A stretch of 64,000 nucleotides of DNA. Source: Natrinema marinum (lineage in GTDB: Archaea; Halobacteriota; Halobacteria; Halobacteriales; Natrialbaceae). The notes beneath the pieces are model-generated. The model had not been told where the DNA came from, did no database searches, and saw only the letters and a list, made by a program, of their open reading frames with translations. The DNA is taken from positions 1,674,001 through 1,738,000 of the forward strand of contig NZ_CP100763.1 of the NCBI RefSeq assembly GCF_024296685.1, given 5' to 3'. This document shows positions 1-64,000 of this stretch, one piece after another (the first letter of the stretch is position 1; each line of letters opens with the position of its first letter). The translations under genes were made by a program, and so were the position numbers.

Positions 1-102
1 GGAGCCGCCGGTGTCGAGATTCCCGCCGGTGGCCGCGAGCGCGCCGGCACCGGCGACGATGCCCGCGCCACCGAGTCCGGCGAGGAGCTCGCGTCGGCGC
101 AT
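1..102 (-). CDS. partial Tat-exported protein (N-terminus only)
   Basis: The first 34 codons of a minus-strand gene run off the left edge of the window. The N-terminus begins MRRRELLAGL and continues into an Ala/Gly-rich hydrophobic stretch, which is a Tat-type signal peptide. It starts 2 bp after the stop of the SCO1-like gene, so the two are probably co-transcribed. A thioredoxin-like partner of SCO1 would be common in this position in haloarchaea, but the functional domain is outside the window and no function can be assigned. Confidence 0.6.
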   Translation of the reverse strand, partial: MRRRELLAGLGGAGIVAGAGALAATGGNLDTGGS

Positions 103-104
103 CG

Positions 105-875
105 TTAGCTATCGACCCCGACGACCGTGCGCGTGTCCTCGACCATCACTTCGGTGTTGATCCGTTCGTTCTGGGTAGCGGCCCTCGGATACGCTCGCTC
201 GACGATCCCGCGGTCGTTGACGAGGGTGACCAGCGAGAAATGCGTGAACATGTACTCGCCGTGGTCGTGGCTCATCGACTCGTTGCCCGACGACGAGTTC
301 GTCGATTCGCTCGTCGACGTGTTCGCGTTCGGCATCTCCTCGGTCCGCCGGAGTGGGAGCCCGAACGTGTCGGTCATGATCGATTTGGCGTCCTCGTTGG
401 TCTCGGGTCGGAGGAAGTGCCAAGTTTCGGCCTCGTAGTCGATGCCCATCTGCGCGGCGAACGATCGGAGGGCCTCCGGCGTATCGCGGTTCGGATCGAA
501 CGTCATCGCGACCAGCCCGACGTCGTCCGTATAGCCCGTCTCGGCGGCGTCTTCCTGTATCCGGTGGAGGTGCTGGAGCAGCGTGGGACAGGCCCCGTCC
601 GGACAGGAGGTGTAGATGTGCGTCATCACGAACGGGCGCTCCCCGACGAAGTGCTCGAGCGTGATGGCTTCCTCCTTGAGCGGGTCCCGGATCGAAAACG
701 ACGGGAACTCATCGCCGTAGATCGGATACGAGGGATCGCCCTGCTCGTACTCCGGCGGGTCGAGAACGGTCTCGGTGTCGTTGCTTCCGTTTCCGCCGAG
801 CGCGTCGCCGAGACAGCCGGCCGCGCTCGCGAGCCCCGCGACGCCGAGCGAGCCGAGATACGTCCGCCGGTTCAT
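105..875 (-). CDS. SCO1/SenC family lipoprotein
   Basis: A 256-residue SCO-type thioredoxin-fold protein. The family delivers copper to the CuA site of terminal oxidases. The start at 875 places a twin-arginine motif (MNRRTYLGSL) and a lipobox ending at Cys21 at the N-terminus, so it should be anchored on the outer membrane face. An ATG 9 codons upstream would spoil the signal. The metal/redox Cys pair is at residues 91 and 96 (SCPDGACP). Canonical SCO proteins have CxxxC, so here there is one extra residue. A conserved His follows in MFTHFSLV near residue 218. A Ser/Thr/Asn-rich insert lies at about 188-208. The downstream Tat-protein gene follows after 2 bp. Confidence 0.85.
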   Translation of the reverse strand: MNRRTYLGSLGVAGLASAAGCLGDALGGNGSNDTETVLDPPEYEQGDPSYPIYGDEFPSFSIRDPLKEEAITLEHFVGERPFVMTHIYTSCPDGACPTLLQHLHRIQEDAAETGYTDDVGLVAMTFDPNRDTPEALRSFAAQMGIDYEAETWHFLRPETNEDAKSIMTDTFGLPLRRTEEMPNANTSTSESTNSSSGNESMSHDHGEYMFTHFSLVTLVNDRGIVERAYPRAATQNERINTEVMVEDTRTVVGVDS

Positions 876-1031
876 ATCGAACTCGAGGGAGCCCCCGATC
901 AAATGCTCGTTGGTTCATTTCACGAAGCGGGTCCGTCGGCTCCGACCGCGAGCCGACTGTGAGTCGGCGCACTCGCGGCGTTCGACCCCCGAACCAACAG
1001 GCGTTTTGTCGCCCGTTTCCAAGATCCGCCG

Positions 1032-2120
1032 ATGAACCGCCGGTCTTTCCTCCGTGGTACAGCCGCAGCCGGAGCCGCCGGCACCGTCGGGCTCGCCGGC
1101 TGTCTCGAGCGGCTCGGCTTCGAAGAGCAATCCGCCTGGGCGAACCCCCCGCTCGTCGAGGATCGGCCCGACGCCGTCTACCTCCCGGCCTCCCGCGAGG
1201 AGATGGGCATGTACGGCATGGCGACCGACGGCGATTACGCCGCCATGCTCACCTACACGTTTCCGCACCGCTTCTGGATCGTCAGCGGCGGGAAAGAGTT
1301 GGTCGAGGTCGACACCGACGACAGCCTCCACCTCATGTTCTCGCTTTGGGACCGCAAGACCGAGACCGTGCTGCCGGTGAACACGCGCCTCGAGATCCTG
1401 CAGGACGGTTCGCCGGTCGACATCGGCGTCTCCTCGCTGTGGCCGATGCTCTCCCAGCGGATGGGCTTTCACTACGGCGATAACGTCCGGCTGCCGGGGG
1501 AAGGCGAGTACACGGCCCGGATCACGGCCGGTCCCGTCGCGCTCGAGCGGACCGGCGCGTTCGAGGACCGGCTGGGCTCGCGGGCGACGCTCGAGATCGA
1601 TTTCGAATATGCGCGGTCGGACATCAACGGGCTCTCGTTCGAGACGATCGACGAGAGCGAGCGCGGCAGCCGCGACGCGTTGCCGTTGATGAACCACGAC
1701 GGGGACGACTCCGGCGGCCGACCGATGGGACGGGGAACCCCGGTCGAGGACCTCCCCGGCGAACTGCTCGGGACGAAACGCAGCGGCGACGCGGTGCTTC
1801 CCGCGCTCGCGTCCGACGCCGCCCGGTTCACCGACGGGGGCGCTTACCTGGCGGTCTCTCCCCGAACGCCGTACAACGATCTTATCGTTCCGTTCACGTC
1901 CCTGTCCGCGACCGTCGAACGCGACGGCTCGGTCGTCGCCGAGGGAGCGCTCACGGAGACGCTCGACGGCGAGTACGGCCACCACTACGGGCTCGCGGTC
2001 GACGACCTCGCCGCCGGCGATCACGTCACGATCACCGTCGACACGCCGCCGCAGGTGGCCCGCCACGACGGCTACGAGACGGCGTTTTTCGAGTTCGAGC
2101 CGGTGACCTACACGGTCTGA
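1032..2120 (+). CDS. Tat lipoprotein, P19/Tpd-like iron transporter family
   Basis: A 362-residue exported lipoprotein. MNRRSFLRGT supplies the twin-arginine motif and a lipobox ends in AGC at about residue 24. The mature part contains Met/His-rich strands (EEMGMYGM, FPHRFWIV) and beta-rich repeats resembling haloarchaeal proteins annotated as P19-type iron transporters. Such proteins bind metal outside the cell. It is divergent from the SCO1-like gene across a 156-bp gap, which suggests a metal-handling pair. The family call rests on recalled similarity of the N-terminal half; the exact metal is inference. Confidence 0.6.
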   Translation: MNRRSFLRGTAAAGAAGTVGLAGCLERLGFEEQSAWANPPLVEDRPDAVYLPASREEMGMYGMATDGDYAAMLTYTFPHRFWIVSGGKELVEVDTDDSLHLMFSLWDRKTETVLPVNTRLEILQDGSPVDIGVSSLWPMLSQRMGFHYGDNVRLPGEGEYTARITAGPVALERTGAFEDRLGSRATLEIDFEYARSDINGLSFETIDESERGSRDALPLMNHDGDDSGGRPMGRGTPVEDLPGELLGTKRSGDAVLPALASDAARFTDGGAYLAVSPRTPYNDLIVPFTSLSATVERDGSVVAEGALTETLDGEYGHHYGLAVDDLAAGDHVTITVDTPPQVARHDGYETAFFEFEPVTYTV

Positions 2121-2350
2121 CGAACCGCGACGGACGGGACGGTTTCACCGAGTTTCGGACAGAGACCGCGGCACGTACCGGTGCTGTGAGAGCACCAGCG
2201 TAGCCGCCGGCGGGACGGCGCAGCTTCGGCGTTTCGTTCGCCGTTCCACCGCGTAAACTCGAGCGTACCGTGAGCCGTGGATGAGAAACGAGTGCTAGCA
2301 GCGCCGTACGGTTCTGATAACTAACCGGGACCGCGGATTACGTTCGGGGC

Positions 2351-2527
2351 ATGTCCAGTACAGGTCAACCAGATATGCAGATCGGCTGCCCGGAGTGCGA
2401 AGCAACGATCGCCGCGTCCGTGCCGCCCGGACCCGGCATCCACGCGGAGCGCGACTCCAACCCCCTCCTCGGAACGGAAACGCAGTGTCGTAACTGCGGC
2501 CACGAACTCGAGCTCTACTATTACTGA
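2351..2527 (+). CDS. small zinc-ribbon protein (58 aa)
   Basis: A 58-residue open frame lies antisense-adjacent to the peptidase gene. It carries two CxxC knuckles, GCPEC at residues 12-16 and QCRNC at residues 45-49, with about 30 residues between them, the layout of a zinc ribbon. It ends in a Tyr-rich tail. Third-position GC is high, as in neighbouring genes. Small zinc-finger proteins are abundant in haloarchaea and many are functional regulators. No specific function can be given. Confidence 0.7.
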   Translation: MSSTGQPDMQIGCPECEATIAASVPPGPGIHAERDSNPLLGTETQCRNCGHELELYYY

Positions 2528-2655
2528 CGCCGGCGAAGCGGACTCGTCGCCGGCGAACCGGTTCTCGCCGTCGGATCGACTCCTCGAGCGGCGCCGATCG
2601 GCTCCGGTTCGGTCGGAGCCGACGCTGACGGCGGTCGAAGGTCGCCGCCCGCGCG

Positions 2656-3804
2656 CTATCGACCGGTCTGCCAGCCTCGCGGCGTGTCGTTCAGTCGCTC
2701 GGCTCCGTCCTCGGTCACCGCGACGAGGTCCTCGATCCGGACGCCGAACTCGCCCTCGAGGTAGATCCCCGGTTCGACGCTGAAGACCATGCCGGGCTCG
2801 AGTTCGCGATCGCTCCCGTCGACGATGTAGGGCGGTTCGTGGACCTCGAGACCGACGCCGTGGCCGGTTCGGTGGACGAACGCGTCGCCGTAGCCGGCGT
2901 CCTCGATGAGGGACCTGGCGGTGCGATCGATCTCGCTGGCCGTCACACCCGGTTCGATGGCGTCGATCACCGCCTCCTGTGCCGCTCTGACGGTCTCGTG
3001 GACCCGCTCGTACTCGGCGGGCGGTTCGCCGACGACGATCGTCCGCGTCTGGTCGCCCGGATATCGGCCCGTTCCGACCTCGAGGTCGGCCGGAACGAAC
3101 GCACCGAAATCGAGGACGATCGGATCGCCGGCCTCGATCTCGCGCGACCCGGGGTGGTGGTGCGGGCGCGCGCCGTTCGGGCCGGCGGCGACGATCGTCT
3201 CGAAGGCGGGCTCTATACCGCCCTCGGCGGCGAGCAGCCGGTCGATCTCGCTCGCCAGGTCCGCCTCGGTCGTTCCCACGAGGTCCGTCCCGCGCCCGCG
3301 GATCTCGAGCGCGACTCGGTCCGCGACCTCGCCGGCCCGCCGAAGTGCGGCGAGTTCGACCTCGTCCTTCCGAACGCGCAGCGGCTCGAGGACGGCGCTC
3401 GCGAGCCCGAACTCGGCCGCGGGCAACAGCGCACGCAGGTCCTGCGTGAACGTGGCCCACATCCGGTCGTCGACGAGGACGGTCGCGGGGTCGGACCCAC
3501 CGAGCGAACAAGCTTCGAGCACGGCCGCCACGAGTTCGAGAGGCTCGTCCGCGTCGGCCCAGAGGCGGACCTCGAGATCCGCGACCGGCAGCTCGGACAG
3601 CTGGTCGTCGTACATCGACGGCGCGACGAGCGCGGGCTCGCCGGCTTGCGGGACGAACAGCAACAGGTGGCGTTCGGAGGGGGATTCCGCGAATCCGGTC
3701 AGATAGGTCAGGTTCGGGCTCGGAAAGCAGACGGCCAGATCGGCTCCCTGATCCGCGAGCCGCCGCTGACAGGCCGCGAGCCGGCGCTCGAACGGGGCGT
3801 TCAT
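2656..3804 (-). CDS. pepQ: M24 family Xaa-Pro dipeptidase/aminopeptidase
   Basis: A 382-residue cytoplasmic metallopeptidase of the creatinase/prolidase fold that cleaves Xaa-Pro bonds. An N-terminal creatinase-like domain (about 1-130) precedes the pita-bread domain. The dinuclear metal ligands are visible in order: Asp in VLDFGAF, Asp in PGDQTRT, His in RTGHGVGL, Glu in FSVEPGIY and Glu in GVRIEDLV. The start at 3804 (MNAPFERRLA) is chosen over one 10 codons upstream because it fits the family N-terminus. Whether it prefers dipeptides (PepQ) or longer peptides (PepP) cannot be decided from sequence. Confidence 0.85.
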   Translation of the reverse strand: MNAPFERRLAACQRRLADQGADLAVCFPSPNLTYLTGFAESPSERHLLLFVPQAGEPALVAPSMYDDQLSELPVADLEVRLWADADEPLELVAAVLEACSLGGSDPATVLVDDRMWATFTQDLRALLPAAEFGLASAVLEPLRVRKDEVELAALRRAGEVADRVALEIRGRGTDLVGTTEADLASEIDRLLAAEGGIEPAFETIVAAGPNGARPHHHPGSREIEAGDPIVLDFGAFVPADLEVGTGRYPGDQTRTIVVGEPPAEYERVHETVRAAQEAVIDAIEPGVTASEIDRTARSLIEDAGYGDAFVHRTGHGVGLEVHEPPYIVDGSDRELEPGMVFSVEPGIYLEGEFGVRIEDLVAVTEDGAERLNDTPRGWQTGR

Positions 3805-4052
3805 AACTGACGGTTCGCTCGAGCGGACAATCAACGTTTGGTCGCGACGACGGCGAGAGGCGGGCCAGCCGTACCCTCACTCGAGCCTCGCGGGTAGGAG
3901 CGAATTACCGGTCTTCCGGTTGGGGTATCGCTCGCCGGACCGTCCACCGCACGGAACGGTTCGGATTTCGCGGCCGTCAGCGGGAGCATATTAGACTCCC
4001 TGCGGTCGCAGGCCGCGAAGCAACCAGTGGGGAGGCTGTCTTGTTGCAGCGA

Positions 4053-5735
4053 ATGCGAGATACTGAGCGGTTGTCGTCGACGACCGTACACAACCGACAC
4101 CAACGGGGCGACGGACGCGGCCGGCTCGGCAACGGCGCGATCGACGGCCCTGACTGCCCCGGTTCGCTGATCGTGGTTTCGAACCGGGAACCCTACCGTC
4201 ACGAGTACGAAGACGAATCCGCGGGCTCGGACGGCGCCGACGCCGACGGCGAACCGCCGACGGAGGCAGACGGCGGTGCGCGGTCGGCCACCGCGAGGCG
4301 ATCGATCACGGTCGACGAACCGACCGGCGGCCTGACCGCCGGGCTTGACCCCGTGGTTCAGGAGACCGACGGAACCTGGATCGCCTGGGGCGACGGCGAC
4401 GCAGACTTCGACGTGGCGGACGACCGAAACTGCGTGGCCGTGCCGCCCGACGAGGAGGCCTACACGCTCCACCGGCTCGACCTCTCCGAGGACGCGGTCG
4501 ACGCCTACTACTACGGCTTCAGCAACCGCGTGCTCTGGCCGCTCTGTCACGGTTTTCCCGACCTGATCGAGGATCGACCGACGGATTTCGAGTGGTACCG
4601 GCGGGTCAACGAGCGCTTCGCCGACGCAGTCGGCGACCACGCCGACGAGGACTCGGTGATCTGGCTACAGGACTACCACCTCGCGCTCGCGCCGCGGCTG
4701 GTCCAGAAGTCGGTCCCCGACGGCGCGACCGTCGCCCACTTCTGGCACATCCCGTGGCCGACGCCGCAGACGTATCAGCACTGCCCCGCCGGCGTGCAAC
4801 TCCTCGAGGGACTGCTCGGTAACGACCTGCTCGGCTTCCACGTCGAGAGCTACGTCGACTGTTTCCTCGACTGTGTCGAGCGATACGTCCCGAGCGCGAC
4901 CGTCGACCGCGCCGACCGGACGGTCCGGTACGACGGACGGACGACCCGTGTCGTCGCGACGCCGATGGGCGTCGACGCGGAATCGTACGACCGGGATACC
5001 AGATCGGTCGAGACGGATCGGCTCCCATCGCTGTTCGAGGAGTACGGCATTCCCCACGGAACGGCGCTCGGGCTGGGACTCGACCGCCTCGATTACTCGA
5101 AAGGAATCCCGGAGCGGCTGGCGGCCATCGAGCGGTTCTTCGAGCGGAACCCCGACTGGCGCGGCGAGTTTACGTTCCTCCAGAAAGCGACCCCCTCGCG
5201 GACCGAGATCGACACCTACGAACGCTACGGCGAGCACGTCCGCAGCGAGGTCGAGCGGATCAACCGCCGCTTCGCGACCGCCGAGTGGCGGCCGATCGTC
5301 TACACCGAGGACGTGCTGCCCCGCGAGGACCTCTGTGCGCTCTACCGCCACGCCGATCTGATGGTCGTGAGCCCGCTGGTCGACGGAATGAACCTGGTCG
5401 CTCAGGAGTACGTCGCCGCGAGCGTCGATGGCGATGGCACGCTGGTGCTGAGCGATCGCACCGGCGCACACGAGCGCCTCGGCTCGCACGCGCTGACGAT
5501 CGATCCGACCGACACCGACGGATTCGCCGGCCAACTCGAGCACGCGCTCACGATGACGGCCTACGAGCGCCGACGGCGGATGAACACGCTGCGCCAGCGC
5601 GTCTTCGCCGGCGACATCGAGGCGTGGATGGACACCCAGTTCGACTGGATCCGTCGCGTTCACGACGGCTCCGGTGAGGGCGAACCGAGTTCCGGTTCGG
5701 GGCCGGATTCCACGGAGCCGACCCCACCCGTGTAA
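4053..5735 (+). CDS. otsA: trehalose-6-phosphate synthase (GT20)
   Basis: A 560-residue GT-B glycosyltransferase that joins a nucleotide-glucose donor to glucose-6-phosphate, the first step of trehalose synthesis. GT20 signatures are present: SNREPY near residue 45 (usually SNRLP), WLQDYHLALAPRLV, HIPWPTPQ, GLDRLDYSKGIPER and VVSPLVDGMNLVAQEY. A Ser/Asp-rich insert near residues 53-83 and a disordered tail are typical haloarchaeal additions. An in-frame TTG lies 12 bp upstream; the ATG at 4053 is preferred. otsB follows after 3 bp, so they form an operon, probably serving osmoadaptation. Confidence 0.9.
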   Translation: MRDTERLSSTTVHNRHQRGDGRGRLGNGAIDGPDCPGSLIVVSNREPYRHEYEDESAGSDGADADGEPPTEADGGARSATARRSITVDEPTGGLTAGLDPVVQETDGTWIAWGDGDADFDVADDRNCVAVPPDEEAYTLHRLDLSEDAVDAYYYGFSNRVLWPLCHGFPDLIEDRPTDFEWYRRVNERFADAVGDHADEDSVIWLQDYHLALAPRLVQKSVPDGATVAHFWHIPWPTPQTYQHCPAGVQLLEGLLGNDLLGFHVESYVDCFLDCVERYVPSATVDRADRTVRYDGRTTRVVATPMGVDAESYDRDTRSVETDRLPSLFEEYGIPHGTALGLGLDRLDYSKGIPERLAAIERFFERNPDWRGEFTFLQKATPSRTEIDTYERYGEHVRSEVERINRRFATAEWRPIVYTEDVLPREDLCALYRHADLMVVSPLVDGMNLVAQEYVAASVDGDGTLVLSDRTGAHERLGSHALTIDPTDTDGFAGQLEHALTMTAYERRRRMNTLRQRVFAGDIEAWMDTQFDWIRRVHDGSGEGEPSSGSGPDSTEPTPPV

Positions 5736-5738
5736 TCG

Positions 5739-6593
5739 ATGGCGGGCACACGCACCGAATCGCCGCCGGCCCCCCTCGAGGACCGGATACCGGAGATTCG
5801 GGCGACGCTCGAGCGCGCCGCCGGCCTCCTCGTCTGTCTGGACTTCGACGGGACGCTGGCGCCGATCGTCGAGGAGCCAGACGCCGCAGCGCCGACCGAC
5901 CGCAACCGGGAGGCGGTGACCGCGCTGGCGCGCACGCCAGGGGTAACGACGGCGGTGGTCAGCGGCCGAGCGCTGGCCGACGTCCGGGGGCGGATCGACG
6001 GTCCCGAGATCTACGCGGGGAACCACGGACTCGAACTCGTCCGCAACGGTGCGGTTGCCGTGCATCCGGTGGCGCGCAAGCGCGCGGCCACGGTCGAACG
6101 GATCTGTGCGACCCTCGAGACGGCGCTCGCGAGCGTGCCGAACGCCCGCGTCGAGAACAAGCGTCTGACCGGAACCGTCCACTTCAGGTCCGTGCCGGCG
6201 GCCGCGGAGGGCGTCGTCCGGCGGCTGACGCGGCGCGTCGTCGACCGGTTCGGCGACGACGAACTCGAGCTCTCGACGGGCAAACGAATCCTCGAGTTCG
6301 GGCCGGACTTCCCGTGGGGGAAGGGCAACGCGGTCGAACTGATCGCCGCCGACGAGCCGCCGGAGACGGCCGTCGTCTACGTCGGGGACGACGTCACCGA
6401 CGAGTCGGCGTTTCGGGCCGTCGAACCCGACGGCATCGGCGTTCGCGTCGGACACGATGATCCGACGGCAGCCTCCTATCGGCTCGGCGACCCCGCGGAC
6501 GTGGCGTCGTTTCTCTCGTGGCTCGAGGCGACCGGCACGGAACTGATCGACCGATCGAGTCGGAGGGACACGGTTCCCACGGAAATACAGTAG
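5739..6593 (+). CDS. otsB: trehalose-6-phosphate phosphatase (HAD)
   Basis: A 284-residue HAD-superfamily phosphatase that dephosphorylates trehalose-6-phosphate. Motif I is VCLDFDGTLAPI (nucleophile and acid Asp), motif II the VVSGR region, motif III the Lys in PWGKGNAVEL and motif IV VGDDVTDESAF. The start codon is 3 bp after the otsA stop, so translation is probably coupled. Together with otsA this gives the complete OtsAB pathway. Confidence 0.9.
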   Translation: MAGTRTESPPAPLEDRIPEIRATLERAAGLLVCLDFDGTLAPIVEEPDAAAPTDRNREAVTALARTPGVTTAVVSGRALADVRGRIDGPEIYAGNHGLELVRNGAVAVHPVARKRAATVERICATLETALASVPNARVENKRLTGTVHFRSVPAAAEGVVRRLTRRVVDRFGDDELELSTGKRILEFGPDFPWGKGNAVELIAADEPPETAVVYVGDDVTDESAFRAVEPDGIGVRVGHDDPTAASYRLGDPADVASFLSWLEATGTELIDRSSRRDTVPTEIQ

Positions 6594-6716
6594 CGACGGG
6601 ACTTGAACCGCGACCACAGGAACTAACTTACGGTAATGCCCATTACTAATACACCGTTTCGAGCCGAAAGTATTAGTTACCACTGGAAATATGGTCAGGT
6701 ACGAGAGTGAACGAGA

Positions 6717-7067
6717 GTGAAACTCAGACAGCCAACTGATTTCCTGATCCTCGAGGCGCTCGAGGACAAGGGACGGAACGTCGCGACCAATCTGGCAGCG
6801 CACACGGGGAAAAGCCGAAAGAACATCAACACCAGACTGCCGGTGCTCGAGGACTACGGACTCGTCCGTAAAATCGGGCCCGCCGAACGGTCCGGCCTCT
6901 ACGAGATCACGTCGATGGGGAAGGCCGCGCTCGTGTACCGCGATCAGTACGACGAAGCCGACGACTTCGAGTCGCTTATCGAAGGGCCAACCGCCAGCGC
7001 CGAACAAGAGGGGGAGGCGCAGGCGAGTTTCGCCCGCGGCGAGAACGAAACCGAAGACACGGAGTAA
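6717..7067 (+). CDS. winged-helix transcriptional regulator (PhiH1-like)
   Basis: A 116-residue protein with an N-terminal winged helix. A recognition-helix region SRKNINTRLPVLEDYGLV is followed by the beta wing (LYEITSMGKAAL), resembling PhiH1-type and MarR/ArsR-like haloarchaeal repressors. The tail (about 85-116) is acidic. It uses a GTG start; the ATG at 6691 opens a frame that closes at once. The 123-bp leader is AT-rich with several TATA-like stretches (tactaatac, tattagtta). It lies downstream of otsB but is probably transcribed separately. The target is unknown. Confidence 0.7.
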   Translation: MKLRQPTDFLILEALEDKGRNVATNLAAHTGKSRKNINTRLPVLEDYGLVRKIGPAERSGLYEITSMGKAALVYRDQYDEADDFESLIEGPTASAEQEGEAQASFARGENETEDTE

Positions 7068-7234
7068 CCGCACCGACGCCAAGATTGGACTCCGCCCGCG
7101 TTCGCTCCGCGTCCCTCGACGGCGATGCGACGTGAGCCGATTTTGCCCTCCACCACGACCGCCCAGTAGTGACGGCTCTCGAGTCGAGCCGAATTCGTAT
7201 CGACGGCCGGTCTCCGACGAACGAGGCGTCGCCC

Positions 7235-7987
7235 TTAGACGGAGAGACCGCCGTCGTAGGCCGCTAGTTCGCGGCGAGCGCACGACGAAAAGGCCAGGCT
7301 GAATTTGCGGGGCCGATCCGCCGCCGACGGAATGGGGGTCCCGCAGTGCAACCGGTCGCGGTCGTACGCGGGGTCCCACGCGTAGGCGCTGAGCATCGGC
7401 GTCGCGACGACGGCACCGTCGTACAGGAAGGCGACGCCGTGGCGGTGGTTCAGGCCGAGTGCGTGCCCGACCTCGTGGACGAGCACCTGCATCGTTCGCG
7501 CCGGCGTCGTGTTCGGCACGACCGAGCGGTCGCGGTCGGTCACTAGTTCGTCGAACGGCTCGAGGTCGGCGATGTGTCGGGCACCGCCGACCGAGGCGAC
7601 GTGGGGCAACCCGTATCCCGTCGGCGCGTGTTCCATGCTGCCGTCGGTTACCAATAGATTAACGTCTGAAACGGGCTCGATATCGCGCCGACCCAGCGCA
7701 CCCGACGCGACGGCCATCGGCCACTCGCCGCGGCTGGTGACGCGTGCGGCATCTTCGGTCGACACGGCGACGGCGCCGCCGATCGAGACCTCGAGCGACC
7801 AGTGCTCGAGCGAGAGCATCGCCTCGAGATACGCACGGATGCGGGCGGCGACCCCGTCGTAGACCGCGGCTCGCTCGGAGAGCCAGACTCGGACCGCGAG
7901 CGTCTCGGCGGAGCGACGGGAAGTGTACGCCAGCGTGCCGAGCGAGGCCGCCGAGCCGAGCGTCCCGAGAAACACGCGTCGCTTCAT
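7235..7987 (-). CDS. Tat-exported metzincin-type zinc protease
   Basis: A 250-residue protein with an N-terminal Arg pair and hydrophobic segment (MKRRVFLGTLGS), indicating Tat export without an obvious lipobox. The zinc site HEVGHALGLNH at about residues 167-177 is the full HExxHxxGxxH of metzincins, and ATPMLSAYAW downstream can supply the Met-turn. A pre-domain with cytosol-poor composition precedes it. Haloarchaeal matrixin-like proteases of this size are commonly extracellular. Its substrate is unknown. It has no obvious operon partner. Confidence 0.75.
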   Translation of the reverse strand: MKRRVFLGTLGSAASLGTLAYTSRRSAETLAVRVWLSERAAVYDGVAARIRAYLEAMLSLEHWSLEVSIGGAVAVSTEDAARVTSRGEWPMAVASGALGRRDIEPVSDVNLLVTDGSMEHAPTGYGLPHVASVGGARHIADLEPFDELVTDRDRSVVPNTTPARTMQVLVHEVGHALGLNHRHGVAFLYDGAVVATPMLSAYAWDPAYDRDRLHCGTPIPSAADRPRKFSLAFSSCARRELAAYDGGLSV

Positions 7988-8112
7988 GCACGGGGAGTCT
8001 CACGTCCGTTCCCAGAGCCTGCGGGTGAACATGGACGGGCGTTAAATCGCCCACCGGTTCGGTGGCTTGACCGCGGCCGGCATCGAGATACCGACGCCAG
8101 CACGCGATCGCG

Positions 8113-8481
8113 CTACTCCGATGACCGACGGCGAGTATCGACGACGCGCGCACGGCCGTCGGCTACGCGAATCTCGACGCCAGCCGGCAGCGTGTCGGCG
8201 TCCGTCGGCGTGAGCAACACGAGCGCACCGTCGCCGGTCTCGACCAGCCGTCGGTCGGGTCGTCGCTGCCGGACACAGAGCCGCCACTCGCCCGTTCGGT
8301 GGCGCTCCCGGACCTGCCAGTCGGTGTAATACCGGCCGTCGGACCCGACGTAGAGGGTCTCGAACGGGCGGGTTACCATGCGACATCCGGGCGGGATACC
8401 CGGTCTAACGGCGGCGTCCGAACGCTCATCGTCATCGTCGGTGAAAGCGGACGCGACACCGCCATCGTCGCTCGGGTTCAT
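8113..8481 (-). CDS. hypothetical haloarchaeal protein (122 aa)
   Basis: A 122-residue acidic protein with a beta-rich middle (FETLYVGSDGRYYTDWQVRERHRTGEWRL) and a compact C-terminal strand-rich part. There are no Cys pairs, signal peptide or membrane segments. Codon use matches the neighbours. An internal Met at residue 35 (MVTRPFETLYVG) is an alternative start. It lies between the metzincin and the Bat-like regulator, on the same strand. No family was recognised. Confidence 0.55.
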   Translation of the reverse strand: MNPSDDGGVASAFTDDDDERSDAAVRPGIPPGCRMVTRPFETLYVGSDGRYYTDWQVRERHRTGEWRLCVRQRRPDRRLVETGDGALVLLTPTDADTLPAGVEIRVADGRARVVDTRRRSSE

Positions 8482-8601
8482 ATGGATGAATTTTAAGAAA
8501 TCGTGACCATCAGGCCGACGTGAATTCGCCAGCGGTCGGAGTAGTGACGGCCGCCGGCGATCGATATCGGGCCCTTGCAGCTGTCCGTTCCCGTGTCGAG
8601 C

Positions 8602-10695
8602 TCAATACTCGTCGGTCTCGAAGAACTCGCCGAGCACGGCTTTGAGCCCCTTTCGGAGGTGCTGGTGCATCGTCGGCGGCGAGATATCCATGGCGTCAGC
8701 GACCTCCTCGCCGGTGCTCTCGCGCGGCCAGTCGAAGAAGCCGCCGTAGTACGCGAGTCGCAACGTCGTCAGCTGGCGGTCCGTGAGCCGGTCGAGAATC
8801 CGGTTTCGGCGCTCGGCGGCCGTCCGAACCGGGCGGTCGACCTCGCGCCGGGCGATCAGTTGCGTGTTCTCGTAGACGTGGGTCAGCGCCTCCGCGATCT
8901 CTCGCACGTCGGCGCTCTGTGGCACCTCGACGAGACAGTTCCCGACGCCGTCTTCGACCGTCACGTCACGGATCGTCGCCCCGTGGTTCGCGAGCGTTCG
9001 GACGCCAGACTCCGAGAGGCGCATCTCGATCGTACAGCCCTCCTCCCCGTCGTAGATGAGCCGACACTCCTCGACGGAATCGTGGGCCATCGCCTCCTCG
9101 AGGACCGTCTCGCCGTCGAGGTCCTCGATAGTCACGTACTGAAAGCTGCGACCCTCGGCGGTTTTGCCGGCCCACTCGAGCTCGCAGGTACAGCCGTACT
9201 CCGCCGACAGATCGAACGAGAACGTTGCGCCGTCGTCGATCCGGAACTCGAGTTCGACGACGGTGTCTGCAAAGAGCAGCTGTCGGTTCTTCACCGCCAT
9301 GATGGTGAAGCCGATCGTCTCCCCGAGCAGGCGAAAGCCCGCTCGCTCGCGCTCGCTGAAGGCGTCGTCGCGGCTCGCGAGGACGGTGAGCACGCCGTAG
9401 GTCGCGTCCTCGTGCGTGATCGGCACGGCGATCGCGGATCGCACGTCGTCTTCGCGGGCCGCCTCCCTGACCGGTTCGGGAACGAACTCGTCGTCGAGGA
9501 TCCGGTTGGTCGTGCGGAGTTCGCCGGTTCGTGCCGCTTCCGTGGCCGGACACTCACAGCCGACGGTGCTGTCGCCGACGAGGTCCAGTGAGGCGGTGGC
9601 TTCGCCCGCACCGGTGCGATAGGCGAGCCGTCCGTCGCCCGTTCGTTCGGCGATCCACGAGCCACAGTATAGCTCCGAGTCGACGAGTTGCTCGCAGACC
9701 TCCTGCTCGACGGCGTCCCGCGCCGGCGCCTCGACCAGTGTCTCGATCACCTGCCGAACGACGGCGTTGATCCGATTGAGCGTCTCGAGTTGATCCTGCC
9801 GCGATCGGAGCTTGCGTTCTCGCTGGACCCGCTCGGTGATATCGCGGGCGAGCCAGACGACCGCCCGTCGGCCGCGGATCCGCTGTTCGATCGGAACGAC
9901 GCGACCCTCGAACTGCCGGCAGCCGTCGGTCGTCGCTACCTCGTATTCGACGGACTGCACGTCCTCGGTCCGGATCGCTCGATCGATACAGTCCTGAAGC
10001 TTCGCGGCCACCTGATCGGGGAAGGCGTCAGCCAGCGTGGTCCCGGGCAACTCGTCGGCGGAGACGGAGTAGAGGTCGGCCGAATCGGGCCGCACCTTCG
10101 CCTCGAGGTAGGTCCCGTCTTCGCCGATGACGAACGCCTCGTCGGGGAGTTCGTTCGCAAGGATCCGGTGGTACTGTCCGCCGTCGCCGTCCGACGCCGG
10201 CCGCGAGCGGATCGTCGAGACGATGCGGTCGATCGGGTCCTCGTCGCGTTCCGTCGGAACGTATTCGGTCGCATCGGCCCGAAGCGCGACCGTCGCGAGC
10301 CGCTCGCTTCCCTCTCGCGGGGCGACGATCGTCGGCACCGCCGGCATGCGGGCGTGAACGCGTTGCAAAATCGTCTGGATTTCGCCCGGGCAGTCGAGTT
10401 CGACGACGACGGCGCCGGGTACGATCGTATCCGGATCCTCGCCGGACGCCGGAGCCGGCGGCGAGCGGTCGGCGGACGCCGCCGTCTCGTCGGGCTCCCC
10501 ACGAGGCGATGCACCGTCGGTCGACGCCCCGGGTCCGTCGTCCGTCGGTCGACCGATGGTCTCGAGCACCTCGGGCGCGGGAACGGTCCGAACGTCGCGA
10601 TCGATCGCACCCTCGAGTCGCGTCCGGAGATAGCTCTGATCTGCCGCTGCGTCGATCACGATGACGATCGGTTTCGCTCGGTGTGGTGTAGTCAT
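8602..10695 (-). CDS. Bat-like PAS/GAF sensor with HTH_10 output domain
   Basis: A 697-residue cytoplasmic regulator. Order: degenerate receiver-like region (about 1-170, with a Pro/Asp-rich insert), PAS domain (about 175-290, ending in the DITERVQRE helix), GAF domain (about 315-470), bacterio-opsin activator (BAT) domain (about 480-635) and C-terminal HTH_10 (about 640-695: LTDRQLTTLRLAYYGGFF then MDISPPTMHQHLRKGLK). This is the architecture of bacterio-opsin activator homologues, which sense redox or light-related cues and bind DNA. No opsin gene is nearby, so the target is unknown. The start at 10695 (MTTPHRAKPI) is preferred to a basic upstream extension. Confidence 0.85.
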   Translation of the reverse strand: MTTPHRAKPIVIVIDAAADQSYLRTRLEGAIDRDVRTVPAPEVLETIGRPTDDGPGASTDGASPRGEPDETAASADRSPPAPASGEDPDTIVPGAVVVELDCPGEIQTILQRVHARMPAVPTIVAPREGSERLATVALRADATEYVPTERDEDPIDRIVSTIRSRPASDGDGGQYHRILANELPDEAFVIGEDGTYLEAKVRPDSADLYSVSADELPGTTLADAFPDQVAAKLQDCIDRAIRTEDVQSVEYEVATTDGCRQFEGRVVPIEQRIRGRRAVVWLARDITERVQRERKLRSRQDQLETLNRINAVVRQVIETLVEAPARDAVEQEVCEQLVDSELYCGSWIAERTGDGRLAYRTGAGEATASLDLVGDSTVGCECPATEAARTGELRTTNRILDDEFVPEPVREAAREDDVRSAIAVPITHEDATYGVLTVLASRDDAFSERERAGFRLLGETIGFTIMAVKNRQLLFADTVVELEFRIDDGATFSFDLSAEYGCTCELEWAGKTAEGRSFQYVTIEDLDGETVLEEAMAHDSVEECRLIYDGEEGCTIEMRLSESGVRTLANHGATIRDVTVEDGVGNCLVEVPQSADVREIAEALTHVYENTQLIARREVDRPVRTAAERRNRILDRLTDRQLTTLRLAYYGGFFDWPRESTGEEVADAMDISPPTMHQHLRKGLKAVLGEFFETDEY

Positions 10696-10956
10696 CCGTC
10701 TTCGTTCCCCCTCCGCACGGTTTCTCAGGCCCGTCCGCAGTCGCTCCTTTTGTGTCGTGACACTGCCACAGAATAAAAGCCTGCTGGTTGTGCGGTAACA
10801 CATCGTTCGGGATCGAATCGTTCCCACACCCGCCGAAACCGGCAGATCGATCGAGAGATACTGTCCGCCGGTCAGCGTTTCGGTCGACGACTGCGTCCGA
10901 CGATCGAATCCCCCACGGGCGTACTGAACTCACGGCTCACCGCCGGCGACTATCGG

Positions 10957-11208
10957 TCACAGCTCGCCGCGTTCGCGGAGTTCCGCGAGCAGGTCGTCAA
11001 CGAGGGTCTCGACGTCGTCGTACGGGAACTCGCCGCCGGAGGTCTTGGCGTTTAATTCCATCGCCGTCATCGAGAACTCGCCGGACTCGAACGTCGTACT
11101 CGGTCCGTCGGGAAGCGCCGGCACAAGCTCCATCGGCCCCGAGACCGGGTAGTCGGCGTCTTCGAACGCGTCGGTCAGCTGCTCACGGAGTTCGGCTTCG
11201 TCGACCAT
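10957..11208 (-). CDS. MTH865-like family protein
   Basis: An 83-residue protein matching the small EF-hand-like MTH865 family by its core: QLTDAFEDADYPVSG, PMELVPALPDGPSTTF and SMTAMELN. The family has a solved structure in Methanothermobacter but no known function. The start at 11208 (MVDEAELREQ) removes a Pro-rich upstream stretch that does not belong to the family. It precedes nothing obviously related; the 261 bp between it and the Bat-like gene show no further gene. Confidence 0.75.
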   Translation of the reverse strand: MVDEAELREQLTDAFEDADYPVSGPMELVPALPDGPSTTFESGEFSMTAMELNAKTSGGEFPYDDVETLVDDLLAELRERGEL

Positions 11209-11292
11209 GCCGGTCACCGATTCGGCAACGGAAATAATAAATCTGCAGGGAGTTGGCGGTTCGTCGGTCGGGCCGCCCATTGCGACCGGCCG

Positions 11293-11976
11293 CTACAACC
11301 GACGCATGAACTCGGGCAGGATACCGCGCTCGCTCGAGTCGCCAGCCGCGGCCGGCTCGGCACCCGGCGGGTCGATCTCCCCGTCGTCGCGCGCGACGGC
11401 CGAGCCGTCGGTGCTCGCAGCGGTCCCGTCTCCCGTCGTTTCATCGGCTCTCCGGTCAGCATCGCCGTCCGCGCCGGCCTCGGACGCTGCTTCGACGGCC
11501 GCTTCGAACGCTGCCTCGGATTCGGGGCCGAAGTAGTAGGGGTCGCTCGGCGCGAGATACTCCCGAAGTTGCAGATTCGCGTAGCCGGCCAGTGCGAGCG
11601 CCGGGACGAACAGCGGCTCGATCCCGAACAGCGTCGGCCCGGCTGTCAGGATGACGAGAAACGCCGACAGCGGCGAGTAGAGGAAGAACGCGACCAGTCG
11701 AAAGGCGGCACCCACGTACGCGTCGACGACGTACGTGTAGAGCCCGTACGCGCCCACGATCAGCCCGAGGTCGGCGTAGAGGCCCACCAAGAGACCGACA
11801 TCGCCGGCGACCAGTCCGTGGACGTGTACCGCGATCGCGGCGGTAAACACCGTCGTTCGATTGACGTAGGTCTCGTCCAGGGCCATCCCGGCGACGAGGA
11901 CCGCAAGCTGGACCAGCGGCGCTGCGATCCACCACGGGAGGGAAGTGAGGATAACACCCCAGTACGCATCGATCAC
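11293..11976 (-). CDS. multi-pass membrane protein, hypothetical
   Basis: A 227-residue integral membrane protein with about five hydrophobic helices in residues 1-140 and an acidic Ala/Asp-rich cytoplasmic tail from about residue 150. It begins with GTG (reading IDAYWGVIL). The segment ALAGYANLQLREYLAPSDPYYFGP separates membrane and tail. No transport or enzymatic motif is visible. It lies on the same strand as the MTH865-like gene, 84 bp upstream of it, so they may be co-transcribed. Confidence 0.65.
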   Translation of the reverse strand: MIDAYWGVILTSLPWWIAAPLVQLAVLVAGMALDETYVNRTTVFTAAIAVHVHGLVAGDVGLLVGLYADLGLIVGAYGLYTYVVDAYVGAAFRLVAFFLYSPLSAFLVILTAGPTLFGIEPLFVPALALAGYANLQLREYLAPSDPYYFGPESEAAFEAAVEAASEAGADGDADRRADETTGDGTAASTDGSAVARDDGEIDPPGAEPAAAGDSSERGILPEFMRRL

Positions 11977-12144
11977 GGTGACTCGTGTGAGTGAATCCGG
12001 TCCGGTCCCTTTAACGTTCGTTCCGTTTCGAGACTCGATACGCCTCGAGACCGACCGAGCGCACTGCGATGGGACGCGCCCGATACGTAGCTCTCCGGAC
12101 AGGTCTCCGTAACAGTAATTAACGAGCGGCCGAAATACCTCGGC

Positions 12145-12534
12145 ATGGCGAAGGATACCGTCAGGTACCCTGACGACGTGGTCGCAAAGATCGACCAGCT
12201 CGTCGACGACGGTATGTTCGAAAGCAAATCCGAGTTCTATCGGTTCTCCGCGGAGTACGTTCTCACCTTACTCGATTCCGATCACGAGGTAAAGACCTTC
12301 AACTTCGACGAGATCAAGACCGAACTCGACATCAGCGAGCACGACCACGCCGAAGCGCTCGGGGCCGACGGCGGGACCCTCTTTCTCGACGCGGTGATCA
12401 ACGTCCGCAAACACGGCCTGCGCGGTGACTACGAGGCCGCCGAACGGTTCATCGACACCCACTACGACGAGACCGACCAGGAGTGTATCATCCTCGAGGA
12501 ACTGCTCGGTACCTACCGCGACGGACCGGCATAG
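12145..12534 (+). CDS. ribbon-helix-helix (CopG-like) protein
   Basis: A 129-residue protein. Residues 1-45 form a ribbon-helix-helix (DTVRYPDDVVAKIDQLVDD, then SKSEFYRFSAEYVL), a DNA-binding dimer fold. Residues 50-129 form a conserved acidic haloarchaeal extension (LFLDAVINVRKHG, GDYEAAERFIDTHYD) that could bind an effector or partner. The 5' region has an AT-rich stretch (acagtaattaacg) about 25 bp before the ATG, fitting a TATA box and a leaderless mRNA. It is convergent with cobQ. The regulated genes are unknown. Confidence 0.75.
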   Translation: MAKDTVRYPDDVVAKIDQLVDDGMFESKSEFYRFSAEYVLTLLDSDHEVKTFNFDEIKTELDISEHDHAEALGADGGTLFLDAVINVRKHGLRGDYEAAERFIDTHYDETDQECIILEELLGTYRDGPA

Positions 12535-12554
12535 CGCTCTCCCTTTCGGGTCCG

Positions 12555-14153
12555 CTACTCGAGTCGCCCGAACGGTTCGCCCAGCGCCGCCAGATCGACG
12601 TTCTCGCGAACCAGCCGCGCCGCTCGGTCGTAGGGTGTCCCGCGATTGCCGTCCGTCTCGGGCGCCGCCGACGGCTCGGCGTCGTCCTGCGCCGGCCGAT
12701 CGATCCCCGCGCTCGCCGCGACGGCCTCGAGAAACGCCGTCCGCACCGATTCGTTGTCGAATAGGCCGTGCAGGTAGGTTCCCAAGACTTGTCCGCTGGC
12801 CGTGCTCGAGTCACCCAGCGGCCGCGTTACGTCCTCGAGCGCCCGGGTCCGGCCGGCGTGGATCTCGTAGCCCGACGCGGTCCCGTCGGCCCCCGACAGG
12901 AGCGGCGAGGCCGAGCCGTCGACCGGGACGGTGGTCTGCTCGAGGCGTTTGTCGTCATCGAACCGAGTCTCGACCGGCAGCAGTCCCAGCCCCTCGACGA
13001 CGTCGGCGTCGCCGGTTCCCTCGAGCGCGGCGTTGGTGATCCGCTCGCCGAGCAGTTGATAGCCGCCGCAGACGCCGACGATCGGCCCGTCGAAGGCTGC
13101 GAGCGACTCGGAGAAGCCGGCCTCGTGTAGCGCCAGCAGGTCGTCGACGGTGTTCTTCGTGCCCGGCAGGACGACCGCGTCGGCGTCGACGCCCGCGAGC
13201 GGCGAAGCGGAATTGCCGTCGACCGGCACGTAGACCACCGAGACGCCCGGCTCGGCCGCCAGCGCCTCGAGGTCGGTTGCGTTCGAGATGCGGGGGAGTC
13301 GGGGCACGGCGATCCGAATCTGCCGATCCGCAGGAACGCCGTCGTCGTCGCCGACGACGCCCCGTTCTTCGCTGCCGGGGAGGCCGACGCTGTCCTCCGC
13401 CGGGAGACCGGGATCGTCGTAGGGCAACACGCCCAGAATCGGCACGCCCGTTCGGGACTCGATCTCCTCGATACCGGGCTCGAGCAGCGAGGGATCGCCC
13501 CGGAACTTCGTGATGAGCGCGCCGACGATCCGCTCGCGAAGCGCATCGGGGACGAGTTCGATGGTGCCGTAGAGGCTGGCAAAGGCGCCGCCGCGCTCGA
13601 TGTCCACCAGCAGAATGATATCCGCGTCGGCGAATTCGGCGGTCTCGACGTTCGCGAGGTCCCGATCGTGGAGGTTGATCTCGCCGATGCTCCCCGCGCC
13701 CTCGGCGACGATCACGTCGTTGTCCGCGGCCAGTCTGCGGTACGATTCCGCGGCCGCCTCGCGCGCTCGCTCCCAGTACTCCTCGTAGTAGGATCCTGCG
13801 GGCACGTGGTCGTGCGCTGTTCCCTGTACCACCAGCTGGCTCTCGCCGTCGCCGCGCGGTTTGAGCAGGACTGGATTACAGTCGGTGGTTGGAGTCGTGC
13901 GGGCCGCTCGAGCTTGGACGAACTGCGAGACGCCGATCTCGCCCCACTGGCCGCTATCGCTGTCGTCCGATTCGACAGGCTGTTGGCCCTCGATGTCCGG
14001 CCGCACGACGACACGGGCGTTGTTGCTCATGTTCTGGCCCTTGAACGGGGCGACGTCGATCCCGCGGTCGGCGAGCAGTCGGCAGAGGCCGGCCGCGACC
14101 GTCGATTTGCCGACGTGGCTCGCGGTTCCGGCGACGAGAAGCGTTCTGGTCAT
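12555..14153 (-). CDS. cobQ: cobyric acid synthase (CobQ/CbiP)
   Basis: A 532-residue two-domain enzyme that amidates the corrin ring side chains at b, d, e and g using glutamine and ATP. The N-terminal dethiobiotin-synthetase-like ATPase has its P-loop at [15 protein letters not shown] (residues 9-23) followed by [10 protein letters not shown]. The C-terminal class I-like glutaminase carries the nucleophile in [12 protein letters not shown] (about residue 370) and the His in YLHGLFDN near residue 473. A few low-complexity Ser/Asp inserts are typical of halophiles. The corrinoid adenosyltransferase at 21829-22518 is the other cobalamin gene here. Confidence 0.92.
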
Positions 14154-14358
14154 CCGCGTTGGGAGAGTGTTCGCGCGGCCGGTGGTATCGTCCTATCGGT
14201 TTGGTCGCCCTGCTGGCGTTCCGTTCGTGCAGGACGCCGTACTCGCCCATTACGGAAGCGGATCGACACAGTCTCGGAGTTCGTTCTCAGTATGCCAAGT
14301 AAAGAGTCGATCCGCGTCTGCGAGAATATTGAAAACAGCCGTTTGAATTCGGATATAG

Positions 14359-14366
14359 AGCATTTT
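14359..14366 (+). repeat. left target-site duplication of the intact IS
   Basis: The 8 bases AGCATTTT immediately precede the left terminal inverted repeat of the IS and recur exactly at 15885-15892, immediately after its right terminal repeat. Eight-base duplications are made by some IS5-group elements of haloarchaea. Confidence 0.85.
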
Positions 14367-14489
14367 GGCTCTGTTGAAATCCTGTCGTTCCAACATTTGT
14401 CTCGCTGGAATCGCCGTTAGGTAGGTGTGCGTATTCATCAGAGTTGTCGATCAGAATCCACAACTGTCTATAGAAAATACGGTACAAAT

Positions 14490-14987
14490 ATGCCCTCCCG
14501 CCGTACTGTCATTGGGTCACTTGGAGTTGCCGCTTTGGGTGGACTCGGTGCTTGGTTGTGGTTAACTCCCGCAACAGGATATGTCCAAGAAAAATCGATC
14601 GAGGCAAGATACCGAGAAGGGAACCAATTGCATAGTGAATCGGTTATGACCGTCACCCTCAGCAATCCACCCGGCTCCGACTCGCCTCAAATCAACTGGC
14701 TACACGATGATTGGCAGAACCGATTTGAATCCCCTTCTACCCCCGTAGTTTCTGAATCGTTACATAATGAGCTCCAACAAGTATACGAAGAGGTACGCTA
14801 TGTCGTCGGAGTTTGTAGCCCATCATGGGGTGAGGACGAGGAGACGACAGGCTGTTACAATGCGAGTGCAGGTCGAGAAGATTTCAACCGCGTTCAAGTC
14901 CACGACCGCGTGACCGCCTCTAAAACCACCAACGCTGGCCTCTCAATACACAGCGTTAAGGGAAAGTGGTCGTTCGATGAAATGTGA
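14490..14987 (+). CDS. IS passenger gene: Tat-signal protein of unknown function
   Basis: A 165-residue protein starting MPSRRTVIGS with a hydrophobic core (LGGLGAWLWL), which is a Tat-type signal or membrane anchor. The mature part (about 30-165) is polar, with two Cys residues (VVGVCSPSW and TTGCYNAS) that may form a disulfide outside the cell. Base composition is clearly lower in GC than flanking chromosomal genes. It lies wholly inside the terminal repeats of the IS and is convergent with the transposase. A TATA-like stretch (tctatagaaaatac) lies about 25 bp before the ATG. No family was recognised. Confidence 0.65.
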   Translation: MPSRRTVIGSLGVAALGGLGAWLWLTPATGYVQEKSIEARYREGNQLHSESVMTVTLSNPPGSDSPQINWLHDDWQNRFESPSTPVVSESLHNELQQVYEEVRYVVGVCSPSWGEDEETTGCYNASAGREDFNRVQVHDRVTASKTTNAGLSIHSVKGKWSFDEM

Positions 14988-15010
14988 CCGGTAGACTCTA
15001 TATCTAACGT

Positions 15011-15832
15011 TCAGAGTGCCTTGTCGATGTTGTGAGTGAGACAGCCGACAACGAGTTCACGGAACTGCTTCCACCAGTGCCGTGAGCGGACGAACACACC
15101 GTACTTGCGTTTGAGGCGAGAGTTTACCGTCTCGTTTTGACTGCGCTGTCCGTAGAGATCGGCATCCAACCGAGCATTCCACGCTTTGTGAAGAGACGAG
15201 AACTCGCGGTGCTTAATGAGCGGACGAACACCAGTTTCACGGGCTAATGCGCGAATCTTCTGGTCATCGTATCCCTTGTCGCCGAGGAGAACCGCTACTT
15301 CCCCGGTATTTCGCTTGATGAGTGACGGTGCGATTTGCGAGTCGTGTTTTCGTGTCGTCGTCACGTGTACGTCGATAATCGCGTTCGACCTCGTGTCTAC
15401 GAGAAGCGTGACTTTCAAGTGCTGAATCGTCAACTTCGTTCGCTTCGTATAGTGTTTTGAGGCGTGACTACGGTCAAACCCGGAAGCGTCGATCCCGACG
15501 ACACCGCTGGTCGGGAGCAGTGTGACCGAAAGGTTGAGCAGAACGCGCCAAACCGCCATATCGAGCCGGCTGAACGCCTTACACAACGTCGAAGGAGAGG
15601 GGAGTTCCTGAAGATCGAGGGCGCTCCAAATCCGAGGCATCTCGATGAGTTCGTCAAGCAGGGTTCGGTACGTCGTATTCTTCCGCACCTTGAGACAGAG
15701 CAAAACGATGTGTTGATGAAGTGTGTATCGTCGTTTCGAGAACTTCGAGGAGTAGCGAGCAACGGATCGCCGAGCCAAGTGCATCGCTTGCTCAACGAAC
15801 CGGAGTAGCCGCAACTTCGGGAGGGCTTCCAT
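15011..15832 (-). CDS. IS5 family transposase
   Basis: A 273-residue DDE transposase. An N-terminal helical DNA-binding region (1-100) precedes the catalytic core: Asp in VVGIDASGFDRSH, Asp in VLLGDKGYDDQK and Glu in QRSQNETVNSRLKRKYG (the Y-x2-R-x3-E-like block of IS5 elements). It is uninterrupted and lies inside matching terminal repeats, so it may be active. A related decayed copy lies beside it at 15945-16757 in the opposite orientation. Confidence 0.9.
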   Translation of the reverse strand: MEALPKLRLLRFVEQAMHLARRSVARYSSKFSKRRYTLHQHIVLLCLKVRKNTTYRTLLDELIEMPRIWSALDLQELPSPSTLCKAFSRLDMAVWRVLLNLSVTLLPTSGVVGIDASGFDRSHASKHYTKRTKLTIQHLKVTLLVDTRSNAIIDVHVTTTRKHDSQIAPSLIKRNTGEVAVLLGDKGYDDQKIRALARETGVRPLIKHREFSSLHKAWNARLDADLYGQRSQNETVNSRLKRKYGVFVRSRHWWKQFRELVVGCLTHNIDKAL

Positions 15833-15884
15833 CCGGTCAGACTACTAGACGAACCTGTATCTCTCTGAGGATTTCAACAGAGCC

Positions 15885-15892
15885 AGCATTTT
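15885..15892 (+). repeat. right target-site duplication of the intact IS
   Basis: The second copy of AGCATTTT directly follows the right terminal repeat. It is itself followed without any gap by the left terminal repeat of the neighbouring element (15893), so the intact IS inserted exactly at the edge of an older element. Confidence 0.85.
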
Positions 15893-15909
15893 GACTCTGT
15901 TGAAATCCT
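15893..15909 (+). repeat. terminal repeat of a second, related IS
   Basis: The sequence gactctgttgaaatcct differs by one base from the 17-bp terminal repeat of the intact IS and is followed by the same sub-terminal bases (cagggagttacagg). It marks the 5' end of the decayed plus-strand copy. Confidence 0.8.
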
Positions 15910-15944
15910 CAGGGAGTTACAGGATTGACCAGTAGTTTGACTGA

Positions 15945-16757
15945 ATGCAGGTCCTCACAAAGTCGCAGTTGCTTCAGTTCGTTGAGCAGGCGTATCACTT
16001 TGCTCGTCAAGCAACCGCTCGATACTCTTCGAAGTTCTCGAAACGACGGTACACACTCCACCAACACATCGTTTTGCCCTGCCTCAAAGTGCGGAAGAAC
16101 ACGACGTATCGGATGCTTCTCGACGAACTCATCGAGATGCCTCGGATTCGACGTTGTGTAAAGCGTTCAACCGGCTCAATATGGCTGTCTGGCGGGTTCT
16201 CCTCAACCTCTCCGTTACGCTTCTCCCGACCAACGGTGTCGTCGGGATTGACGCCTCCGGCTTCGACTGCAGTCACGCCTCGAAGCACTACACAAAGCGA
16301 ACGAAGTTGACGATTCAGCAGTTGAAAGTCACACTTCTCGTGGACACGAGAGTGAATGCGATCCTCGATGTGCACGTGACGACGACCAGGAAGCACGACT
16401 CGCAGATTGCGCCGTCGCTCATTAAGCGGAACACTGGTGGGGTAGAGGTTCTCCTCGATGCAAGGGGTACGACGATCAGAAGATTCGCACACTATCCCAT
16501 GAGGAAGGTGTTCGTCCGCTCATCAAGCACCGCACGTTTTCGTCGCTCCACAAGGCGTGGAACGCTCGGCTCGACGCCAATCTCTACGGGTAGCGTAGTC
16601 AGAATGAGACAGTGAACTGTCGGCTCAAACGCAAGTACGGTGCCTTCGTCCGTTCACGACTCTGGTGGAAGCAGTTCCGTGAACTCGTCATCAAATGCGT
16701 TGTTCACAACGTGGAACACGCCCTCGAAATTTCACGCGATGAGTACGAGCGTCTGTG
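15945..16757 (+). pseudogene. decayed IS5 family transposase
   Basis: Nucleotide comparison with the intact transposase shows the same gene with three lesions: a deletion of about 37 bp after MPRI (near 16150) that removes the WSAL...PSTL segment and shifts the frame; a 1-bp deletion near 16461 in the second Asp block (ctcctcgatgcaagg against ctcctcggcgacaagg); and an in-frame TAG at about 16591 before QNE. The C-terminus would be some 10 residues longer than in the intact copy. It is not functional, though it could be a substrate for the neighbouring transposase. Confidence 0.88.
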
Positions 16758-17083
16758 ATTCTGAGAGGAGCGGACTGCTGAATAGAGAAGGTGTACTCTG
16801 CAGGACTCAGTGATCCAAGCTCAACTTCACCGTTGAGCAACTGTTAGAATGGGCTTGTGACCCTACCAGTTGTTTCAGACTGCGGCGACGAATACGCGGG
16901 ATATGGACGAACAGGACAAGAACCCCGGGATATGCCTACTTGCCAACCAGGATGAGATACCGAGATTGCCAGTGCGAAGACGTAGCTGCGTAACGAATGC
17001 GAGACGGACGACGGCATCGAGGGCGTGTGTGGCGTATGGGGCGGGTGTCCGTCTCGGGAGGCGTCGTAGCGCCGGATGACCCG
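16758..17083. other. intergenic stretch without a recognisable gene
   Basis: These 326 bp follow the decayed transposase. No frame with convincing coding character is seen on either strand and no copy of the 17-bp terminal repeat occurs here, so the 3' end of the decayed IS is not preserved at the expected place. Confidence 0.5.
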
Positions 17084-17326
17084 CTATTTTTCGAGACTCA
17101 CGTCGCCGTTTGCGGTGACAGTGACTGTGTAGTCGCAGTACGTGAACGTCACAGTGCCGCCTGTCGGATTTTTGTTTGCGAACAACGAATCTAATGAGCC
17201 GGGGTCGATCACGTCGTATAGTTTCTCGGGCAGTTCAGTGGGGTGAATATTCATCTCCTTGGCGACAGCCTCGATTACGGCGTGGCTCCACGCATTGGCC
17301 GATGAAGTGGGTGATGACGGACTCAT
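17084..17326 (-). CDS. HalOD1-type output domain protein
   Basis: An 80-residue protein that consists of a single halobacterial output domain 1-like fold: a helix (SHAVIEAVAKEMNIHPTEL) leading to PEKLYDVIDPGSLDSLF, then three short beta strands (GGTVTFTYCDYTVTVTANGDVSL). HalOD1 domains are found alone or at the end of haloarchaeal response regulators, with unknown output. It follows the DUF7344-like regulator on the same strand after 50 bp; the pairing is common in haloarchaea and suggests a joint regulatory role. Confidence 0.75.
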   Translation of the reverse strand: MSPSSPTSSANAWSHAVIEAVAKEMNIHPTELPEKLYDVIDPGSLDSLFANKNPTGGTVTFTYCDYTVTVTANGDVSLEK

Positions 17327-17376
17327 GTATAGTATGGTATGCGACTACGCGTACGAAAGCAATCATCTCTCGGTCG

Positions 17377-17676
17377 TCACTCCGCGCCGTCGGACGCGAT
17401 ACATTCGAGCAATGGCCGAATCTCGTCGAACTGCGGCCCCTTGATGATTTGATCTGTCTTTTCGTTCCACTCGATGTAGCCGTCGTCTTCGAGCGTTGGC
17501 AAGTGGACGTGATACAGTTCGGTCTGCACTCGCTGCTCGGCGTCGGTCAGCACTGAGTGTCCTGTGGGGGATTCAAACCCTGCGTCCTGCGGATTCGATT
17601 GGAGAAGGGCGAGCAAGAGTGTACGACGCTGTTCGTGCGCGAGTGCCTCGAATGCCGAATCTGTATTCATTATCAT
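17377..17676 (-). CDS. DUF7344-like winged-helix regulator
   Basis: A 99-residue putative transcription regulator. FEALAHEQRRTLLLALL is the typical first helix pair of the haloarchaeal ArsR-like family, followed by the recognition region VQTELYHVHLPTLEDDGYIEWNEKTD and a short C-terminal helix (FDEIRPLLECIA). GTG at 17679, ATG at 17676 and ATG at 17670 are all possible starts. The last unit of the 28-bp tandem array supplies a TATA-like sequence about 40 bp upstream of the start, so the array ends in this gene's promoter. Confidence 0.75.
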   Translation of the reverse strand: MIMNTDSAFEALAHEQRRTLLLALLQSNPQDAGFESPTGHSVLTDAEQRVQTELYHVHLPTLEDDGYIEWNEKTDQIIKGPQFDEIRPLLECIASDGAE

Positions 17677-17703
17677 CACACAAATGCCGGGGAGACAATC
17701 AGG

Positions 17704-18427
17704 CTACCCTTTTCATATACAAACCGACCTTCTACCCTTTTCATATACAAACCGACCTTCTACCCTTTTCATATACAAACCGACCTTCTACCCTTTTCAT
17801 ATACAAACCGACCTTCTACCCTTTTCATATACAAACCGACCTTCTACCCTTTTCATATACAAACCGACCTTCTACCCTTTTCATATACAAAACCGACCTT
17901 CTACCCTTTTCATATACAAACCGACCTTCTACCCTTTTCATATACAAACCGACCTTCTTAACACCCTTTTCATATACAAACCGACCTTACTACCCTTTTC
18001 ATATACAAACCGACCTTCTACCCTTTTCATATACAAACCGACCTTCTACCCTTTTCATATACAAACCGACCTTCTACCCTTTTCATATACAAACCGACCT
18101 TCTACCCTTTTCATATACAAACCGACCTTCTACCCTTTTCATATACAAACCGACCTTCTACCCTTTTCATATACAAACCGACCTTCTACCCTTTTCATAT
18201 ACAAACCGACCTTCTACCCTTTTCATATACAAACCGACCTTCTACCCTTTTCATATACAAACCGACCTTCTACCCTTTTCATATACAAACCGACCTTCTA
18301 CCCTTTTCATATACAAACCGACCTTCTACCCTTTTCATATACAAACCGACCTTCTACCCTTTTCATATACAAACCGACCTTCTACCCTTTTCATATACAA
18401 ACCGACCTTCTACCCTTTTCATATACA
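17704..18427. repeat. 26-copy tandem array of a 28-bp unit
   Basis: Twenty-six head-to-tail copies of a 28-bp unit without spacers; the last is truncated to 18 bp. The unit contains tacccttttcatatacaaac followed by cgaccttc. Copies are essentially identical except for three indels: one extra A near 17890, four extra bases (taac) near 17960 and one extra A near 17989. On the minus strand each copy reads tttgtatatgaaaaggg, which has a TATA-box-like core. The array fills the space between the stop of the HTH_10 gene and the start of the DUF7344-like gene. It is not a CRISPR because there are no unique spacers. Confidence 0.95.
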
Positions 18428-18445
18428 GCCCGGTTCTGTATCCAC

Positions 18446-19102
18446 TTAAGGTCGGACTGTGGTGGCGGAGAGCGTGTTGCCGAGAACCTGCTTGACCCCT
18501 CCACGGAGACGGGAGCCGACGGCCTGCTGTGAGATGCCGAGTTCCTCACCGAGAGCTTCCAACGTGACCTCGCGGGGGGACTCGAAGTACCCCCGGTCGT
18601 AGGCAAGCACCAGCGCCTCTAGCTGAGTGTCAGTGAGGATAGCTTCGGTCGGCTTCTCGACGGGCGTGAGTGCGTGCAGCTCCGTTAGCGAGACCGGGAT
18701 GTCCAGCTCTCGACAGCGTCGTTGAAAGGCAGCGATGTCACTTCGAGCATCGCCGCGGATTTCGAACGTCCACTGTTGGTCTGTCCCGGTGGCCTCGATC
18801 AGTGGAACTCCTGTCTCCGCCAGTACCGTTAGCACGTCGTCGTAGTCTATCGTCCACTCAACGCGTAACAGGTACTCGTCCTCGACAGAGTCGATGACCC
18901 GAATCTCCTTCACGCCGGGGTGTTCGGTGAACGCACCCACAATGTCGTCGACTTCGGTACCCCGCACCCAGAAGTAGGGAATCACCACCCCCTGTGCGGG
19001 GACGAGTCGCTCCAGCTCGACCGTCACGTTCGGCAATTGCTTGAACACTGTCCCCAGCGGGAACTCGTCTGACGGAACCGTGAACGTCGCTTCAGTAGCC
19101 AT
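18446..19102 (-). CDS. HTH_10 family transcriptional regulator
   Basis: A 218-residue protein. The N-terminal part (1-155) is the BAT-type sensory fold (TFTVPSDEFPLGTVF, YLLRVEWTIDYDDVL, WTFEIRGDARSDIAAF). The C-terminus (about 160-215) is HTH_10: LTDTQLEALVLAYDRGYFESPREVTLEALGEELGISQQAV. This is the common single-gene haloarchaeal Bat-like regulator. The start MATEATFTVP at 19102 fits the family; an ATG two codons upstream is possible. It is upstream of the tandem array and the DUF7344-like/HalOD1-like pair on the same strand, and may regulate them. Confidence 0.82.
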   Translation of the reverse strand: MATEATFTVPSDEFPLGTVFKQLPNVTVELERLVPAQGVVIPYFWVRGTEVDDIVGAFTEHPGVKEIRVIDSVEDEYLLRVEWTIDYDDVLTVLAETGVPLIEATGTDQQWTFEIRGDARSDIAAFQRRCRELDIPVSLTELHALTPVEKPTEAILTDTQLEALVLAYDRGYFESPREVTLEALGEELGISQQAVGSRLRGGVKQVLGNTLSATTVRP

Positions 19103-19355
19103 GTCCATCCCATGGGCTTCCAGCTGAAAAGGCCTGCTACTGATTGTCTCGCGTTCTCGACCACCGTTCGCGGACGCATCATCTCTCGGCCCAGTATTCG
19201 GTACAAGGTCTATCCTGGCCCAACCAGTGGGTTCACCGATACGGTATCCGACGTCGGTACCAGCACCCGCTGTACGTAACACCGAATGCCGGAAAGTCAA
19301 ATGTCCGATACGCCTTCCTCTATTCAGCGCGGGTGCTGAAACCTATCACCGTTTG

Positions 19356-19372
19356 AGGATTTCAACAGGGCC
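19356..19372 (-). repeat. IS terminal repeat at the right edge of the island
   Basis: The complement reads ggccctgttgaaatcct, one base different from the terminal repeats at 14367 and 15868 and two from that at 15893. It is inverted relative to 15893 and could be the far end of a larger unit (15893-19372, 3480 bp) or a relic of another IS. The next 8 bases (tctacgat) do not match AGCATTTT, so no target duplication supports a simple unit. Confidence 0.7.
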
Positions 19373-19470
19373 TCTACGATCGAGTCAAGAAAACGGACGA
19401 GATCGTGCGATACGAAACCGCACCGCGACCCGATCGATAGGTTCGGACAAATTCGGCGTCCCCGAAGACG

Positions 19471-20955
19471 TTACTCCGTTCTGTACCGCGCGTCCCAGCG
19501 CGGCCCGGCGCGACTCGAGAGGACAATCCCGACGGTCCCCATGACGACCCCGCCGAGTCCGAGCGCAGCGACGAGTTCGAGCGGCGGAGGCACCACGACG
19601 AAGCCGGCGACCAGCGTCGGGACGAGCGCGACGGCGACGCCGACGGTGAAGGTCGCGAACCGAACGGCGTCGAAGAGGAACTCGTTGGGATCGAAGCCGG
19701 CGATGTAGACCGTGAGGCCGTAGTAGTACAGCGCGTAGCCGGCGAGCAACACCGCGCCGACGGCGGCGTCCGCGAGCGTCGCGTCGAACCAGACCACGGC
19801 CGCGAGGTAGGGGAGGGCGACCGCCGGCGCGCCGACGAGGACGAACGCGATCCGCTTGGCCCGGAAGACGTCCTCGACCGAGACGGGGTAGGTGAGGTAG
19901 GCCTCGAGCGAGTCGAACTGGGTCAGCCAGTTGTAGGTCGTAAACGCCGAGAGGCCGAGGACGCCGCCGAAGAAGATCCCCGGCGCTGGCGCGATGCCGG
20001 TGATCGAGTCGACGACGCCGACGAGCGCGGCGACCAGCGCGAGCAGGATCGTCGCCGAGACGAACGGCTTCCAGACGCCGCCCGAGGACCGGGCGAGGTC
20101 CAGCAACGTCTTCGTGACGAGGGGTGCGTTCTCGAGCGGGAGCGCTCCACTGAGCCGGGCGAAGCGATCGGTCGCCGTCCGCGAGGGACGGCCGTACGTC
20201 GGATCGTAGGCCGCCAGCGACGCCGTCGCGACGGCGACGGTGCCGAGTGCCAGCCCGACGGCGGCGGTCACAGGACCGTCGATCGGGACGAGGACGGCCT
20301 GAACGAGGCCAAGGCTCCCGGTCGCCCAGCCAGCGACGACGGCGGTCCCGACCGCCAGCCCGATGGCCCACGGCGGCGCGCCCCGGGTTCGGACGGCGAT
20401 CAGCGCGACGGTGGTCGCCATCCCGGCCGCGAAGACGAGACAGAGCGACAGCCAGAACAGGAGGACCGAGAGCGGCGTCGACGCGGAGAGGGGCTCGAGC
20501 GCGGCGCTCGCCAGCGCCATCGGCAAGACGAAGGCGACGCCGTAGAACAGCGCGTCCTTCAGGAGGAACACGCCGAGCAAGCGCCGCCGCGAGAGCGGCA
20601 GCGTGGTAGACGAGGAGAGTAGCAAGGAGAGCTTCCCGAAGACGTTCTCGAGCATGTCCGAGCCGGCGAAGCCCGCGGTGCCGCTGTAGAGCCCGAACCC
20701 GAGCGCCAGCGCGTGGAGGCCGCCGACGACCGTCTCCGGCGCGGTGCCGGTCTCGACCAGCGCGACGGTGGCGCTCACCGCGAGGACGGCGATGACGAGC
20801 GGAAAGGCCGCGAAGCGCCAGCCGCCGAACAGCTCGGTGTGCATCCGCCACTCCTCGCGAAAGAGGATCGCGAGCAGCCGCGGCGTCGAGAGCCCGGCTC
20901 CCGATCCGGAACGGGTCGTGCCGGCAGGCCCCGTCGGGTCCGTCGTCCCAGTCAT
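19471..20955 (-). CDS. ABC-2 type transporter permease
   Basis: A 494-residue integral membrane protein with roughly twelve hydrophobic segments, starting after a Gly/Thr-rich cytoplasmic leader (1-28). The first cytoplasmic element ILFREEWRMH is the amphipathic coupling region common to ABC-2 exporters. Its start overlaps the stop of the ATPase gene by 4 bp (ATGA type), so the two are translationally coupled. The substrate is unknown. Confidence 0.8.
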   Translation of the reverse strand: MTGTTDPTGPAGTTRSGSGAGLSTPRLLAILFREEWRMHTELFGGWRFAAFPLVIAVLAVSATVALVETGTAPETVVGGLHALALGFGLYSGTAGFAGSDMLENVFGKLSLLLSSSTTLPLSRRRLLGVFLLKDALFYGVAFVLPMALASAALEPLSASTPLSVLLFWLSLCLVFAAGMATTVALIAVRTRGAPPWAIGLAVGTAVVAGWATGSLGLVQAVLVPIDGPVTAAVGLALGTVAVATASLAAYDPTYGRPSRTATDRFARLSGALPLENAPLVTKTLLDLARSSGGVWKPFVSATILLALVAALVGVVDSITGIAPAPGIFFGGVLGLSAFTTYNWLTQFDSLEAYLTYPVSVEDVFRAKRIAFVLVGAPAVALPYLAAVVWFDATLADAAVGAVLLAGYALYYYGLTVYIAGFDPNEFLFDAVRFATFTVGVAVALVPTLVAGFVVVPPPLELVAALGLGGVVMGTVGIVLSSRAGPRWDARYRTE

Positions 20956-21716
20956 GGACCCGTCCCGTCGGTCGCCTCGAGCGTCGGCATGTCCCGCGCG
21001 GCCTCGCCCTCGACGCGCTCGAGGAACAGCTCGAGCAGCGATTCGTCGCTCCGGTCATCGGAAAGCGCCCGCTCGGTGACGAGTTGTCCGTCGGCGACGA
21101 TCCCCACGCGGGTGCAGATCTCCTCGGCGACGTCGATGTTGTGCGTCGAGACGAAGACGGCGTTGTCGCCGGCCGCGTAGGAGACGAGGAACCGTTTGAC
21201 TTGCTCTTGGACGAGCGGGTCGAGATTCGCCAGCGGCTCGTCGATGAAGACCACGTCCGGCTGGTGGAGGAACGCCTGCGTGATCATCACCTTCTGTTGT
21301 TGCCCGCGCGATAGGTCGGTGTGGAGCGTATCGAGCTTGCTCTCGAAGCCGAGGCGCTGCGCCCAGTCGTCAGTCCGGTCGGCGACCCGTTCGGCCGGCA
21401 GGTCCCGTACCTCGCCGACGAACTCGAAGTACTCCCGCGGCGTGAGGAAACTCGGCGGTGACCCCTGCTCCGGCAGGATTCCGACCTTCCGGCGCGTCTC
21501 GATCGGTTCGGCGACCGGATCGGTCTCGAGGACGCGAACCTCGCCCGCGTCCGGCCGGATCTGGCCGGTCAGCGTCCGAATCGTCGTGGTCTTCCCGGCA
21601 CCGTTCGGCCCGAGGAACCCGTAGAGCTCCCCGCGCTCGACGGTGAAATCCATTCCGGCGACTGCCTCGACGGCTCCGTAGGACTTCCGCAGTCCGTCGA
21701 CCCGAATGACACCCAT
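20952..21716 (-). CDS. ABC transporter ATP-binding protein
   Basis: A 254-residue ABC ATPase. Walker A is GPNGAGKTTTIRTL near residue 37, the signature LSRGQQQKVMITQAF near 134, Walker B VVFIDEPLANLDP near 158 and the switch His in VFVSTHNID near 190. The length and the DLPAERV/PREYFEFVGEV segments are typical of ABC-2/NatA-type exporters. The start at 21716 (MGVIRVDGLRKSYG) fits the family. It forms an operon with the permease gene that overlaps its stop. Confidence 0.88.
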   Translation of the reverse strand: MGVIRVDGLRKSYGAVEAVAGMDFTVERGELYGFLGPNGAGKTTTIRTLTGQIRPDAGEVRVLETDPVAEPIETRRKVGILPEQGSPPSFLTPREYFEFVGEVRDLPAERVADRTDDWAQRLGFESKLDTLHTDLSRGQQQKVMITQAFLHQPDVVFIDEPLANLDPLVQEQVKRFLVSYAAGDNAVFVSTHNIDVAEEICTRVGIVADGQLVTERALSDDRSDESLLELFLERVEGEAARDMPTLEATDGTGP

Positions 21717-21828
21717 TGAACGTCGAACCGTTCTCAGAAGCTGATAATAACTGTGTTGGTAGGATAGTAGTGACAACGCAGCAGCGATTCTCGAGTCCGG
21801 GGCCTAGCGGCCACGATGGGTGCGGTAA

Positions 21829-22518
21829 TCAGAACTCGGTCCCGCGGCGCGCCCGTTGGCCGTCGTCTATCGGATGTTTCACTTTCCGTACGTTTGTAAT
21901 TAGATCGGCGCGGTCCGCGAGGTAGTCGGGCTCGGCGTGGCTCCCCGAAAGGATCAACTCGAGGTCGTCGGGCTTCGCGTCGACGAGATCGAGCACGTCG
22001 TCCGCCGAGAGCAGGCCGCGATCGGCGGCGTAGAGGACCTCGTCGAGGATCAGCATGTGCATCCCCGCTTCGGGCTCGGCGTCGAGATCGATCGGTTCGC
22101 CGAGATCGGCCTCGTCGGCCGCCTCGAGGAGGTCCCGTGCGCGCTCGAGGCCCGCCTGGGCCTGCGCTTCGTGGTCGGCCTCGTCGCTGCCGTCGGCCAT
22201 GCCGTGCCAGCCGTAGTGGCCGAGGTTCTCGTAGCTAATCCCCGGCAGGGCGGCGATCGCGTTGTACTCGCCGCGGACGGCCTCGACGCTCGCGGCACCA
22301 CCTTTCATGAACTGAAGCATGTGGACCCGGTAGCCGTGGCCGGCGGCGCGCATCCCCATGCCGAGCGTCGCGGTCGTCTTCCCCTTGCCGTCGCCCCACC
22401 AGACCTGAACGAGGCCGAATTCCTCGGGTGCGGCCGGCTCGATGCGCTCTGCCTCCGGTGTCCGCCCCTGACCGGGCGTGCTCTCGATCGTGGACTCCGG
22501 CGTCCGATCGTCGCTCAT
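21829..22518 (-). CDS. cobA: corrinoid adenosyltransferase (CobA/BtuR type)
   Basis: A 229-residue enzyme that transfers the adenosyl group from ATP to cob(I)alamin. The P-loop is VWWGDGKGKTTATLGMGMRA near residue 40, followed by the family block LQFMKGGAAS. The Walker B-like strand is MLILDEVLYAADRGLL, and LILSGSHAEPDYLADRADLITNVRKVKHP is the conserved C-terminal region. An acidic N-terminal leader (1-33) precedes the core. The start at 22518 is chosen over a basic, out-of-family extension. The regulator at 22658 is divergent. Confidence 0.9.
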   Translation of the reverse strand: MSDDRTPESTIESTPGQGRTPEAERIEPAAPEEFGLVQVWWGDGKGKTTATLGMGMRAAGHGYRVHMLQFMKGGAASVEAVRGEYNAIAALPGISYENLGHYGWHGMADGSDEADHEAQAQAGLERARDLLEAADEADLGEPIDLDAEPEAGMHMLILDEVLYAADRGLLSADDVLDLVDAKPDDLELILSGSHAEPDYLADRADLITNVRKVKHPIDDGQRARRGTEF

Positions 22519-22657
22519 ACGCGGGCAGTCGGCTCGATCGTACATGTAGTTGCCCCACTCGACCGCCGGCGCGCGCCGTCGTACCGATCGGTGCCGTTCC
22601 AGTGACACTTGTAACCAAACGTGTCTTTAGGCTTCGCTCCCAACGTCGCTACACCTG

Positions 22658-23017
22658 ATGTCACTCGAGTTCCCCTCGTCGGACGACGCGCCCGATCTCG
22701 AGTGCGTGGTCGCCGCACTCGACGACGGCGACTGTCGTGAGATCATCGCGGTGCTCGAGGAGCCGATGACGGTCCACGAGGTCGCCGAGGCGACCGACCG
22801 GCCGCTCTCGACGACCTACCGCAAACTCGATCGGCTGTCCGAAGCCGGATTAGTCGAGGAGGCCGCCGGCGTCCAGCGCGATCGCCATCAGAAGGCCCGG
22901 TACGTCGCCAACCTCGAGCGAATCTCGATCGGTTTCGATGACGCCAACGAGCTGCGCGTCGATGTTGACCACGCGCCTGGGCTGAGTCTCTGGTCGGACA
23001 TCACTCGGGAGTTCTGA
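22658..23017 (+). CDS. ArsR-like winged-helix transcriptional regulator
   Basis: A 119-residue DNA-binding protein. A helix-turn-helix at about 30-70 (REIIAVLEEPMTVHEVAEATDRPLSTTYRKLDRLSEAGLV) is followed by a beta wing and a C-terminal strand region (RYVANLERISIGFDD). This is the short haloarchaeal ArsR/HTH_20 layout. It is divergent from the corrinoid adenosyltransferase gene with 139 bp between the starts. No ligand-binding Cys pair is seen. Confidence 0.78.
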   Translation: MSLEFPSSDDAPDLECVVAALDDGDCREIIAVLEEPMTVHEVAEATDRPLSTTYRKLDRLSEAGLVEEAAGVQRDRHQKARYVANLERISIGFDDANELRVDVDHAPGLSLWSDITREF

Positions 23018-23244
23018 CGGCCCCTGCGACGGCGTCGCCTCGTCCGGTTTCAGACGCCGACAACACCAGCAGTTCCGAAAAGAGCGAGTACGCTACCGGC
23101 CACGACATCGGCGTCCGTCGGCTCTCGTCCCTCGAACCCCCGAACGAACCCGCCGCGTCCGCTTGCCTCGCGTGGCTGAAGCGGTCTCTCGCAGTTCGAG
23201 ACACGGCACACGCCTTGATGGTCGCGTGTAGTCTCCCGGATGGT

Positions 23245-23808
23245 ATGAGCGCCGCCAACGACTCGAGTCACCGCTCCGACACCGGGAGCGAACTCGCCTT
23301 TCCGGCCTACGGCCCGATCGACGCCGCCCTCGGCTACGGACTGTTCTATCTCGTCGTCGACCGGGCGACGCCGACGATCGTGGCCGTCTTCACGGAAGTG
23401 CTTCCCGACGTGTCGCCGTCGCTGATCGGGCTGGGACTGGCGATGCTCCTCTGGGTCGTCCTGCTCGTGACCGTTCTCGACCAGCTCCGGCGACAACTCG
23501 CCGCGCTCGGGATCGTCACCCACGCGGCCGTCCGCCCCCGACGGTCGGGACGCTCGAGGCCGTCCGTGGGCCGACTGCTCCTGTCGCTGGCGGTCGCAAC
23601 CGTCGGGGGTCTCATCGCCGCGTGGACGTACGATCCGGCGCTCGAGGCCGTCGTCTCGCTGATTCGCGTCGTCGAGGTGGCCGACATCGACGTGCTCGTG
23701 CCCACCGAGGTCGGCCTCCTGCTCGTCTTTTTCGTGTCGTTCGAGATCGCGGCGCGGTCGGTCGACAAGCTGGTCATCGGCGGACTCAGGGCCCTGCTAG
23801 GGGGCTGA
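23245..23808 (+). CDS. membrane protein, hypothetical (187 aa)
   Basis: An integral membrane protein with four clear hydrophobic helices: about 27-47, 60-82 (LIGLGLAMLLWVVLLVTVL), 114-134 (LLLSLAVATVGGLIAAW) and 157-177 (GLLLVFFVSFEIA). A Ser/Arg-rich cytosolic loop lies between helices two and three. The start at 23245 (MSAANDSS) is preferred to the ATG 10 codons upstream. No domain was recognised and there is no operon partner. Confidence 0.65.
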   Translation: MSAANDSSHRSDTGSELAFPAYGPIDAALGYGLFYLVVDRATPTIVAVFTEVLPDVSPSLIGLGLAMLLWVVLLVTVLDQLRRQLAALGIVTHAAVRPRRSGRSRPSVGRLLLSLAVATVGGLIAAWTYDPALEAVVSLIRVVEVADIDVLVPTEVGLLLVFFVSFEIAARSVDKLVIGGLRALLGG

Positions 23809-23988
23809 GCGACCGATCGTCGAACGGGCCGCGGCGAGGTCGACACCGGGTCCGGGAGGCGACTGCACCGGTTCACTTTCGGATCGAGCAGTAGGCCACC
23901 ACCGACGTTCGATACAAACCTCGCAGTTGATCGAGCCATAATTGGATATTCGTAACCTCCTAATACGGCGAGCGATATATAGTACACA

Positions 23989-24450
23989 ATGACCTACGAA
24001 AACTTGGATGATGATCTCGTAAACGAGTTGATCGACAACGGTCGAACGAGCCTTCGCAGCCTCGCGGAAGAACTCGATGTCTCCGTCACCACCGTCTCTA
24101 ACCACCTTTCCGATCTCGAGGAATCGGGCGTGATCAACGGCTACACGCCGAAGATCGACTACGATGCCGTCGGCTACGACGTGACCGCGATCATGCAACT
24201 CAAAGCCGAGGGGAGCGCCTTGCCCGAGATCACCGAGACGCTGAAAGATCACAGCCAGATGATCTCGGTCTACGAGGTGACCGGTGACTACGACGTGATC
24301 GCTATCGGGAAGTTCACCGATACGGATGACATGAACGATCAGATCAAGAGTCTGATCACCGATCCCGACATCAACCAGTCGAACACGAGTATCGTCCTCA
24401 ACACGGTCTCCGAAAACAATCAGTTCGAACTCGAATCCGAAACGAGCTAG
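23989..24450 (+). CDS. Lrp/AsnC family transcriptional regulator
   Basis: A 153-residue regulator. The N-terminal helix-turn-helix (about 8-55: [40 protein letters not shown]) is followed by the RAM ligand-binding domain (about 68-145: [26 protein letters not shown]). The family forms octamers that respond to amino acids. The upstream bases (gagcgatatatagtacacaatg) contain a TATA box about 13-22 bp before the ATG, so the mRNA probably has a very short leader. No neighbour suggests its target. Confidence 0.85.
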
Positions 24451-25227
24451 TAACCGAACACGATCGGAAACGAGGATTCCCGTCGCCGCGTTCGCGAGTC
24501 GTGTGCCGGTTCGGACAGCGAACGGGCCGCCGTGTTACGGTGAGTTCCAACACAAGCATAGCTTTCGTCACCCGTGAGAGTCCGGTAAGAACGCATCGAA
24601 CGATAGGCGAGATTACCGGTCGTCCGACGGTCGCCTCTCAGCCCGCCTGACTGTTGTCGGAACGCACGCTCCGATCAAGCAGTATTTTCGCTCGTTTCCG
24701 TTTCGACCGGTCGTCCGAAAGACGTTCTTTTCGCTCGAGTCGCAGCCGACCGTTGCGACCGGTTCGGTAGGCGATACGATCGGTTTAGACGAAGCAGATC
24801 GCGCCGGTCGACCGGTTACGATTACTGACTGTTGCGAACGGGTACAAGCGGACTATCTCGCCGTCGCATGTCAAGCAGCCGTGAGGCCACGCTAACCCCC
24901 GTCCGTGCTTGTTACTCACCTCAGTTATTATCGCTCCGAACCGTCGACGCAATTCGATACTTCTCTCGGCGAGTCAGACCGGCAGGAATGTCGGTACTGC
25001 GGCAATCATGTTATATCCGTATCAATAAGTTCTTTCGAGTATGGAAGGATCTGCAACCGAAGTCGCCTCCAGACCGTAAACAGAGGCTGCTGAAGCTTTA
25101 TCGAAAGTAACCACTCGCAGTGCGTCCCCGTCCTGCTAAATTAACTGATACGGAAAGGAACAGTCGCTGGCGTTTATTCGACACCTCAGCTAACGTCTTA
25201 GCGTCCCTGATGGGGCATGAGAGAATA
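24451..25227. other. 777-bp intergenic region
   Basis: No confident gene is present. One short plus-strand frame ending at 25093 encodes a CRYCGNHV motif that resembles the first knuckle of haloarchaeal small zinc-finger proteins, but the second knuckle is not in register; it may be a broken relic (about 24990-25093). The rest lacks coding character. The last 100 bp probably carry the promoter of the gene at 25228. Confidence 0.45.
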
Positions 25228-25800
25228 ATGAGTGAACAAGAAACGACAGGCGACTCGAGGCGGTCGTTCATGGCGAAGGGCGCCCTCGCGACGGGCGCGC
25301 TGACGCTGGGGACGGGCGCATTCGGCACGGCCACAGTCGGTGCACAGGAAGATCAAGTAGCGGTATTCGCGAGCGAACTCTATCCGGGTGCGGATTTCGA
25401 CGTTCTCGCCCAACTTCAGGCGAGCACGACAGTCGATGTGCTACAGTTGGACGGGGAAACGGTGCCAGAGATCTCCCAGCCCGACGAGTGGAACGGACAC
25501 ATCATCCGATACGATATCGGCCAGCAATCGGGTATCACGTCGTTCCTGTTCGCGCGCGGGACGAGTCTGAGTTCCGGTGACAGCGGAACGCTCGGCGACG
25601 ATGCGTCGGTGCTGAGCGCCGATCTAAACCTCATGAACACGTCGCTGGGCGGTGGCGGCGGTAACGGCGGCGGTAACGGTGGCGGCGGCGGTAACGGTGG
25701 CGGCGGTAACGGTGGCGGCGGTAACGGTGGCGGCGATATGAACGGCGGAAACGATACCGGCAACGGCAACGAGACGGCCGCTGGAAACGGAGGTGAATAA
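25228..25800 (+). CDS. Tat-exported beta-rich protein with Gly/Asn-repeat tail (paralogue 1)
   Basis: A 190-residue exported protein. The Tat signal spans about 1-40 (DSRRSFMAKGALATGALTLG, cleavage near VGAQ). The core (about 42-140) carries STTVDVLQLDGETVPEISQP and ends STSL-like after LSADLNLMN. Residues about 141-190 are almost only Gly and Asn, encoded by near-perfect repeats. The following gene encodes the same core without a signal, 2 bp after this stop. Some databases call similar proteins calcium-binding, but no acidic loop is obvious; function unknown. Confidence 0.75.
   Translation: MSEQETTGDSRRSFMAKGALATGALTLGTGAFGTATVGAQEDQVAVFASELYPGADFDVLAQLQASTTVDVLQLDGETVPEISQPDEWNGHIIRYDIGQQSGITSFLFARGTSLSSGDSGTLGDDASVLSADLNLMNTSLGGGGGNGGGNGGGGGNGGGGNGGGGNGGGDMNGGNDTGNGNETAAGNGGE
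25650..25737 (+). repeat. GGC/GGT-AAC repeat tract inside a CDS
   Basis: Tandem repeats of about 9-15 bp (ggtggcggcggtaac type) encode the Gly/Asn tail of the exported protein. Such tracts change length readily and give a flexible, possibly surface-exposed tail. Confidence 0.85.
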
Positions 25801-25802
25801 CG

Positions 25803-26129
25803 ATGGTACAAGATGACGACGGACAAGTGTTGGTGTTCACGTACAACTACGAAGCCGGGGAGAGCTTCGACGTCGTCTCGCAACTCGAAACGAGCACGAC
25901 GGTGAGCATTCTTCAGACCGCAGACGGGGAGACCGTTCCGGAGATCTCTCAACCGGACGAGTACACCGGTCACGTGGTCCGGTACTCGACCGACGACGGG
26001 CCCCAGGCACCGTCCGTCCTCCTGTTCACCCGCGATCAGAGCTACAGTAGCGGCGACTCCGCGACGCTTGGGGAAGACGCACAGATGTTCAGCACCCAGC
26101 TGAATCTCATCTCCACGTCGATAGAGTAG
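25803..26129 (+). CDS. beta-rich family protein without signal (paralogue 2)
   Basis: A 108-residue protein consisting only of the core domain of the preceding gene: VLVFTYNYEAGESFDVVSQL, TTVSILQTADGETVPEISQP, DEYTGHVVRYS, SVLLFTRDQSYSSGD and MFSTQLNLISTS align with paralogue 1 over the whole length. It lacks a signal peptide, a surprising contrast with its Tat-exported neighbour. The start is 2 bp after the upstream stop, so the two are co-translated and could form a complex before export (inference). Confidence 0.75.
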   Translation: MVQDDDGQVLVFTYNYEAGESFDVVSQLETSTTVSILQTADGETVPEISQPDEYTGHVVRYSTDDGPQAPSVLLFTRDQSYSSGDSATLGEDAQMFSTQLNLISTSIE

Positions 26130-26296
26130 CGTCTCGAACCTATTTTTATCACACTCGCAGTCGATAGCTCCGATCGCCGTCGCCGGCGGCTCGAACGGCG
26201 CGTCGTTGTTGCTTGCGGACGTACCGTGTCGACGAGCGGAACAGCGATCGTCGAGGGAGGAGCCGACGAAAGCGAATACCGCCATATTACTGACGC

Positions 26297-26887
26297 ATGA
26301 CACACGAGAAATCGAGCGGATCGGACGAGCCGGACGGTCCAGCGGCCGACATCGATTCCTCGAGCGTGGTACCGAACCGTCGTCCGAGAACCAGCGGTAC
26401 GGCCGATGGCGCTCCGCGTGAAGCACACCAGAGGAGAGAGGCCACCACCGAGACACGCCTGTCCGACGGTTCCACTTCGGAGGGAGGGAACGAACCCGAA
26501 CCGGAGCAACCCGTGCTAGTACCCATTCACGAGTACCGGCCGGGGCTGACCGTTCGAGTCGTCGACCGGCTCCCGGCACCGATCACCGTCCAGCTGCTGC
26601 GGCTACCCAACGGCAGGACGATTCCGGAACTAACGCGGCCCGACGAGTACGGCGGGTACGTCGTCCGCGCCGAACTCGGGCCGAACCGCGTTCGATCGAC
26701 GATAATCGTGTTCACGCGCGGGTCGCTCGAGCGCGACGAGTGTTACCTGTTCAGCACCGATGGACAGGTGTTCAGTACGCGGCTGCATCTCTTCGAGACG
26801 ACGGTTCGCCGCATCGCGTCGGCCGGCGGTAGTTGCAACACGCCTCCTCAGAGTCCATCACGACGCGTCAGGCGGTACGAACGGTAA
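26297..26887 (+). CDS. beta-rich family protein with disordered N-terminus (paralogue 3)
   Basis: A 196-residue protein. Residues 1-72 are polar and low-complexity with no signal peptide. Residues about 73-173 are a third copy of the core: VLVPIHEYRPGLTVRVVDRL, ITVQLLRLPNGRTIPELTRP, DEYGGYVVRAE, STIIVFTRGSL and VFSTRLHLFETTV align with the two upstream paralogues. The basic tail (VRRYER) is distinct. It follows paralogue 2 after 167 bp on the same strand, so the locus looks like local gene duplication followed by divergence of the termini. Confidence 0.7.
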   Translation: MTHEKSSGSDEPDGPAADIDSSSVVPNRRPRTSGTADGAPREAHQRREATTETRLSDGSTSEGGNEPEPEQPVLVPIHEYRPGLTVRVVDRLPAPITVQLLRLPNGRTIPELTRPDEYGGYVVRAELGPNRVRSTIIVFTRGSLERDECYLFSTDGQVFSTRLHLFETTVRRIASAGGSCNTPPQSPSRRVRRYER

Positions 26888-26952
26888 CCGATCGCTCGGA
26901 CGACGGTCAGCGACTCGAGCGGTCCGTGCATCCCGCCGTTCTCGTGGCTACT

Positions 26953-27046
26953 GCGTGGCGACGCGCTCGCGGAATTTCTCGCGGACCTTCTCGACTTTCG
27001 GGGCCGCGTGCATCGTACAGTAGGCGTCGTTCGGATTCTTCTCGAA
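26953..27046 (-). pseudogene. displaced 3' fragment of msrA
   Basis: The minus strand encodes FFEKNPNDAYCTMHAAPKVE followed by KVREKFRERVATQ and a stop, which matches the C-terminus of MsrA at 35871-36422 (DAYCAMHAAPKVEKVREKF). It has no start and no upstream body. It is the original msrA 3' end left behind when the 9-kb element integrated; the part right of the crossover comes from the element. Confidence 0.88.
26982..27015 (+). other. attL core of the integrated element
   Basis: A 34-bp stretch (cggaccttctcgactttcgg and 14 further bases) is identical to 35908-35941. Homology continues with mismatches on both sides because both copies are msrA 3'-end sequence. The integrase gene starts 87 bp to its right. 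Confidence 0.88.
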
Positions 27047-27101
27047 GAATCCGCGTGTGACCGACCGAAATACTTTCTCGGCCAGCGCGCGTCTTGTTCG
27101 C

Positions 27102-28460
27102 ATGGCCCGGAGCTATTCACAGCAGTACGAGGACACCCGAGAGCGAGTCCGTGAACATCGGCATGGCGGCGAGTTCGAGATCACCAACGGACGAACGAAG
27201 GAATTTCCAGCCTACGAAGATCCCGAAGATGCCGAGCGAATGTTACAGATGGCCGACGCCTACGACGAAGAAAATCTCGTCGAAGATACGCCTGATGGAC
27301 AGAAGACGAAATCGGAAACGACCCTGAAGAACTACCTCTCGGGATTAAAGAAAACCGCCCCACACGTTGCGCTAACCGATACAAGCGCGACCGAACTAAA
27401 CACGGTCATGCAGGGCTTTCACGACGGGACGCTCGAGAACGTGAAAGACGATGGACTCTCAAAAGGAACTATTCGTATCTATCAGAACGCGCTCCGCCAG
27501 TTCTACTACGTGTTCTCAGATGTCAGCGTTGCTTCCGAGGACATTACGCTATTCCAGATCGACGATAAGGCGGTCGATCCAGCCGATATGCTGACTCGCG
27601 AGGAAATCCAAGCGATGCGCGACGCGGCCGACTGTATGCGGGACCGCGCACTCTTCGACTTCTTGATCTACACCGGTCAACGGAACACAGCCACTCGAAC
27701 GCTCCGAATCAAGGATCTCGAGCTCGAGAACGACCGGTTCCGGTTAAACGGGGACGCGACTGGATTAAAAGAGGCCGAGAAGAACGGCAAATGGCGCGAC
27801 CTCCTATTATCCTCGGCGACCCTCAAGCAGTATCTTAGTACCGAACATCCAGCACCCGATGATCCAGAGGCCTACGTATTCGTGGGGCGGCCGAAGTACG
27901 CCGGACCGGATCCGAAAACCATGCTCGATCCAACGACCATCGGCGCGATCGTCGGACGATTATCCGAACGCGCAGCCGAAGATTACCCCGCAATTGAATC
28001 TAAGCCTACGCATCCTCACGCCCTTCGTCATAACTTCGTAACAATCGCGCTCCGTCGTGGGATGGACGAGTCGGCAATCAAGCACCAGATCGGACATAAA
28101 CACGAGAGTACCGTTATGGAGTCCACGTACGCACATCTCAAGGACAGCGATCATATCCGCGAAGCGCGCGAAGCGTTCGACCTCGAAGTCGACGAAGCGG
28201 AGAGCGAGCTCACGCCGGAAGTATGTCCCCGCTGCGGAGAAAATCCACCCGCGGACGCACGGCTCTGTCCGTATTGCGGACTCGAATATACCCCCGACGC
28301 GGAGAAGATGATGGAACGGGCCAACGAGGACGTACGTAACTCCTATCAGCAAGTCGACGCAGACGATGCCGAGACGGTCGAGAAACTCCAGATCGTCGAT
28401 GAACTGCTCGACGATCCCGAAGTCAAGAAGGCGTTGCTCGAGAAATCCGAATCCGCGTAG
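27102..28460 (+). CDS. tyrosine recombinase/integrase with C-terminal zinc ribbon
   Basis: A 452-residue site-specific recombinase that should catalyse integration at the msrA att site. A SAM-like N-terminal domain (about 75-165) precedes the catalytic domain (about 180-375): first Arg in TGQRNTATRTLRI, HALRHNF supplying H-x-x-R, His in GHKHESTVMES and the nucleophile Tyr in ESTYAHL. A C-terminal zinc ribbon (CPRCGENPP and CPYCGLEY, about 383-402) may contact DNA or partners. The start at 27102 (MARSYSQQYE) avoids an upstream stretch that overlaps the msrA fragment. GC is lower than in the chromosome. Confidence 0.9.
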   Translation: MARSYSQQYEDTRERVREHRHGGEFEITNGRTKEFPAYEDPEDAERMLQMADAYDEENLVEDTPDGQKTKSETTLKNYLSGLKKTAPHVALTDTSATELNTVMQGFHDGTLENVKDDGLSKGTIRIYQNALRQFYYVFSDVSVASEDITLFQIDDKAVDPADMLTREEIQAMRDAADCMRDRALFDFLIYTGQRNTATRTLRIKDLELENDRFRLNGDATGLKEAEKNGKWRDLLLSSATLKQYLSTEHPAPDDPEAYVFVGRPKYAGPDPKTMLDPTTIGAIVGRLSERAAEDYPAIESKPTHPHALRHNFVTIALRRGMDESAIKHQIGHKHESTVMESTYAHLKDSDHIREAREAFDLEVDEAESELTPEVCPRCGENPPADARLCPYCGLEYTPDAEKMMERANEDVRNSYQQVDADDAETVEKLQIVDELLDDPEVKKALLEKSESA

Positions 28461-28644
28461 GGAAATCTGGCTCGGCAGTCGAATCTATATCCCCTGCCAC
28501 CGCCACCGCTACAACCCCCGTGGTAGGGCAGTCTCTGGTCGTGGGATTCTAGGGGTTCCACTATAGAACACCTATACCATCACCTACTTCAACTAATATT
28601 TCGCCTCATAAGTGGGAGAACGGAAAATAGTTGGAAGAATCAGC

Positions 28645-28653
28645 GGCTTTATA
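28645..28653 (+). promoter_or_regulatory. TATA-box candidate for the AbrB-like gene
   Basis: The sequence gctttatag lies 24-32 bp before the ATG at 28677, the spacing of an archaeal TATA box for a leaderless transcript. It is in an otherwise featureless 216-bp gap after the integrase gene. Confidence 0.45.
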
Positions 28654-28676
28654 GACAGTTCCGCCCGAACCCAGAT

Positions 28677-28817
28677 ATGGGTCGCACGACGCCGACTCGT
28701 CTACGAGATCGCGGTCGAGTTACGATACCGAAGGACATCCGGGAAGAATTCGGACTCGAGCATGGAGACTGGATCGTTCTTAAAATCCATCCGCTCGAGG
28801 AGGTCGATACGTCGTGA
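28677..28817 (+). CDS. small AbrB/SpoVT-type DNA-binding protein (46 aa)
   Basis: A 46-residue protein with the swapped-hairpin AbrB signature: RDRGRVTIPKDIREEFGLEH then GDWIVLKIHPLEE. It would act as a dimer binding DNA, as in antitoxins and transition-state regulators. The downstream small gene overlaps its stop by 4 bp (GTGA). It is next to the integrase, so it may control integration or maintenance (inference). Confidence 0.75.
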   Translation: MGRTTPTRLRDRGRVTIPKDIREEFGLEHGDWIVLKIHPLEEVDTS

Positions 28818-28939
28818 TCGGGTTAGCGACGGAGCTCGATCTTTCGGACGCCGAGGTCGAGGCTCTCGAGCAACTCACTGAGAGCGACCTCCCTTGTGAA
28901 TGGATCGCGCACCATCTCTTGGAACTCAAGGATAAATGA
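28814..28939 (+). CDS. small protein coupled to the AbrB-like gene (41 aa)
   Basis: A GTG-started 41-residue frame whose start overlaps the stop of the AbrB-like gene by 4 bp. It is predicted helical and acidic (LDLSDAEVEALEQLTESDLP) with a His pair near the end. The overlap is the main evidence that it is real. It could be the partner of an AbrB-type regulator, but it is far shorter than known toxins. Confidence 0.5.
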   Translation: MIGLATELDLSDAEVEALEQLTESDLPCEWIAHHLLELKDK

Positions 28940-28969
28940 TATATCTGATATAAGCTAATCCGAATGAAC

Positions 28970-28996
28970 GCCGCAGAAGGGACCAGCTTCTGCGGC
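28970..28996 (+). other. perfect inverted repeat (9-bp stem, 9-nt loop)
   Basis: gccgcagaa and ttctgcggc flank gggaccagc, 30 bp after the stop of the 41-residue gene. It may be a terminator-like hairpin (no T tract follows) or a protein/replication-origin site 178 bp upstream of the next genes, which include the Rep candidate. Confidence 0.55.
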
Positions 28997-29173
28997 AACG
29001 GCAGTTACGCTAAGCCACGATCCGACTAAGACCAGTGGTCGTGCGATTCTTTCATCGTCACCTATCGACGTAAATCGATCGGTGTGGAGGACAGAACGCA
29101 CGTCTGCTTTCTGATCTGTCGGGCCGTGAATCGCCTGTTCCGACGTGGAACGGGTCAGTACATACTATCTATA

Positions 29174-29467
29174 ATGGATATTTCAATTGACATGGCGGAA
29201 GCGGTCGATAGCACGGCCGACGAACAGGAGATCAGTTACGAGCAACTCGAAGAAGCGAAGGCGGCCTACGAGCGCGCGACGGGACTGCGGCCGATCCCGT
29301 GGAGTGTGTTCTTCGACGCAACGGGAAGGATCGCAGAGGACGTTGATTTCGATCGCGAGTTCGACCGGGAGATCGATGTAACGACGTTGGCTGGTTTCGC
29401 CGAGTTTGCGATCGAAACGGCTGATCGACTCAAAGACTCGGTTGAACAGAACGGTGAGCGGCGATGA
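29174..29467 (+). CDS. hypothetical element protein (97 aa)
   Basis: A 97-residue acidic, helical protein (ISYEQLEEAKAAYERATGLR, FAEFAIETADRLKDSVEQ). The ATG at 29174 follows the TATA-like ctatctataatgg; a second ATG at 29192 is possible. Its end overlaps the start of the Rep candidate by 4 bp, so the two are translated together. No family was recognised. Confidence 0.65.
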   Translation: MDISIDMAEAVDSTADEQEISYEQLEEAKAAYERATGLRPIPWSVFFDATGRIAEDVDFDREFDREIDVTTLAGFAEFAIETADRLKDSVEQNGERR

Positions 29468-31131
29468 CCGCGGCGACGACGAGAGCAAGCGATAAACACG
29501 AACGGGTCGCGGTTGTCAGCTGTTCCGACTGTGAATGGTTTTGGCTCATTGACATCCAACGTGCCCACCCGGAGAAAACGGAGTGTCCCCGCTGCGGCAC
29601 CAGCAAACTCTACGAAAAACGTAGAAAAATCCTTGAGACGGACGATCTCGAGTACGCTTGCGAGATCCGGGCGTCGATGCTCGCGGCTCGCTGGGGCGAA
29701 GACGACGCATTCGCGGTGCTCGACTCGTTCTTGGATCTCGGAGATCGATACGAGATGCTCTGGGTGGATCGGTACGAGCATCTCGTGGACACCGAGTTCA
29801 CAGACTGGCGCTGGGGAGCCGACCGCGTCGGCGACCGCCCGATCCTCTCCGATCTGTGGAAGGGGCCGGTCGAAGATCGGCTCGACGACTTCGCGGAAGC
29901 GTATCAGCCATCCGAACGATGTCAGGGTCCCGCCCTATCACGAAGTTCCGGATTTGCCGAGCAACCCCGTGGCGATGAGTCGGCGCGACTCGAGCGGCTC
30001 CTCCGAGACGAGAGATCGGGAGACGGCAAGCCGATCGTCTGGCTCGCCCGTGTGGTCTTCGGGCGGGACGTAGAGTCGGGCGACGCCGACTGGCGGTGGA
30101 CTCGACGCGAATGTGAGCGGCTGTCGGGAGTCGATGTGGTCCGTCCGACGGCGACACACTCGGTCGTCGTCGATGACGACGGTGACGAACCGACGTTCGA
30201 AAACCGCGAGACGGCGGCGGATCTCGTGTGGGCGTCGATCGACGAATCCGCACTGCATTCGTCGCTTGATACCGTTAGTGTGCAAAAGCTTCCGCAGTCG
30301 ACGGCGTCGCGCTCAACGGCGAAATCGAGAGCGGCAGGAATGGTATCGCGTCGCCAGACGATCGAGACGACGACGTGGGCGTGCCTAATCGGTTCGCTCG
30401 GGGCGTACCGAGCCGGGATCGGTGATCTGGAGGAGCCGGATCCGACGCGGTTCACGGATCGGGCTCGGGCGCGAAAGCCGGGAGCACGACTGTCGGAAGC
30501 GTTCGATCGGGCGGGTGAGAAATACGAGCGGGGCGTGATACTGACGGGGACGACGAAGCCGTCGCGATTCCCGAGCATCGCGGACGGGGCGGCGGAGCTA
30601 ACCGACGACGTGACGAACCTCCGGAAATGGCTGGGGCGGCGGCTCGACGGCGGGATCCCGCCGTCGATAACGTGTTTCGAGCCGACGAAACACGGCGTGG
30701 GACATCCGCATTCGGCGTTGTTCGGCGTCGACGCTGCCGACATACCAATAGAAGACGTGAAAACGTATTGGCAGGAAGAAGAAACCGTGGGACGGGGCCA
30801 CCAAGTCACGGTCGAGCCGATCGCGGTAGACGAGACGGGCTCGTGGTACTGGCTCGGCGACGGGCCGGACGACGCGGGGTGCCCTCCGGCGGCGTATCTG
30901 AAGGAAGGGGCTCGAGCGCTCGAGACGGCGGCGCGGACGGACGCCGACGACATACTCGTGATCGCCGACGCCTACCGCGACGCCGACGAGTCGACCGACG
31001 ATCTCGAGCCGTCGACGCTGGACGTGCCGGAGACGGTGATGGCGAACCCGGACGCGATACGGATCGCGTCGTGGTACTTTAGCACGAATACGCGAGCAGC
31101 GACGAACGGCTCGGCGGAACTCCGGTCATAA
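29464..31131 (+). CDS. probable HUH rolling-circle replication initiator
   Basis: A 555-residue protein. N-terminal zinc knuckles CSDC and CPRC (about 20-45) are followed by a long variable region. The C-terminal half resembles archaeal plasmid/virus Rep proteins: GVILTGTTKPSRFPSIADGA (motif 1-like), CFEPTKHGVGHPHSALFGV with an H-x-H metal site (motif 2), PPAAYLKEGARAL with a Tyr (motif 3) and a C-terminal IASWYFSTNTRAAT block typical of Rep ends. It would nick the origin and start rolling-circle replication of the excised element. The Tyr motif is short of a classical YxxxY, so the assignment is good but not certain. Confidence 0.6.
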   Translation: MTAATTRASDKHERVAVVSCSDCEWFWLIDIQRAHPEKTECPRCGTSKLYEKRRKILETDDLEYACEIRASMLAARWGEDDAFAVLDSFLDLGDRYEMLWVDRYEHLVDTEFTDWRWGADRVGDRPILSDLWKGPVEDRLDDFAEAYQPSERCQGPALSRSSGFAEQPRGDESARLERLLRDERSGDGKPIVWLARVVFGRDVESGDADWRWTRRECERLSGVDVVRPTATHSVVVDDDGDEPTFENRETAADLVWASIDESALHSSLDTVSVQKLPQSTASRSTAKSRAAGMVSRRQTIETTTWACLIGSLGAYRAGIGDLEEPDPTRFTDRARARKPGARLSEAFDRAGEKYERGVILTGTTKPSRFPSIADGAAELTDDVTNLRKWLGRRLDGGIPPSITCFEPTKHGVGHPHSALFGVDAADIPIEDVKTYWQEEETVGRGHQVTVEPIAVDETGSWYWLGDGPDDAGCPPAAYLKEGARALETAARTDADDILVIADAYRDADESTDDLEPSTLDVPETVMANPDAIRIASWYFSTNTRAATNGSAELRS

Positions 31132-31276
31132 TGGCGCGCCCGGCGGGCCGACGCGGCCGTTGGCAAGATCGCCCGCTACGCGAGCCCATATATGTGAGAA
31201 CCAAACCCTTTTGACCGTCCGGTTCGAGATACGACACGTTCAAGAACCGCGATACAGCGACCCAATCTGTATATCT

Positions 31277-31540
31277 ATGCCATCTGACGATCCTCACCGA
31301 GATCCTCACCGCGTTATTCTCGTGCCGGACAGTATCGCCGACGACGTTCGGTCATATGCTCGGACTCTCGAAATCGCCACGGACGCCGTCGGCGAGACGG
31401 AAACCGACGCGAACGAGCCGAGCGGCGACGCCCCCGCGGATAAGCGGGAGATAGACGAGCGGCGATCGGCCACGACGCGGTCGGAAACGGCCGGAACCAC
31501 CGAGAGCGACGTTGCCGACCCACGGGGTGGGCGGCGATGA
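31277..31540 (+). CDS. hypothetical element protein (87 aa)
   Basis: An 87-residue acidic protein with an N-terminal ordered part (HRVILVPDSIADDVRSYARTL) and a disordered Asp/Glu/Thr-rich tail. It begins the string of small overlapping genes; its end overlaps the next start by 4 bp. TATA-like gtatatct lies just before the ATG. No family was recognised. Confidence 0.6.
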   Translation: MPSDDPHRDPHRVILVPDSIADDVRSYARTLEIATDAVGETETDANEPSGDAPADKREIDERRSATTRSETAGTTESDVADPRGGRR

Positions 31541-31839
31541 GCGCCGACGCCGACGACGCGACGGACGCCGACGCAGACGCGACCGCGGGAGGCTCGGCGA
31601 TCGACGCGACGGACGCCGACAACTACGATGCGATTCTCGACGATCTGGACGTAGCGATCGCGGAAGCCCGTCGGAAGATCGAGAGCGGACGTGTTCGATC
31701 GCCGGAAAACGAGCGCGTCCGGCAGGGGTGGGTCAAGACGCTGGCCTACGCCGTGAACGTTCGTCGTCAGTGCTTAAATGATAAGAAACTCGAAGAACTC
31801 GACGAGCGCCTCTCCGCGATCGAAGGTGGTGGCGAATGA
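31537..31839 (+). CDS. hypothetical element protein (100 aa)
   Basis: A 100-residue protein. The first 28 residues are Asp/Ala repeats; the rest is a helical hairpin (YDAILDDLDVAIAEARRKIE then GWVKTLAYAVNVRRQCLND) of a type seen in other haloarchaeal mobile elements. It overlaps the previous and next genes by 4 bp each. Confidence 0.65.
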   Translation: MSADADDATDADADATAGGSAIDATDADNYDAILDDLDVAIAEARRKIESGRVRSPENERVRQGWVKTLAYAVNVRRQCLNDKKLEELDERLSAIEGGGE

Positions 31840-32096
31840 CGCGACGGAGCACGAGCACGCGGTCGCTCGAGAAGCGGATCCGTGAACTGGAGCAGACCGA
31901 ACGCGACTGGAATATCACGGTATCGCATATCTGCGTCGACGACGCGGGTAACAGGCCGGAGATTGCCGACTACGAGATCCTTAACGAATCGGCGTTCGGG
32001 TCGGGCGGCGGCACGATCACGATTCGGCGAGCGATCCCCGACGCGACCGCGGGAGACTCGAACGACGTGACCGACGGTGACGATGACGATGAGTGA
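31836..32096 (+). CDS. hypothetical element protein (86 aa)
   Basis: An 86-residue protein with a short coiled-coil start (SLEKRIRELEQTERDW) followed by beta strands (NITVSHICVDD, GTITIRRAIP) and a tail of Asp residues. It overlaps both neighbours (4 bp upstream, 8 bp downstream). No family was recognised. Confidence 0.62.
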   Translation: MTRRSTSTRSLEKRIRELEQTERDWNITVSHICVDDAGNRPEIADYEILNESAFGSGGGTITIRRAIPDATAGDSNDVTDGDDDDE

Positions 32097-32397
32097 CGCC
32101 GACTCGGACGACGTGACCGGCCGTCGGCGAACGCGAAACGTCCGGCGGCGCTCTCGGGAGCGAGACGAGCCGCGGGAGTGGGACTGCGCGAAACCGACCT
32201 CCGACGATCTTCGATCGGCGAATCGGGCGGAGGTAGCGCGAACGTACGCGGATCTCGCGGCGGCAGAGATCGATGGGACCGATGACGCCGCGAAACGGCT
32301 GAGATTTGCGAAGCCAGCGAGCCGGACGCTTCTCGCCCGGCGATTCCGGGCGCGCTATCTCGAGCGCGACGACGAAGGTGACGACGATGACCCGTGA
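32089..32397 (+). CDS. hypothetical element protein (102 aa)
   Basis: A 102-residue protein with a basic N-terminus (GRRRTRNVRRRSRERDEPRE) and a helical middle (ANRAEVARTYADLAAAEIDG). ATG at 32083 and GTG at 32077 are also in frame. It could be a nucleic-acid-binding protein because of the basic segment, but no family was recognised. It overlaps both neighbours. Confidence 0.58.
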   Translation: MSDADSDDVTGRRRTRNVRRRSRERDEPREWDCAKPTSDDLRSANRAEVARTYADLAAAEIDGTDDAAKRLRFAKPASRTLLARRFRARYLERDDEGDDDDP

Positions 32398-32635
32398 ATG
32401 CGAGAACTGCGGAAATCACGTCTCTGACCAGTTCGCCCGTGTCTTCGGCGACGACGCGGGCCGGGTTCGCTCGTGTATCGACTGCCCCGATATGACGCTC
32501 GCCGACTTATCAGCCGGTGCGGCGGCGGATCCGGCCCGACGCGCTCGAATCGAGCGGTCAACCACGGGAGCGTCGACGTTCACGTCGCGATCGGAGGCGG
32601 CGATCGCCGACGACGGGAGGACCGCGGATGACTGA
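32387..32635 (+). CDS. DUF7563-like small zinc-finger protein (82 aa)
   Basis: An 82-residue protein with the haloarchaeal small zinc-finger signature ECENCGNHVSDQFARVFGDD then CIDC at about residues 4-33, followed by a helical/disordered tail. Such proteins are frequent in haloviruses and plasmids, with unknown role. It overlaps the preceding gene by 11 bp and the next by 8 bp. Confidence 0.7.
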   Translation: MTRECENCGNHVSDQFARVFGDDAGRVRSCIDCPDMTLADLSAGAAADPARRARIERSTTGASTFTSRSEAAIADDGRTADD

Positions 32636-33035
32636 CGACGAGCCACTCCGACCGGACCGGCCGCGAATCGAGCCGGCCGACGTATCGTCGGTATCGGAGG
32701 ACGAGCGTGACCTCAACGCGGCGCTGGTCGAGACGATCTCCGACGGCAACGGCACGGACGCGTTCGACGCGGACGACTGGGCGATCTACGCGAAGGGTCT
32801 CCTGTTGGCTCGCGGCCACGATCCCGAGAACGTCGTCATCCTGCCGAGCGACGACGGCGTCGAGATCGTCCCGGCGGAGACGTACCGCCGAGAGAGAGAA
32901 TCGATCGCGGAAGTCGCCGAACTGGCGACGCGCTATCTCCGGCGGGTCGAGCGGGTTCCGATCTCCGAACTCGAGCAAATGGACGACCTCGAGCGAGTGC
33001 AGGCGTTCGTGGCGGCGACGGGAGCCGAGAAATGA
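32628..33035 (+). CDS. hypothetical element protein (135 aa)
   Basis: A 135-residue acidic protein. The middle (DDWAIYAKGLLLARGHDPEN VVILP, split here) suggests a compact alpha/beta fold, and the C-terminus is helical (SIAEVAELATRYLRRVERV). It overlaps the zinc-finger gene by 8 bp. No family was recognised. Confidence 0.62.
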   Translation: MTDDEPLRPDRPRIEPADVSSVSEDERDLNAALVETISDGNGTDAFDADDWAIYAKGLLLARGHDPENVVILPSDDGVEIVPAETYRRERESIAEVAELATRYLRRVERVPISELEQMDDLERVQAFVAATGAEK

Positions 33036-33259
33036 CCACGCGACCGATGACCTCGAGCGGCCACGTTCGAGACGGTCAGGTCCCTACGAGCAGTGACTGC
33101 TCAAGCGCGGTCTCGAGACCGCGGCCGCAAGCGGCCAGTCTTCGATTCGGAAGTCATAGACGCGCTCCGATCGCGGGCAGGACCCCCGCGTTCGGCGACG
33201 CGTTTCTCTCGTATTGCTCGCGAACTATCTGCGGTTTCACTTCAACCAGACATGTCTGA
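33032..33259 (+). CDS. questionable small ORF (75 aa)
   Basis: A frame whose ATG overlaps the previous stop by 4 bp and whose stop overlaps the next start by 8 bp, fitting the overlap style of this gene string. Its composition (Ser/Arg/Pro-rich, no ordered pattern) looks like a shadow, and the next gene could instead begin at GTG 33093 in another frame. Position is the only support. Confidence 0.25.
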   Translation: MTTRPMTSSGHVRDGQVPTSSDCSSAVSRPRPQAASLRFGSHRRAPIAGRTPAFGDAFLSYCSRTICGFTSTRHV

Positions 33260-33770
33260 AGATTCATTGACGCTTACAGAACAGCAGTATGACCTTCTCG
33301 TCGCGGCGGAGCGGTGCGACGGCGAACCACGCGTAGTCGCTGCGGAGACGCTCGACGCGATTCGCGACGTGCTCGAGCCCGCCGTGTCCTCGACGGGCGT
33401 GCGTGATGCGTCGGTCCTCAGCGTCCAGCAGTTAGCGATGCAGCTCGCCGAATCAGATTCGGAGCCCGATGCACTCGTGCAAAACCCGGAGACGACGCGT
33501 CCGACGCAGGATGAGCTTAAGGCCGGCGACGGTGACGACGAGCCGGCGTCGGCCGCCGACGCGCTGGCCGATCTCGAGCGTGACGATCCCGCCGCCGCGA
33601 GAGAAGTTCGGAAGACGCTGGCCAAATCCCGGACGGTATCGGACCGGCTGCCGGAGCATAGCAACGCGCTCAGGCGGCAAGCGAGCCGCCGGCTTGGGCT
33701 CGACGACGAATCGGCTGTCGACGAACTGCTCGAAAGCGACGAGATCCCGAGCGATCCGCGGCTTGTCTAA
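33252..33770 (+). CDS. hypothetical element protein (172 aa)
   Basis: A 172-residue acidic protein: an N-terminal helical region (LTEQQYDLLVAAERCDG), helices around VRDASVLSVQQLAMQLAES, and a C-terminal part (NALRRQASRRLGLDDESAVD) with a possible DNA-binding helix. GTG at 33093 would extend it by 53 residues. It is the last gene of the plus-strand string. The following 265 bp are gene-poor. Confidence 0.62.
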   Translation: MSEDSLTLTEQQYDLLVAAERCDGEPRVVAAETLDAIRDVLEPAVSSTGVRDASVLSVQQLAMQLAESDSEPDALVQNPETTRPTQDELKAGDGDDEPASAADALADLERDDPAAAREVRKTLAKSRTVSDRLPEHSNALRRQASRRLGLDDESAVDELLESDEIPSDPRLV

Positions 33771-34035
33771 CCCGGAATTAGATCACGCTCGACTGGGGCT
33801 CGCGGTTAGCCCTCGTCGATCTCGTCCGACTCGCCATCGTCTTCGTCGTCGTCGCTGTTCCGGGCACGAGCGGACTCCAGTGATCGACGGCGTTGATATC
33901 TATCACCGGAATATTGAATATAATGTGACTAGGTCAGCAGAACCAGCCGGATTCAGTTTCGTCGGCGGGGGAGGGGCCGTTGTAACCACATCTAAAGCGG
34001 GGCGGGGTCGAACATCACCGGTTTGCCAACCTCCA

Positions 34036-34569
34036 TCACACTTGCACCTCCTCGAGTGCGTTGGCGAGTTTGCGCATGGCGGCTGGTTCGGCGCCGAGGT
34101 CGATATTCCGGATGCCGATGCCGGCGCGTTCGGCGGCGTTGAAGACGCGGAGCACGTCGAGGACGCTCACGTCTGGGCCGTTATAGTCGATCGGGATGCG
34201 ATCGAGGTGGCGGCGATCGGAGGTGGTCGAGTGCTCGAAGAACACCGCGGGTACGTCGCGGTAGTATTTCCGGACGGTTGGGTGCGACCCCGGCGCGAGT
34301 TCGCAGAGGCGTTCCTGTGTGACCCGCCCTTCGCCGCGGACGGCGTAATCGGCGACGTAGATGCAACTGGTCGCGACGACGCCGGGACCGCCCCCACGCG
34401 ACGTGAGCGGCCACTCAACGTGTTCGCCACCGACGACATCGGCCAGCTGTTGGGCGGCGTCGATGGCGTCTGGGGGGATCTCAACGTCGTCGGCGTGGTT
34501 GACTTCGCGGATGATCTCGGGGAGTCGCTCCCCGGCGGTGGGGAACCGGTCTGATGTTGCGTTGGTCAT
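34036..34569 (-). CDS. TFB-like single-cyclin protein of the integrated element
   Basis: A 177-residue protein. Residues about 28-105 align with the second cyclin repeat of transcription factor B: IPPDAIDAAQQLADVV, then GPGVVATSCIYVADYAVRGE, RVTQERLCELAP and PTVRKYYRDVP, equivalent to the TFB helix-turn-helix that reads BRE DNA. No zinc ribbon and only one cyclin fold are present. The C-terminal part (about 110-177) is unrelated (VSVLDVLRVFNAAERAGI). It is the only minus-strand gene inside the element. It could redirect or block host RNA polymerase at element promoters (inference). Confidence 0.6.
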   Translation of the reverse strand: MTNATSDRFPTAGERLPEIIREVNHADDVEIPPDAIDAAQQLADVVGGEHVEWPLTSRGGGPGVVATSCIYVADYAVRGEGRVTQERLCELAPGSHPTVRKYYRDVPAVFFEHSTTSDRRHLDRIPIDYNGPDVSVLDVLRVFNAAERAGIGIRNIDLGAEPAAMRKLANALEEVQV

Positions 34570-34984
34570 CTCATATCGGCCTCACTGTTAAGTCTCCGCC
34601 GTTTGATCTATCCTTGACCCCGATTGTGAAACCATCTCATGGGACGGGAGAAATTTTGATATAAATAACATTTCTCTCCATGATGAACTCGCAGTCGACC
34701 GGCGTCAGTCATCGCTATCGTCGTCAGCGTCGCTGTCGTCCTTTTTGGCTTAGGTATCGGCCGCGACCAGATCCATCTCGGCGGTCGTCGATCTTATTCG
34801 GCTCGCCATCGTCTCTCCGTATCACATACAGTACGTGTCTAATCCATAAGATGGATTAATGATGGGGAACCGGACTCTATAGCCGTTGAGCGGGCGGCTA
34901 AGGAAACGGATACACCTTTCCTACCTTTCGATGGCAAGCCATCAAACTTTGTTCAGTGTAGAAGACAGTCATGTGTAGATGAAC
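34570..34984. other. gene-poor region inside the element
   Basis: This 415-bp stretch has no frame with a credible start. A TATA-like tttgatataaataac near 34654-34668 is about 90 bp upstream of the TFB-like gene. A plus-strand frame near 34714-34760 could encode a transmembrane-like segment but has no start. Direct or inverted iterons were not obvious. Confidence 0.4.
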
Positions 34985-35128
34985 ATGAGCGAACAACAGC
35001 GAACCTATCCGAGAAAGCCGGTATCAAATGATTTCCGAAAAAATTCGCCACAGCAGTTATGGATTTTTCTTTCTGCCGGAAGGACAGTAGAAGACTTCGC
35101 CAATAATAGTAATAATACTACAACATGA
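34985..35128 (+). CDS. small element protein (47 aa)
   Basis: A 47-residue frame (MSEQQRTYPRKPVSNDFRKN at its start) whose TGA overlaps the ATG of the next gene by 4 bp (ATGA at 35125). The middle (QQLWIFLSAGRTVEDFA) is semi-hydrophobic and the tail is Asn/Thr-rich. It is AT-rich. The tight overlap supports expression with the membrane protein. No family was recognised. Confidence 0.55.
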   Translation: MSEQQRTYPRKPVSNDFRKNSPQQLWIFLSAGRTVEDFANNSNNTTT

Positions 35129-35874
35129 TAAGAAATGTTATCGCGTCTTTGATTCTTGGGCCGCTCTCGCGGCTCGCGGGCCTCGTTGGGAGTATCGGAA
35201 GATACGCACCTATACACCGGGCCTATTGGTGGATATTCGACAGAATCATCGGCGTAGAGGATGCGAGGAAGTGGCGCGAGGACCACGTAGGACGGATAGC
35301 CGAATACGTTTCCGAGAACATTGAGATTGAAGCATCTCACGAGGATCTCGTGGCGGAAGTTGAGGAGAACTGGCGGCAGACCGAATCTCACTTTTCCGAT
35401 GGAGAGTCTGTCTTGGCGCTCGCGGTCGCCGGAGCGGGACTTCTTGCACCACCACTGGTAGCGATGGCTCTCGCGGTTTTACTCGCTATCTCAGTGTCCG
35501 TCCGGTTAACTGCAGTCGAAGTTCTGGCGTATACGGACCCAGACCCTAAAGCACCACGCGAACAGCTGTTCGCGGAAGCCGCGTGGAACGGAAGCGTCCT
35601 TGATGGGAAAAACGTCACAGGAAGCCTAATCACGTTACGACTTATGAATGACCTGAACAATCGTGTTTATGAGCGCTGGCTGGATGAAGTTTTCATCCCG
35701 GCGTTATCGAGTTCGGGCTGGTCTAAGAGTGAGGGACTAAAGCGGTTCTTCGATGTATGTATGGAGGAATTAGTCCATAAGCGGGAGTTCGAAGGCGATG
35801 ATACGGAAGAAGAAACAGAGGAAAGTGAAGAAAACGACGAGGACGCAGCGAAAATCCGTGAAGGAGATGGTTAG
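35125..35874 (+). CDS. membrane protein at the right end of the element
   Basis: A 249-residue protein. It has an N-terminal amphipathic/hydrophobic region (1-50), a strong double membrane segment at about 92-132 (SVLALAVAGAGLLAPPLVAM, ALAVLLAISVSVRL) and a C-terminal acidic tail (about 218-249). Its TAG overlaps the complement of the msrA stop (35871-35874), so the coding end lies within the rebuilt msrA region. Base composition is lower in GC than the host. No family was recognised. Confidence 0.68.
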   Translation: MIRNVIASLILGPLSRLAGLVGSIGRYAPIHRAYWWIFDRIIGVEDARKWREDHVGRIAEYVSENIEIEASHEDLVAEVEENWRQTESHFSDGESVLALAVAGAGLLAPPLVAMALAVLLAISVSVRLTAVEVLAYTDPDPKAPREQLFAEAAWNGSVLDGKNVTGSLITLRLMNDLNNRVYERWLDEVFIPALSSSGWSKSEGLKRFFDVCMEELVHKREFEGDDTEEETEESEENDEDAAKIREGDG

Positions 35875-36422
35875 TTCTCGGCTGTCACCTTCTCCTTGAA
35901 CTTCTCTCGGACCTTCTCGACTTTCGGGGCCGCGTGCATCGCGCAGTAGGCGTCCTCAATAGTTCCATCTGCCGCTCTTTGTTTCTCGAAGTAGTTCTGG
36001 TGGTACTCCTCGGCCTCGTAGAACGTCTCGAGGGGCTCTATCTCGGTGACGATCCCGTCGTAGAGGCCCTCTGCCTCGAGTTCCGCGGCGAACGCCCGGG
36101 CAGTCTCGAGTTGGTCGTCGCTGTGGGCGTAGATCGCCGACCGGTACTGCGAGCCCACGTCTGGGCCCTCGCGGTCTTTCGTCGTCGGGTCGTGGATCGT
36201 GAAGAACACCTCGAGGAGGTCCTCGTAGGCGACGTCGTCGGGATCGTACTCGAGTTGGACGACTTCGGCGTGACCAGTTTTGCCGGAACAGACCGCCCGA
36301 TAGCTGGGATCTTCGGTATGGCCGCCGGCATACCCCGAGATCACCGATTCGACGCCCGCGAGTTCCTCGAAGGCCGCCTCGACGCACCAGAAACAGCCGC
36401 CGCCGAACGTTGCTCGTTCCAT
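35871..36422 (-). CDS. msrA: peptide methionine sulfoxide reductase MsrA
   Basis: A 183-residue enzyme that reduces methionine-S-sulfoxide in proteins. The catalytic motif is GGGCFWCVEAAFEEL (residues 7-21, nucleophile Cys10) and the substrate block is GYAGGHTEDPSY. Conserved GSQYRSAIY and YHQNYFEKQ follow. The last about 25 codons (from near 35941 leftward) lie in or beyond the att core and come from the integrated element, which has restored the reading frame (ending KFKEKVTAEN instead of the displaced KFRERVATQ). The gene is therefore a host-element chimera but should be active. Confidence 0.92.
   Translation of the reverse strand: MERATFGGGCFWCVEAAFEELAGVESVISGYAGGHTEDPSYRAVCSGKTGHAEVVQLEYDPDDVAYEDLLEVFFTIHDPTTKDREGPDVGSQYRSAIYAHSDDQLETARAFAAELEAEGLYDGIVTEIEPLETFYEAEEYHQNYFEKQRAADGTIEDAYCAMHAAPKVEKVREKFKEKVTAEN
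35908..35941 (+). other. attR core of the integrated element
   Basis: Identical over 34 bp to 26982-27015. It lies inside msrA near codons 160-171, the 3' end of the gene, so recombination here swaps only the C-terminal tail. Confidence 0.88.
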
Positions 36423-36538
36423 GGCCGTTCGTAGGCCGCGCGCGAGGAAAGGTGTGACGGGTGGGTACCCGTGGCCGCCGATCGGCCCCGACTACCGGGG
36501 TCCGAACCCCTTTCACCGTGGCCGCTGAACGCCGGCAC

Positions 36539-37306
36539 ATGTCCTGGGACACAGTCCGACTCGAGTGGAACGACGACGTAGCGACGCTGACTGTCGACCG
36601 CCCCGACGCGCTCAACGCGTTGAACGTCGAAACGCTCGAGGCGATGGGCGAAGCGCTCGCGGAAGCCGCAGACGACGCCCGCGCGCTCGTTCTGACGGGT
36701 GCCGGCGACGCGTTCATCGCCGGTGCGGATATCAAGTATATGCAAGATCTCTCGGCCGAAGCGGCACAGGACTGGGGCGAACTCGGCCACGACGTGGCCG
36801 ACGCGCTCGAGGCGTTCCCCGCGCCGACGATCGCGGCGGTCAACGGCTACGCGTTCGGCGGCGGCTGCGAGATGGCGCTGGCTTGCGATCTGCGAGTCGC
36901 GAGCGAGTCCGCGCTGATCGGCAACACCGAGATCGACCTGGGCATCATCCCCGGCTGGGGAGCGACCCAGCGGCTGCCGCGCCTGGTCGGCGACGAAACC
37001 GCCCGCCGGATGATCTTCCTCGGCGAACGGCTCGACGCCGAGTCGGCCGCGGAGGCCGGCCTGTTCGGCGAGGTCGTCCCCGACGAGGACCTAGCGGAGG
37101 TCGCCGCCGAACTGGCCGACCGAATCGCCGCGCAGCCGGCCTTCGCGATGCAGACGGCGAAACGGGCGATCAACCAGGGCCTCGAGGGCTCGCAGACGAG
37201 CGGACTGGACTACGAGAAGCGCGCCTTCGCGAGCCTCTTTGGCACGCACGACCAGCGCGAGGGAATGGCGGCGTTCGTCGAGGACCGGGAACCCGACTTC
37301 GAGTAG
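36539..37306 (+). CDS. enoyl-CoA hydratase/isomerase (crotonase family)
   Basis: A 255-residue crotonase-fold enzyme. The oxyanion-hole segments are AFIAGADIKYMQDL (about 60-73) and AVNGYAFGGGCEMALACDL (about 100-118); the catalytic Glu lies in NTEIDLGIIPGWGATQRLPR (about 130-149). This fits 3-hydroxyacyl-CoA dehydratases of fatty-acid or PHA precursor metabolism. The start at 36539 (MSWDTVRLEW) removes a basic upstream stretch. It is divergent from msrA. The actual acyl-CoA substrate is unknown. Confidence 0.85.
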   Translation: MSWDTVRLEWNDDVATLTVDRPDALNALNVETLEAMGEALAEAADDARALVLTGAGDAFIAGADIKYMQDLSAEAAQDWGELGHDVADALEAFPAPTIAAVNGYAFGGGCEMALACDLRVASESALIGNTEIDLGIIPGWGATQRLPRLVGDETARRMIFLGERLDAESAAEAGLFGEVVPDEDLAEVAAELADRIAAQPAFAMQTAKRAINQGLEGSQTSGLDYEKRAFASLFGTHDQREGMAAFVEDREPDFE

Positions 37307-37312
37307 AAAGCG

Positions 37313-37975
37313 TTAGTCGGCGACGCGCCACGTCAGGAGGACGCCGCCGTCGAGCCGGTCGACCTCCGCGAGTTCGAGCGACGGGAACTCCGCGACGAAT
37401 CCGTCGCCGTCGGCCAGCGTCGGCGCGTCGCGGCCGCCGATGAGTTTCGGGCCGACGAAGACGCGCAGTTCGTCGACCAGCCCGGCCTCGAACAGCGAGA
37501 AGATGAGTTCGCCGCCGCCTTCGACCATGATCCGCTCGAGGCCCTGTTCTTGCAGCGCCGCGAACGCCGGGAGGAGGTCGACCCGCTCGTCGCCCGCCGT
37601 GATCAGTGCCGCGCGGTCGGCGAGGGCCGCGCGTCGGTCGACGGATGCGGCCTCGCTCAGACAGAGGTACGTCGTCGCCGCGTCGTCGAGGACGGCGGCG
37701 TCGGTCGGCGTGCGGCCGCTCGAGTCGACGACGACCCGCGCCGGATTTTCGGGCCGATCGTTCTTGCGGCGCTTGGCACGCAGTGTCTCGTCTTTGACCG
37801 TCAGGTGGGGATCGTCGGCGAGGACGGTGCCGACGCCGACGACGACGGCGTCGCTGTCGGCCCGGAGCCGATCGACCCGCGCGAAGTCCTCCGCGCCGCT
37901 GATGGCGATCTGCTCGCGCCGACGCGAGGAGAGTTTGCCGTCCGCGCTCGCGGCGGCGTTGACGACGACGTGCAT
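37313..37975 (-). CDS. 2,5-diamino-6-ribosylaminopyrimidinone 5'-phosphate reductase
   Basis: A 220-residue RibD C-terminal domain-type reductase. It reduces the ribosyl side chain in the archaeal riboflavin/F420 pathway. MHVVVNAAASADGKLS, VVGVGTVLADDPHLTV, ARVVVDSSGRTP and IMVEGGGELIFSLFEAGLVD are the family NADPH/substrate blocks. There is no deaminase domain, as expected for archaea. It is convergent with the crotonase gene (6 bp apart). Confidence 0.85.
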   Translation of the reverse strand: MHVVVNAAASADGKLSSRRREQIAISGAEDFARVDRLRADSDAVVVGVGTVLADDPHLTVKDETLRAKRRKNDRPENPARVVVDSSGRTPTDAAVLDDAATTYLCLSEAASVDRRAALADRAALITAGDERVDLLPAFAALQEQGLERIMVEGGGELIFSLFEAGLVDELRVFVGPKLIGGRDAPTLADGDGFVAEFPSLELAEVDRLDGGVLLTWRVAD

Positions 37976-38154
37976 ACCTCTGCCTGGGTCGCCTGCCCTA
38001 AAGAACTCCGGTGTCTCGGTGCGTGCGAGCCGAGTATTGCGCGCCGGCCGGATCGCGTAGCCGGTTCCGCGGACTATACGCTGCTATATAGGACGGTATA
38101 GCGAACATATAAACGACTTATCCCGTCTTCCCAAATAGTCCCGACGCATAACAC

Positions 38155-38844
38155 GTGACGATCGATACCCCCGCGTCCGACGATCCGGTACCGCTCGACC
38201 ATCGGCAGCTCTCCCTCGAGAGCCGAGGCGACGTCTACGTGGTCGGCGACGTCCACGGCTGTCCCGACGCCCTCGAGGCGCTGCTCGACCGGCTCGATCT
38301 CGGCGGGAACGATCTCGTCGTGTTCGTCGGCGATCTGGTGCGAAAGGGGCCCGACAGCAAGGCCGTGCTCGACCGCGTCAGGCGGTCGTCGCGGCTGATT
38401 TCGGTCCGCGGAAACAACGAGCGGAAGCTGATCGAGGGCGAGGCCTCGCTGCCGGCGCTCGACGCGGTGGACTTACAGTACCTCGAGTCGCTGCCGACGG
38501 CGATCGCCTGGGATGGCGGGCTCGTCGTCCACGGCGGCGTCGATCCGAGCCGGCCGCTGTCGGCTCACGCTGACGACGAGGTGCTCACGATGCGCTCGCC
38601 GAACGGGGACGGCTACGACGGCCCGTTCTGGTTCGAGAGCTACGAGGGACCGCCGCGGGTCTTCTTCGGTCACACCGTGCTCGCCGAACCGGTCGATCGG
38701 GAGTGGGCGGTCGGCCTCGACACCGGCTGCGTCTACGGCGGCCGTCTCACGGCCTACGACGTTCGCCGGGATCGGTTCCTGAGCGTTCCGGGTGCCGACC
38801 ACGAGGAACGCTCGTCGGAGAAGATCGTCGCGCTCGAGGACTGA
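38155..38844 (+). CDS. PP2A-like/PrpA-type metallophosphatase
   Basis: A 229-residue phosphoesterase. The dinuclear metal motifs are in order: VVGDVHGCPDAL (about 30), VFVGDLVRKGPDS (about 57), SVRGNNERKL (about 82), VVHGGVDPS (about 122) and VFFGHTVLAEPV (about 168). GTG is the start. TATA-like gaacatataaacg lies about 45 bp upstream. It precedes ppk1 by 15 bp, so the phosphatase and the polyphosphate kinase are co-transcribed. The substrate may be a protein, a nucleotide (ApaH-like) or polyphosphate; the first two are typical of the family. Confidence 0.8.
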   Translation: MTIDTPASDDPVPLDHRQLSLESRGDVYVVGDVHGCPDALEALLDRLDLGGNDLVVFVGDLVRKGPDSKAVLDRVRRSSRLISVRGNNERKLIEGEASLPALDAVDLQYLESLPTAIAWDGGLVVHGGVDPSRPLSAHADDEVLTMRSPNGDGYDGPFWFESYEGPPRVFFGHTVLAEPVDREWAVGLDTGCVYGGRLTAYDVRRDRFLSVPGADHEERSSEKIVALED

Positions 38845-38859
38845 ATCGGGGGATTCCGA

Positions 38860-41238
38860 ATGGACGAACGAGACTCGACAGCGACCGACGAGGAGCCAGT
38901 GGTACCGGACGACGGAGAAGACGACGTGGCGGCCGACGAGGAGGCGACGTTCGCGTTCCAGTCCGGGTCCGACGACGAGTCCAGCCCCGAAGGCCGAGAC
39001 GGCGCGACCGAGCGGCCAGCCACGACGGACGCCGACGCTGCCGCTCGCACCGGACGGTCCGACGGACTCGACGAGAGCGAGTTTGATCCTCCGGTCGACG
39101 CGGTGGCGGACCCCGAGACGATCGATCTGCCGGTCGTCGCCGCGGACGACTCGCGCCCGGCGACGGACGAGATCGACCTTTCGGATCCGTCGTACTATCT
39201 GAACCGCGAACTCAGCGAACTCGCCTTCCAGCGGCGCGTCCTCCACGAGGTACTGGACGAGGAGAACCCGCTCCTGGAGCGCGTGAAGTTCCTCGCGATC
39301 GTCACGACGAACGTAGACGAGTTCTTCCGCAAGCGCGTCGGCGGGTTGAAACAGGGGATCGCGGCCGGCGTCACCGAGGAGACGCCGGACGGCCGCACGC
39401 CCCGCGAGCAGTGGGAGGAAGTTCTGGAGGAGGCCCGTCCGCTGCTCGAGCGCCAGGCCGAGTGTTACCGCGAGGAGATCAGACCGGCACTGTCCGACGC
39501 CGGGATCGAGATCGTCGACTACGACGATCTCGCGGACACAGAGTGCCGGAAGCTCCGCGAGTACTTCGAGAACTCCGTTCTGCCGACGCTGACTCCGCTG
39601 ACGTTCGACCCAGCCCATCCGTTCCCATTCATTTCGAACCAGAGCCTCTCGCTCGCGGTCCTCACCCGAGAGCGGCCCGGCGCGGAGCTGACCTTCTCGC
39701 GGGTGAAGATCCCGCGCAACCAGCTCCGGTTCGTCCAACTGGGCGACGACACGCGGTACGTCCTCCTCGAGGACGTCGTCCGGGCGAACCTCGATCTGCT
39801 CTTTCCCGATGTCGAGGTGGTCGACACCGCCCTGTTCCGGGTGACGCGCAACGCCGAGGTCCGGCGCAACGAGGAGGTCGCCGAGGACCTGATCGAGATG
39901 ATCGAGGAGGTCATCGAGGAGCGACGGTTCGCGACCGCCGTCCGCCTCGAGATCGAACCCGACGCACCCGAGAAGATCCTCGAGATCCTCATGCGCGAAC
40001 TCGACCTCGACGACAGAGAGGTATTCCGCCTCGGCGGGCCGCTCGATTACCGCGACTTCGCCGACCTGACCGACCTCGATCGGCCCGAACTCAAGCTCCC
40101 CGAGTGGTCCCCACAGCCCCACCCGCGGCTGGGCCGGCGTGATGCGGACGGCCGGAACGTGTTCGACGTGATCAGCGAGGGCGACGTGCTCGTCCACCAC
40201 CCCTATCACTCCTTCGACGGGACCGTCCAGCGCTTTCTCGACGCCGCGGCGAACGATCCGGACGTGCTCGCGATCAAGGCGGCGATCTACCGGACCGCAA
40301 GCGACTCACAGGTCATCGAGAGCTTGCTCGAGGCCGCACGAAACGGCAAACAGGTCGCCGTCATGGTCGAACTCAAAGCTCGCTTCGACGAGGAGAACAA
40401 CCTCGAGTGGGCGAAAAAACTCGAAGAGGAGGGGATCCACGTCGCCTACGGGACGATCGGCTACAAGACCCACACGAAGACCTCGCTGGTCGTCCGCGAA
40501 GAAGACGACGGCGTCCAACTTTACTCGCACGTGGGAACCGGCAACTACCACTCCGAGACCGCGAAGCGCTACGAGGATCTCGGTTTACTGACCGCCGACA
40601 GCGATGTCGGTCAGGACCTCGTCAGGCTATTCAACTACTTCACGGGCCACTCGATGTACCGCGACTATCGAAAGCTGCTCATCGCGCCGGGGAACATGCG
40701 CGATCGGTTCGTCGAACTCATCCGCGCCGAAGCAGAGCGTGCGCGAAACGGCGAGGAGGCGCGTATCGTCGCCAAGATGAACCGGCTCGAGGACCCCGCG
40801 ATCGTCCGCGAACTCTACGAGGCGTCGATGGCCGGCGTCGACATCGACCTCGTCGTGCGGGACATCTGCCGACTCCGGCCCGGCCTCGAGGGTGTCAGCG
40901 AGACGATCGATGTCTACAGCGTCGTCGGTCGCTTCCTCGAGCACTCGCGGATCTTCTACTTCCGGGCGGGCGGCGAGGACCGCTACTACATCGGGTCTGC
41001 CGACTGGATGACCCGTAACCTCGACAATCGGGTCGAAGCGATCGCGCCGATCGAGGAGCCGCGACTCCAGCGCCGCCTCGAGGGGATCCTCGAGACGCTG
41101 CTCGCCGACGATCGGAACAGGTGGGTGATGCGGTCGGACGGAACGTACGACCGGTGTCGAGCGGAAGGCGGCTCGTCGACCGACGTTCACGAGACGCTGA
41201 TGCGGGCCGCGCTGAGCGACAGCGATCTCTGGGGGTGA
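38860..41238 (+). CDS. ppk1: polyphosphate kinase 1
   Basis: A 792-residue enzyme that makes polyphosphate from ATP. Residues 1-105 are a disordered acidic extension absent from bacterial Ppk1. The N-terminal domain starts at YLNRELSELAFQRRVL (about 110), then the head domain (FDPAHPFPFISNQSLSLAV), and the two phospholipase-D-like domains: DVLVHHPYHSFDGTVQRFL, IYRTASDSQVIESL and GYKTHTKTSLVVREE (equivalent to the phosphorylated His block), and SHVGTGNYHSETAKRYEDLG. All main blocks are intact. Operon with the upstream phosphatase; the AbrB-PhoU gene lies 600 bp downstream. Confidence 0.93.
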   Translation: MDERDSTATDEEPVVPDDGEDDVAADEEATFAFQSGSDDESSPEGRDGATERPATTDADAAARTGRSDGLDESEFDPPVDAVADPETIDLPVVAADDSRPATDEIDLSDPSYYLNRELSELAFQRRVLHEVLDEENPLLERVKFLAIVTTNVDEFFRKRVGGLKQGIAAGVTEETPDGRTPREQWEEVLEEARPLLERQAECYREEIRPALSDAGIEIVDYDDLADTECRKLREYFENSVLPTLTPLTFDPAHPFPFISNQSLSLAVLTRERPGAELTFSRVKIPRNQLRFVQLGDDTRYVLLEDVVRANLDLLFPDVEVVDTALFRVTRNAEVRRNEEVAEDLIEMIEEVIEERRFATAVRLEIEPDAPEKILEILMRELDLDDREVFRLGGPLDYRDFADLTDLDRPELKLPEWSPQPHPRLGRRDADGRNVFDVISEGDVLVHHPYHSFDGTVQRFLDAAANDPDVLAIKAAIYRTASDSQVIESLLEAARNGKQVAVMVELKARFDEENNLEWAKKLEEEGIHVAYGTIGYKTHTKTSLVVREEDDGVQLYSHVGTGNYHSETAKRYEDLGLLTADSDVGQDLVRLFNYFTGHSMYRDYRKLLIAPGNMRDRFVELIRAEAERARNGEEARIVAKMNRLEDPAIVRELYEASMAGVDIDLVVRDICRLRPGLEGVSETIDVYSVVGRFLEHSRIFYFRAGGEDRYYIGSADWMTRNLDNRVEAIAPIEEPRLQRRLEGILETLLADDRNRWVMRSDGTYDRCRAEGGSSTDVHETLMRAALSDSDLWG

Positions 41239-41407
41239 GCGGGCGGTCGACCGCCGTCCCGATTGATACCCCATCGTTCGGCAGGAAACGTCCGACCGGC
41301 GACCCCCTCGTACGGAGGCCCCAGCACTGGTATGGATCGCTCAATATCACAATTAGCAGCGGCTTAGTACGCGTCGTGGGTGGCTCCACGTACGCGACCC
41401 GAAACTC

Positions 41408-41635
41408 ATGAACGGATCCACCGGCGGTTACGACGATCGGTCCACCCGACAACGACTGGCAGCGGCCACGCAGTACGCAGGCGACGACGTCGCCCTCGAG
41501 TCGGTCGTGGTGCAGTACGAGAACCGGCCCGACCGCTGTACGGTCGTCCCCCGAGAGTGCTCCGAAGCGGAGCGGGTGACTACCTGGCTGTCGGCTGACG
41601 TGGGCGCGTTCGTCGATCTCGAGGACGCTCGATAG
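41408..41635 (+). CDS. DUF7511-like small protein
   Basis: A 75-residue protein. The core VVVQYENRPDRCTVVPRECS and TTWLSADVGAFVDLEDAR fits a small haloarchaeal domain of unknown function that typically reads ENxPDRxTxxP then WLxAD. No catalytic residues are evident. It stands between ppk1 and the AbrB-PhoU gene on the same strand but with its own AT-rich leader (aatatcacaattagcag), so it may be expressed separately. Confidence 0.72.
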   Translation: MNGSTGGYDDRSTRQRLAAATQYAGDDVALESVVVQYENRPDRCTVVPRECSEAERVTTWLSADVGAFVDLEDAR

Positions 41636-41844
41636 GCGGGTTCGACGGTCCGACCAGGCGGTGGCTGTCGTCCGATCGCTGGTCGACGCTGCGGTAGAGA
41701 CAGAGACTTTCGCCAACTATATAGATATATGTTTGGTAACAGTTATCGATTGAGCATTACGAACAGATGGATACCGAAAATGCCCATAAAACGGACATAG
41801 GGGTACCAAGGAGGACGATCTGTATCTCTCTATAGACTAGTGGA

Positions 41845-41851
41845 TTTATAT
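41845..41851 (+). promoter_or_regulatory. TATA box of the AbrB-PhoU gene
   Basis: tttatat lies 24-30 bp before the ATG at 41875, within an AT-rich 239-bp intergenic region. The spacing fits a transcript with almost no leader. Confidence 0.55.
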
Positions 41852-41874
41852 TGTTGCAGTAGGAATCGGGGCGC

Positions 41875-42870
41875 ATGGAGACGCGAAAGGTTCAGGTGAC
41901 GGGCGGGTCGACGTTTACTGTCTCGCTCCCGAAGACGTGGGCGACCGAAAACGACGTCAGCAGCGGGACGACGGTCGAATTCTATCCAGAAGGGGACGAA
42001 CTTCTCCTGACACCCGAGCGCGATACGCGACGCCAGAAGGGAACGCTGGACGTCTCGGGACTCGCGGACGAACAGCTGACACGGGCTGTGATGACGATGT
42101 ACGTCAGCGGCTTCGACATCATCCGCCTCGAGGCCGGTCGTATCACGACCGAGCAACGCAGCGCCATTCGCGATGCGACCCAGCGGCTCGTCGGCGTCGA
42201 GGTGTTAGAGGAGACCAGCGACAGCGTGGTCATTCAGGACTTACTCGACTCTTCCGAGCTGTCGATCGTCAACGCCGTCACGCGCATGCGCCTGATCGCC
42301 CAATCGATGCTCGAGGACGCGGTGACGGCGCTGATCGAGAACGACGACGACATCGCACAAGACGTGATCGAGCGCGACGACGACGTCGACCGCCTCTGGC
42401 TCGTCGTCTCGCGGATCTTCCGCGCGACGTTGCGCTCACCGCGGGCCGTCGAAGAGTTGGGCGTCTCCCGCGAGGACTGTTTCGACTTTCACTCCAGTGC
42501 CCGCCAGCTCGAGCGGATCGCCGACCACGCCGTCAAGATCAGCGATATCGCGCTCAAACTCGACGACCTCCCCGCCGATGTCGCAGACGCTATCCACGGA
42601 CTCCACGCCGAAGCCGCGACCGTCTTCGAGGGCTCGATGGACGCGCTGTTCGCCGACGACGCCGACGAGGCCAACCGACTCGGCCACGACGCCCTTGCAG
42701 CCGTCCTCGAGATCGACGAACACACCCGACGGATCGACGACATACTCCGCGACTTAGAGCCGGCACAGGCACAATCGCTGGGGCTGATCGTCGACTCGCT
42801 GTCCCGGAGCGCCGACTACGGCGGGAACATCGCCGAGACGGCGTTGCAGAAGGCCGCTCCCCGTCCCTGA
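41875..42870 (+). CDS. AbrB-PhoU fusion regulator
   Basis: A 331-residue protein. Residues 1-45 form a SpoVT/AbrB-like swapped hairpin (RKVQVTGGSTFTVSLPKTWA, GTTVEFYPEGDELLL); the rest holds two PhoU-type helical bundles (about 110-215, 225-330) with the PhoU metal motif-like RQLERIADHAVKISDIA. Haloarchaeal PhoU homologues link phosphate transport and transcription; the AbrB domain adds DNA binding. The nearby ppk1 and phosphatase support a role in phosphate or polyphosphate homeostasis. No pst genes lie in the window. Confidence 0.85.
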   Translation: METRKVQVTGGSTFTVSLPKTWATENDVSSGTTVEFYPEGDELLLTPERDTRRQKGTLDVSGLADEQLTRAVMTMYVSGFDIIRLEAGRITTEQRSAIRDATQRLVGVEVLEETSDSVVIQDLLDSSELSIVNAVTRMRLIAQSMLEDAVTALIENDDDIAQDVIERDDDVDRLWLVVSRIFRATLRSPRAVEELGVSREDCFDFHSSARQLERIADHAVKISDIALKLDDLPADVADAIHGLHAEAATVFEGSMDALFADDADEANRLGHDALAAVLEIDEHTRRIDDILRDLEPAQAQSLGLIVDSLSRSADYGGNIAETALQKAAPRP

Positions 42871-42928
42871 TCTTCCGCTGCTCCCGAACGTTCAGACAAG
42901 CTAAGTACTTCCGCTCGAGACGGCCGCT

Positions 42929-44131
42929 GTGACTAGCGAACGGACGAACAGACGGTCCGTCCTCGGGCTGGTAGGGGGCAGCGTTACAGTATCGATCGCC
43001 GGCTGCACGACGCTGACGGGTTCCGATGATCCGGTCGTCGAAAGCGGTCCCGGCGACGGACCTGACGACGGCGAGACGGAAGGCACGGGCGTCGATAGGA
43101 CCGCCACCGAGTGGCCGACAGTCCAGTACGACGCGGCGAACACGGGCACCGCCGGTACCGGCGGAGGCCCCCGCGCTTCCGCGACAGTCCGCGGCTCGCA
43201 CACCGCCGGAGACGAGATCGCCGCCGAACCGGCTATCGGCGACGGCGTCGCGTACGTCGGGAGCCTGGACGGCTCGCTCTACGCTATCTCGCTCGCGGAC
43301 GGGAGCCTCGAGTGGTCCGTCGACACCGGCGGCGGGATCTCGACGCCGCCGGCAGTCGTCGACGGAACGGTCTTCGTCGGAACCGGAGCCGGATCGCTCC
43401 AGGCGGTCGACGCGATCACCGGTGATCCCGTGTGGATGGTCGAGCTACCAGCGCCAACTCGAGCGGGTCCCGTGCTCGCCGACGGGACGCTGTACGTCGG
43501 CTGTGGCGACGACCGGCTGTACGCGCGGTCATCGACCGATGGCTCCGAACTGTGGTCGTTCCGAACCGCGGGGCCGGTGGCAGGAGGGCCGACGGTCGCC
43601 GACGGGACCGTCTACATCCAGAGTCACGACGACTACGTTTACGCGATCGACACCGCCGATCGATCCGAGCGCTGGAAATTCCGGGTCGAGAACGGCGGCG
43701 GGCCGAACGCACCGACGGTGGTCGACGGCACGGTCTACGTCGGGGACAACAACGGCACGCTCTACGCACTCGAGGCCGCGACCGGCGACGAGCTGTGGAC
43801 CGCGACGGCCACCGCGACCGTTCGGACGCCGGCCGTCGTCGGCGACACCGTCTACACGCGGGGGAGCCTGATCCGAGCGTTCGACGCAGCGACCGGCGAA
43901 CGCCGCTGGCAGGCGGACGTCGGCCGCGTCGGCGGGTCGCCGACCGTCGCGGACGGCGTCCTCTACGTCGGCACCTGGGACGCGATGGTCCACGCGCTCG
44001 ACATCGAAGACGGCTCGAACCGCTGGACGCACGACGCCGAGTACGAGGTCTCGAGGTCGGTGGCTGTGGCCGACGGGACGCTCGTCTACGGCGACGACTA
44101 CGGTAACATCGTCGTGCTCGGGGGGTCGTAA
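42929..44131 (+). CDS. PQQ-type beta-propeller Tat lipoprotein
   Basis: A 400-residue exported protein. TNRRSVLGLVGG and a lipobox ending AGC (about residue 29) give a Tat lipoprotein. Residues about 75-400 contain seven to eight PQQ-propeller blades with the recurring VYVGSLDGSLYAISLADGSL pattern (VxVGxxDGxLYALxxxxGxxxW). Such propellers bind PQQ only with extra residues; here no dehydrogenase domain is present and a binding or scaffold role is more likely. GTG start. A second propeller gene lies beyond rps8e. Confidence 0.85.
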   Translation: MTSERTNRRSVLGLVGGSVTVSIAGCTTLTGSDDPVVESGPGDGPDDGETEGTGVDRTATEWPTVQYDAANTGTAGTGGGPRASATVRGSHTAGDEIAAEPAIGDGVAYVGSLDGSLYAISLADGSLEWSVDTGGGISTPPAVVDGTVFVGTGAGSLQAVDAITGDPVWMVELPAPTRAGPVLADGTLYVGCGDDRLYARSSTDGSELWSFRTAGPVAGGPTVADGTVYIQSHDDYVYAIDTADRSERWKFRVENGGGPNAPTVVDGTVYVGDNNGTLYALEAATGDELWTATATATVRTPAVVGDTVYTRGSLIRAFDAATGERRWQADVGRVGGSPTVADGVLYVGTWDAMVHALDIEDGSNRWTHDAEYEVSRSVAVADGTLVYGDDYGNIVVLGGS

Positions 44132-44169
44132 CTAGCGACGAGTGAAAACGAAACCGCGGTCGAAACCAG

Positions 44170-44541
44170 TTACTCGACGAGGACGGCGTTGACCTGCCCG
44201 GTCTGGCCGGGACGAGACGTGACGCGAGCCTGCCCTTCGGAGGTCTCGATGACGGCGCCCTTCGTGATGATGTTCCGGCGGACGTAGTTCGGGTTGGCGT
44301 CGTTCTCGACGACGTCTTCGATCTCCGCGGAGACCGTTTCGTCGCCCTTGTTGACGCTCGCGACGTCCGTCGAGAGCGCGCGGGTCTTCGTGCCGTTGCC
44401 CCGAACGTCGACGGTCCGGAAGCGCGGCTCGCCGACCTCAGTCTCCGTCGGCAGTCGGCCGAGTTCGTCCTTGCGGCGCTTTCGAACGTTCTTCAATCGA
44501 CCACCGGTTCGCTTGCGCGTAGAGCGTCCCTGATCTTGCAT
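44170..44541 (-). CDS. rps8e: 30S ribosomal protein S8e
   Basis: A 123-residue ribosomal protein. The N-terminus MQDQGRSTRKRTGGRLKNVR and the RRNIITKGAVIETSEGQARV block are diagnostic for archaeal eS8. It binds 16S rRNA in the small subunit. The start at 44541 fits the family; an ATG 4 codons upstream is unnecessary. It stands alone between two propeller genes. Confidence 0.96.
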   Translation of the reverse strand: MQDQGRSTRKRTGGRLKNVRKRRKDELGRLPTETEVGEPRFRTVDVRGNGTKTRALSTDVASVNKGDETVSAEIEDVVENDANPNYVRRNIITKGAVIETSEGQARVTSRPGQTGQVNAVLVE

Positions 44542-44685
44542 ATCCGACCACACTGCCGGCGCGTACTTGAATGCACTCTTTCCGAGCGGCGTGTTTCATG
44601 TCCACGAGCAACGCACCGAACTCGAGCGAGCCGTCACTGGTGGGGTCGATCGTGGCACCACGCTCGAGGCCCGGATCGGCGTTCC

Positions 44686-46203
44686 CTAGCGCTCCGAATC
44701 GGCTCGTTCGTCCGGCACTAAACAGTAGGCCTGGCCGGGTTCCTCGAGCACCGTCTCCTCGTCCTCGTCGTAGTAGTTCGAGAAGACGCCGCGTTCGGCG
44801 TAGTAGATCCGATCGCCGCGCGGGATCGCACCGCCCGTGACGTGGCCGCGGTTTTCGACACGCCAGCGCCGGTCGCCGGTCTCCCTGTCGAGGGCGTAGA
44901 GGTGGGCATCGTAGGAACCGACGAGGATCGACTCGGCGGTAGCCGTGATCGAGCCGATGACGCGCCCACCGACATCGGTCGCCCACAGCACGTCGCCGCT
45001 CGCGGCGTCTAACGCACGAACGTAGTGGTCGTCGCCGCCCATGTAAACGATTCCCGAGTCGGGGTCGATCGCCGGATTCGACATGACGACGTTACCCGTG
45101 TCGAGCGACCACTCCTCGCTGCCGTCCGAGAGGTCGAGCCGGTAGAATCGGCCGTCCCACGAGCCGACGAACGCCGCGCCGTCGTAGACCGGGATCGTCC
45201 CCTTGATCTGCGCGCCGAGGCGAAAGCGGCCGCCCGCCATCGGGTCGCCGTCGGGACCGCCCTCGCCGCCCGCCTGAAACGACCACGCGAACTCGAGGCT
45301 CGGGAACTCCCAGCAGTAGACGACGCCGTCGTTCGAGCCGGTGACGAGCCGGCCGGTCTCGCAGTCGATCGCGGGCGAGGGGTGGGGCATTCCCCAGAGG
45401 CGGTCGTCGCTCCAGGTCGGGTTTCCGGTGGCGGCGTCGACCTCCCAGAGCACGCCGCTGGCGGGGTTCTTGTGCTCGGTGAGCACGTACAGCGAGCCAT
45501 CGACGTACGCCGGACTCGAGCCGATCGCGATCGCGTCGCCGAAATCGCGGGTCCGGGTGTGCCAGACGATGTCGCCGGTCGGGATATCGACGGCGTAGAG
45601 TTCGCCGTCGTAGCCGCCGATGTAAGCGGTGTCGCCGACGATCGCCGGCGTTCCGTGGAAGCCGAGGCTCCGGCCGGCACCCGTCTCGAGTCGCCACCTG
45701 TGCTCGCCGGTCGGCGTGACGGCGTGGATGATCCCCGTATCGCCGGCGATGAGGATCGTCTCGCCGTCGGGCGTCGGCCGGGGCGTCGACTTGGCCGCGG
45801 TGTGGCCGATGCGGTTGACCGGGAACGACCACGCCTTGCGGACCGCGTCGGGAACGGTCTCGTCGGGGTAGTAGCCGTACCGTCGCAAGCCCCGGCGGAA
45901 CATCGAGATCTCGTCGTCGGCCGGGAGCGGGACGTAGCCGGCCGCGGTTTCGGCTGCGGTCGCGACGGGTCCGCAGTCCGGCGGCGCTCGGTACTGACGG
46001 GCGGTGCAACCGGCGAGACCAACGGCTCCGCCCGTCGCTGCAGCCCCGAGAAGCGTCCGCCTGGTGACTCGAGCACCGCCGGCTCCGGAGCGGTCCCGAT
46101 CGGATTCGGAGCGGACACGATTGGCTGCCGCGTCGTCGGCATGCCGATCCGATCGCGCGTCCCGACCGGCGTCACCGTCTCGAGGAGCGGCGGGCTCGCT
46201 CAC
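44686..46203 (-). CDS. PQQ-type beta-propeller Tat lipoprotein (second)
   Basis: A 505-residue protein with an unusually long polar leader (about 45 residues) before the Tat motif VTRRTLLGAA and a lipobox ending AGC near residue 65. The propeller blades follow (LIAGDTGIIHAVTPTGEHRW, AYIGGYDGELYAVDIPTGDI, and others). It is related to the 400-residue propeller on the other side of rps8e but longer in the N-terminus. The leader length is odd for Tat; GTG of the RRTL segment could be the real start, but none is in the frame near it. Its 5' end lies at 46203, upstream of which maeB ends at 46207. Confidence 0.8.
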   Translation of the reverse strand: MSEPAAPRDGDAGRDARSDRHADDAAANRVRSESDRDRSGAGGARVTRRTLLGAAATGGAVGLAGCTARQYRAPPDCGPVATAAETAAGYVPLPADDEISMFRRGLRRYGYYPDETVPDAVRKAWSFPVNRIGHTAAKSTPRPTPDGETILIAGDTGIIHAVTPTGEHRWRLETGAGRSLGFHGTPAIVGDTAYIGGYDGELYAVDIPTGDIVWHTRTRDFGDAIAIGSSPAYVDGSLYVLTEHKNPASGVLWEVDAATGNPTWSDDRLWGMPHPSPAIDCETGRLVTGSNDGVVYCWEFPSLEFAWSFQAGGEGGPDGDPMAGGRFRLGAQIKGTIPVYDGAAFVGSWDGRFYRLDLSDGSEEWSLDTGNVVMSNPAIDPDSGIVYMGGDDHYVRALDAASGDVLWATDVGGRVIGSITATAESILVGSYDAHLYALDRETGDRRWRVENRGHVTGGAIPRGDRIYYAERGVFSNYYDEDEETVLEEPGQAYCLVPDERADSER

Positions 46204-46206
46204 GCG

Positions 46207-48462
46207 TTACTCCTGCTGGGCGTCGACGACGGCGACGCCGGCCAGGTTGACGATATCCTTGACCTCGTCGCCGCGCTGGAGGACGTGGACCGGCTTGTCC
46301 ATCCCGACCAGCATCGGGCCGATGGCGTCGGCCCCGCCGAGGCGCTGGAGCAGTTTGTAGCCGATGTTCCCCGACTCGAGGTTCGGGAAGACCAGCACGT
46401 TCGCGGGCTCATCGAGCTCCGAGAAGCCGTAGGTGCCCTCGAGGATGTCCTCGACGACGGCGGTGTCGGCCTGCATCTCGCCGTCGACGGTGAAGTCGAC
46501 CTCGGGGTCGTCCTGCAGCATGGCAGCCGCTTTGCGCGGCTTGCGGGTACCTTCGTTGTTGACGCTGCCGAAGTTCGAGTACGAGAGGAGTGCGGCGCGG
46601 GGTTCGATGTTGAACCGGCGCGCGAGTTTGCCGGTCTGTTTGGTGACTTCCGCGAGCACGTCTTCATCAGGGGCCTGGTTGACCGTCGCGTCGGCGACGA
46701 AGATGACGCGGTTCTTGAAGGTGAGCATGTAGACACCCGCCGCGTAGTCGACATCCTCGTCGGTGCCGATCACCTGCAGGGGCGGCCGCAGCGCCGACGG
46801 ATAATGATGCGAGAGCCCCGTCAGAAGCGCGTCCGCGTCGCCCTGTTCGACCATGACGCTGCCGAAGTAGTTCGAGTCGCGCTCGACGAGTTCGCCGGCC
46901 TCGCTTCGTGTGATCCCCTTGCGGGCGCGGAGTTCGTGGAGTCGCTCCGCGTACTCCTCGTAGTCGCCGACCGAGGGGTCCGCGACGGTCGGATCGAAAT
47001 CGAAGCCGAGGTTCGCCGAGGTCTGTCGGATCTCGTCCTCGTCGCCGATCAGCACCGGCAGGGCGATCCCCTGCTCTTGAATCTGGTAGGCCGCGCGGAT
47101 CATCTTCTCGTTTTCGCCCTCCGCGAGCGCGACCGTCTTGGGGTCGCTCTTGGCCTTGTTGAGGACGACACGCATCATCTCGCGGGACTTGCCCAGGCGG
47201 GCCTCGAGTTCCTCCTCGTAGGCCTCTAAGTCGATCTCGGTTCGGGCGGCACCGGACTCCATCGCGGCCTCGGCGATCGACGGCGCGACGCGGAAGAGGA
47301 CGCGGGGATCGACTGGCTTGGGAATAATGTAGTCGGGACCGTACTGGATCGGCTCGTCGCCGTAGGCTTTGACGACCGCGTCGGGCACGTCCTGGCGGGC
47401 GAGTTCGGCCAGCGCCTCGGCACAGGCAACCTTCATCTCCTCGTTGATCTCGGTAGCCCGAACGTCGAGCGCGCCGCGGAAGATGAACGGGAACCCGAGG
47501 ACGTTGTTGACCTGATTGGGGTAGTCAGAGCGACCCGTGGCCATGATGACCGTGTCGTCGCGGGCGTCTTTGGCCGCCTCGTAGTCGATCTCGGGGTCGG
47601 GGTTGGCCATCGCGAAGACGATCGGGTTGGCGGCCATCGACTGCACCATCTCCTGGCTGACGATGCCGCCGATCGAGAGGCCGACGAAGACGTCCGCGCC
47701 CTCCATCGCGTCCGCGAGACCGCCCTCGGGCACGTCGCGGGCGAACTGCTGTTTGTACTCGTTGACATCGCCCTCCGCCGCGCGGGCCTCGGTGATGATC
47801 CCCGAGGAGTCACACATCGTGATGTTCTCCTTCTTGCAACCCAACGAGACGTAGAACCGGGCCGTCGCGATGGCACTCGCGCCAGCCCCGGAGAAGGCGA
47901 TTTCGAGCTCCTCTAGGCTCTTGCCGGCGATATCGGCGGCGTTCAACAGCGCCGCACCGGAGATGATCGCGGTACCGTGCTGGTCGTCGTGGAAAACGGG
48001 GATGTCGATCTCCTCGCGCAGGCGCTCCTCGACGGTGAAACACTCGGGCGCTTTGATGTCCTCGAGATTGACCCCGCCGAAGGTCGGTTCCATCATCTTG
48101 ACCGCCTCGACGAGTTTGTCGGGGTCTGCTTCGTCAAGTTCGATGTCGAAGACGTCGATGTCGGCGAAGCGCTTGAACAGGACGCCCTTCCCCTCCATGA
48201 CGGGTTTCGATGCCTGCGCGCCGATGTCGCCGAGCCCGAGAACGGCCGAGCCGTTCGAGACGACGCCCACGAGGTTCCCTTTCGCGGTGTAGGTGTAGGC
48301 GTCGGTCTCGTCCTCGTCGATCTCGAGACACGGCGCGGCGACGCCGGGTGAGTACGCGAGCGAGAGGTCGCGCTGCGTGTTCGTCGGCTTCGTCGTCGAT
48401 ATCTCGATCTTTCCGGGTGGATCCGTCCGGTGGTACTCCAATGCGTCCTCGTCTAATCCCAT
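46207..48462 (-). CDS. maeB: NADP-type malic enzyme with phosphotransacetylase-like C-terminus
   Basis: A 751-residue two-part enzyme. Residues 1-430 are malic enzyme (oxidative decarboxylation of malate to pyruvate): [52 protein letters not shown] and the nucleotide-binding [15 protein letters not shown]. Residues about 440-751 are a phosphotransacetylase-like domain ([32 protein letters not shown]), usually regulatory (acetyl-CoA sensing) in MaeB. The start at 48462 ([10 protein letters not shown]) is the family start. It ends 3 bp before the start codon of the propeller gene, so they are probably one transcript. Confidence 0.93.
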
Positions 48463-48612
48463 ATCGGGGACACTGCGGGCGACTACTAAAAACAATGCGA
48501 AGGGGAGTTTCGACGATCGTCGACAACAGAGTTCGGATAGCGTGCACCGCCGCCCGGCGAGAAAATATATCGATTCGACCCTTTTATACGCACCGCGCAT
48601 GTGACGTGGGGT

Positions 48613-49077
48613 ATGGACGTCGCGCTTGGTGGGACCTTCGACCCCGTACATGACGGCCACCGACGGCTGTTCGAACGGGCGTTCGAACTCGGAGACGTGA
48701 CCGTCGGCTTGACCAGCGACGAGCTCGCGCCGAAAACGCGCGCCGTCGAACGGCACGTTCGATCGTTCGACGACCGAAAGGCGGACCTCGAGGACGAACT
48801 CGCGTCGATCGCGGTCGACCACGACCGCGAATTCGAGGTTCGAAAGCTCGAGAAACCGACGGGGATCGCTACCGAACCGCAGTTCGACTACCTCGTCGTC
48901 TCGCCGGAGACGCGCGGCGGGGGCAAGCGGATCAACGAGATTCGCCGCGAGAACGGTCACGATCCGCTGGAGGTCGTCGTCGTCCCGCACGTGCTGGCCG
49001 AGGACGACGACATCATCTCGAGTACGCGTATCGTCAACGGCGAGATCGACGAACACGGGAACGTCGTCGACGGGTGA
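48613..49077 (+). CDS. coaD: phosphopantetheine adenylyltransferase (archaeal CoaD)
   Basis: A 154-residue nucleotidyltransferase that makes dephospho-CoA from 4'-phosphopantetheine and ATP. The HIGH-like motif is GGTFDPVHDGHRRLF (residues 6-20) and the second signature is IISSTRIVNGEI near residue 135. GTG at 48601 is an alternative start. It is divergent from maeB across about 150 bp. TATA-like cttttatacgc lies about 30 bp upstream. Confidence 0.9.
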   Translation: MDVALGGTFDPVHDGHRRLFERAFELGDVTVGLTSDELAPKTRAVERHVRSFDDRKADLEDELASIAVDHDREFEVRKLEKPTGIATEPQFDYLVVSPETRGGGKRINEIRRENGHDPLEVVVVPHVLAEDDDIISSTRIVNGEIDEHGNVVDG

Positions 49078-49258
49078 CCGACGCAGGACCGGCGGCGTGA
49101 CCGAGCGACCGGCCGGCACGCGGTCGGCGTACCCGACCAACGGCCGTTGCGACCGGATATTTCCAACGACTCGAGAGTCGCCATTTTCATCGCATAGTTC
49201 CATCTTACACGCAATAAGCGCGGCACTATCGGCTGAAACGGTCGGTCGTACGAGATCG

Positions 49259-49594
49259 TTACCAGCGCGGGGGCTCGAGTCCCGCCGACTCGAGGAGGTC
49301 CTTCCAGCGCGACTGAATCGACAGTCGAGAGACATCCGCGGCGTCGGCGACGGCCCCCTGCGTGCGGCCGTCGCCGGCGACGAGCGAGCCGGCATAGAGG
49401 CTCGCCGCGAGAACCGCCCGCTTCGAGCGATCGGACGACGGAACGTCGGCGAGGAAGAGATCGACCGCACACGACCGCGCCTCGGACGACAGTTCGAGCC
49501 GGTCGGCGACGGTCTCGAGTTCCTCGAGCCACGGTTCGTACTCGACGCGATCCCGGGCGCTGTGCATACCTTCCGATATCGGATCGGTCGGCAT
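49259..49594 (-). CDS. TFB-like single-cyclin protein (host)
   Basis: A 111-residue protein. The C-terminal 90 residues correspond to one TFB cyclin repeat: LELSSEARSCAVDLFLADVP, VLAASLYAGSLVAGDGRTQG and AVADAADVSRLSIQSRWKDL, ending in PPRW. It lacks the zinc ribbon and second repeat. An alternative start at 49567 (MHSARDRVEY) is equally plausible. Such conserved stand-alone cyclin proteins occur in many haloarchaea and may modulate TFB-dependent transcription. Confidence 0.75.
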   Translation of the reverse strand: MPTDPISEGMHSARDRVEYEPWLEELETVADRLELSSEARSCAVDLFLADVPSSDRSKRAVLAASLYAGSLVAGDGRTQGAVADAADVSRLSIQSRWKDLLESAGLEPPRW

Positions 49595-49818
49595 AAACGT
49601 ACGGTCGCGACACCGTGTCGGTCGGGCCGACAGGCAGTGGACTCCCAGGTGCGCGTCGGCGGTCGCCAATGGCGTACTACGACGGGCAACGTTTCGATAC
49701 GAACGAGTCGGCGAGGTGGCCGTTCTCGGTCGATTTCACTAGGAGACGACTACTAAACCCGCCGTCGACCGAAGGACCATGCGATGCCATCGTTCGATGT
49801 CGGTTCGCCACCCTCGCC

Positions 49819-49989
49819 ATGAAAGAGCCAACCTGCAAACTCGTCTGTACCGGCTGCGGGCTCGAGATGCCCTATCGTGAGCGGTCGCTGGCCGAACAGG
49901 CTGCGGAACTCCACCAGCTCCGGGACTCGGAACACGTGACGTTCATCGTCCCGCCGGACTGGTCGCCCGAGGAGCCGGTGAAGCACTGA
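49819..49989 (+). CDS. small zinc-knuckle protein (56 aa)
   Basis: A 56-residue protein: MKEPTCKLVCTGCGLEMPYR with a Cys-rich N-terminus (C6, C10, C13), then RSLAEQAAELHQLRDSEHVT in which His residues 37 and 44 could complete a zinc site, then an acidic end. The ATG at 49819 gives a compact protein; an upstream continuation of the frame (to 49615) lacks family character. TATA-like gactactaaac lies about 65 bp upstream. Confidence 0.7.
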   Translation: MKEPTCKLVCTGCGLEMPYRERSLAEQAAELHQLRDSEHVTFIVPPDWSPEEPVKH

Positions 49990-50081
49990 CCGGACCCGCT
50001 CGAGCGTCGATCGACGACTCAGAGCGAGGCCCTCGCACGGACCGACAGGTTCTTACTCGAATCGTGAAAACTCGAGGATGC

Positions 50082-50166
50082 GCGCGGGTAGCCAAGCTAG
50101 GCCAACGGCGCAGCGCTTAGGACGCTGTCCCGTAGGGGTCCGCCGGTTCGAATCCGGTCCCGCGCA
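50082..50166 (+). tRNA. trnL: tRNA-Leu (anticodon TAG)
   Basis: An 85-nt class II tRNA. Acceptor GCGCGGG pairs with CCCGCGC (50159-50165, discriminator A at 50166). The anticodon arm is CAGCG-CTTAGGA-CGCTG with anticodon TAG in the loop. The long variable arm (tcccgtaggggt region) is typical of leucine tRNAs. The T loop is GTTCGAATC. CCA is not encoded. It is followed by a degenerate copy of its own 3' end. Confidence 0.95.
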
Positions 50167-50780
50167 CTGAACGAGTTTTCGAGCGGAGCGAGATAACGAG
50201 TGAGAGAGCAGGCCGGATTCGAACCCTGCAAGTCGCAGCGCTCGAGCGAAGCGAGAGCGACCGTCTTGCTTCGGTTCGAATCCGGTCTCGCGCGTTTTCC
50301 GCGGACAGGTCCGTGAGCGGCGACCACCCGGTGCCGAATTTGAATCGCGAGGACGTCGCTCGTCCGCTGGGCCGCGAATCCGGCCACGTGCATCGCCGCC
50401 CCGAATTCCTCGAGGCGATCGAACGCACGAGGACGACGGGATCAGCGAGTACTGGAAGAGCGATGAGTACCTCCACGGTCGCGTCTACGAACCGGCCGAC
50501 GACAGCTACTCGAGGTCGGTTGTCTGCCAGTAGCAGGAAACCGACGGCGGCATCCAAGAGGTCACTGTCCCACGGACCTCGCGACCGCCGACTACGTCCG
50601 ACCACACTGGTTGTAGCGGTCGATGGAAGCATCCGCTCGTCGGACCGACAACGGGCCCGATCGATGACCGACGGATCGAATCGATCGATAGCGGTGGTGT
50701 TTCGTCGCGTATACGGGTTCGAAAGACGCGCGTCAGACGCTCCAAAACGCTTATTCACGCAGGGGGGACTTGTATGACCA
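50167..50780. other. 614-bp region behind tRNA-Leu with element-remnant character
   Basis: No intact gene is seen. The region contains an imperfect copy of the tRNA 3' end (50272-50294), typical GC-rich hairpins (gctcgagcgaagcgagagc) and frames that break off, for example a frame with SEYWKSDEYLHGRVYEPADD near 50448-50535 that stops early. This is what a decayed integrative element or repeated tRNA targeting would leave. The TATA-like aacgcttattcac near 50745-50757 probably belongs to the dacZ promoter. Confidence 0.5.
50272..50294 (+). repeat. imperfect copy of the tRNA-Leu 3' end
   Basis: cggttcgaatccggtctcgc matches 50144-50163 (T-arm and acceptor of tRNA-Leu) with one mismatch (C to T), and three further bases differ only in the last. 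It is a candidate att relic 106 bp behind the tRNA gene. Confidence 0.7.
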
Positions 50781-51593
50781 ATGGCCGGGTTAGACGACGT
50801 GTTCGGGGACCTCTTTGCGAGCGTCGATGCCGTCGTGCTCTTCTCACCCAGTGGCTCGTACTACGAACGGTTCTCGGCCGTCGACGACGTCGACGTGCTC
50901 GTCGTCGGGACCGAAAACGCCGTTGGCGCGGAGACGTTCGTCGAACTGCCGCTGGCGTTCGAAGACGTGTCCGAACGGATTCGCTTCGGCCTCGAGGGGG
51001 CCCTAGAGCAGGGCGTGATCGAGGACGGGGACGAACTCGCCTGCGCGACGAGCGTCTTCGGCGACGGGATCGATACCGTCTCTCGGGTCCGCGCCGACGC
51101 GGAGACTCACACCGGGATCTACGACCTGTTCGTCAAGTCCCGGGCCGATCCGGAGGTTATCAAGGCGGTCCTCGAGTTGGCGATCGAACTGGGACAGAAA
51201 GGCCAGAAGGGGAAGCCGGTCGGCGCGCTGTTCGTCGTCGGCGACGCGGGGAAGGTGATGAACAAGTCCCGCCCGCTTTCGTACAACCCCTTCGAGAAGT
51301 CCCACGTCCACGTCGGCGATCCGATCGTGAACGTCATGCTCAAGGAGTTCTCGCGGCTCGACGGCGCGTTCGTCATTTCGGACGCCGGCAAGATCGTCTC
51401 CGCGTACCGCTACCTCGAGCCGTCGGCGGAGGGCGTCGACATCCCGAAGGGGTTGGGCGCGCGCCACATGGCCGGCGGTGCGATCACGCGGGACACCAAC
51501 GCGATCACGATCGTACTCTCGGAGAGCGACGGGCTCGTCCGGGCGTTCAAGGGCGGAGAACTCATTTTGGAGGTCGATCCGGAGGCGTACTGA
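50781..51593 (+). CDS. dacZ: diadenylate cyclase DacZ
   Basis: A 270-residue enzyme that makes cyclic di-AMP from two ATP. The C-terminal DAC domain (about 125-260) has FSRLDGAFVISDAGKI (DGA motif) and GLGARHMAGGAITRDTNAI (RHM in place of bacterial RHR, as in archaeal DacZ). The N-terminal domain (1-120) is the archaeal-specific pyruvate-kinase-like part. c-di-AMP is essential for osmotic control in Haloferax volcanii. An out-of-frame ATG at 50774 precedes. The MscS-like channel gene follows after 1 bp, so they form an operon linking the messenger to osmoregulation. Confidence 0.92.
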   Translation: MAGLDDVFGDLFASVDAVVLFSPSGSYYERFSAVDDVDVLVVGTENAVGAETFVELPLAFEDVSERIRFGLEGALEQGVIEDGDELACATSVFGDGIDTVSRVRADAETHTGIYDLFVKSRADPEVIKAVLELAIELGQKGQKGKPVGALFVVGDAGKVMNKSRPLSYNPFEKSHVHVGDPIVNVMLKEFSRLDGAFVISDAGKIVSAYRYLEPSAEGVDIPKGLGARHMAGGAITRDTNAITIVLSESDGLVRAFKGGELILEVDPEAY

Positions 51594-51594
51594 T

Positions 51595-52362
51595 ATGGTG
51601 GACTGGCAGACGTTCCTCAACGAACCGGCCGTCATAGCGGCGGCGGTGCTCGCGCTGGGTCTCGTCGTCGGCTACCTCGTCGGCCGGCTCAACGAGGAAC
51701 TGCTGGCCGCCTCGGGCGTGCCCGAAGCCGTCGAGGGGACGCCGTTCGAGCGGACCGCCCAGTCGATCGGTACCTCGACGGTCGAGATCGTCGCCCGACT
51801 GAGTTCGTGGTTCATCTACGGCATCGCGGTCCTCACGGCGATCCACATCGCCCAGCTGCTCGACACGGACGCCTTCTGGCTGCGCGTCACGGAGTTCATC
51901 CCGCAGCTGTTCATCGCCGTCCTCGTGCTCATCCTCGGCTTTATCGTCGCGGACAAATCCGAACTGATCGTCAGCGAGTACCTGCGGGGCGTCAAGCTCC
52001 CCGAGGTGTCGGTCATCCCGAAGCTGGTCAAGTACTCCGTTCTCTACGTCACCTTCATCATCGCACTGGGCCAGGTCGGCGTCCACGTCCTCGCGCTCTT
52101 GATCCTCCTGACGGTGTACGCCATCGGCGTCGTCATCGTCGGTACCGTCGCGTTCAAGGATTTCCTGGTCTCGAGCGCCGCCGGCATCTACCTGCTGCTC
52201 AACCAGCCCTACGGGATCGGCGACGAGATCCGGATCGGCGAGCAGACGGGGATCGTCCAGGAGGTCGATCTCTTCGTCACCAAGATCGAAGACGACTCGG
52301 AGGAGTACATCGTCCCCAACCGGAAGGTCTTCGAGAACGGGATCGTCCGGATGCGGGATTGA
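51595..52362 (+). CDS. MscS-like mechanosensitive channel protein
   Basis: A 255-residue membrane protein. Helices lie at about 12-32, 60-85 and 100-125 (FIPQLFIAVLVLILGFIVAD), 145-190, followed by a short beta domain with GIYLLLNQPYGIGDEIRIGE and EVDLFVTKIEDDSEEYIVPN. The beta part fits the MscS middle domain; the C-terminal domain is short or missing. It is 1 bp behind dacZ, so channel and c-di-AMP synthesis are coupled. Gating by the nucleotide is possible but not shown. Confidence 0.8.
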   Translation: MVDWQTFLNEPAVIAAAVLALGLVVGYLVGRLNEELLAASGVPEAVEGTPFERTAQSIGTSTVEIVARLSSWFIYGIAVLTAIHIAQLLDTDAFWLRVTEFIPQLFIAVLVLILGFIVADKSELIVSEYLRGVKLPEVSVIPKLVKYSVLYVTFIIALGQVGVHVLALLILLTVYAIGVVIVGTVAFKDFLVSSAAGIYLLLNQPYGIGDEIRIGEQTGIVQEVDLFVTKIEDDSEEYIVPNRKVFENGIVRMRD

Positions 52363-52382
52363 GCGCGCTCGAAATCGCCGCG

Positions 52383-53204
52383 TTACTCGAGCGAGAGCCC
52401 GGCGTGCCAGCGGTCGACGCCGGCCTCGCGTTTGACGGCGTCCATCTTCGCGAGGAGGTGCGTCGCAAGCGTCGCGGTCTCGGCGGCACGCGACTCGCCC
52501 TCGGTTCTGAATTCGCCGGTCTCGCGGTTGGCGTAGACGGTACAGACCGCGCCGGCCCGGAGCCCGTAGAGGTTCGCGAGCGTCAACACGGCGCTCGCCT
52601 CCATCTCGATGTTTTTGACGTTCGCCGCTTTGAGCTCGTCGACCAGATCGTCCGCCCCGGCCGCCTCGAAGCCGTCGAAGCCGGGCCGGCCCTGGCCGGC
52701 GTAGAAGGAGTCCGAACTCATCGTGACCCCGGTGTGGTAGTCGTACCCCAGTCGCTCGGCGGCCGCGACGAGCGCGGAGACGACCTCCCCGTCCGCCGCG
52801 GCCGGATAGTCCTCACGGACGTACTCGTCGGTGGTTCCCTCCTGGCGGACCGCCCCGGTCGTGATCACCAGGTCGCCGACGGCCATCTCGGGCTGGATCG
52901 CCCCGCAGGACCCCACCCGGATGTAGTTCTCGACCCCCACCCGTGCCAGTTCCTCGACCGCGATCGCGGCGGAGGGACTGCCGATCCCCGTCGAGGTGAC
53001 CGAGAGCGGCGTCTCCTCGTACGTACCCGTCGCGGTCCGATACTCCCGATGGTGGCCCCGGATCTCGTGGTCGTCCCAGAACGCGACGATCTTCTCGAGC
53101 CGTTCGGGGTTTCCCGGCAGCAACACGGTGTCGGCAACGTCGTCGGGGCCGATCTCGAGGTGGTACTGGACGTCGGCGTTGGGGTCTTCGCTGTCGCGAG
53201 TCAT
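52383..53204 (-). CDS. udp: nucleoside phosphorylase (uridine phosphorylase type)
   Basis: A 273-residue enzyme of the PNP/UDP superfamily. LLPGNPERLEKI (phosphate/base binding), STGIGSPSAAIAVEELA, IRVGSCGAIQPEMAVGDLVI and EMEASAVLTLANLYG are the family blocks. The last is the Met-Glu/ribose motif. It splits pyrimidine (or purine) nucleosides by phosphorolysis. It is near cdd in a nucleoside salvage neighbourhood. Confidence 0.88.
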   Translation of the reverse strand: MTRDSEDPNADVQYHLEIGPDDVADTVLLPGNPERLEKIVAFWDDHEIRGHHREYRTATGTYEETPLSVTSTGIGSPSAAIAVEELARVGVENYIRVGSCGAIQPEMAVGDLVITTGAVRQEGTTDEYVREDYPAAADGEVVSALVAAAERLGYDYHTGVTMSSDSFYAGQGRPGFDGFEAAGADDLVDELKAANVKNIEMEASAVLTLANLYGLRAGAVCTVYANRETGEFRTEGESRAAETATLATHLLAKMDAVKREAGVDRWHAGLSLE

Positions 53205-53263
53205 CGATCACCGGCGGTTCGATTCGCCACCGTATATAAATGCGGGGCGATCGTCCTGTGGGT

Positions 53264-53698
53264 ATGGAACGGGGGACGCTCGCGGACACCTACGTCGCCG
53301 CGATCCAGCACGATTTAGCCGACCTGCCGGCGAACGCGACGCGCGTCGGCGTCGTCCGCCGGCCCACGTCGTGGTTCCACGCGGCCGTCGACGAGAACCG
53401 GCCGGAACTCGGTCCGCCCGCGGATCTGCTCGAGTCGATGCGCGACGCCGAGGAAGACATGAAGATGCAGGGGCTCTGCGAGGAGGGCGCGCACAACGCC
53501 GCGTGGGACCGAGTCGGATTCGGCGAGGCGTACCGTGAACACCTCGAGACGGACGACGACGCGCGGGCGGCCATCGTCGCGCTCGAGGAGCGGCTGGCCT
53601 CGGGCGAGTCGCTGACGCTGATCTGCTACGAGAATACGGAGAAAAAGCGGTGTCACCGAACGATTTTGCGCGAGGTTCTCGAGGGGGACGAGCCGTAG
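53264..53698 (+). CDS. DUF488 family protein
   Basis: A 144-residue protein. The C-terminal SLTLICYENTEKKRCHRTIL matches the DUF488 motif (Cys-Tyr-Glu ... Cys-His-Arg). No function has been shown for the family; the Cys and His residues suggest a metal or catalytic site. The start at 53264 (MERGTLADTYV) fits better than one 8 codons upstream. It is divergent from udp. Confidence 0.8.
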   Translation: MERGTLADTYVAAIQHDLADLPANATRVGVVRRPTSWFHAAVDENRPELGPPADLLESMRDAEEDMKMQGLCEEGAHNAAWDRVGFGEAYREHLETDDDARAAIVALEERLASGESLTLICYENTEKKRCHRTILREVLEGDEP

Positions 53699-53750
53699 AC
53701 ATGAGGATCGAACGCGAGCGTGCGAACGGAAGCCGAGCGGAGGCGAACCC

Positions 53751-54668
53751 GTGACCGAACCACAGGGGGACAACGCGGTCGACGAGCGCGAGACGAGCGA
53801 CGGCGTAGGTCCGGACGACCACCGGGCGCCGGCCGACGCGTTCGCGGCGCTCAGCGATCCGCTCCGGGTGTCGATCCTGCGGGAACTGAGCGCCCACCAC
53901 CGGACGAGCGACGAGGCGGCGATCGGGTTCGCCGACCTGCGGCGGCGCGTCGGCGTTCGGGACTCGGGACGGTTTCGCTACCACCTCAACGAACTCCGCG
54001 ATCGGTTCGTCGAGAAGGCCGACGGCGGCTACCGGCTCACCCACGCCGGCGTGCAGGTGGTGGCGGCGATCCTCGCGGGGACCTACACGGCCGGCGTCTC
54101 GATGGGGACGACCGAACTCGAGAGCGACTGTCCGATCTGCGAGCGACCGGCGGTCGCGACCTGCGAGGACGGCCGCTGTCGCGTCGCCTGCGAGAACGAC
54201 CACGCCCTGTTTCAGTGGAGCGTCCCGCCCAGCGCCGCCGCCGACGCGACGCTCCCCGAAATCGTCGATCTCGCTGAACTGCTGGCGTTTCAGGCCATCG
54301 AACAGGCGCTGGCCGGGGTCTGTCCGCAGTGTTACGACCCGATCGAGACGGGGATCGTCGTCGACGGCCCGCCACGGCCGGTCTTTCGCGCCGGCTGTGA
54401 CTCCTGCGGCGCACGGATCGTCGGCCCGGCGAGCTTCTGCCTGCTGGTCGATCCCGACGTCGTCGCCTTCTGTCGCCGCCACGGGCTCACGCTGCGAGAC
54501 GACCACGTCTGGGAGTTCCCGTTCGTCCGCGACGACGAGGGGATCAGCGTCGTCGACGAGGAGCCGGTTCGACTCGCGTTCGAGGTCTCGCTCGAGGGCA
54601 AGTCCCTTTCGGCCACCGTCGACGAGCGCGGGCACGTGACGGCGGTCGAAACGGGCGGCGACGAGTGA
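53751..54668 (+). CDS. ArsR-family regulator with C-terminal zinc-binding domain
   Basis: A 305-residue protein. Residues about 28-105 are a winged helix (FAALSDPLRVSILRELSAHH, RVGVRDSGRFRYHLNELRDR). The C-terminal part (about 120-230) has several CxxC-like pairs (SDCPICERPAVATC, GVCPQCYDPIE, GCDSCGARI), likely zinc knuckles, then a sensory domain. This is the haloarchaeal HTH_20/DUF7351-type layout. GTG start. It lies 52 bp after the DUF488 gene on the same strand. Confidence 0.8.
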   Translation: MTEPQGDNAVDERETSDGVGPDDHRAPADAFAALSDPLRVSILRELSAHHRTSDEAAIGFADLRRRVGVRDSGRFRYHLNELRDRFVEKADGGYRLTHAGVQVVAAILAGTYTAGVSMGTTELESDCPICERPAVATCEDGRCRVACENDHALFQWSVPPSAAADATLPEIVDLAELLAFQAIEQALAGVCPQCYDPIETGIVVDGPPRPVFRAGCDSCGARIVGPASFCLLVDPDVVAFCRRHGLTLRDDHVWEFPFVRDDEGISVVDEEPVRLAFEVSLEGKSLSATVDERGHVTAVETGGDE

Positions 54669-54953
54669 CGGACACGGGCAGCGACGGCCGCCGGGCGCCT
54701 CGACACCCCACACTCAAGTCCGCTACGCGCGCACTCCTCGAGCGAGATGTACGTCGATCCCGACCCGGAGTGCGACGGGGAGGAGTGGGGCACGGCCCGG
54801 TCGGTGATCGTTTCGGCGGCGGCCGCCGTCACGTACCGTCGAGCGGCCCAGGACGCTGGGTACCGGACGGGTCGATTCGATTCGTATCACTATCCTAAGA
54901 GAAATATCGTTCGCCGAGCGTTGAAGCGATTTCGCGCCGTGGCGTCGGATACG

Positions 54954-55961
54954 ATGACGAACACGAGTGCAAACGCGCCGGCTGACCAACCGTCGGCCGA
55001 TCGGTCGAACGGCCTCCGCTCCCGGCTGCCGAGTCCGACGAACCTCGCGCTGCTTTTCTTTCTCGGCGTTCCCGGCACGCTGATTCCGTCGCTGGAGCGC
55101 CTCGAGGCGTTCTACCTGTTCGGGCTGTTCGCCTTCTGGCCGATGGTCAAAGGCGTCGTGCCGTCGCCGAGCGACGCTCCTAAGCCGACCGACTGGATCA
55201 CGATGGGGACGCCCTCAGGGGTGCGGCCGCTGCTCTCGATGGTGGTCCTCCAACTGAACCCGTTCGTCCAGTGGCAGGGCGTGAAACAGCTCACGGGCCA
55301 CGTGCCGGTCTTCCTTCGGTATCGCCTTCGGTTACCCGCTCCCGAGCGATTCGACCAGCAGGTAGCGTACCGGCTCCCGGTCGAGGGCGAGTGGACCGTC
55401 GTCAACGGCGGGCCGACTCGCGACGCCTCTCACTCGTGGGGGATACTCGCCCAGCGGTACGCCTACGATCTGGTCGTGACCGACGACCGCGGGCGGAGTT
55501 ACGATGGCGACGGCGAGCGCCCCGAGGACTACCACTGCTTCGGCGAGTCCGTCGTCGCGCCCGCCGACGGCGTGGTGGTCGCAGCGAGCGACGGCCACCG
55601 GGATTACCACCGCGCCGGTGGGTGGATGGACCCGCGTCAACGGGACCTCCGCGGGAACTACGTCACGATCGAGCACGCCACCGGCGAGTACAGCGTGCTC
55701 GCACACCTGCAGGAGGGCAGCCTCGAGGTCTCGGAAGGCGACCGCGTCGAGCGCGGAGAGCCGGTCGCGCGGTGTGGCAACTCCGGGAACTCGACGGAGC
55801 CCCACCTCCACTTCCAGCTTCAGGACCACCCCTCGTTCTTCCGCGCGATGGGGCTCCCGGTGCACTTCGCGAACCTGCGCGTTCGCGACCCCGACGGCGA
55901 GGCGACGACCCACGAACGGGCGTTCGTCTCCGCGGGACAACGCGTGGCGTCGACCGAGTGA
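54954..55961 (+). CDS. M23 family metallopeptidase-like membrane protein
   Basis: A 335-residue protein. Two hydrophobic segments at about 30-75 (NLALLFFLGVPGTLIPS, FYLFGLFAFWPMV) anchor it. The LytM/M23 domain (about 145-310) has SHSWGILAQRYAYDLVV (zinc His and Asp), VVAPADGVVVAASDG, NYVTIEHATGEYSVLAHL and STEPHLHFQL (catalytic HxH). Haloarchaea have no murein, so it may act on S-layer or other proteins, or be non-hydrolytic. The start at 54954 is chosen because the region before it (54747-54953) is basic and lacks family features. Confidence 0.8.
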   Translation: MTNTSANAPADQPSADRSNGLRSRLPSPTNLALLFFLGVPGTLIPSLERLEAFYLFGLFAFWPMVKGVVPSPSDAPKPTDWITMGTPSGVRPLLSMVVLQLNPFVQWQGVKQLTGHVPVFLRYRLRLPAPERFDQQVAYRLPVEGEWTVVNGGPTRDASHSWGILAQRYAYDLVVTDDRGRSYDGDGERPEDYHCFGESVVAPADGVVVAASDGHRDYHRAGGWMDPRQRDLRGNYVTIEHATGEYSVLAHLQEGSLEVSEGDRVERGEPVARCGNSGNSTEPHLHFQLQDHPSFFRAMGLPVHFANLRVRDPDGEATTHERAFVSAGQRVASTE

Positions 55962-55993
55962 ACGGCCAGAAAACGGGGATCCGGTGACGGCCG

Positions 55994-56386
55994 CTACTCG
56001 AGCGTCTCCTGACTGATCGTGTTCGGTAGCAGTTCGCCCAGCGAGTACTCGCTCGGGGCCTCCCCGTCGCCTTCGTCACAGAGAACGATGAGGTCGTCGT
56101 CGCAGAACTCGGTGAGGGTCTGTCGGCACATCCCGCAAGGGGTGACGCCGTCGCGGCGGCCGGAGCTGACCGCGATCCGCGCGAAATCGCGGTGGCCCTG
56201 CTTGACCGCCTCGGCGATCGCGACCTCCTCGGCGTGGAGGCTGTTACTGAAGTTCGCGTTCTCTAGGTTGCAGCCGACGAAGATCTCGCCGTCGGCGGTC
56301 TCGAGGGCGGCGCCGACGCGGTATTCGGAGTAGGGGACGTGTGCGCGCTGCTGTACGTCGCGAGCGGCCGCGATCAGGTCGTCCAT
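55994..56386 (-). CDS. cdd: cytidine deaminase
   Basis: A 130-residue zinc enzyme that deaminates cytidine to uridine. The zinc motif is SLHAEEVAIAEAV (Cys/His-Ala-Glu, here HAE-type with the general-acid Glu) and VTPCGMCRQTLTEF (PCxxC). YSEYRVGAAL (residues 19-28) is the substrate-binding start. The start at 56386 (MDDLIAAARDV) fits the family. It is followed, on the same strand upstream, by the phosphomutase gene (42 bp). Confidence 0.93.
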   Translation of the reverse strand: MDDLIAAARDVQQRAHVPYSEYRVGAALETADGEIFVGCNLENANFSNSLHAEEVAIAEAVKQGHRDFARIAVSSGRRDGVTPCGMCRQTLTEFCDDDLIVLCDEGDGEAPSEYSLGELLPNTISQETLE

Positions 56387-56427
56387 AGGGAGCGGTTCGA
56401 CCAGCGACCACCAAAGGATGTCGGCTC

Positions 56428-57858
56428 CTACTGGGTCTCCGCGACCGCCGTCTCGATGACCGCTCGCGCTTCGTCGACGAGTTCGTCGACGGTGTCGCTC
56501 TCGGCGTAGAGGCGTACGTACGGTTCGGTGCCGCTCGGTCGGACGAGCAGCCACGACGCGTCGGCGAACTCGAGGCGGACGCCGTACTCCGTTTCGACCG
56601 ACGCCTCCGGGAACGCCTCGGGGAGAGCGGTCTCGAGCGTGGCCATCGTCTCCGGTTTCGCGTCGTCCGCGCACTCGACGCTGATCTTCCGGTAGGGGCG
56701 TTCGGTGACCGGCTCTCGGAGCGTCTCGGTGTCGCCGGCCTCGGCGACGAGCGCGGCGACGGCCGCGGCGCTGACGACGCCGTCGATCCAGCCGCCGAAC
56801 GCGGTGTGAATGTGCTTCCAGGGTTCGGCCGCAAAGACGATCTCGGTGCCCGCCGAGCCGCGATCGCGCTCTCGAGCGATACCCTCGTGGAGCGCGCCCA
56901 GTCGGACGCGTTCGACGCGACCGCCGGCTGCACGGACCCGCTCGTCGATGCGAGCGGACGCGTTGGGCGTCGTGACGACGACGGGGTCGTCGGCGTCGCT
57001 GTCGGCCGTGTAGCGGGCCGCGACGACGGCCAGAATCGTGTCCTCGTGGAGTACGTCGCCGTCGGGTCCGAGGACGACGAGCCGGTCGGCGTCGCCGTCG
57101 TGTGCGAGTCCGAGGTCGAACCCGGTCGCGGGTTCACTCGAGGCGTGGCTCACCTCGCTCCCGTCGGCGAGGAAGTCGCTGAACTCCGAGAGCGTCTCGG
57201 GCGTCGGTTTGCTCCCGCGGCCCGGGAAGTGGCCGTCGACCGAGGCGTTGACCCCGATCACCGACGCGCCGAGGCGCTCGAGGACCTGCGGCGTCGCGAG
57301 CGCGCCCATCCCGTTGCCGCAGTCGACGGCGATCCGAAGCCCCGCGAGCGGGTCGGACGCCGCGGTGTCGGATCCCTCGGCGCGACCGCCGAACCGCTCC
57401 CGAACGTAGGAGGCGACGGCGTCGCGGTAGCGCTCGAGGACGGCCAGCCGTTCGGCGTCGCCCCAGTCGTGCCATTTAGCGAGTTGGGACTGACCGCTCG
57501 CCACGCGGTCGTCGATGGTTCGTTCAGCGTCGCTGTCGTACTCGACGCCGTCGACGAAAAGCTTGATCCCGTTGTCCGCGGGCGGGTTGTGGCTCGCAGT
57601 GAGCATGACCCCGCGTCGACCCTGCGAGGCGAACGCGAGCGCGGGCGTCGGAACTTGCCCGATACGGCGAACGTCGGCCCCGGCGCTGGCGAGGCCGGCT
57701 TCCATCGCCGCCGCGAGCGCCGGGCCCGTCTCCCGACCGTCGCGACCGACGACGAACGTTTTCCCGGGTTCGGCCGCCGCCTGGCCGACGGCGAGCGCGA
57801 GCGACGGCGACACCTCCTCGACCGGACCGCGGATTCCTGCCGTCCCAAAAAGCGTCAT
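56428..57858 (-). CDS. phosphoglucosamine/phosphohexose mutase
   Basis: A 476-residue alpha-D-phosphohexomutase. MTLFGTAGIRGPVEE is the family N-terminus; the phospho-Ser is in MLTASHNPPADNGIKL (about 91-106); the metal loop is LAHDGDADRLVVLG (about 247); the phosphate-binding loop is LVRPSGTEPYVRLYAE (about 447). It is related to GlmM/ManB of archaea. The sugar (glucosamine, glucose or mannose phosphate) cannot be decided. Confidence 0.9.
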   Translation of the reverse strand: MTLFGTAGIRGPVEEVSPSLALAVGQAAAEPGKTFVVGRDGRETGPALAAAMEAGLASAGADVRRIGQVPTPALAFASQGRRGVMLTASHNPPADNGIKLFVDGVEYDSDAERTIDDRVASGQSQLAKWHDWGDAERLAVLERYRDAVASYVRERFGGRAEGSDTAASDPLAGLRIAVDCGNGMGALATPQVLERLGASVIGVNASVDGHFPGRGSKPTPETLSEFSDFLADGSEVSHASSEPATGFDLGLAHDGDADRLVVLGPDGDVLHEDTILAVVAARYTADSDADDPVVVTTPNASARIDERVRAAGGRVERVRLGALHEGIARERDRGSAGTEIVFAAEPWKHIHTAFGGWIDGVVSAAAVAALVAEAGDTETLREPVTERPYRKISVECADDAKPETMATLETALPEAFPEASVETEYGVRLEFADASWLLVRPSGTEPYVRLYAESDTVDELVDEARAVIETAVAETQ

Positions 57859-57945
57859 GTGGGGTCGTTCCGCGAGGAGCTACTTAGCAACACTGCACCG
57901 GTTCCCGTCGGAGACCTGGTCGAGCGCGGTCGATCCGCGCCGGCC

Positions 57946-58584
57946 TCACTCGGCGGGCAGGTCGTCGATCAGGACGACGGCCTCGCCGTCGATGACGGTC
58001 GCATCGTCGTCCTCGTCGCGGACGACCGTCTCGAGGCGGTACTGGTCGTTACCGAGGTCCTCGACGACCTCGACGCGAGCGGAGACGCGGTCGCCGACGC
58101 CGACGGGGCCGCTGAACTCGAGATCCTGAGAGAGGTAGATTGTCAGTCCGGGGAGGCGTGCGAGGGCGGCGCTGATGAGTCCGGAGACGAGCGTGCCGTG
58201 GACGATGCGCTCGCCGAAGCGAGTGTCGGCCGCGAAGCCCTCGTCGAGGTGGAGGCGGTTCGTGTCGCCGCTGACCGCGGCGAACGCCCGGACATCCTCG
58301 TCCGTCAGGGCCTTCTCGAAGGTGACGGTGTCGCCGACGCTGATGTGGTCGGGGTCGTCGACCGTACGGTCGAACTGCCAATCGAGATCGGAGTAGTCGA
58401 CCGACGGAATCGGTGGGGCGACTCGTTCGGTGCTCGGATCGCTCTCGCCGTCGGCCAATGGGAGCATCGCGGAGACGGCCGCACGGTTTGCTGCAGTCGC
58501 GGTTCGGAAGAACCCTCGCGTCATCGCCGACCACGCGCTCGTCATCGCGGTGAGGTTCTCCCCTCGAGTGTTCTCGTATACCAT
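57946..58584 (-). CDS. MaoC-like (R)-enoyl-CoA hydratase (PhaJ type)
   Basis: A 212-residue hot-dog-fold enzyme. The hydratase 2 motif is TDEDVRAFAAVSGDTNRLHL followed by FGERIVHGTLVSGLISAAL (Asp and His of the catalytic dyad). It converts enoyl-CoA to (R)-3-hydroxyacyl-CoA, a PHA precursor. The N-terminal about 75 residues are an extra helical leader. It is divergent from phaR, and TATA-like catatac lies about 24 bp upstream on the minus strand, so it belongs to the PHA locus. Confidence 0.85.
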   Translation of the reverse strand: MVYENTRGENLTAMTSAWSAMTRGFFRTATAANRAAVSAMLPLADGESDPSTERVAPPIPSVDYSDLDWQFDRTVDDPDHISVGDTVTFEKALTDEDVRAFAAVSGDTNRLHLDEGFAADTRFGERIVHGTLVSGLISAALARLPGLTIYLSQDLEFSGPVGVGDRVSARVEVVEDLGNDQYRLETVVRDEDDDATVIDGEAVVLIDDLPAE

Positions 58585-58773
58585 CTACGGGCGGGTAAGT
58601 GTGGGGTGTATATGACTTCTTTGGCTGTTTTAATACCACATATCTTACCATACCGATCCATAACAACCACTTACAGGCCATCTCAGGCGCATTTTCCGGC
58701 GATACCGGATTTTGTTACCGACTCCGCAACAGGATGACCGGTGTCGCCCAAGTTCAGCGAGCGGGGTCAAACT

Positions 58774-58794
58774 CCATCTCATGGTAAGAGATGG
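58774..58794 (+). promoter_or_regulatory. palindromic operator candidate in front of phaR
   Basis: ccatctc and gagatgg form a perfect 7-bp inverted repeat separated by 7 bases, 47 bp before the phaR ATG and just upstream of the TATA-like ttattg (58811). A third half-site ccatctc lies at 58678. PhaR of Haloferax mediterranei is an AbrB-type repressor of phaRP; this palindrome is a natural binding candidate (inference). Confidence 0.5.
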
Positions 58795-58840
58795 TATTGA
58801 GTGGAAAGGCTTATTGTGGCTGCGGTCCAATACGCTGTTG

Positions 58841-59164
58841 ATGACGGACGACTCCGACCGATCGCTCTGGTTCCCGCCCGCGATGTTTACCGAAGGGATC
58901 CAGGAAATGCAGGAAGCGGGCGAGCAGGTCGCCGAATCCCAGCAGGAGATGGTAAAGCAGATGCTGCAGGCGACGTCGGCGAACCCCTTCGAGAACACGT
59001 CGGCCTTCGGCCCGATGAACATGGGTACCGCGACGTTCAAAGCCCGTGTGCAAAGCGGCGGTCGGATCAGCATTCCCGGTCCCGAACGGGAGGCCCTCGA
59101 CATCGAAGAGGGCGATATCGTCCAGACGATCGTCGTCCCCGTCAAACGCAACCGAGACGAGTAA
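58841..59164 (+). CDS. phaR: PhaR, AbrB-type PHA regulator
   Basis: A 107-residue protein. The N-terminal 60 residues are helical (GIQEMQEAGEQVAESQQEMV) and can bind PHA granules. The C-terminal 45 residues are a swapped-hairpin AbrB-like domain (FKARVQSGGRISIPGPEREA, LDIEEGDIVQTIVV). In Haloferax mediterranei PhaR represses phaRP and senses PHA. It precedes phaP by 2 bp, which matches the known phaRP operon. Confidence 0.85.
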   Translation: MTDDSDRSLWFPPAMFTEGIQEMQEAGEQVAESQQEMVKQMLQATSANPFENTSAFGPMNMGTATFKARVQSGGRISIPGPEREALDIEEGDIVQTIVVPVKRNRDE

Positions 59165-59166
59165 CC

Positions 59167-59652
59167 ATGACCCAGAACCCATTCACCGCAGTCTTCGACG
59201 CACAGCGTACCGCCATCGAACAGAGCCAGCGCATGACCCACGACGCCCTCGAGGCCCAGCAGACGTCACTCGGCGCCTTCGCCGACGCCGTCGAGACCTC
59301 GGGCGCGATGTTCGAGTCCAACGCCGAACTGACCAAGGGCGCAATCCACGCCTACTTCGACGCCGTCGAGGCGTCGATGCCCGAAGGCAGCGCCGAGTTC
59401 GACGAACTCCGCGAGCTCGTCGACGAAGGCTTCGATTCGGCCACCGAGGCCCAGTCCCAGTCGCTCGAGGCCGTCCTCGAAACCATCGAGGAATCCGAGG
59501 TCGCCTACGAAGAGTTCGCTCGTAACTACGCCGAGGTCGTCGACACGTCGTTCGACGCCTACCTCGACGCCCACGAGCAGGTCGAACAGAACGTCAGTGC
59601 CGTCGCCGAGAACGTCGAAGAGGCCGCCGAGGAACTCGACGTTTCGGCGTAA
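59167..59652 (+). CDS. phaP: phasin PhaP
   Basis: A 161-residue, almost fully helical acidic protein (TAVFDAQRTAIEQSQRMTHD, AFADAVETSGAMFESNAELT) rich in Gln/Glu/Ala, as expected for the major PHA granule coat protein of haloarchaea. It begins 2 bp after phaR and is followed by the phaE promoter. No signal peptide. Confidence 0.85.
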   Translation: MTQNPFTAVFDAQRTAIEQSQRMTHDALEAQQTSLGAFADAVETSGAMFESNAELTKGAIHAYFDAVEASMPEGSAEFDELRELVDEGFDSATEAQSQSLEAVLETIEESEVAYEEFARNYAEVVDTSFDAYLDAHEQVEQNVSAVAENVEEAAEELDVSA

Positions 59653-59664
59653 GTCGGGGCACTG

Positions 59665-59671
59665 CTTTTTA
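59665..59671 (+). promoter_or_regulatory. TATA-box candidate for phaEC
   Basis: cttttta lies 24-30 bp before the phaE ATG (59695) in the 42-bp gap after phaP. It fits the separate phaEC promoter described for Haloferax. Confidence 0.5.
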
Positions 59672-59694
59672 CAGTACACCGTCAATTTTCACCC

Positions 59695-60237
59695 ATGGCA
59701 GATTCACAACCCCAGGCGCAAAACTGGAACGCGTTCGTCGAACAGTGGAACGAGCAGTTCCTCGAGGCGCTCGAGGACAACATGGAGGCACAGGCCAGGT
59801 TCGTCGAGAGCTGGTCCGAGACCGTCGGCGATCTCAGCGAGGACTCCGAGATTTCCGACGGCGTCGAGGGCTACGCCCGCGCCTACGAGACCTGGATGAA
59901 CGCCTCCCAGCAGATGGTCGAGCGAGTAAACGATCAGTTCGAGGGCGAGGATGTCGACGTCGAGGAGTTCCGTGACATCTGGCTCAACACGGCCAACGAG
60001 GCGTTCAAAGATGTCATGTCGACGACCGCGTTCGCGAAGATGACCGGCGAGACCGTCGGCGACGTGCTCGAACTCCAGCAGCAGGCCGACGAGGCCTCCC
60101 AGGAGACGCTCCGGTCGCTCGGCTTCGCCACCGAGGACGATGTCGTCGAAGTCGGTGACCGCCTCGTCGAACTCGAGCGTCGCCAACACGCCGTCGAGGA
60201 GAAACTCGACCGCGTCCTCGAGCACTTAGAAGAATGA
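59695..60237 (+). CDS. phaE: PHA synthase subunit PhaE
   Basis: A 180-residue helical protein ([57 protein letters not shown]). It is the archaeal PhaE subunit required with PhaC for a class III synthase. It overlaps the phaC start by 4 bp (ATGA), so the subunits are made together. Confidence 0.9.
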
Positions 60238-61700
60238 AAAATCCCTATTCGATCGCACTGGACATGCAACGACAGGCCTGGGAGGCGACCGCCGATCTGG
60301 CCGACAAGAGCCGAATCGCGCCGGAGCGCACCGAGACGGTCGAGAACATCGACGTCGGCCAGACGCCCAGCGAGGTCGTCTACGAGGAGAACAAGCTGCG
60401 GCTCCTCCACTACGAGCCGATGACCGAGGAGCAACACGACGTGCCGATCCTCGTCGTCTACGCGCTGATCAACAAGCCCTACATCCTCGACCTCCAGCCA
60501 GATCGCTCCGTGGTCCAGACGCTGCTCGAGGCCGGCTTCGACGTCTACCTCATCGACTGGGGCGAGCCCTCGAAGCTGGACCGGTCGCTGTCGCTCGACG
60601 ACTACGTCAACCGCTACATCGACAACTGCGTGGACGAGGTTCGCGAGCGCTCCGGGCAGGACGCAATCAATATCCTGGGCTACTGCATGGGTGGCACGAA
60701 GTCGGCCATGTACGCCTCGCTGTACCCCGAGAAGGTGAAGAACCTCGCGCTGATGGCCGCCGGCCTCTGTTTCGCCGGCGAGGGCGGCGTCCTCGAACTC
60801 TGGGGGGCCGACGACTACTACGACCCCGAGACGGTCACCGAGACCTTCGACAACGTCCCGGCGGAGTTCTTAGACGTCGGCTTCGCGCTGATGGACCCCG
60901 TCGCGAACAACGTGACGAAGTACGTCCGATTCTACGACAACGTGGAGGACGAGGACTTCGTCGAGAACTTCGCCCGGATGGAGCGCTGGCTCGACGAGGG
61001 TATCGACGTCGCCGGCGAGGCCTACGAGGAGTTCATCCGCGACATCTACCAGGAGAACAAGCTCTACGAGAACGAACTCACTCTCGGGGGCGAACACGTC
61101 GATCTCTCGAAGATCGATATGCCGGTGCTCCAGATCGTCGCCGAGTACGACCACCTCATCCCGCCGGAGGCGTCCAAGCCGTTCAACGACGTGATCTCCT
61201 CCGAGGACACGGAGATCCTCGAGTTCGCGACGGGGCACATCGGGATGTCCGTCTCCTCGCGGAGCCACGCGGACCTCTGGCCGCAGGTCTGTGACTGGTT
61301 CGAAGCGCGGTCGGACGGTACCGAGGCAGAAGGCGAACCGGAAGCCCCAGCCGAGGCGGGAGCGGACGCCGCCCTCGCCGAGGACGTCTCCGGTGAGGAG
61401 ACGGGCACCGCGGACCTCGCCGACGGCGGCTCGAGCGTCGAGGCGACCTCGAGTGCCGAGGCCCAGCCCGAACCGGACGTGGAGGCCGACGACGACGCGG
61501 CGGCCGACGCGGTCGAGTCCGAAACCGACGACCTCACCGAACTGAACGGCGTCGGTCAGGCCTACGCGGACGACCTCGCTGCCGCCGGCATCGAGACGTT
61601 CGACGACCTTGCTAGCGCGGACATCGCCGATCTCGCCGCCGAAACGGGGATTTCCCCGAGTCGCATCGAAGACTGGACCGACCAGGCTCGAGAGCGGTGA
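60234..61700 (+). CDS. phaC: class III PHA synthase subunit PhaC with C-terminal helix-hairpin-helix
   Basis: A 488-residue enzyme that polymerises (R)-3-hydroxyacyl-CoA. The alpha/beta-hydrolase core (1-360) has the lipase-like box GYCMGG with Cys151 as nucleophile, Asp306 in [13 protein letters not shown] and His335 in [13 protein letters not shown]. Residues about 361-432 are an acidic Ala/Glu linker. Residues about 433-488 form a helix-hairpin-helix domain ([20 protein letters not shown], then [20 protein letters not shown]). Long C-termini are known for haloarchaeal PhaC; the HhH fold here is clear. It could bind DNA or a partner protein. Confidence 0.92.
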
Positions 61701-61811
61701 CGAGTAGCGAGCGGTGGCTCCCCGATGATGGCCCTCGCCGTTCCGTTTCGATCGAACGTCCCTGTTAACTATCGGGTCGTTATTTACAGGCGGCCGTTGA
61801 ACGTACGTCTC

Positions 61812-62555
61812 ATGTCCATGGATGGTCGTACCTGCGTAATCACAGGATCGGCACGAGGTATCGGTCGGGGTATCGCCGAGTACCTCGGCGAAGAGGGGGC
61901 GAACGTAGTGGTCAACTACCGCTCGTCGGAGGGACCGGCACACGAGGCCGTCGAAGCGATCGAATCCGCCGGGGGCTCCGCCGTCGCGGCCAAGGCCGAC
62001 GTCAGCGACCGCGCGGAGGTCGAACACATGCGCGAGGTCTGCCACGAGGCCTTCGGGCAGTGCGACGTCCTTGTCAACAACGCCGGCATCACCGCCGACA
62101 AGCAGTTCACCGAGATGTCCCGCGAGGAGTGGGACCGCGTGATGGACGTCAACCTCGGCGGCATGTTCAACTGCACCCAGCTGTTCTACGACGACCTCTG
62201 GAACGCACACGAGGGCCGACTCATCAATATCTCGAGCGTCGTCGGTAAACAGGGTAACTTCGGGCAGGCAAACTACGCCGCGGCGAAAAGCGGCATGTTC
62301 GGCTTCACCCGGACGATCGCCCTCGAGCTCGCCCAAGGCGGCTCGACGGCCAACTGCGTCGCGCCCGGCTTTACCGCCACCGACATGCTCGAGAGCGTCC
62401 CCGACAGTGTCCTCGATCGCATCATCGCAGGCATCCCGCTCGAACGCCTCGCGGAAGTCGAGGACATCGCGGCCGTGGTTCGGTTCCTCGCGAGCGAGGA
62501 CTCGTCGTATGTGACGGGGGAAGTGATCGACGTCAACGGCGGGATGGACCTGTAG
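61812..62555 (+). CDS. phaB: acetoacetyl-CoA/3-oxoacyl reductase (PhaB/FabG type)
   Basis: A 247-residue short-chain dehydrogenase. GSARGIGRGIAEYL is the NADPH-binding Gly motif; LVNNAGITAD, the Ser in INISSVVGKQG and YAAAKSGMFGF (YxxxK) complete the active site. It makes (R)-3-hydroxybutyryl-CoA for PhaC. ATG at 61818 is an alternative start. TATA-like gttatttac lies about 30 bp upstream, so it has its own promoter, 111 bp after phaC. Confidence 0.9.
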   Translation: MSMDGRTCVITGSARGIGRGIAEYLGEEGANVVVNYRSSEGPAHEAVEAIESAGGSAVAAKADVSDRAEVEHMREVCHEAFGQCDVLVNNAGITADKQFTEMSREEWDRVMDVNLGGMFNCTQLFYDDLWNAHEGRLINISSVVGKQGNFGQANYAAAKSGMFGFTRTIALELAQGGSTANCVAPGFTATDMLESVPDSVLDRIIAGIPLERLAEVEDIAAVVRFLASEDSSYVTGEVIDVNGGMDL

Positions 62556-62605
62556 AACGAGGGCGGCGTCCGGAGACGTTCGAGGAAAATTCGCTTTTTG
62601 CGCGG

Positions 62606-63634
62606 CTATCGCTCGCTCGTTTCTCGGCCCGGTAGTCCCGAAATCGCTTCGCGCGTGTCCGCGACGAGGTCCTCGAGTACGACGCGTGCGGGCCGAACGT
62701 CGTCGGTCAGCCCGACGCTCTGGCCGGCGAACAGCGCCAGTTCGTCGATAGCACCGTCGACATCCGGCGTGGCGAGGGCCTCGTCGTACCGCTCGATCGG
62801 GTCGCCGTCGCCGGTCCGCGCGACGACGTCGTGCTCGCCCGGCCGTTCCCCGACCGGCGGCCGGCCGGCCGACTCCCAGCGCTCGAGCGTCTCGTTTCGC
62901 AGCACCCGGTGGGCCGTGCCGGGCCAGCCCTTGTCGAAGAGAGTCGTAAACGCGGTGTCGGTCTCGTCGCTCTCACGGAGCCGATCCCGATAGCGGTCGT
63001 GGACCCGCGACTCCTCGGTCGCGACGAATCGCGTCCCGAGCCACGCGCCGTCGGCGCCCAGCGCGAGCGCGGCGGCGATCCCGCGGCCGTCGGCGATCCC
63101 GCCGGCCGCGACGATCGGTACCTCGTCGCCGACGGCGTCCGCGACCCGCGGAACGAGCACCGTGGTCGCCACCTCGCTCTGGACGTGGCCGCCGGCCTCG
63201 AGCCCCTGCGTGACCACGATATCGACGCCGGCGTCGACCGCCCGGCTCGCTTCCGCGGCGCTGCCGACGGTCTGGACCGCGATCGCGTCCGCGTCGTGGA
63301 CCCGTTCGACGAACGGCGCGGCGTCGCCGAACGAGAAGGTGACGATCGGCGCGCCCGCGTCGAGGACCGTCGCGAGGTGGTCCGGGGTGTCTTCGATCGT
63401 CGTCGCCTCGTCGAGGACGAGGTTGACCGCGAACGGCTCGTCGGTCAGGTCTCGCGTTTCCCGAATCGCGCGGCGCGTCGCCTCGAAATCGCGCCACGTC
63501 ACCGCGAGCTGTCCCAGGCCGCCCGCGTTCGACACGGCGGCGGCCAGTTCGGGACAGGTCGCGCTCCCGATCGGCGCTTGGACGATCGGGTGTTCGATCT
63601 CGAGCAAGTCACAGAGCGGCGTCCGTGGCGTCAT
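62606..63634 (-). CDS. nitronate monooxygenase-like flavoprotein
   Basis: A 342-residue TIM-barrel FMN enzyme of the 2-nitropropane dioxygenase family. The N-terminal IVQAPIGSATCPELAAAVSN, the middle VVTQGLEAGGHV and PIVAAGGIADGRGIAAALAL, and GADGAWLGTRFVATEES are the FMN-binding and substrate blocks. The family includes nitronate oxidation and enoyl-reductase-like members. It starts 7 bp after moaC ends and is on the same strand; they may be co-transcribed. Confidence 0.85.
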   Translation of the reverse strand: MTPRTPLCDLLEIEHPIVQAPIGSATCPELAAAVSNAGGLGQLAVTWRDFEATRRAIRETRDLTDEPFAVNLVLDEATTIEDTPDHLATVLDAGAPIVTFSFGDAAPFVERVHDADAIAVQTVGSAAEASRAVDAGVDIVVTQGLEAGGHVQSEVATTVLVPRVADAVGDEVPIVAAGGIADGRGIAAALALGADGAWLGTRFVATEESRVHDRYRDRLRESDETDTAFTTLFDKGWPGTAHRVLRNETLERWESAGRPPVGERPGEHDVVARTGDGDPIERYDEALATPDVDGAIDELALFAGQSVGLTDDVRPARVVLEDLVADTREAISGLPGRETSER

Positions 63635-63641
63635 CGTCCGG

Positions 63642-64000
63642 CTACGCCCGTCGCTTCTCCTTTTGTACGACGCGCACGTTCTCGATCCCGGTGTCGGGAT
63701 ACTGGCCCTCGTCGTCCTTCTCGACGGCCTTGACCATGTCCCAGACGACGTTGAGGCCGGTCGTGACCCCCTCGAGAGCCTCCATCTCGCAGCCGGTCTT
63801 GCCGGTGGTCTCGACGGCGACCCGAAGCTCGATTCGGTCGTCGGCGAGCGAGAAGTCGGTGTCGACGTTGGTGATCGGGATCTGGTGGCACATCGGGATC
63901 GTCTCCCAGGTGTGCTTGACGGCCTGGATCGCGCCGACGCGGGCAGTGGCGAGGACGTCTCCCTTGCCGACCTCGTCGGCCCGGATCGCGTCGATCGTCG
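63642..64000 (-). CDS. moaC: cyclic pyranopterin monophosphate synthase MoaC (partial)
   Basis: The 5' end lies outside the window; about 119 codons are present. AIQAVKHTWETIPMCHQIPI contains the conserved MCHQIP motif of MoaC, followed by TTGKTGCEMEALEGVTTGLN (GxEMEAL) and DMVKAVEKDDEG. The enzyme acts in the first step of molybdenum cofactor synthesis with MoaA. It precedes the flavoprotein gene on the same strand. Confidence 0.93.
   Translation of the reverse strand, partial: TIDAIRADEVGKGDVLATARVGAIQAVKHTWETIPMCHQIPITNVDTDFSLADDRIELRVAVETTGKTGCEMEALEGVTTGLNVVWDMVKAVEKDDEGQYPDTGIENVRVVQKEKRRA

Follow-up and report, generated by a model that had tools for sequence, protein, structure and literature searches.

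A tandem array of a conserved promoter core in a mobile haloarchaeal regulator cassette, a candidate multi-site operator in Natrinema marinum

Haloarchaeal regulators of the Bat type combine REC, PAS or GAF domains with BAT and HTH_10 domains (PMC5847659). In activation of the GvpE type, a dedicated regulator works with a short haloarchaeal cis-element beside the TATA box and BRE, and the site is located upstream of BRE/TATA (PMC8241225). Bacterial promoters with variable-number tandem repeats show copy-number-dependent expression, and their units differ in number among close relatives. Transporter IS elements, annotated in the present case as IS5 family, carry passenger genes. The locus analyzed here in Natrinema marinum shares features with each of these systems. 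Its regulator has the BAT and HTH_10 domains of the Bat type by Pfam, but it is short, no REC, PAS or GAF domain was found in it by Pfam, and its proposed site lies between the TATA box and the transcription start rather than upstream. As in the GvpE system, a short haloarchaeal cis-element beside TATA/BRE is paired with a dedicated regulator, which is predicted here; however, the regulator and the position relative to the TATA box are different, and no such tandem array has been described there. The promoter units vary in number among close relatives as in bacteria, whereas the host is archaeal and the unit is a conserved candidate regulatory core that appears nearly private to one promoter. 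Like a transporter IS, the element has terminal inverted repeats (GGCTCTGTTGAAATCCTC), a DDE transposase, passengers inside and, in several relatives, 8-bp target duplications; in contrast, the passengers are transcription regulators with their own candidate operator, and in several copies no transposase is seen. A literature search, with subscription journals largely outside it, found no archaeal precedent for promoter repeat arrays.

The window, which denotes the whole 64,000-nucleotide stretch of contig NZ_CP100763.1 that was analyzed, contains a tandem array that fills the interval from the stop codon of a BAT-HTH_10 gene to the start codon of a DUF7344 gene; the two genes share the minus strand (Table 1). 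The first-pass annotation described 26 spacer-less copies with three indels only, and this description was borne out by Tandem Repeats Finder (period 28, 25.6 copies, 98% matches, score 1394) and by a direct count of 26 cores, which read CCCTTTTCATATACA on the plus strand and run head to tail. The core-to-core spacing is 28 throughout, save at the three junctions listed in Table 1, where it is 29, 32 and 29, respectively. The sole further change is found in the copy adjoining the BAT-HTH_10 stop codon, which reads GGCTGTATATG instead of GGTTTGTATATG. The G+C content is 39% in the array versus 64% in the window. A CRISPR array was ruled out, as the copies stand head to tail without unique spacers. 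Elsewhere in the window, Gly/Asn-rich GGCGGTAAC repeats occupy positions 25648-25748 within a predicted ORF (25120-25800, plus strand).

Table 1. Coordinates of the array, the cassette genes and the associated mobile elements in the window
Feature	Position	Strand	Remarks
8-bp duplication AGCATTTT	14359-14366 and 15885-15892		flanks the second IS element
Second IS element of the same type	14367-15884	-	intact DDE transposase at 15011-15832
186-aa ORF	14427-14987	+	in the second IS element
Left terminal inverted repeat of the cassette element	15893-15911	+	GACTCTGTTGAAATCCTCA
IS5-type (DDE) transposase of the cassette element	15945-16758	+	reading frame disrupted (two overlapping frames)
Stand-alone HalOD1 gene	17084-17326	-	third gene of the cassette
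DUF7344 gene	17377-17670	-	97 aa when read from the conserved ATG; winged-helix fold predicted
Conserved TGA	17699-17701	-	21-23 bases past the core start; kept in 84-98% of loci; putative transcription start region
Promoter-proximal core copy	17708-17722	-	TTGTATATGAAAAGG; occupies the position of the relatives' single conserved core
Tandem array	17704-18427	-	26 x 28-bp unit GGTTTGTATATGAAAAGGGTAGAAGGTC (minus-strand reading); junction indels at 17875, 17932 and 17964
BAT-HTH_10 regulator gene	18446-19102	-	218 aa; immediately precedes the array
Right terminal inverted repeat of the cassette element	19355-19372	-	ends GGCC

With up to three mismatches, the unit was found nowhere else in the 3.77-Mb single-contig genome (control 0), and the search of other haloarchaeal genomes that had been suggested for the 28-mer yielded none in the 124 others of the same family. 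The 28-bp array with 26 copies is therefore private to the Natrinema marinum genome among the genomes searched. The exact 28-mer had no match in genome_contigs, and neither an 18-mer core nor a degenerate two-copy pattern matched anything in viral_contigs. The exact unit was sought across the whole family, while the array-pattern searches took in a 392-genome sample of the order together with the families of the genomes G351 and G324; since these were searches of a sample, other arrays may exist. A plasmid search with the 16-bp array described below, run with the low-complexity filter on, gave no match. The number 26 is the value in the assembly, and short tandem repeats are error-prone; an assembly artefact in copy number nevertheless has only a very slight chance, because the genome is a single contig, internal variant copies interrupt the array, and five relatives likewise possess more than one copy. 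All copy numbers given here are assembly-based, and short-read assemblies may hide arrays. In one metagenome-assembled genome, the BAT-HTH_10 stop codon is the very end of the contig (L140), as though the assembly broke at a hidden array.

The domain assignments made at first reading proved correct. The protein upstream of the array contains BAT (PF15915, E 9.6e-18) and HTH_10 (PF04967, E 4.2e-16) domains above the cut-off, and DUF7344 (E 1.4e-9) and HalOD1 (E 1e-21) are likewise recognized by Pfam. An identical three-gene set, in the order BAT-HTH_10, DUF7344, HalOD1, is present in N. caseinilyticum. The dN/dS ratio is 0.38 for both BAT-HTH_10 and DUF7344, and the passenger genes look intact and constrained. 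Between the window's cassette and that of N. caseinilyticum (locus L119), dS amounts to 0.075 for HalOD1, 0.295 for BAT-HTH_10 and 0.204 for DUF7344; the far fewer silent differences in HalOD1 hint at recombination. The genome encodes at least seven further BAT-HTH_10 paralogues. Neither the ORF list nor Pfam, applied to selected neighbours (12145-24450), showed a rep or par gene near the array. The notion that the array once served a plasmid as an iteron, a partition site or a centromere-like site was thus not sustained, and we assign it a negligible probability. Short tandem repeats do stand beside genes for DNA-binding proteins, and the N. caseinilyticum copy resides on a plasmid; however, the locus lies on a large chromosomal contig in Natrinema marinum and several relatives, the cassette genes are not replication or partition genes, and the single-copy form is an element of an ordinary promoter.

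As had been surmised, an IS-type element brought the array in. The cassette is situated between the terminal inverted repeats, and the same arrangement is observed in N. caseinilyticum, Halogeometricum limi and the genome G198; the IS5 family name is taken from the annotation in relatives, including the N. caseinilyticum copy. An intact transposase is found in the N. caseinilyticum copy and in the neighbouring second element, which faces the cassette element head to head across 8 bp. The window's cassette element is flanked by AGCATTTT on one side and TCTACGAT on the other, and a target duplication was not detected for it. Target duplications in relatives comprise ATCTAGCC, ATTCTTTA, TCCCTTCC, GGGAGGGA and GGACTTGT. 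The 8-bp flanks are equal or have one difference in 8 of the 31 inverted-repeat pairs (7 distinct places) that were tested among the retrieved loci, against a chance value of about 0.01 (25/65536 per pair); the G315 element, with its duplication GGACTTGT, comes in addition to those 31 pairs. Judging from its disrupted transposase, the window's cassette is most aptly described as a relic of a transporter IS or as a non-autonomous copy of one. Compared with the N. caseinilyticum locus, the segment 16789-19267 of the window is inverted relative to its own transposase and right end.

No transposase was seen in the copies of Halorussus ruber (L174), Halegenticoccus soli (L195), Haloterrigena (L120) and G315; the L174 element holds a BAT-HTH_10 gene and a DUF7344-like gene. 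These elements are apparently non-autonomous mobile regulator cassettes, and the existence of relatives that have no transposase at all means that movement might occur in trans. Single-copy cassettes also reside within such elements (L174, L195 and L120). The idea that multi-copy arrays are limited to transposase-encoding copies was dropped, as G315 has two copies without a visible transposase and no bracketing element was found around the six copies of G324 in the 6.5 kb examined. The elements of L174 (2833-4325), L195 (2845-4051), L120 (3781-5225) and G315 (locus L255) are each bounded by inverted repeats with 8-bp duplications (0-1 mismatch) and contain BAT-HTH_10 plus a downstream gene. 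A related element in the genome G111 (L130, 216-3125), with the duplication TCCCTTCC, carries a predicted lipoprotein, an Lrp/AsnC-type regulator, DUF7344 and HalOD1, and the composite element of G198 (L224) includes a similar Lrp/AsnC and DUF7344 module.

The form of the locus in relatives reveals what the unit consists of. In about 60 haloarchaeal loci, one copy of the element stands just past the BAT-HTH_10 stop codon, inside a gap of approximately 70 bp that separates it from DUF7344. Alignment of 62 elements resolved three blocks in register: TAAAA at -10 to -6, the core TTGTATAnnAAAAAG at 0 to 14, and TGA at 21 to 23. The first block, with the variants TTAAA, ATAAAA and TATAAA, is typical of a TATA box and, in the roughly 60 single-copy relatives, is separate from the element, lying about 10 bp upstream of the core, while the TGA follows about 30 bp past the TATA box. 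From the conserved TGA, transcription in Natrinema marinum would start at around 17700, and the DUF7344 start common to relatives is the ATG at 17670 (...ATAATGAAT); the start near 17691 given in the first-pass annotation is revised accordingly. Exactly one core match is present in 51 of 58 loci from many genera, and the core lies about 672-677 from the ATG in most loci. No strong core was detected upstream of BAT-HTH_10 among the loci examined. Across 29 genomes of the genus, the core with at most one mismatch gave 12 matches (control 0), of which BAT-HTH_10 loci account for 10, and by this measure it is nearly private to the BAT-HTH_10/DUF7344 site. More distant BAT-HTH_10 genes (L037-L042 and L188-L193) have a different motif in a similar placement, TTTAAACCC..TGTATAATCAG, several of them before HalOD1-like genes, and this motif is possibly a sister operator.

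More than one core occurs at the site in six genomes, and, as anticipated, the number differs between relatives. Apart from the 26 cores of Natrinema marinum, there are four in N. caseinilyticum (L119), three in G198 (L224) and two in Halogeometricum limi (L128), each with a 29-bp unit; in another family, G324 has six, five at 16 bp and one more beyond a linker, and in G315 there are two with a unit of 17 bp. A 2.9-kb block is 96.6% identical between N. caseinilyticum and H. limi, yet the former has four copies and the latter two. The BAT-HTH_10 proteins of the six array-bearing loci group as a single clade (support 91/84) spread over four taxonomic families, which is most simply explained if the multi-copy state arose once and then underwent turnover. 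In every copy of every array, the core is kept while the linkers have diverged. The Natrinema marinum unit consists of the core and a linker bearing a decayed TATA remnant. Across the arrays, inner linkers contain TAAGGA, TAAGTA or AAGGT in place of the single-copy TAAAA, and the cores are intact. The sequence TAAAAACGG survives only ahead of the first copy, and the inner 29-bp linkers, TAAGTACGG and TAAGGACGG, resemble a decayed form of it. Because one variant junction of the Natrinema marinum array, GGGTAGTAAGGTCGG, resembles the 29-bp linkers, the 28-bp unit probably descended from an older 29-bp unit.

The array is an amplified piece of the DUF7344 promoter region, as initially proposed, but the further claim that a TATA core had been amplified was not upheld. 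Since the unit holds only a decayed TATA remnant and another lineage multiplied a 16-bp core alone, the sequences indicate that the core, and not the TATA box, is what was amplified, and that its copy number is labile. These observations make it highly improbable that each unit is a complete promoter and that the array multiplies transcription starts. Such an arrangement would suit the TATA-like look of TTTGTATATG, the closeness of the 28-29-bp period to the TATA-to-start distance, and the original 29-bp duplication, which can be read as including a TATA box (TAAAAACGG...). However, the units were found to lack a TATA box, and (T)AAGGT stands against the relatives' separate TAAAA about 10 bp upstream; the 16-17-bp units multiplied in G324 and G315 leave no room for a TATA box and a start; and the TGA at the putative start is present only after the last copy. 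A canonical, well-placed TATA box is absent from every array copy in Natrinema marinum, and the promoter with 26 copies may therefore be weak or even inactive.

This loss also fits the main rival to an operator array, neutral slippage, in which a slippage-prone promoter element expands without effect or with mild harm and its copy number drifts as in a satellite. The near-identity of the copies supports the earlier view that the expansion was recent, and it is what such an account predicts; the unit and copy number are moreover unique to one genome, and short direct repeats (GG/GGG) lie on either side of the core. Conversely, the multi-copy state has lasted through the whole BAT-HTH_10 clade, across four families and with periods of 16, 17, 28 and 29, each copy of each array keeps the core although the linkers diverge, and the downstream genes are intact. 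Near-identical copies do not distinguish between selection and recent neutral expansion, and recent homogenisation weakens the argument against neutrality. Neutral slippage consequently stays the main rival, with a real though minor share of the probability.

If the core is an operator, the protein that reads it may be encoded beside it. Of all 218 BAT-HTH_10 columns, 181, 201 and 196 follow the identity of core bases 8-9 (GA or not) most closely, and all three lie within HTH_10; residues 201 and 196 lie in or beside what is presumably the recognition helix, ISQQAV[G/A]SRLR[G/R]G. On a tree of the BAT domain only, the core class needs six changes, with two independent pairs on well-supported branches. 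In most pairings, those two pairs agree for residues 181 and 196, and in about half of them for 201; this is not significant. The association of core variants with recognition-helix residues is suggestive but not significant after correction for relatedness, and shared descent could explain it, given the few independent changes. DUF7344 is a second candidate reader of the core because its predicted model (mean pLDDT 78) is an ArsR/SmtB-like winged helix; a Foldseek search returned no match at E <= 0.001, the best being 0.027.

From the observed position and conservation of the core, its amplification in differing copy number and the mobility of the cassette, we moderately favour the reading that the array serves the HTH_10 regulator encoded in the cassette as a multi-site operator, through which DUF7344-HalOD1 is controlled. 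According to this model, the mobile haloarchaeal cassette encodes a BAT-HTH_10 regulator, then a predicted winged-helix DUF7344 protein and then a HalOD1 protein, and its promoter between the first two genes has a single conserved core of 15 bp, TTGTATAnnAAAAAG, placed after the TATA box and before the putative start. In one cassette clade, slippage or unequal exchange has multiplied the core to 2-26 copies. The cassette's HTH_10 protein would bind the core, several bound sites beside a weakened TATA box would change DUF7344-HalOD1 expression by repression or activation, and copy number might set the strength or the demand for regulator. The position of the core between the TATA box and the putative start, set against the GvpE site upstream of BRE/TATA, counts against this operator reading. 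Alternatively, the copies could serve mainly as decoys that titrate the HTH_10 regulator from other targets and do not act on the adjacent promoter. Many identical copies in one place would suit this role, and the paralogues mentioned above might share the site; with only one non-array site within two mismatches of the core in the genome, however, there are few visible targets to titrate from, and 2-4 copies in relatives would titrate little, which renders a decoy array improbable.

An extension of the operator reading, which we hold tentatively and consider doubtful, is that the cassette combines a regulator with an expandable array of its own operator, whose copy number, from 2 to 26, would be a heritable, reversible expression dial spread between haloarchaeal families by transposition. 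The locus and its relatives form a natural dose series, with 1, 2, 3, 4, 6 or 26 copies of one conserved regulatory element from archaea, and the cassette that carries it crosses families. With this series, two questions become testable: which sites the abundant short BAT-HTH_10 and DUF7344 proteins, so far little studied, bind, and whether expression in archaea responds to the number of promoter repeats, as is possible in bacteria. The findings also point to elements bounded by inverted repeats, several without their own transposase, as a family that spreads transcription regulators among haloarchaea, and a likely protein-binding site with readily changing copy number could tune the cassette that they carry.
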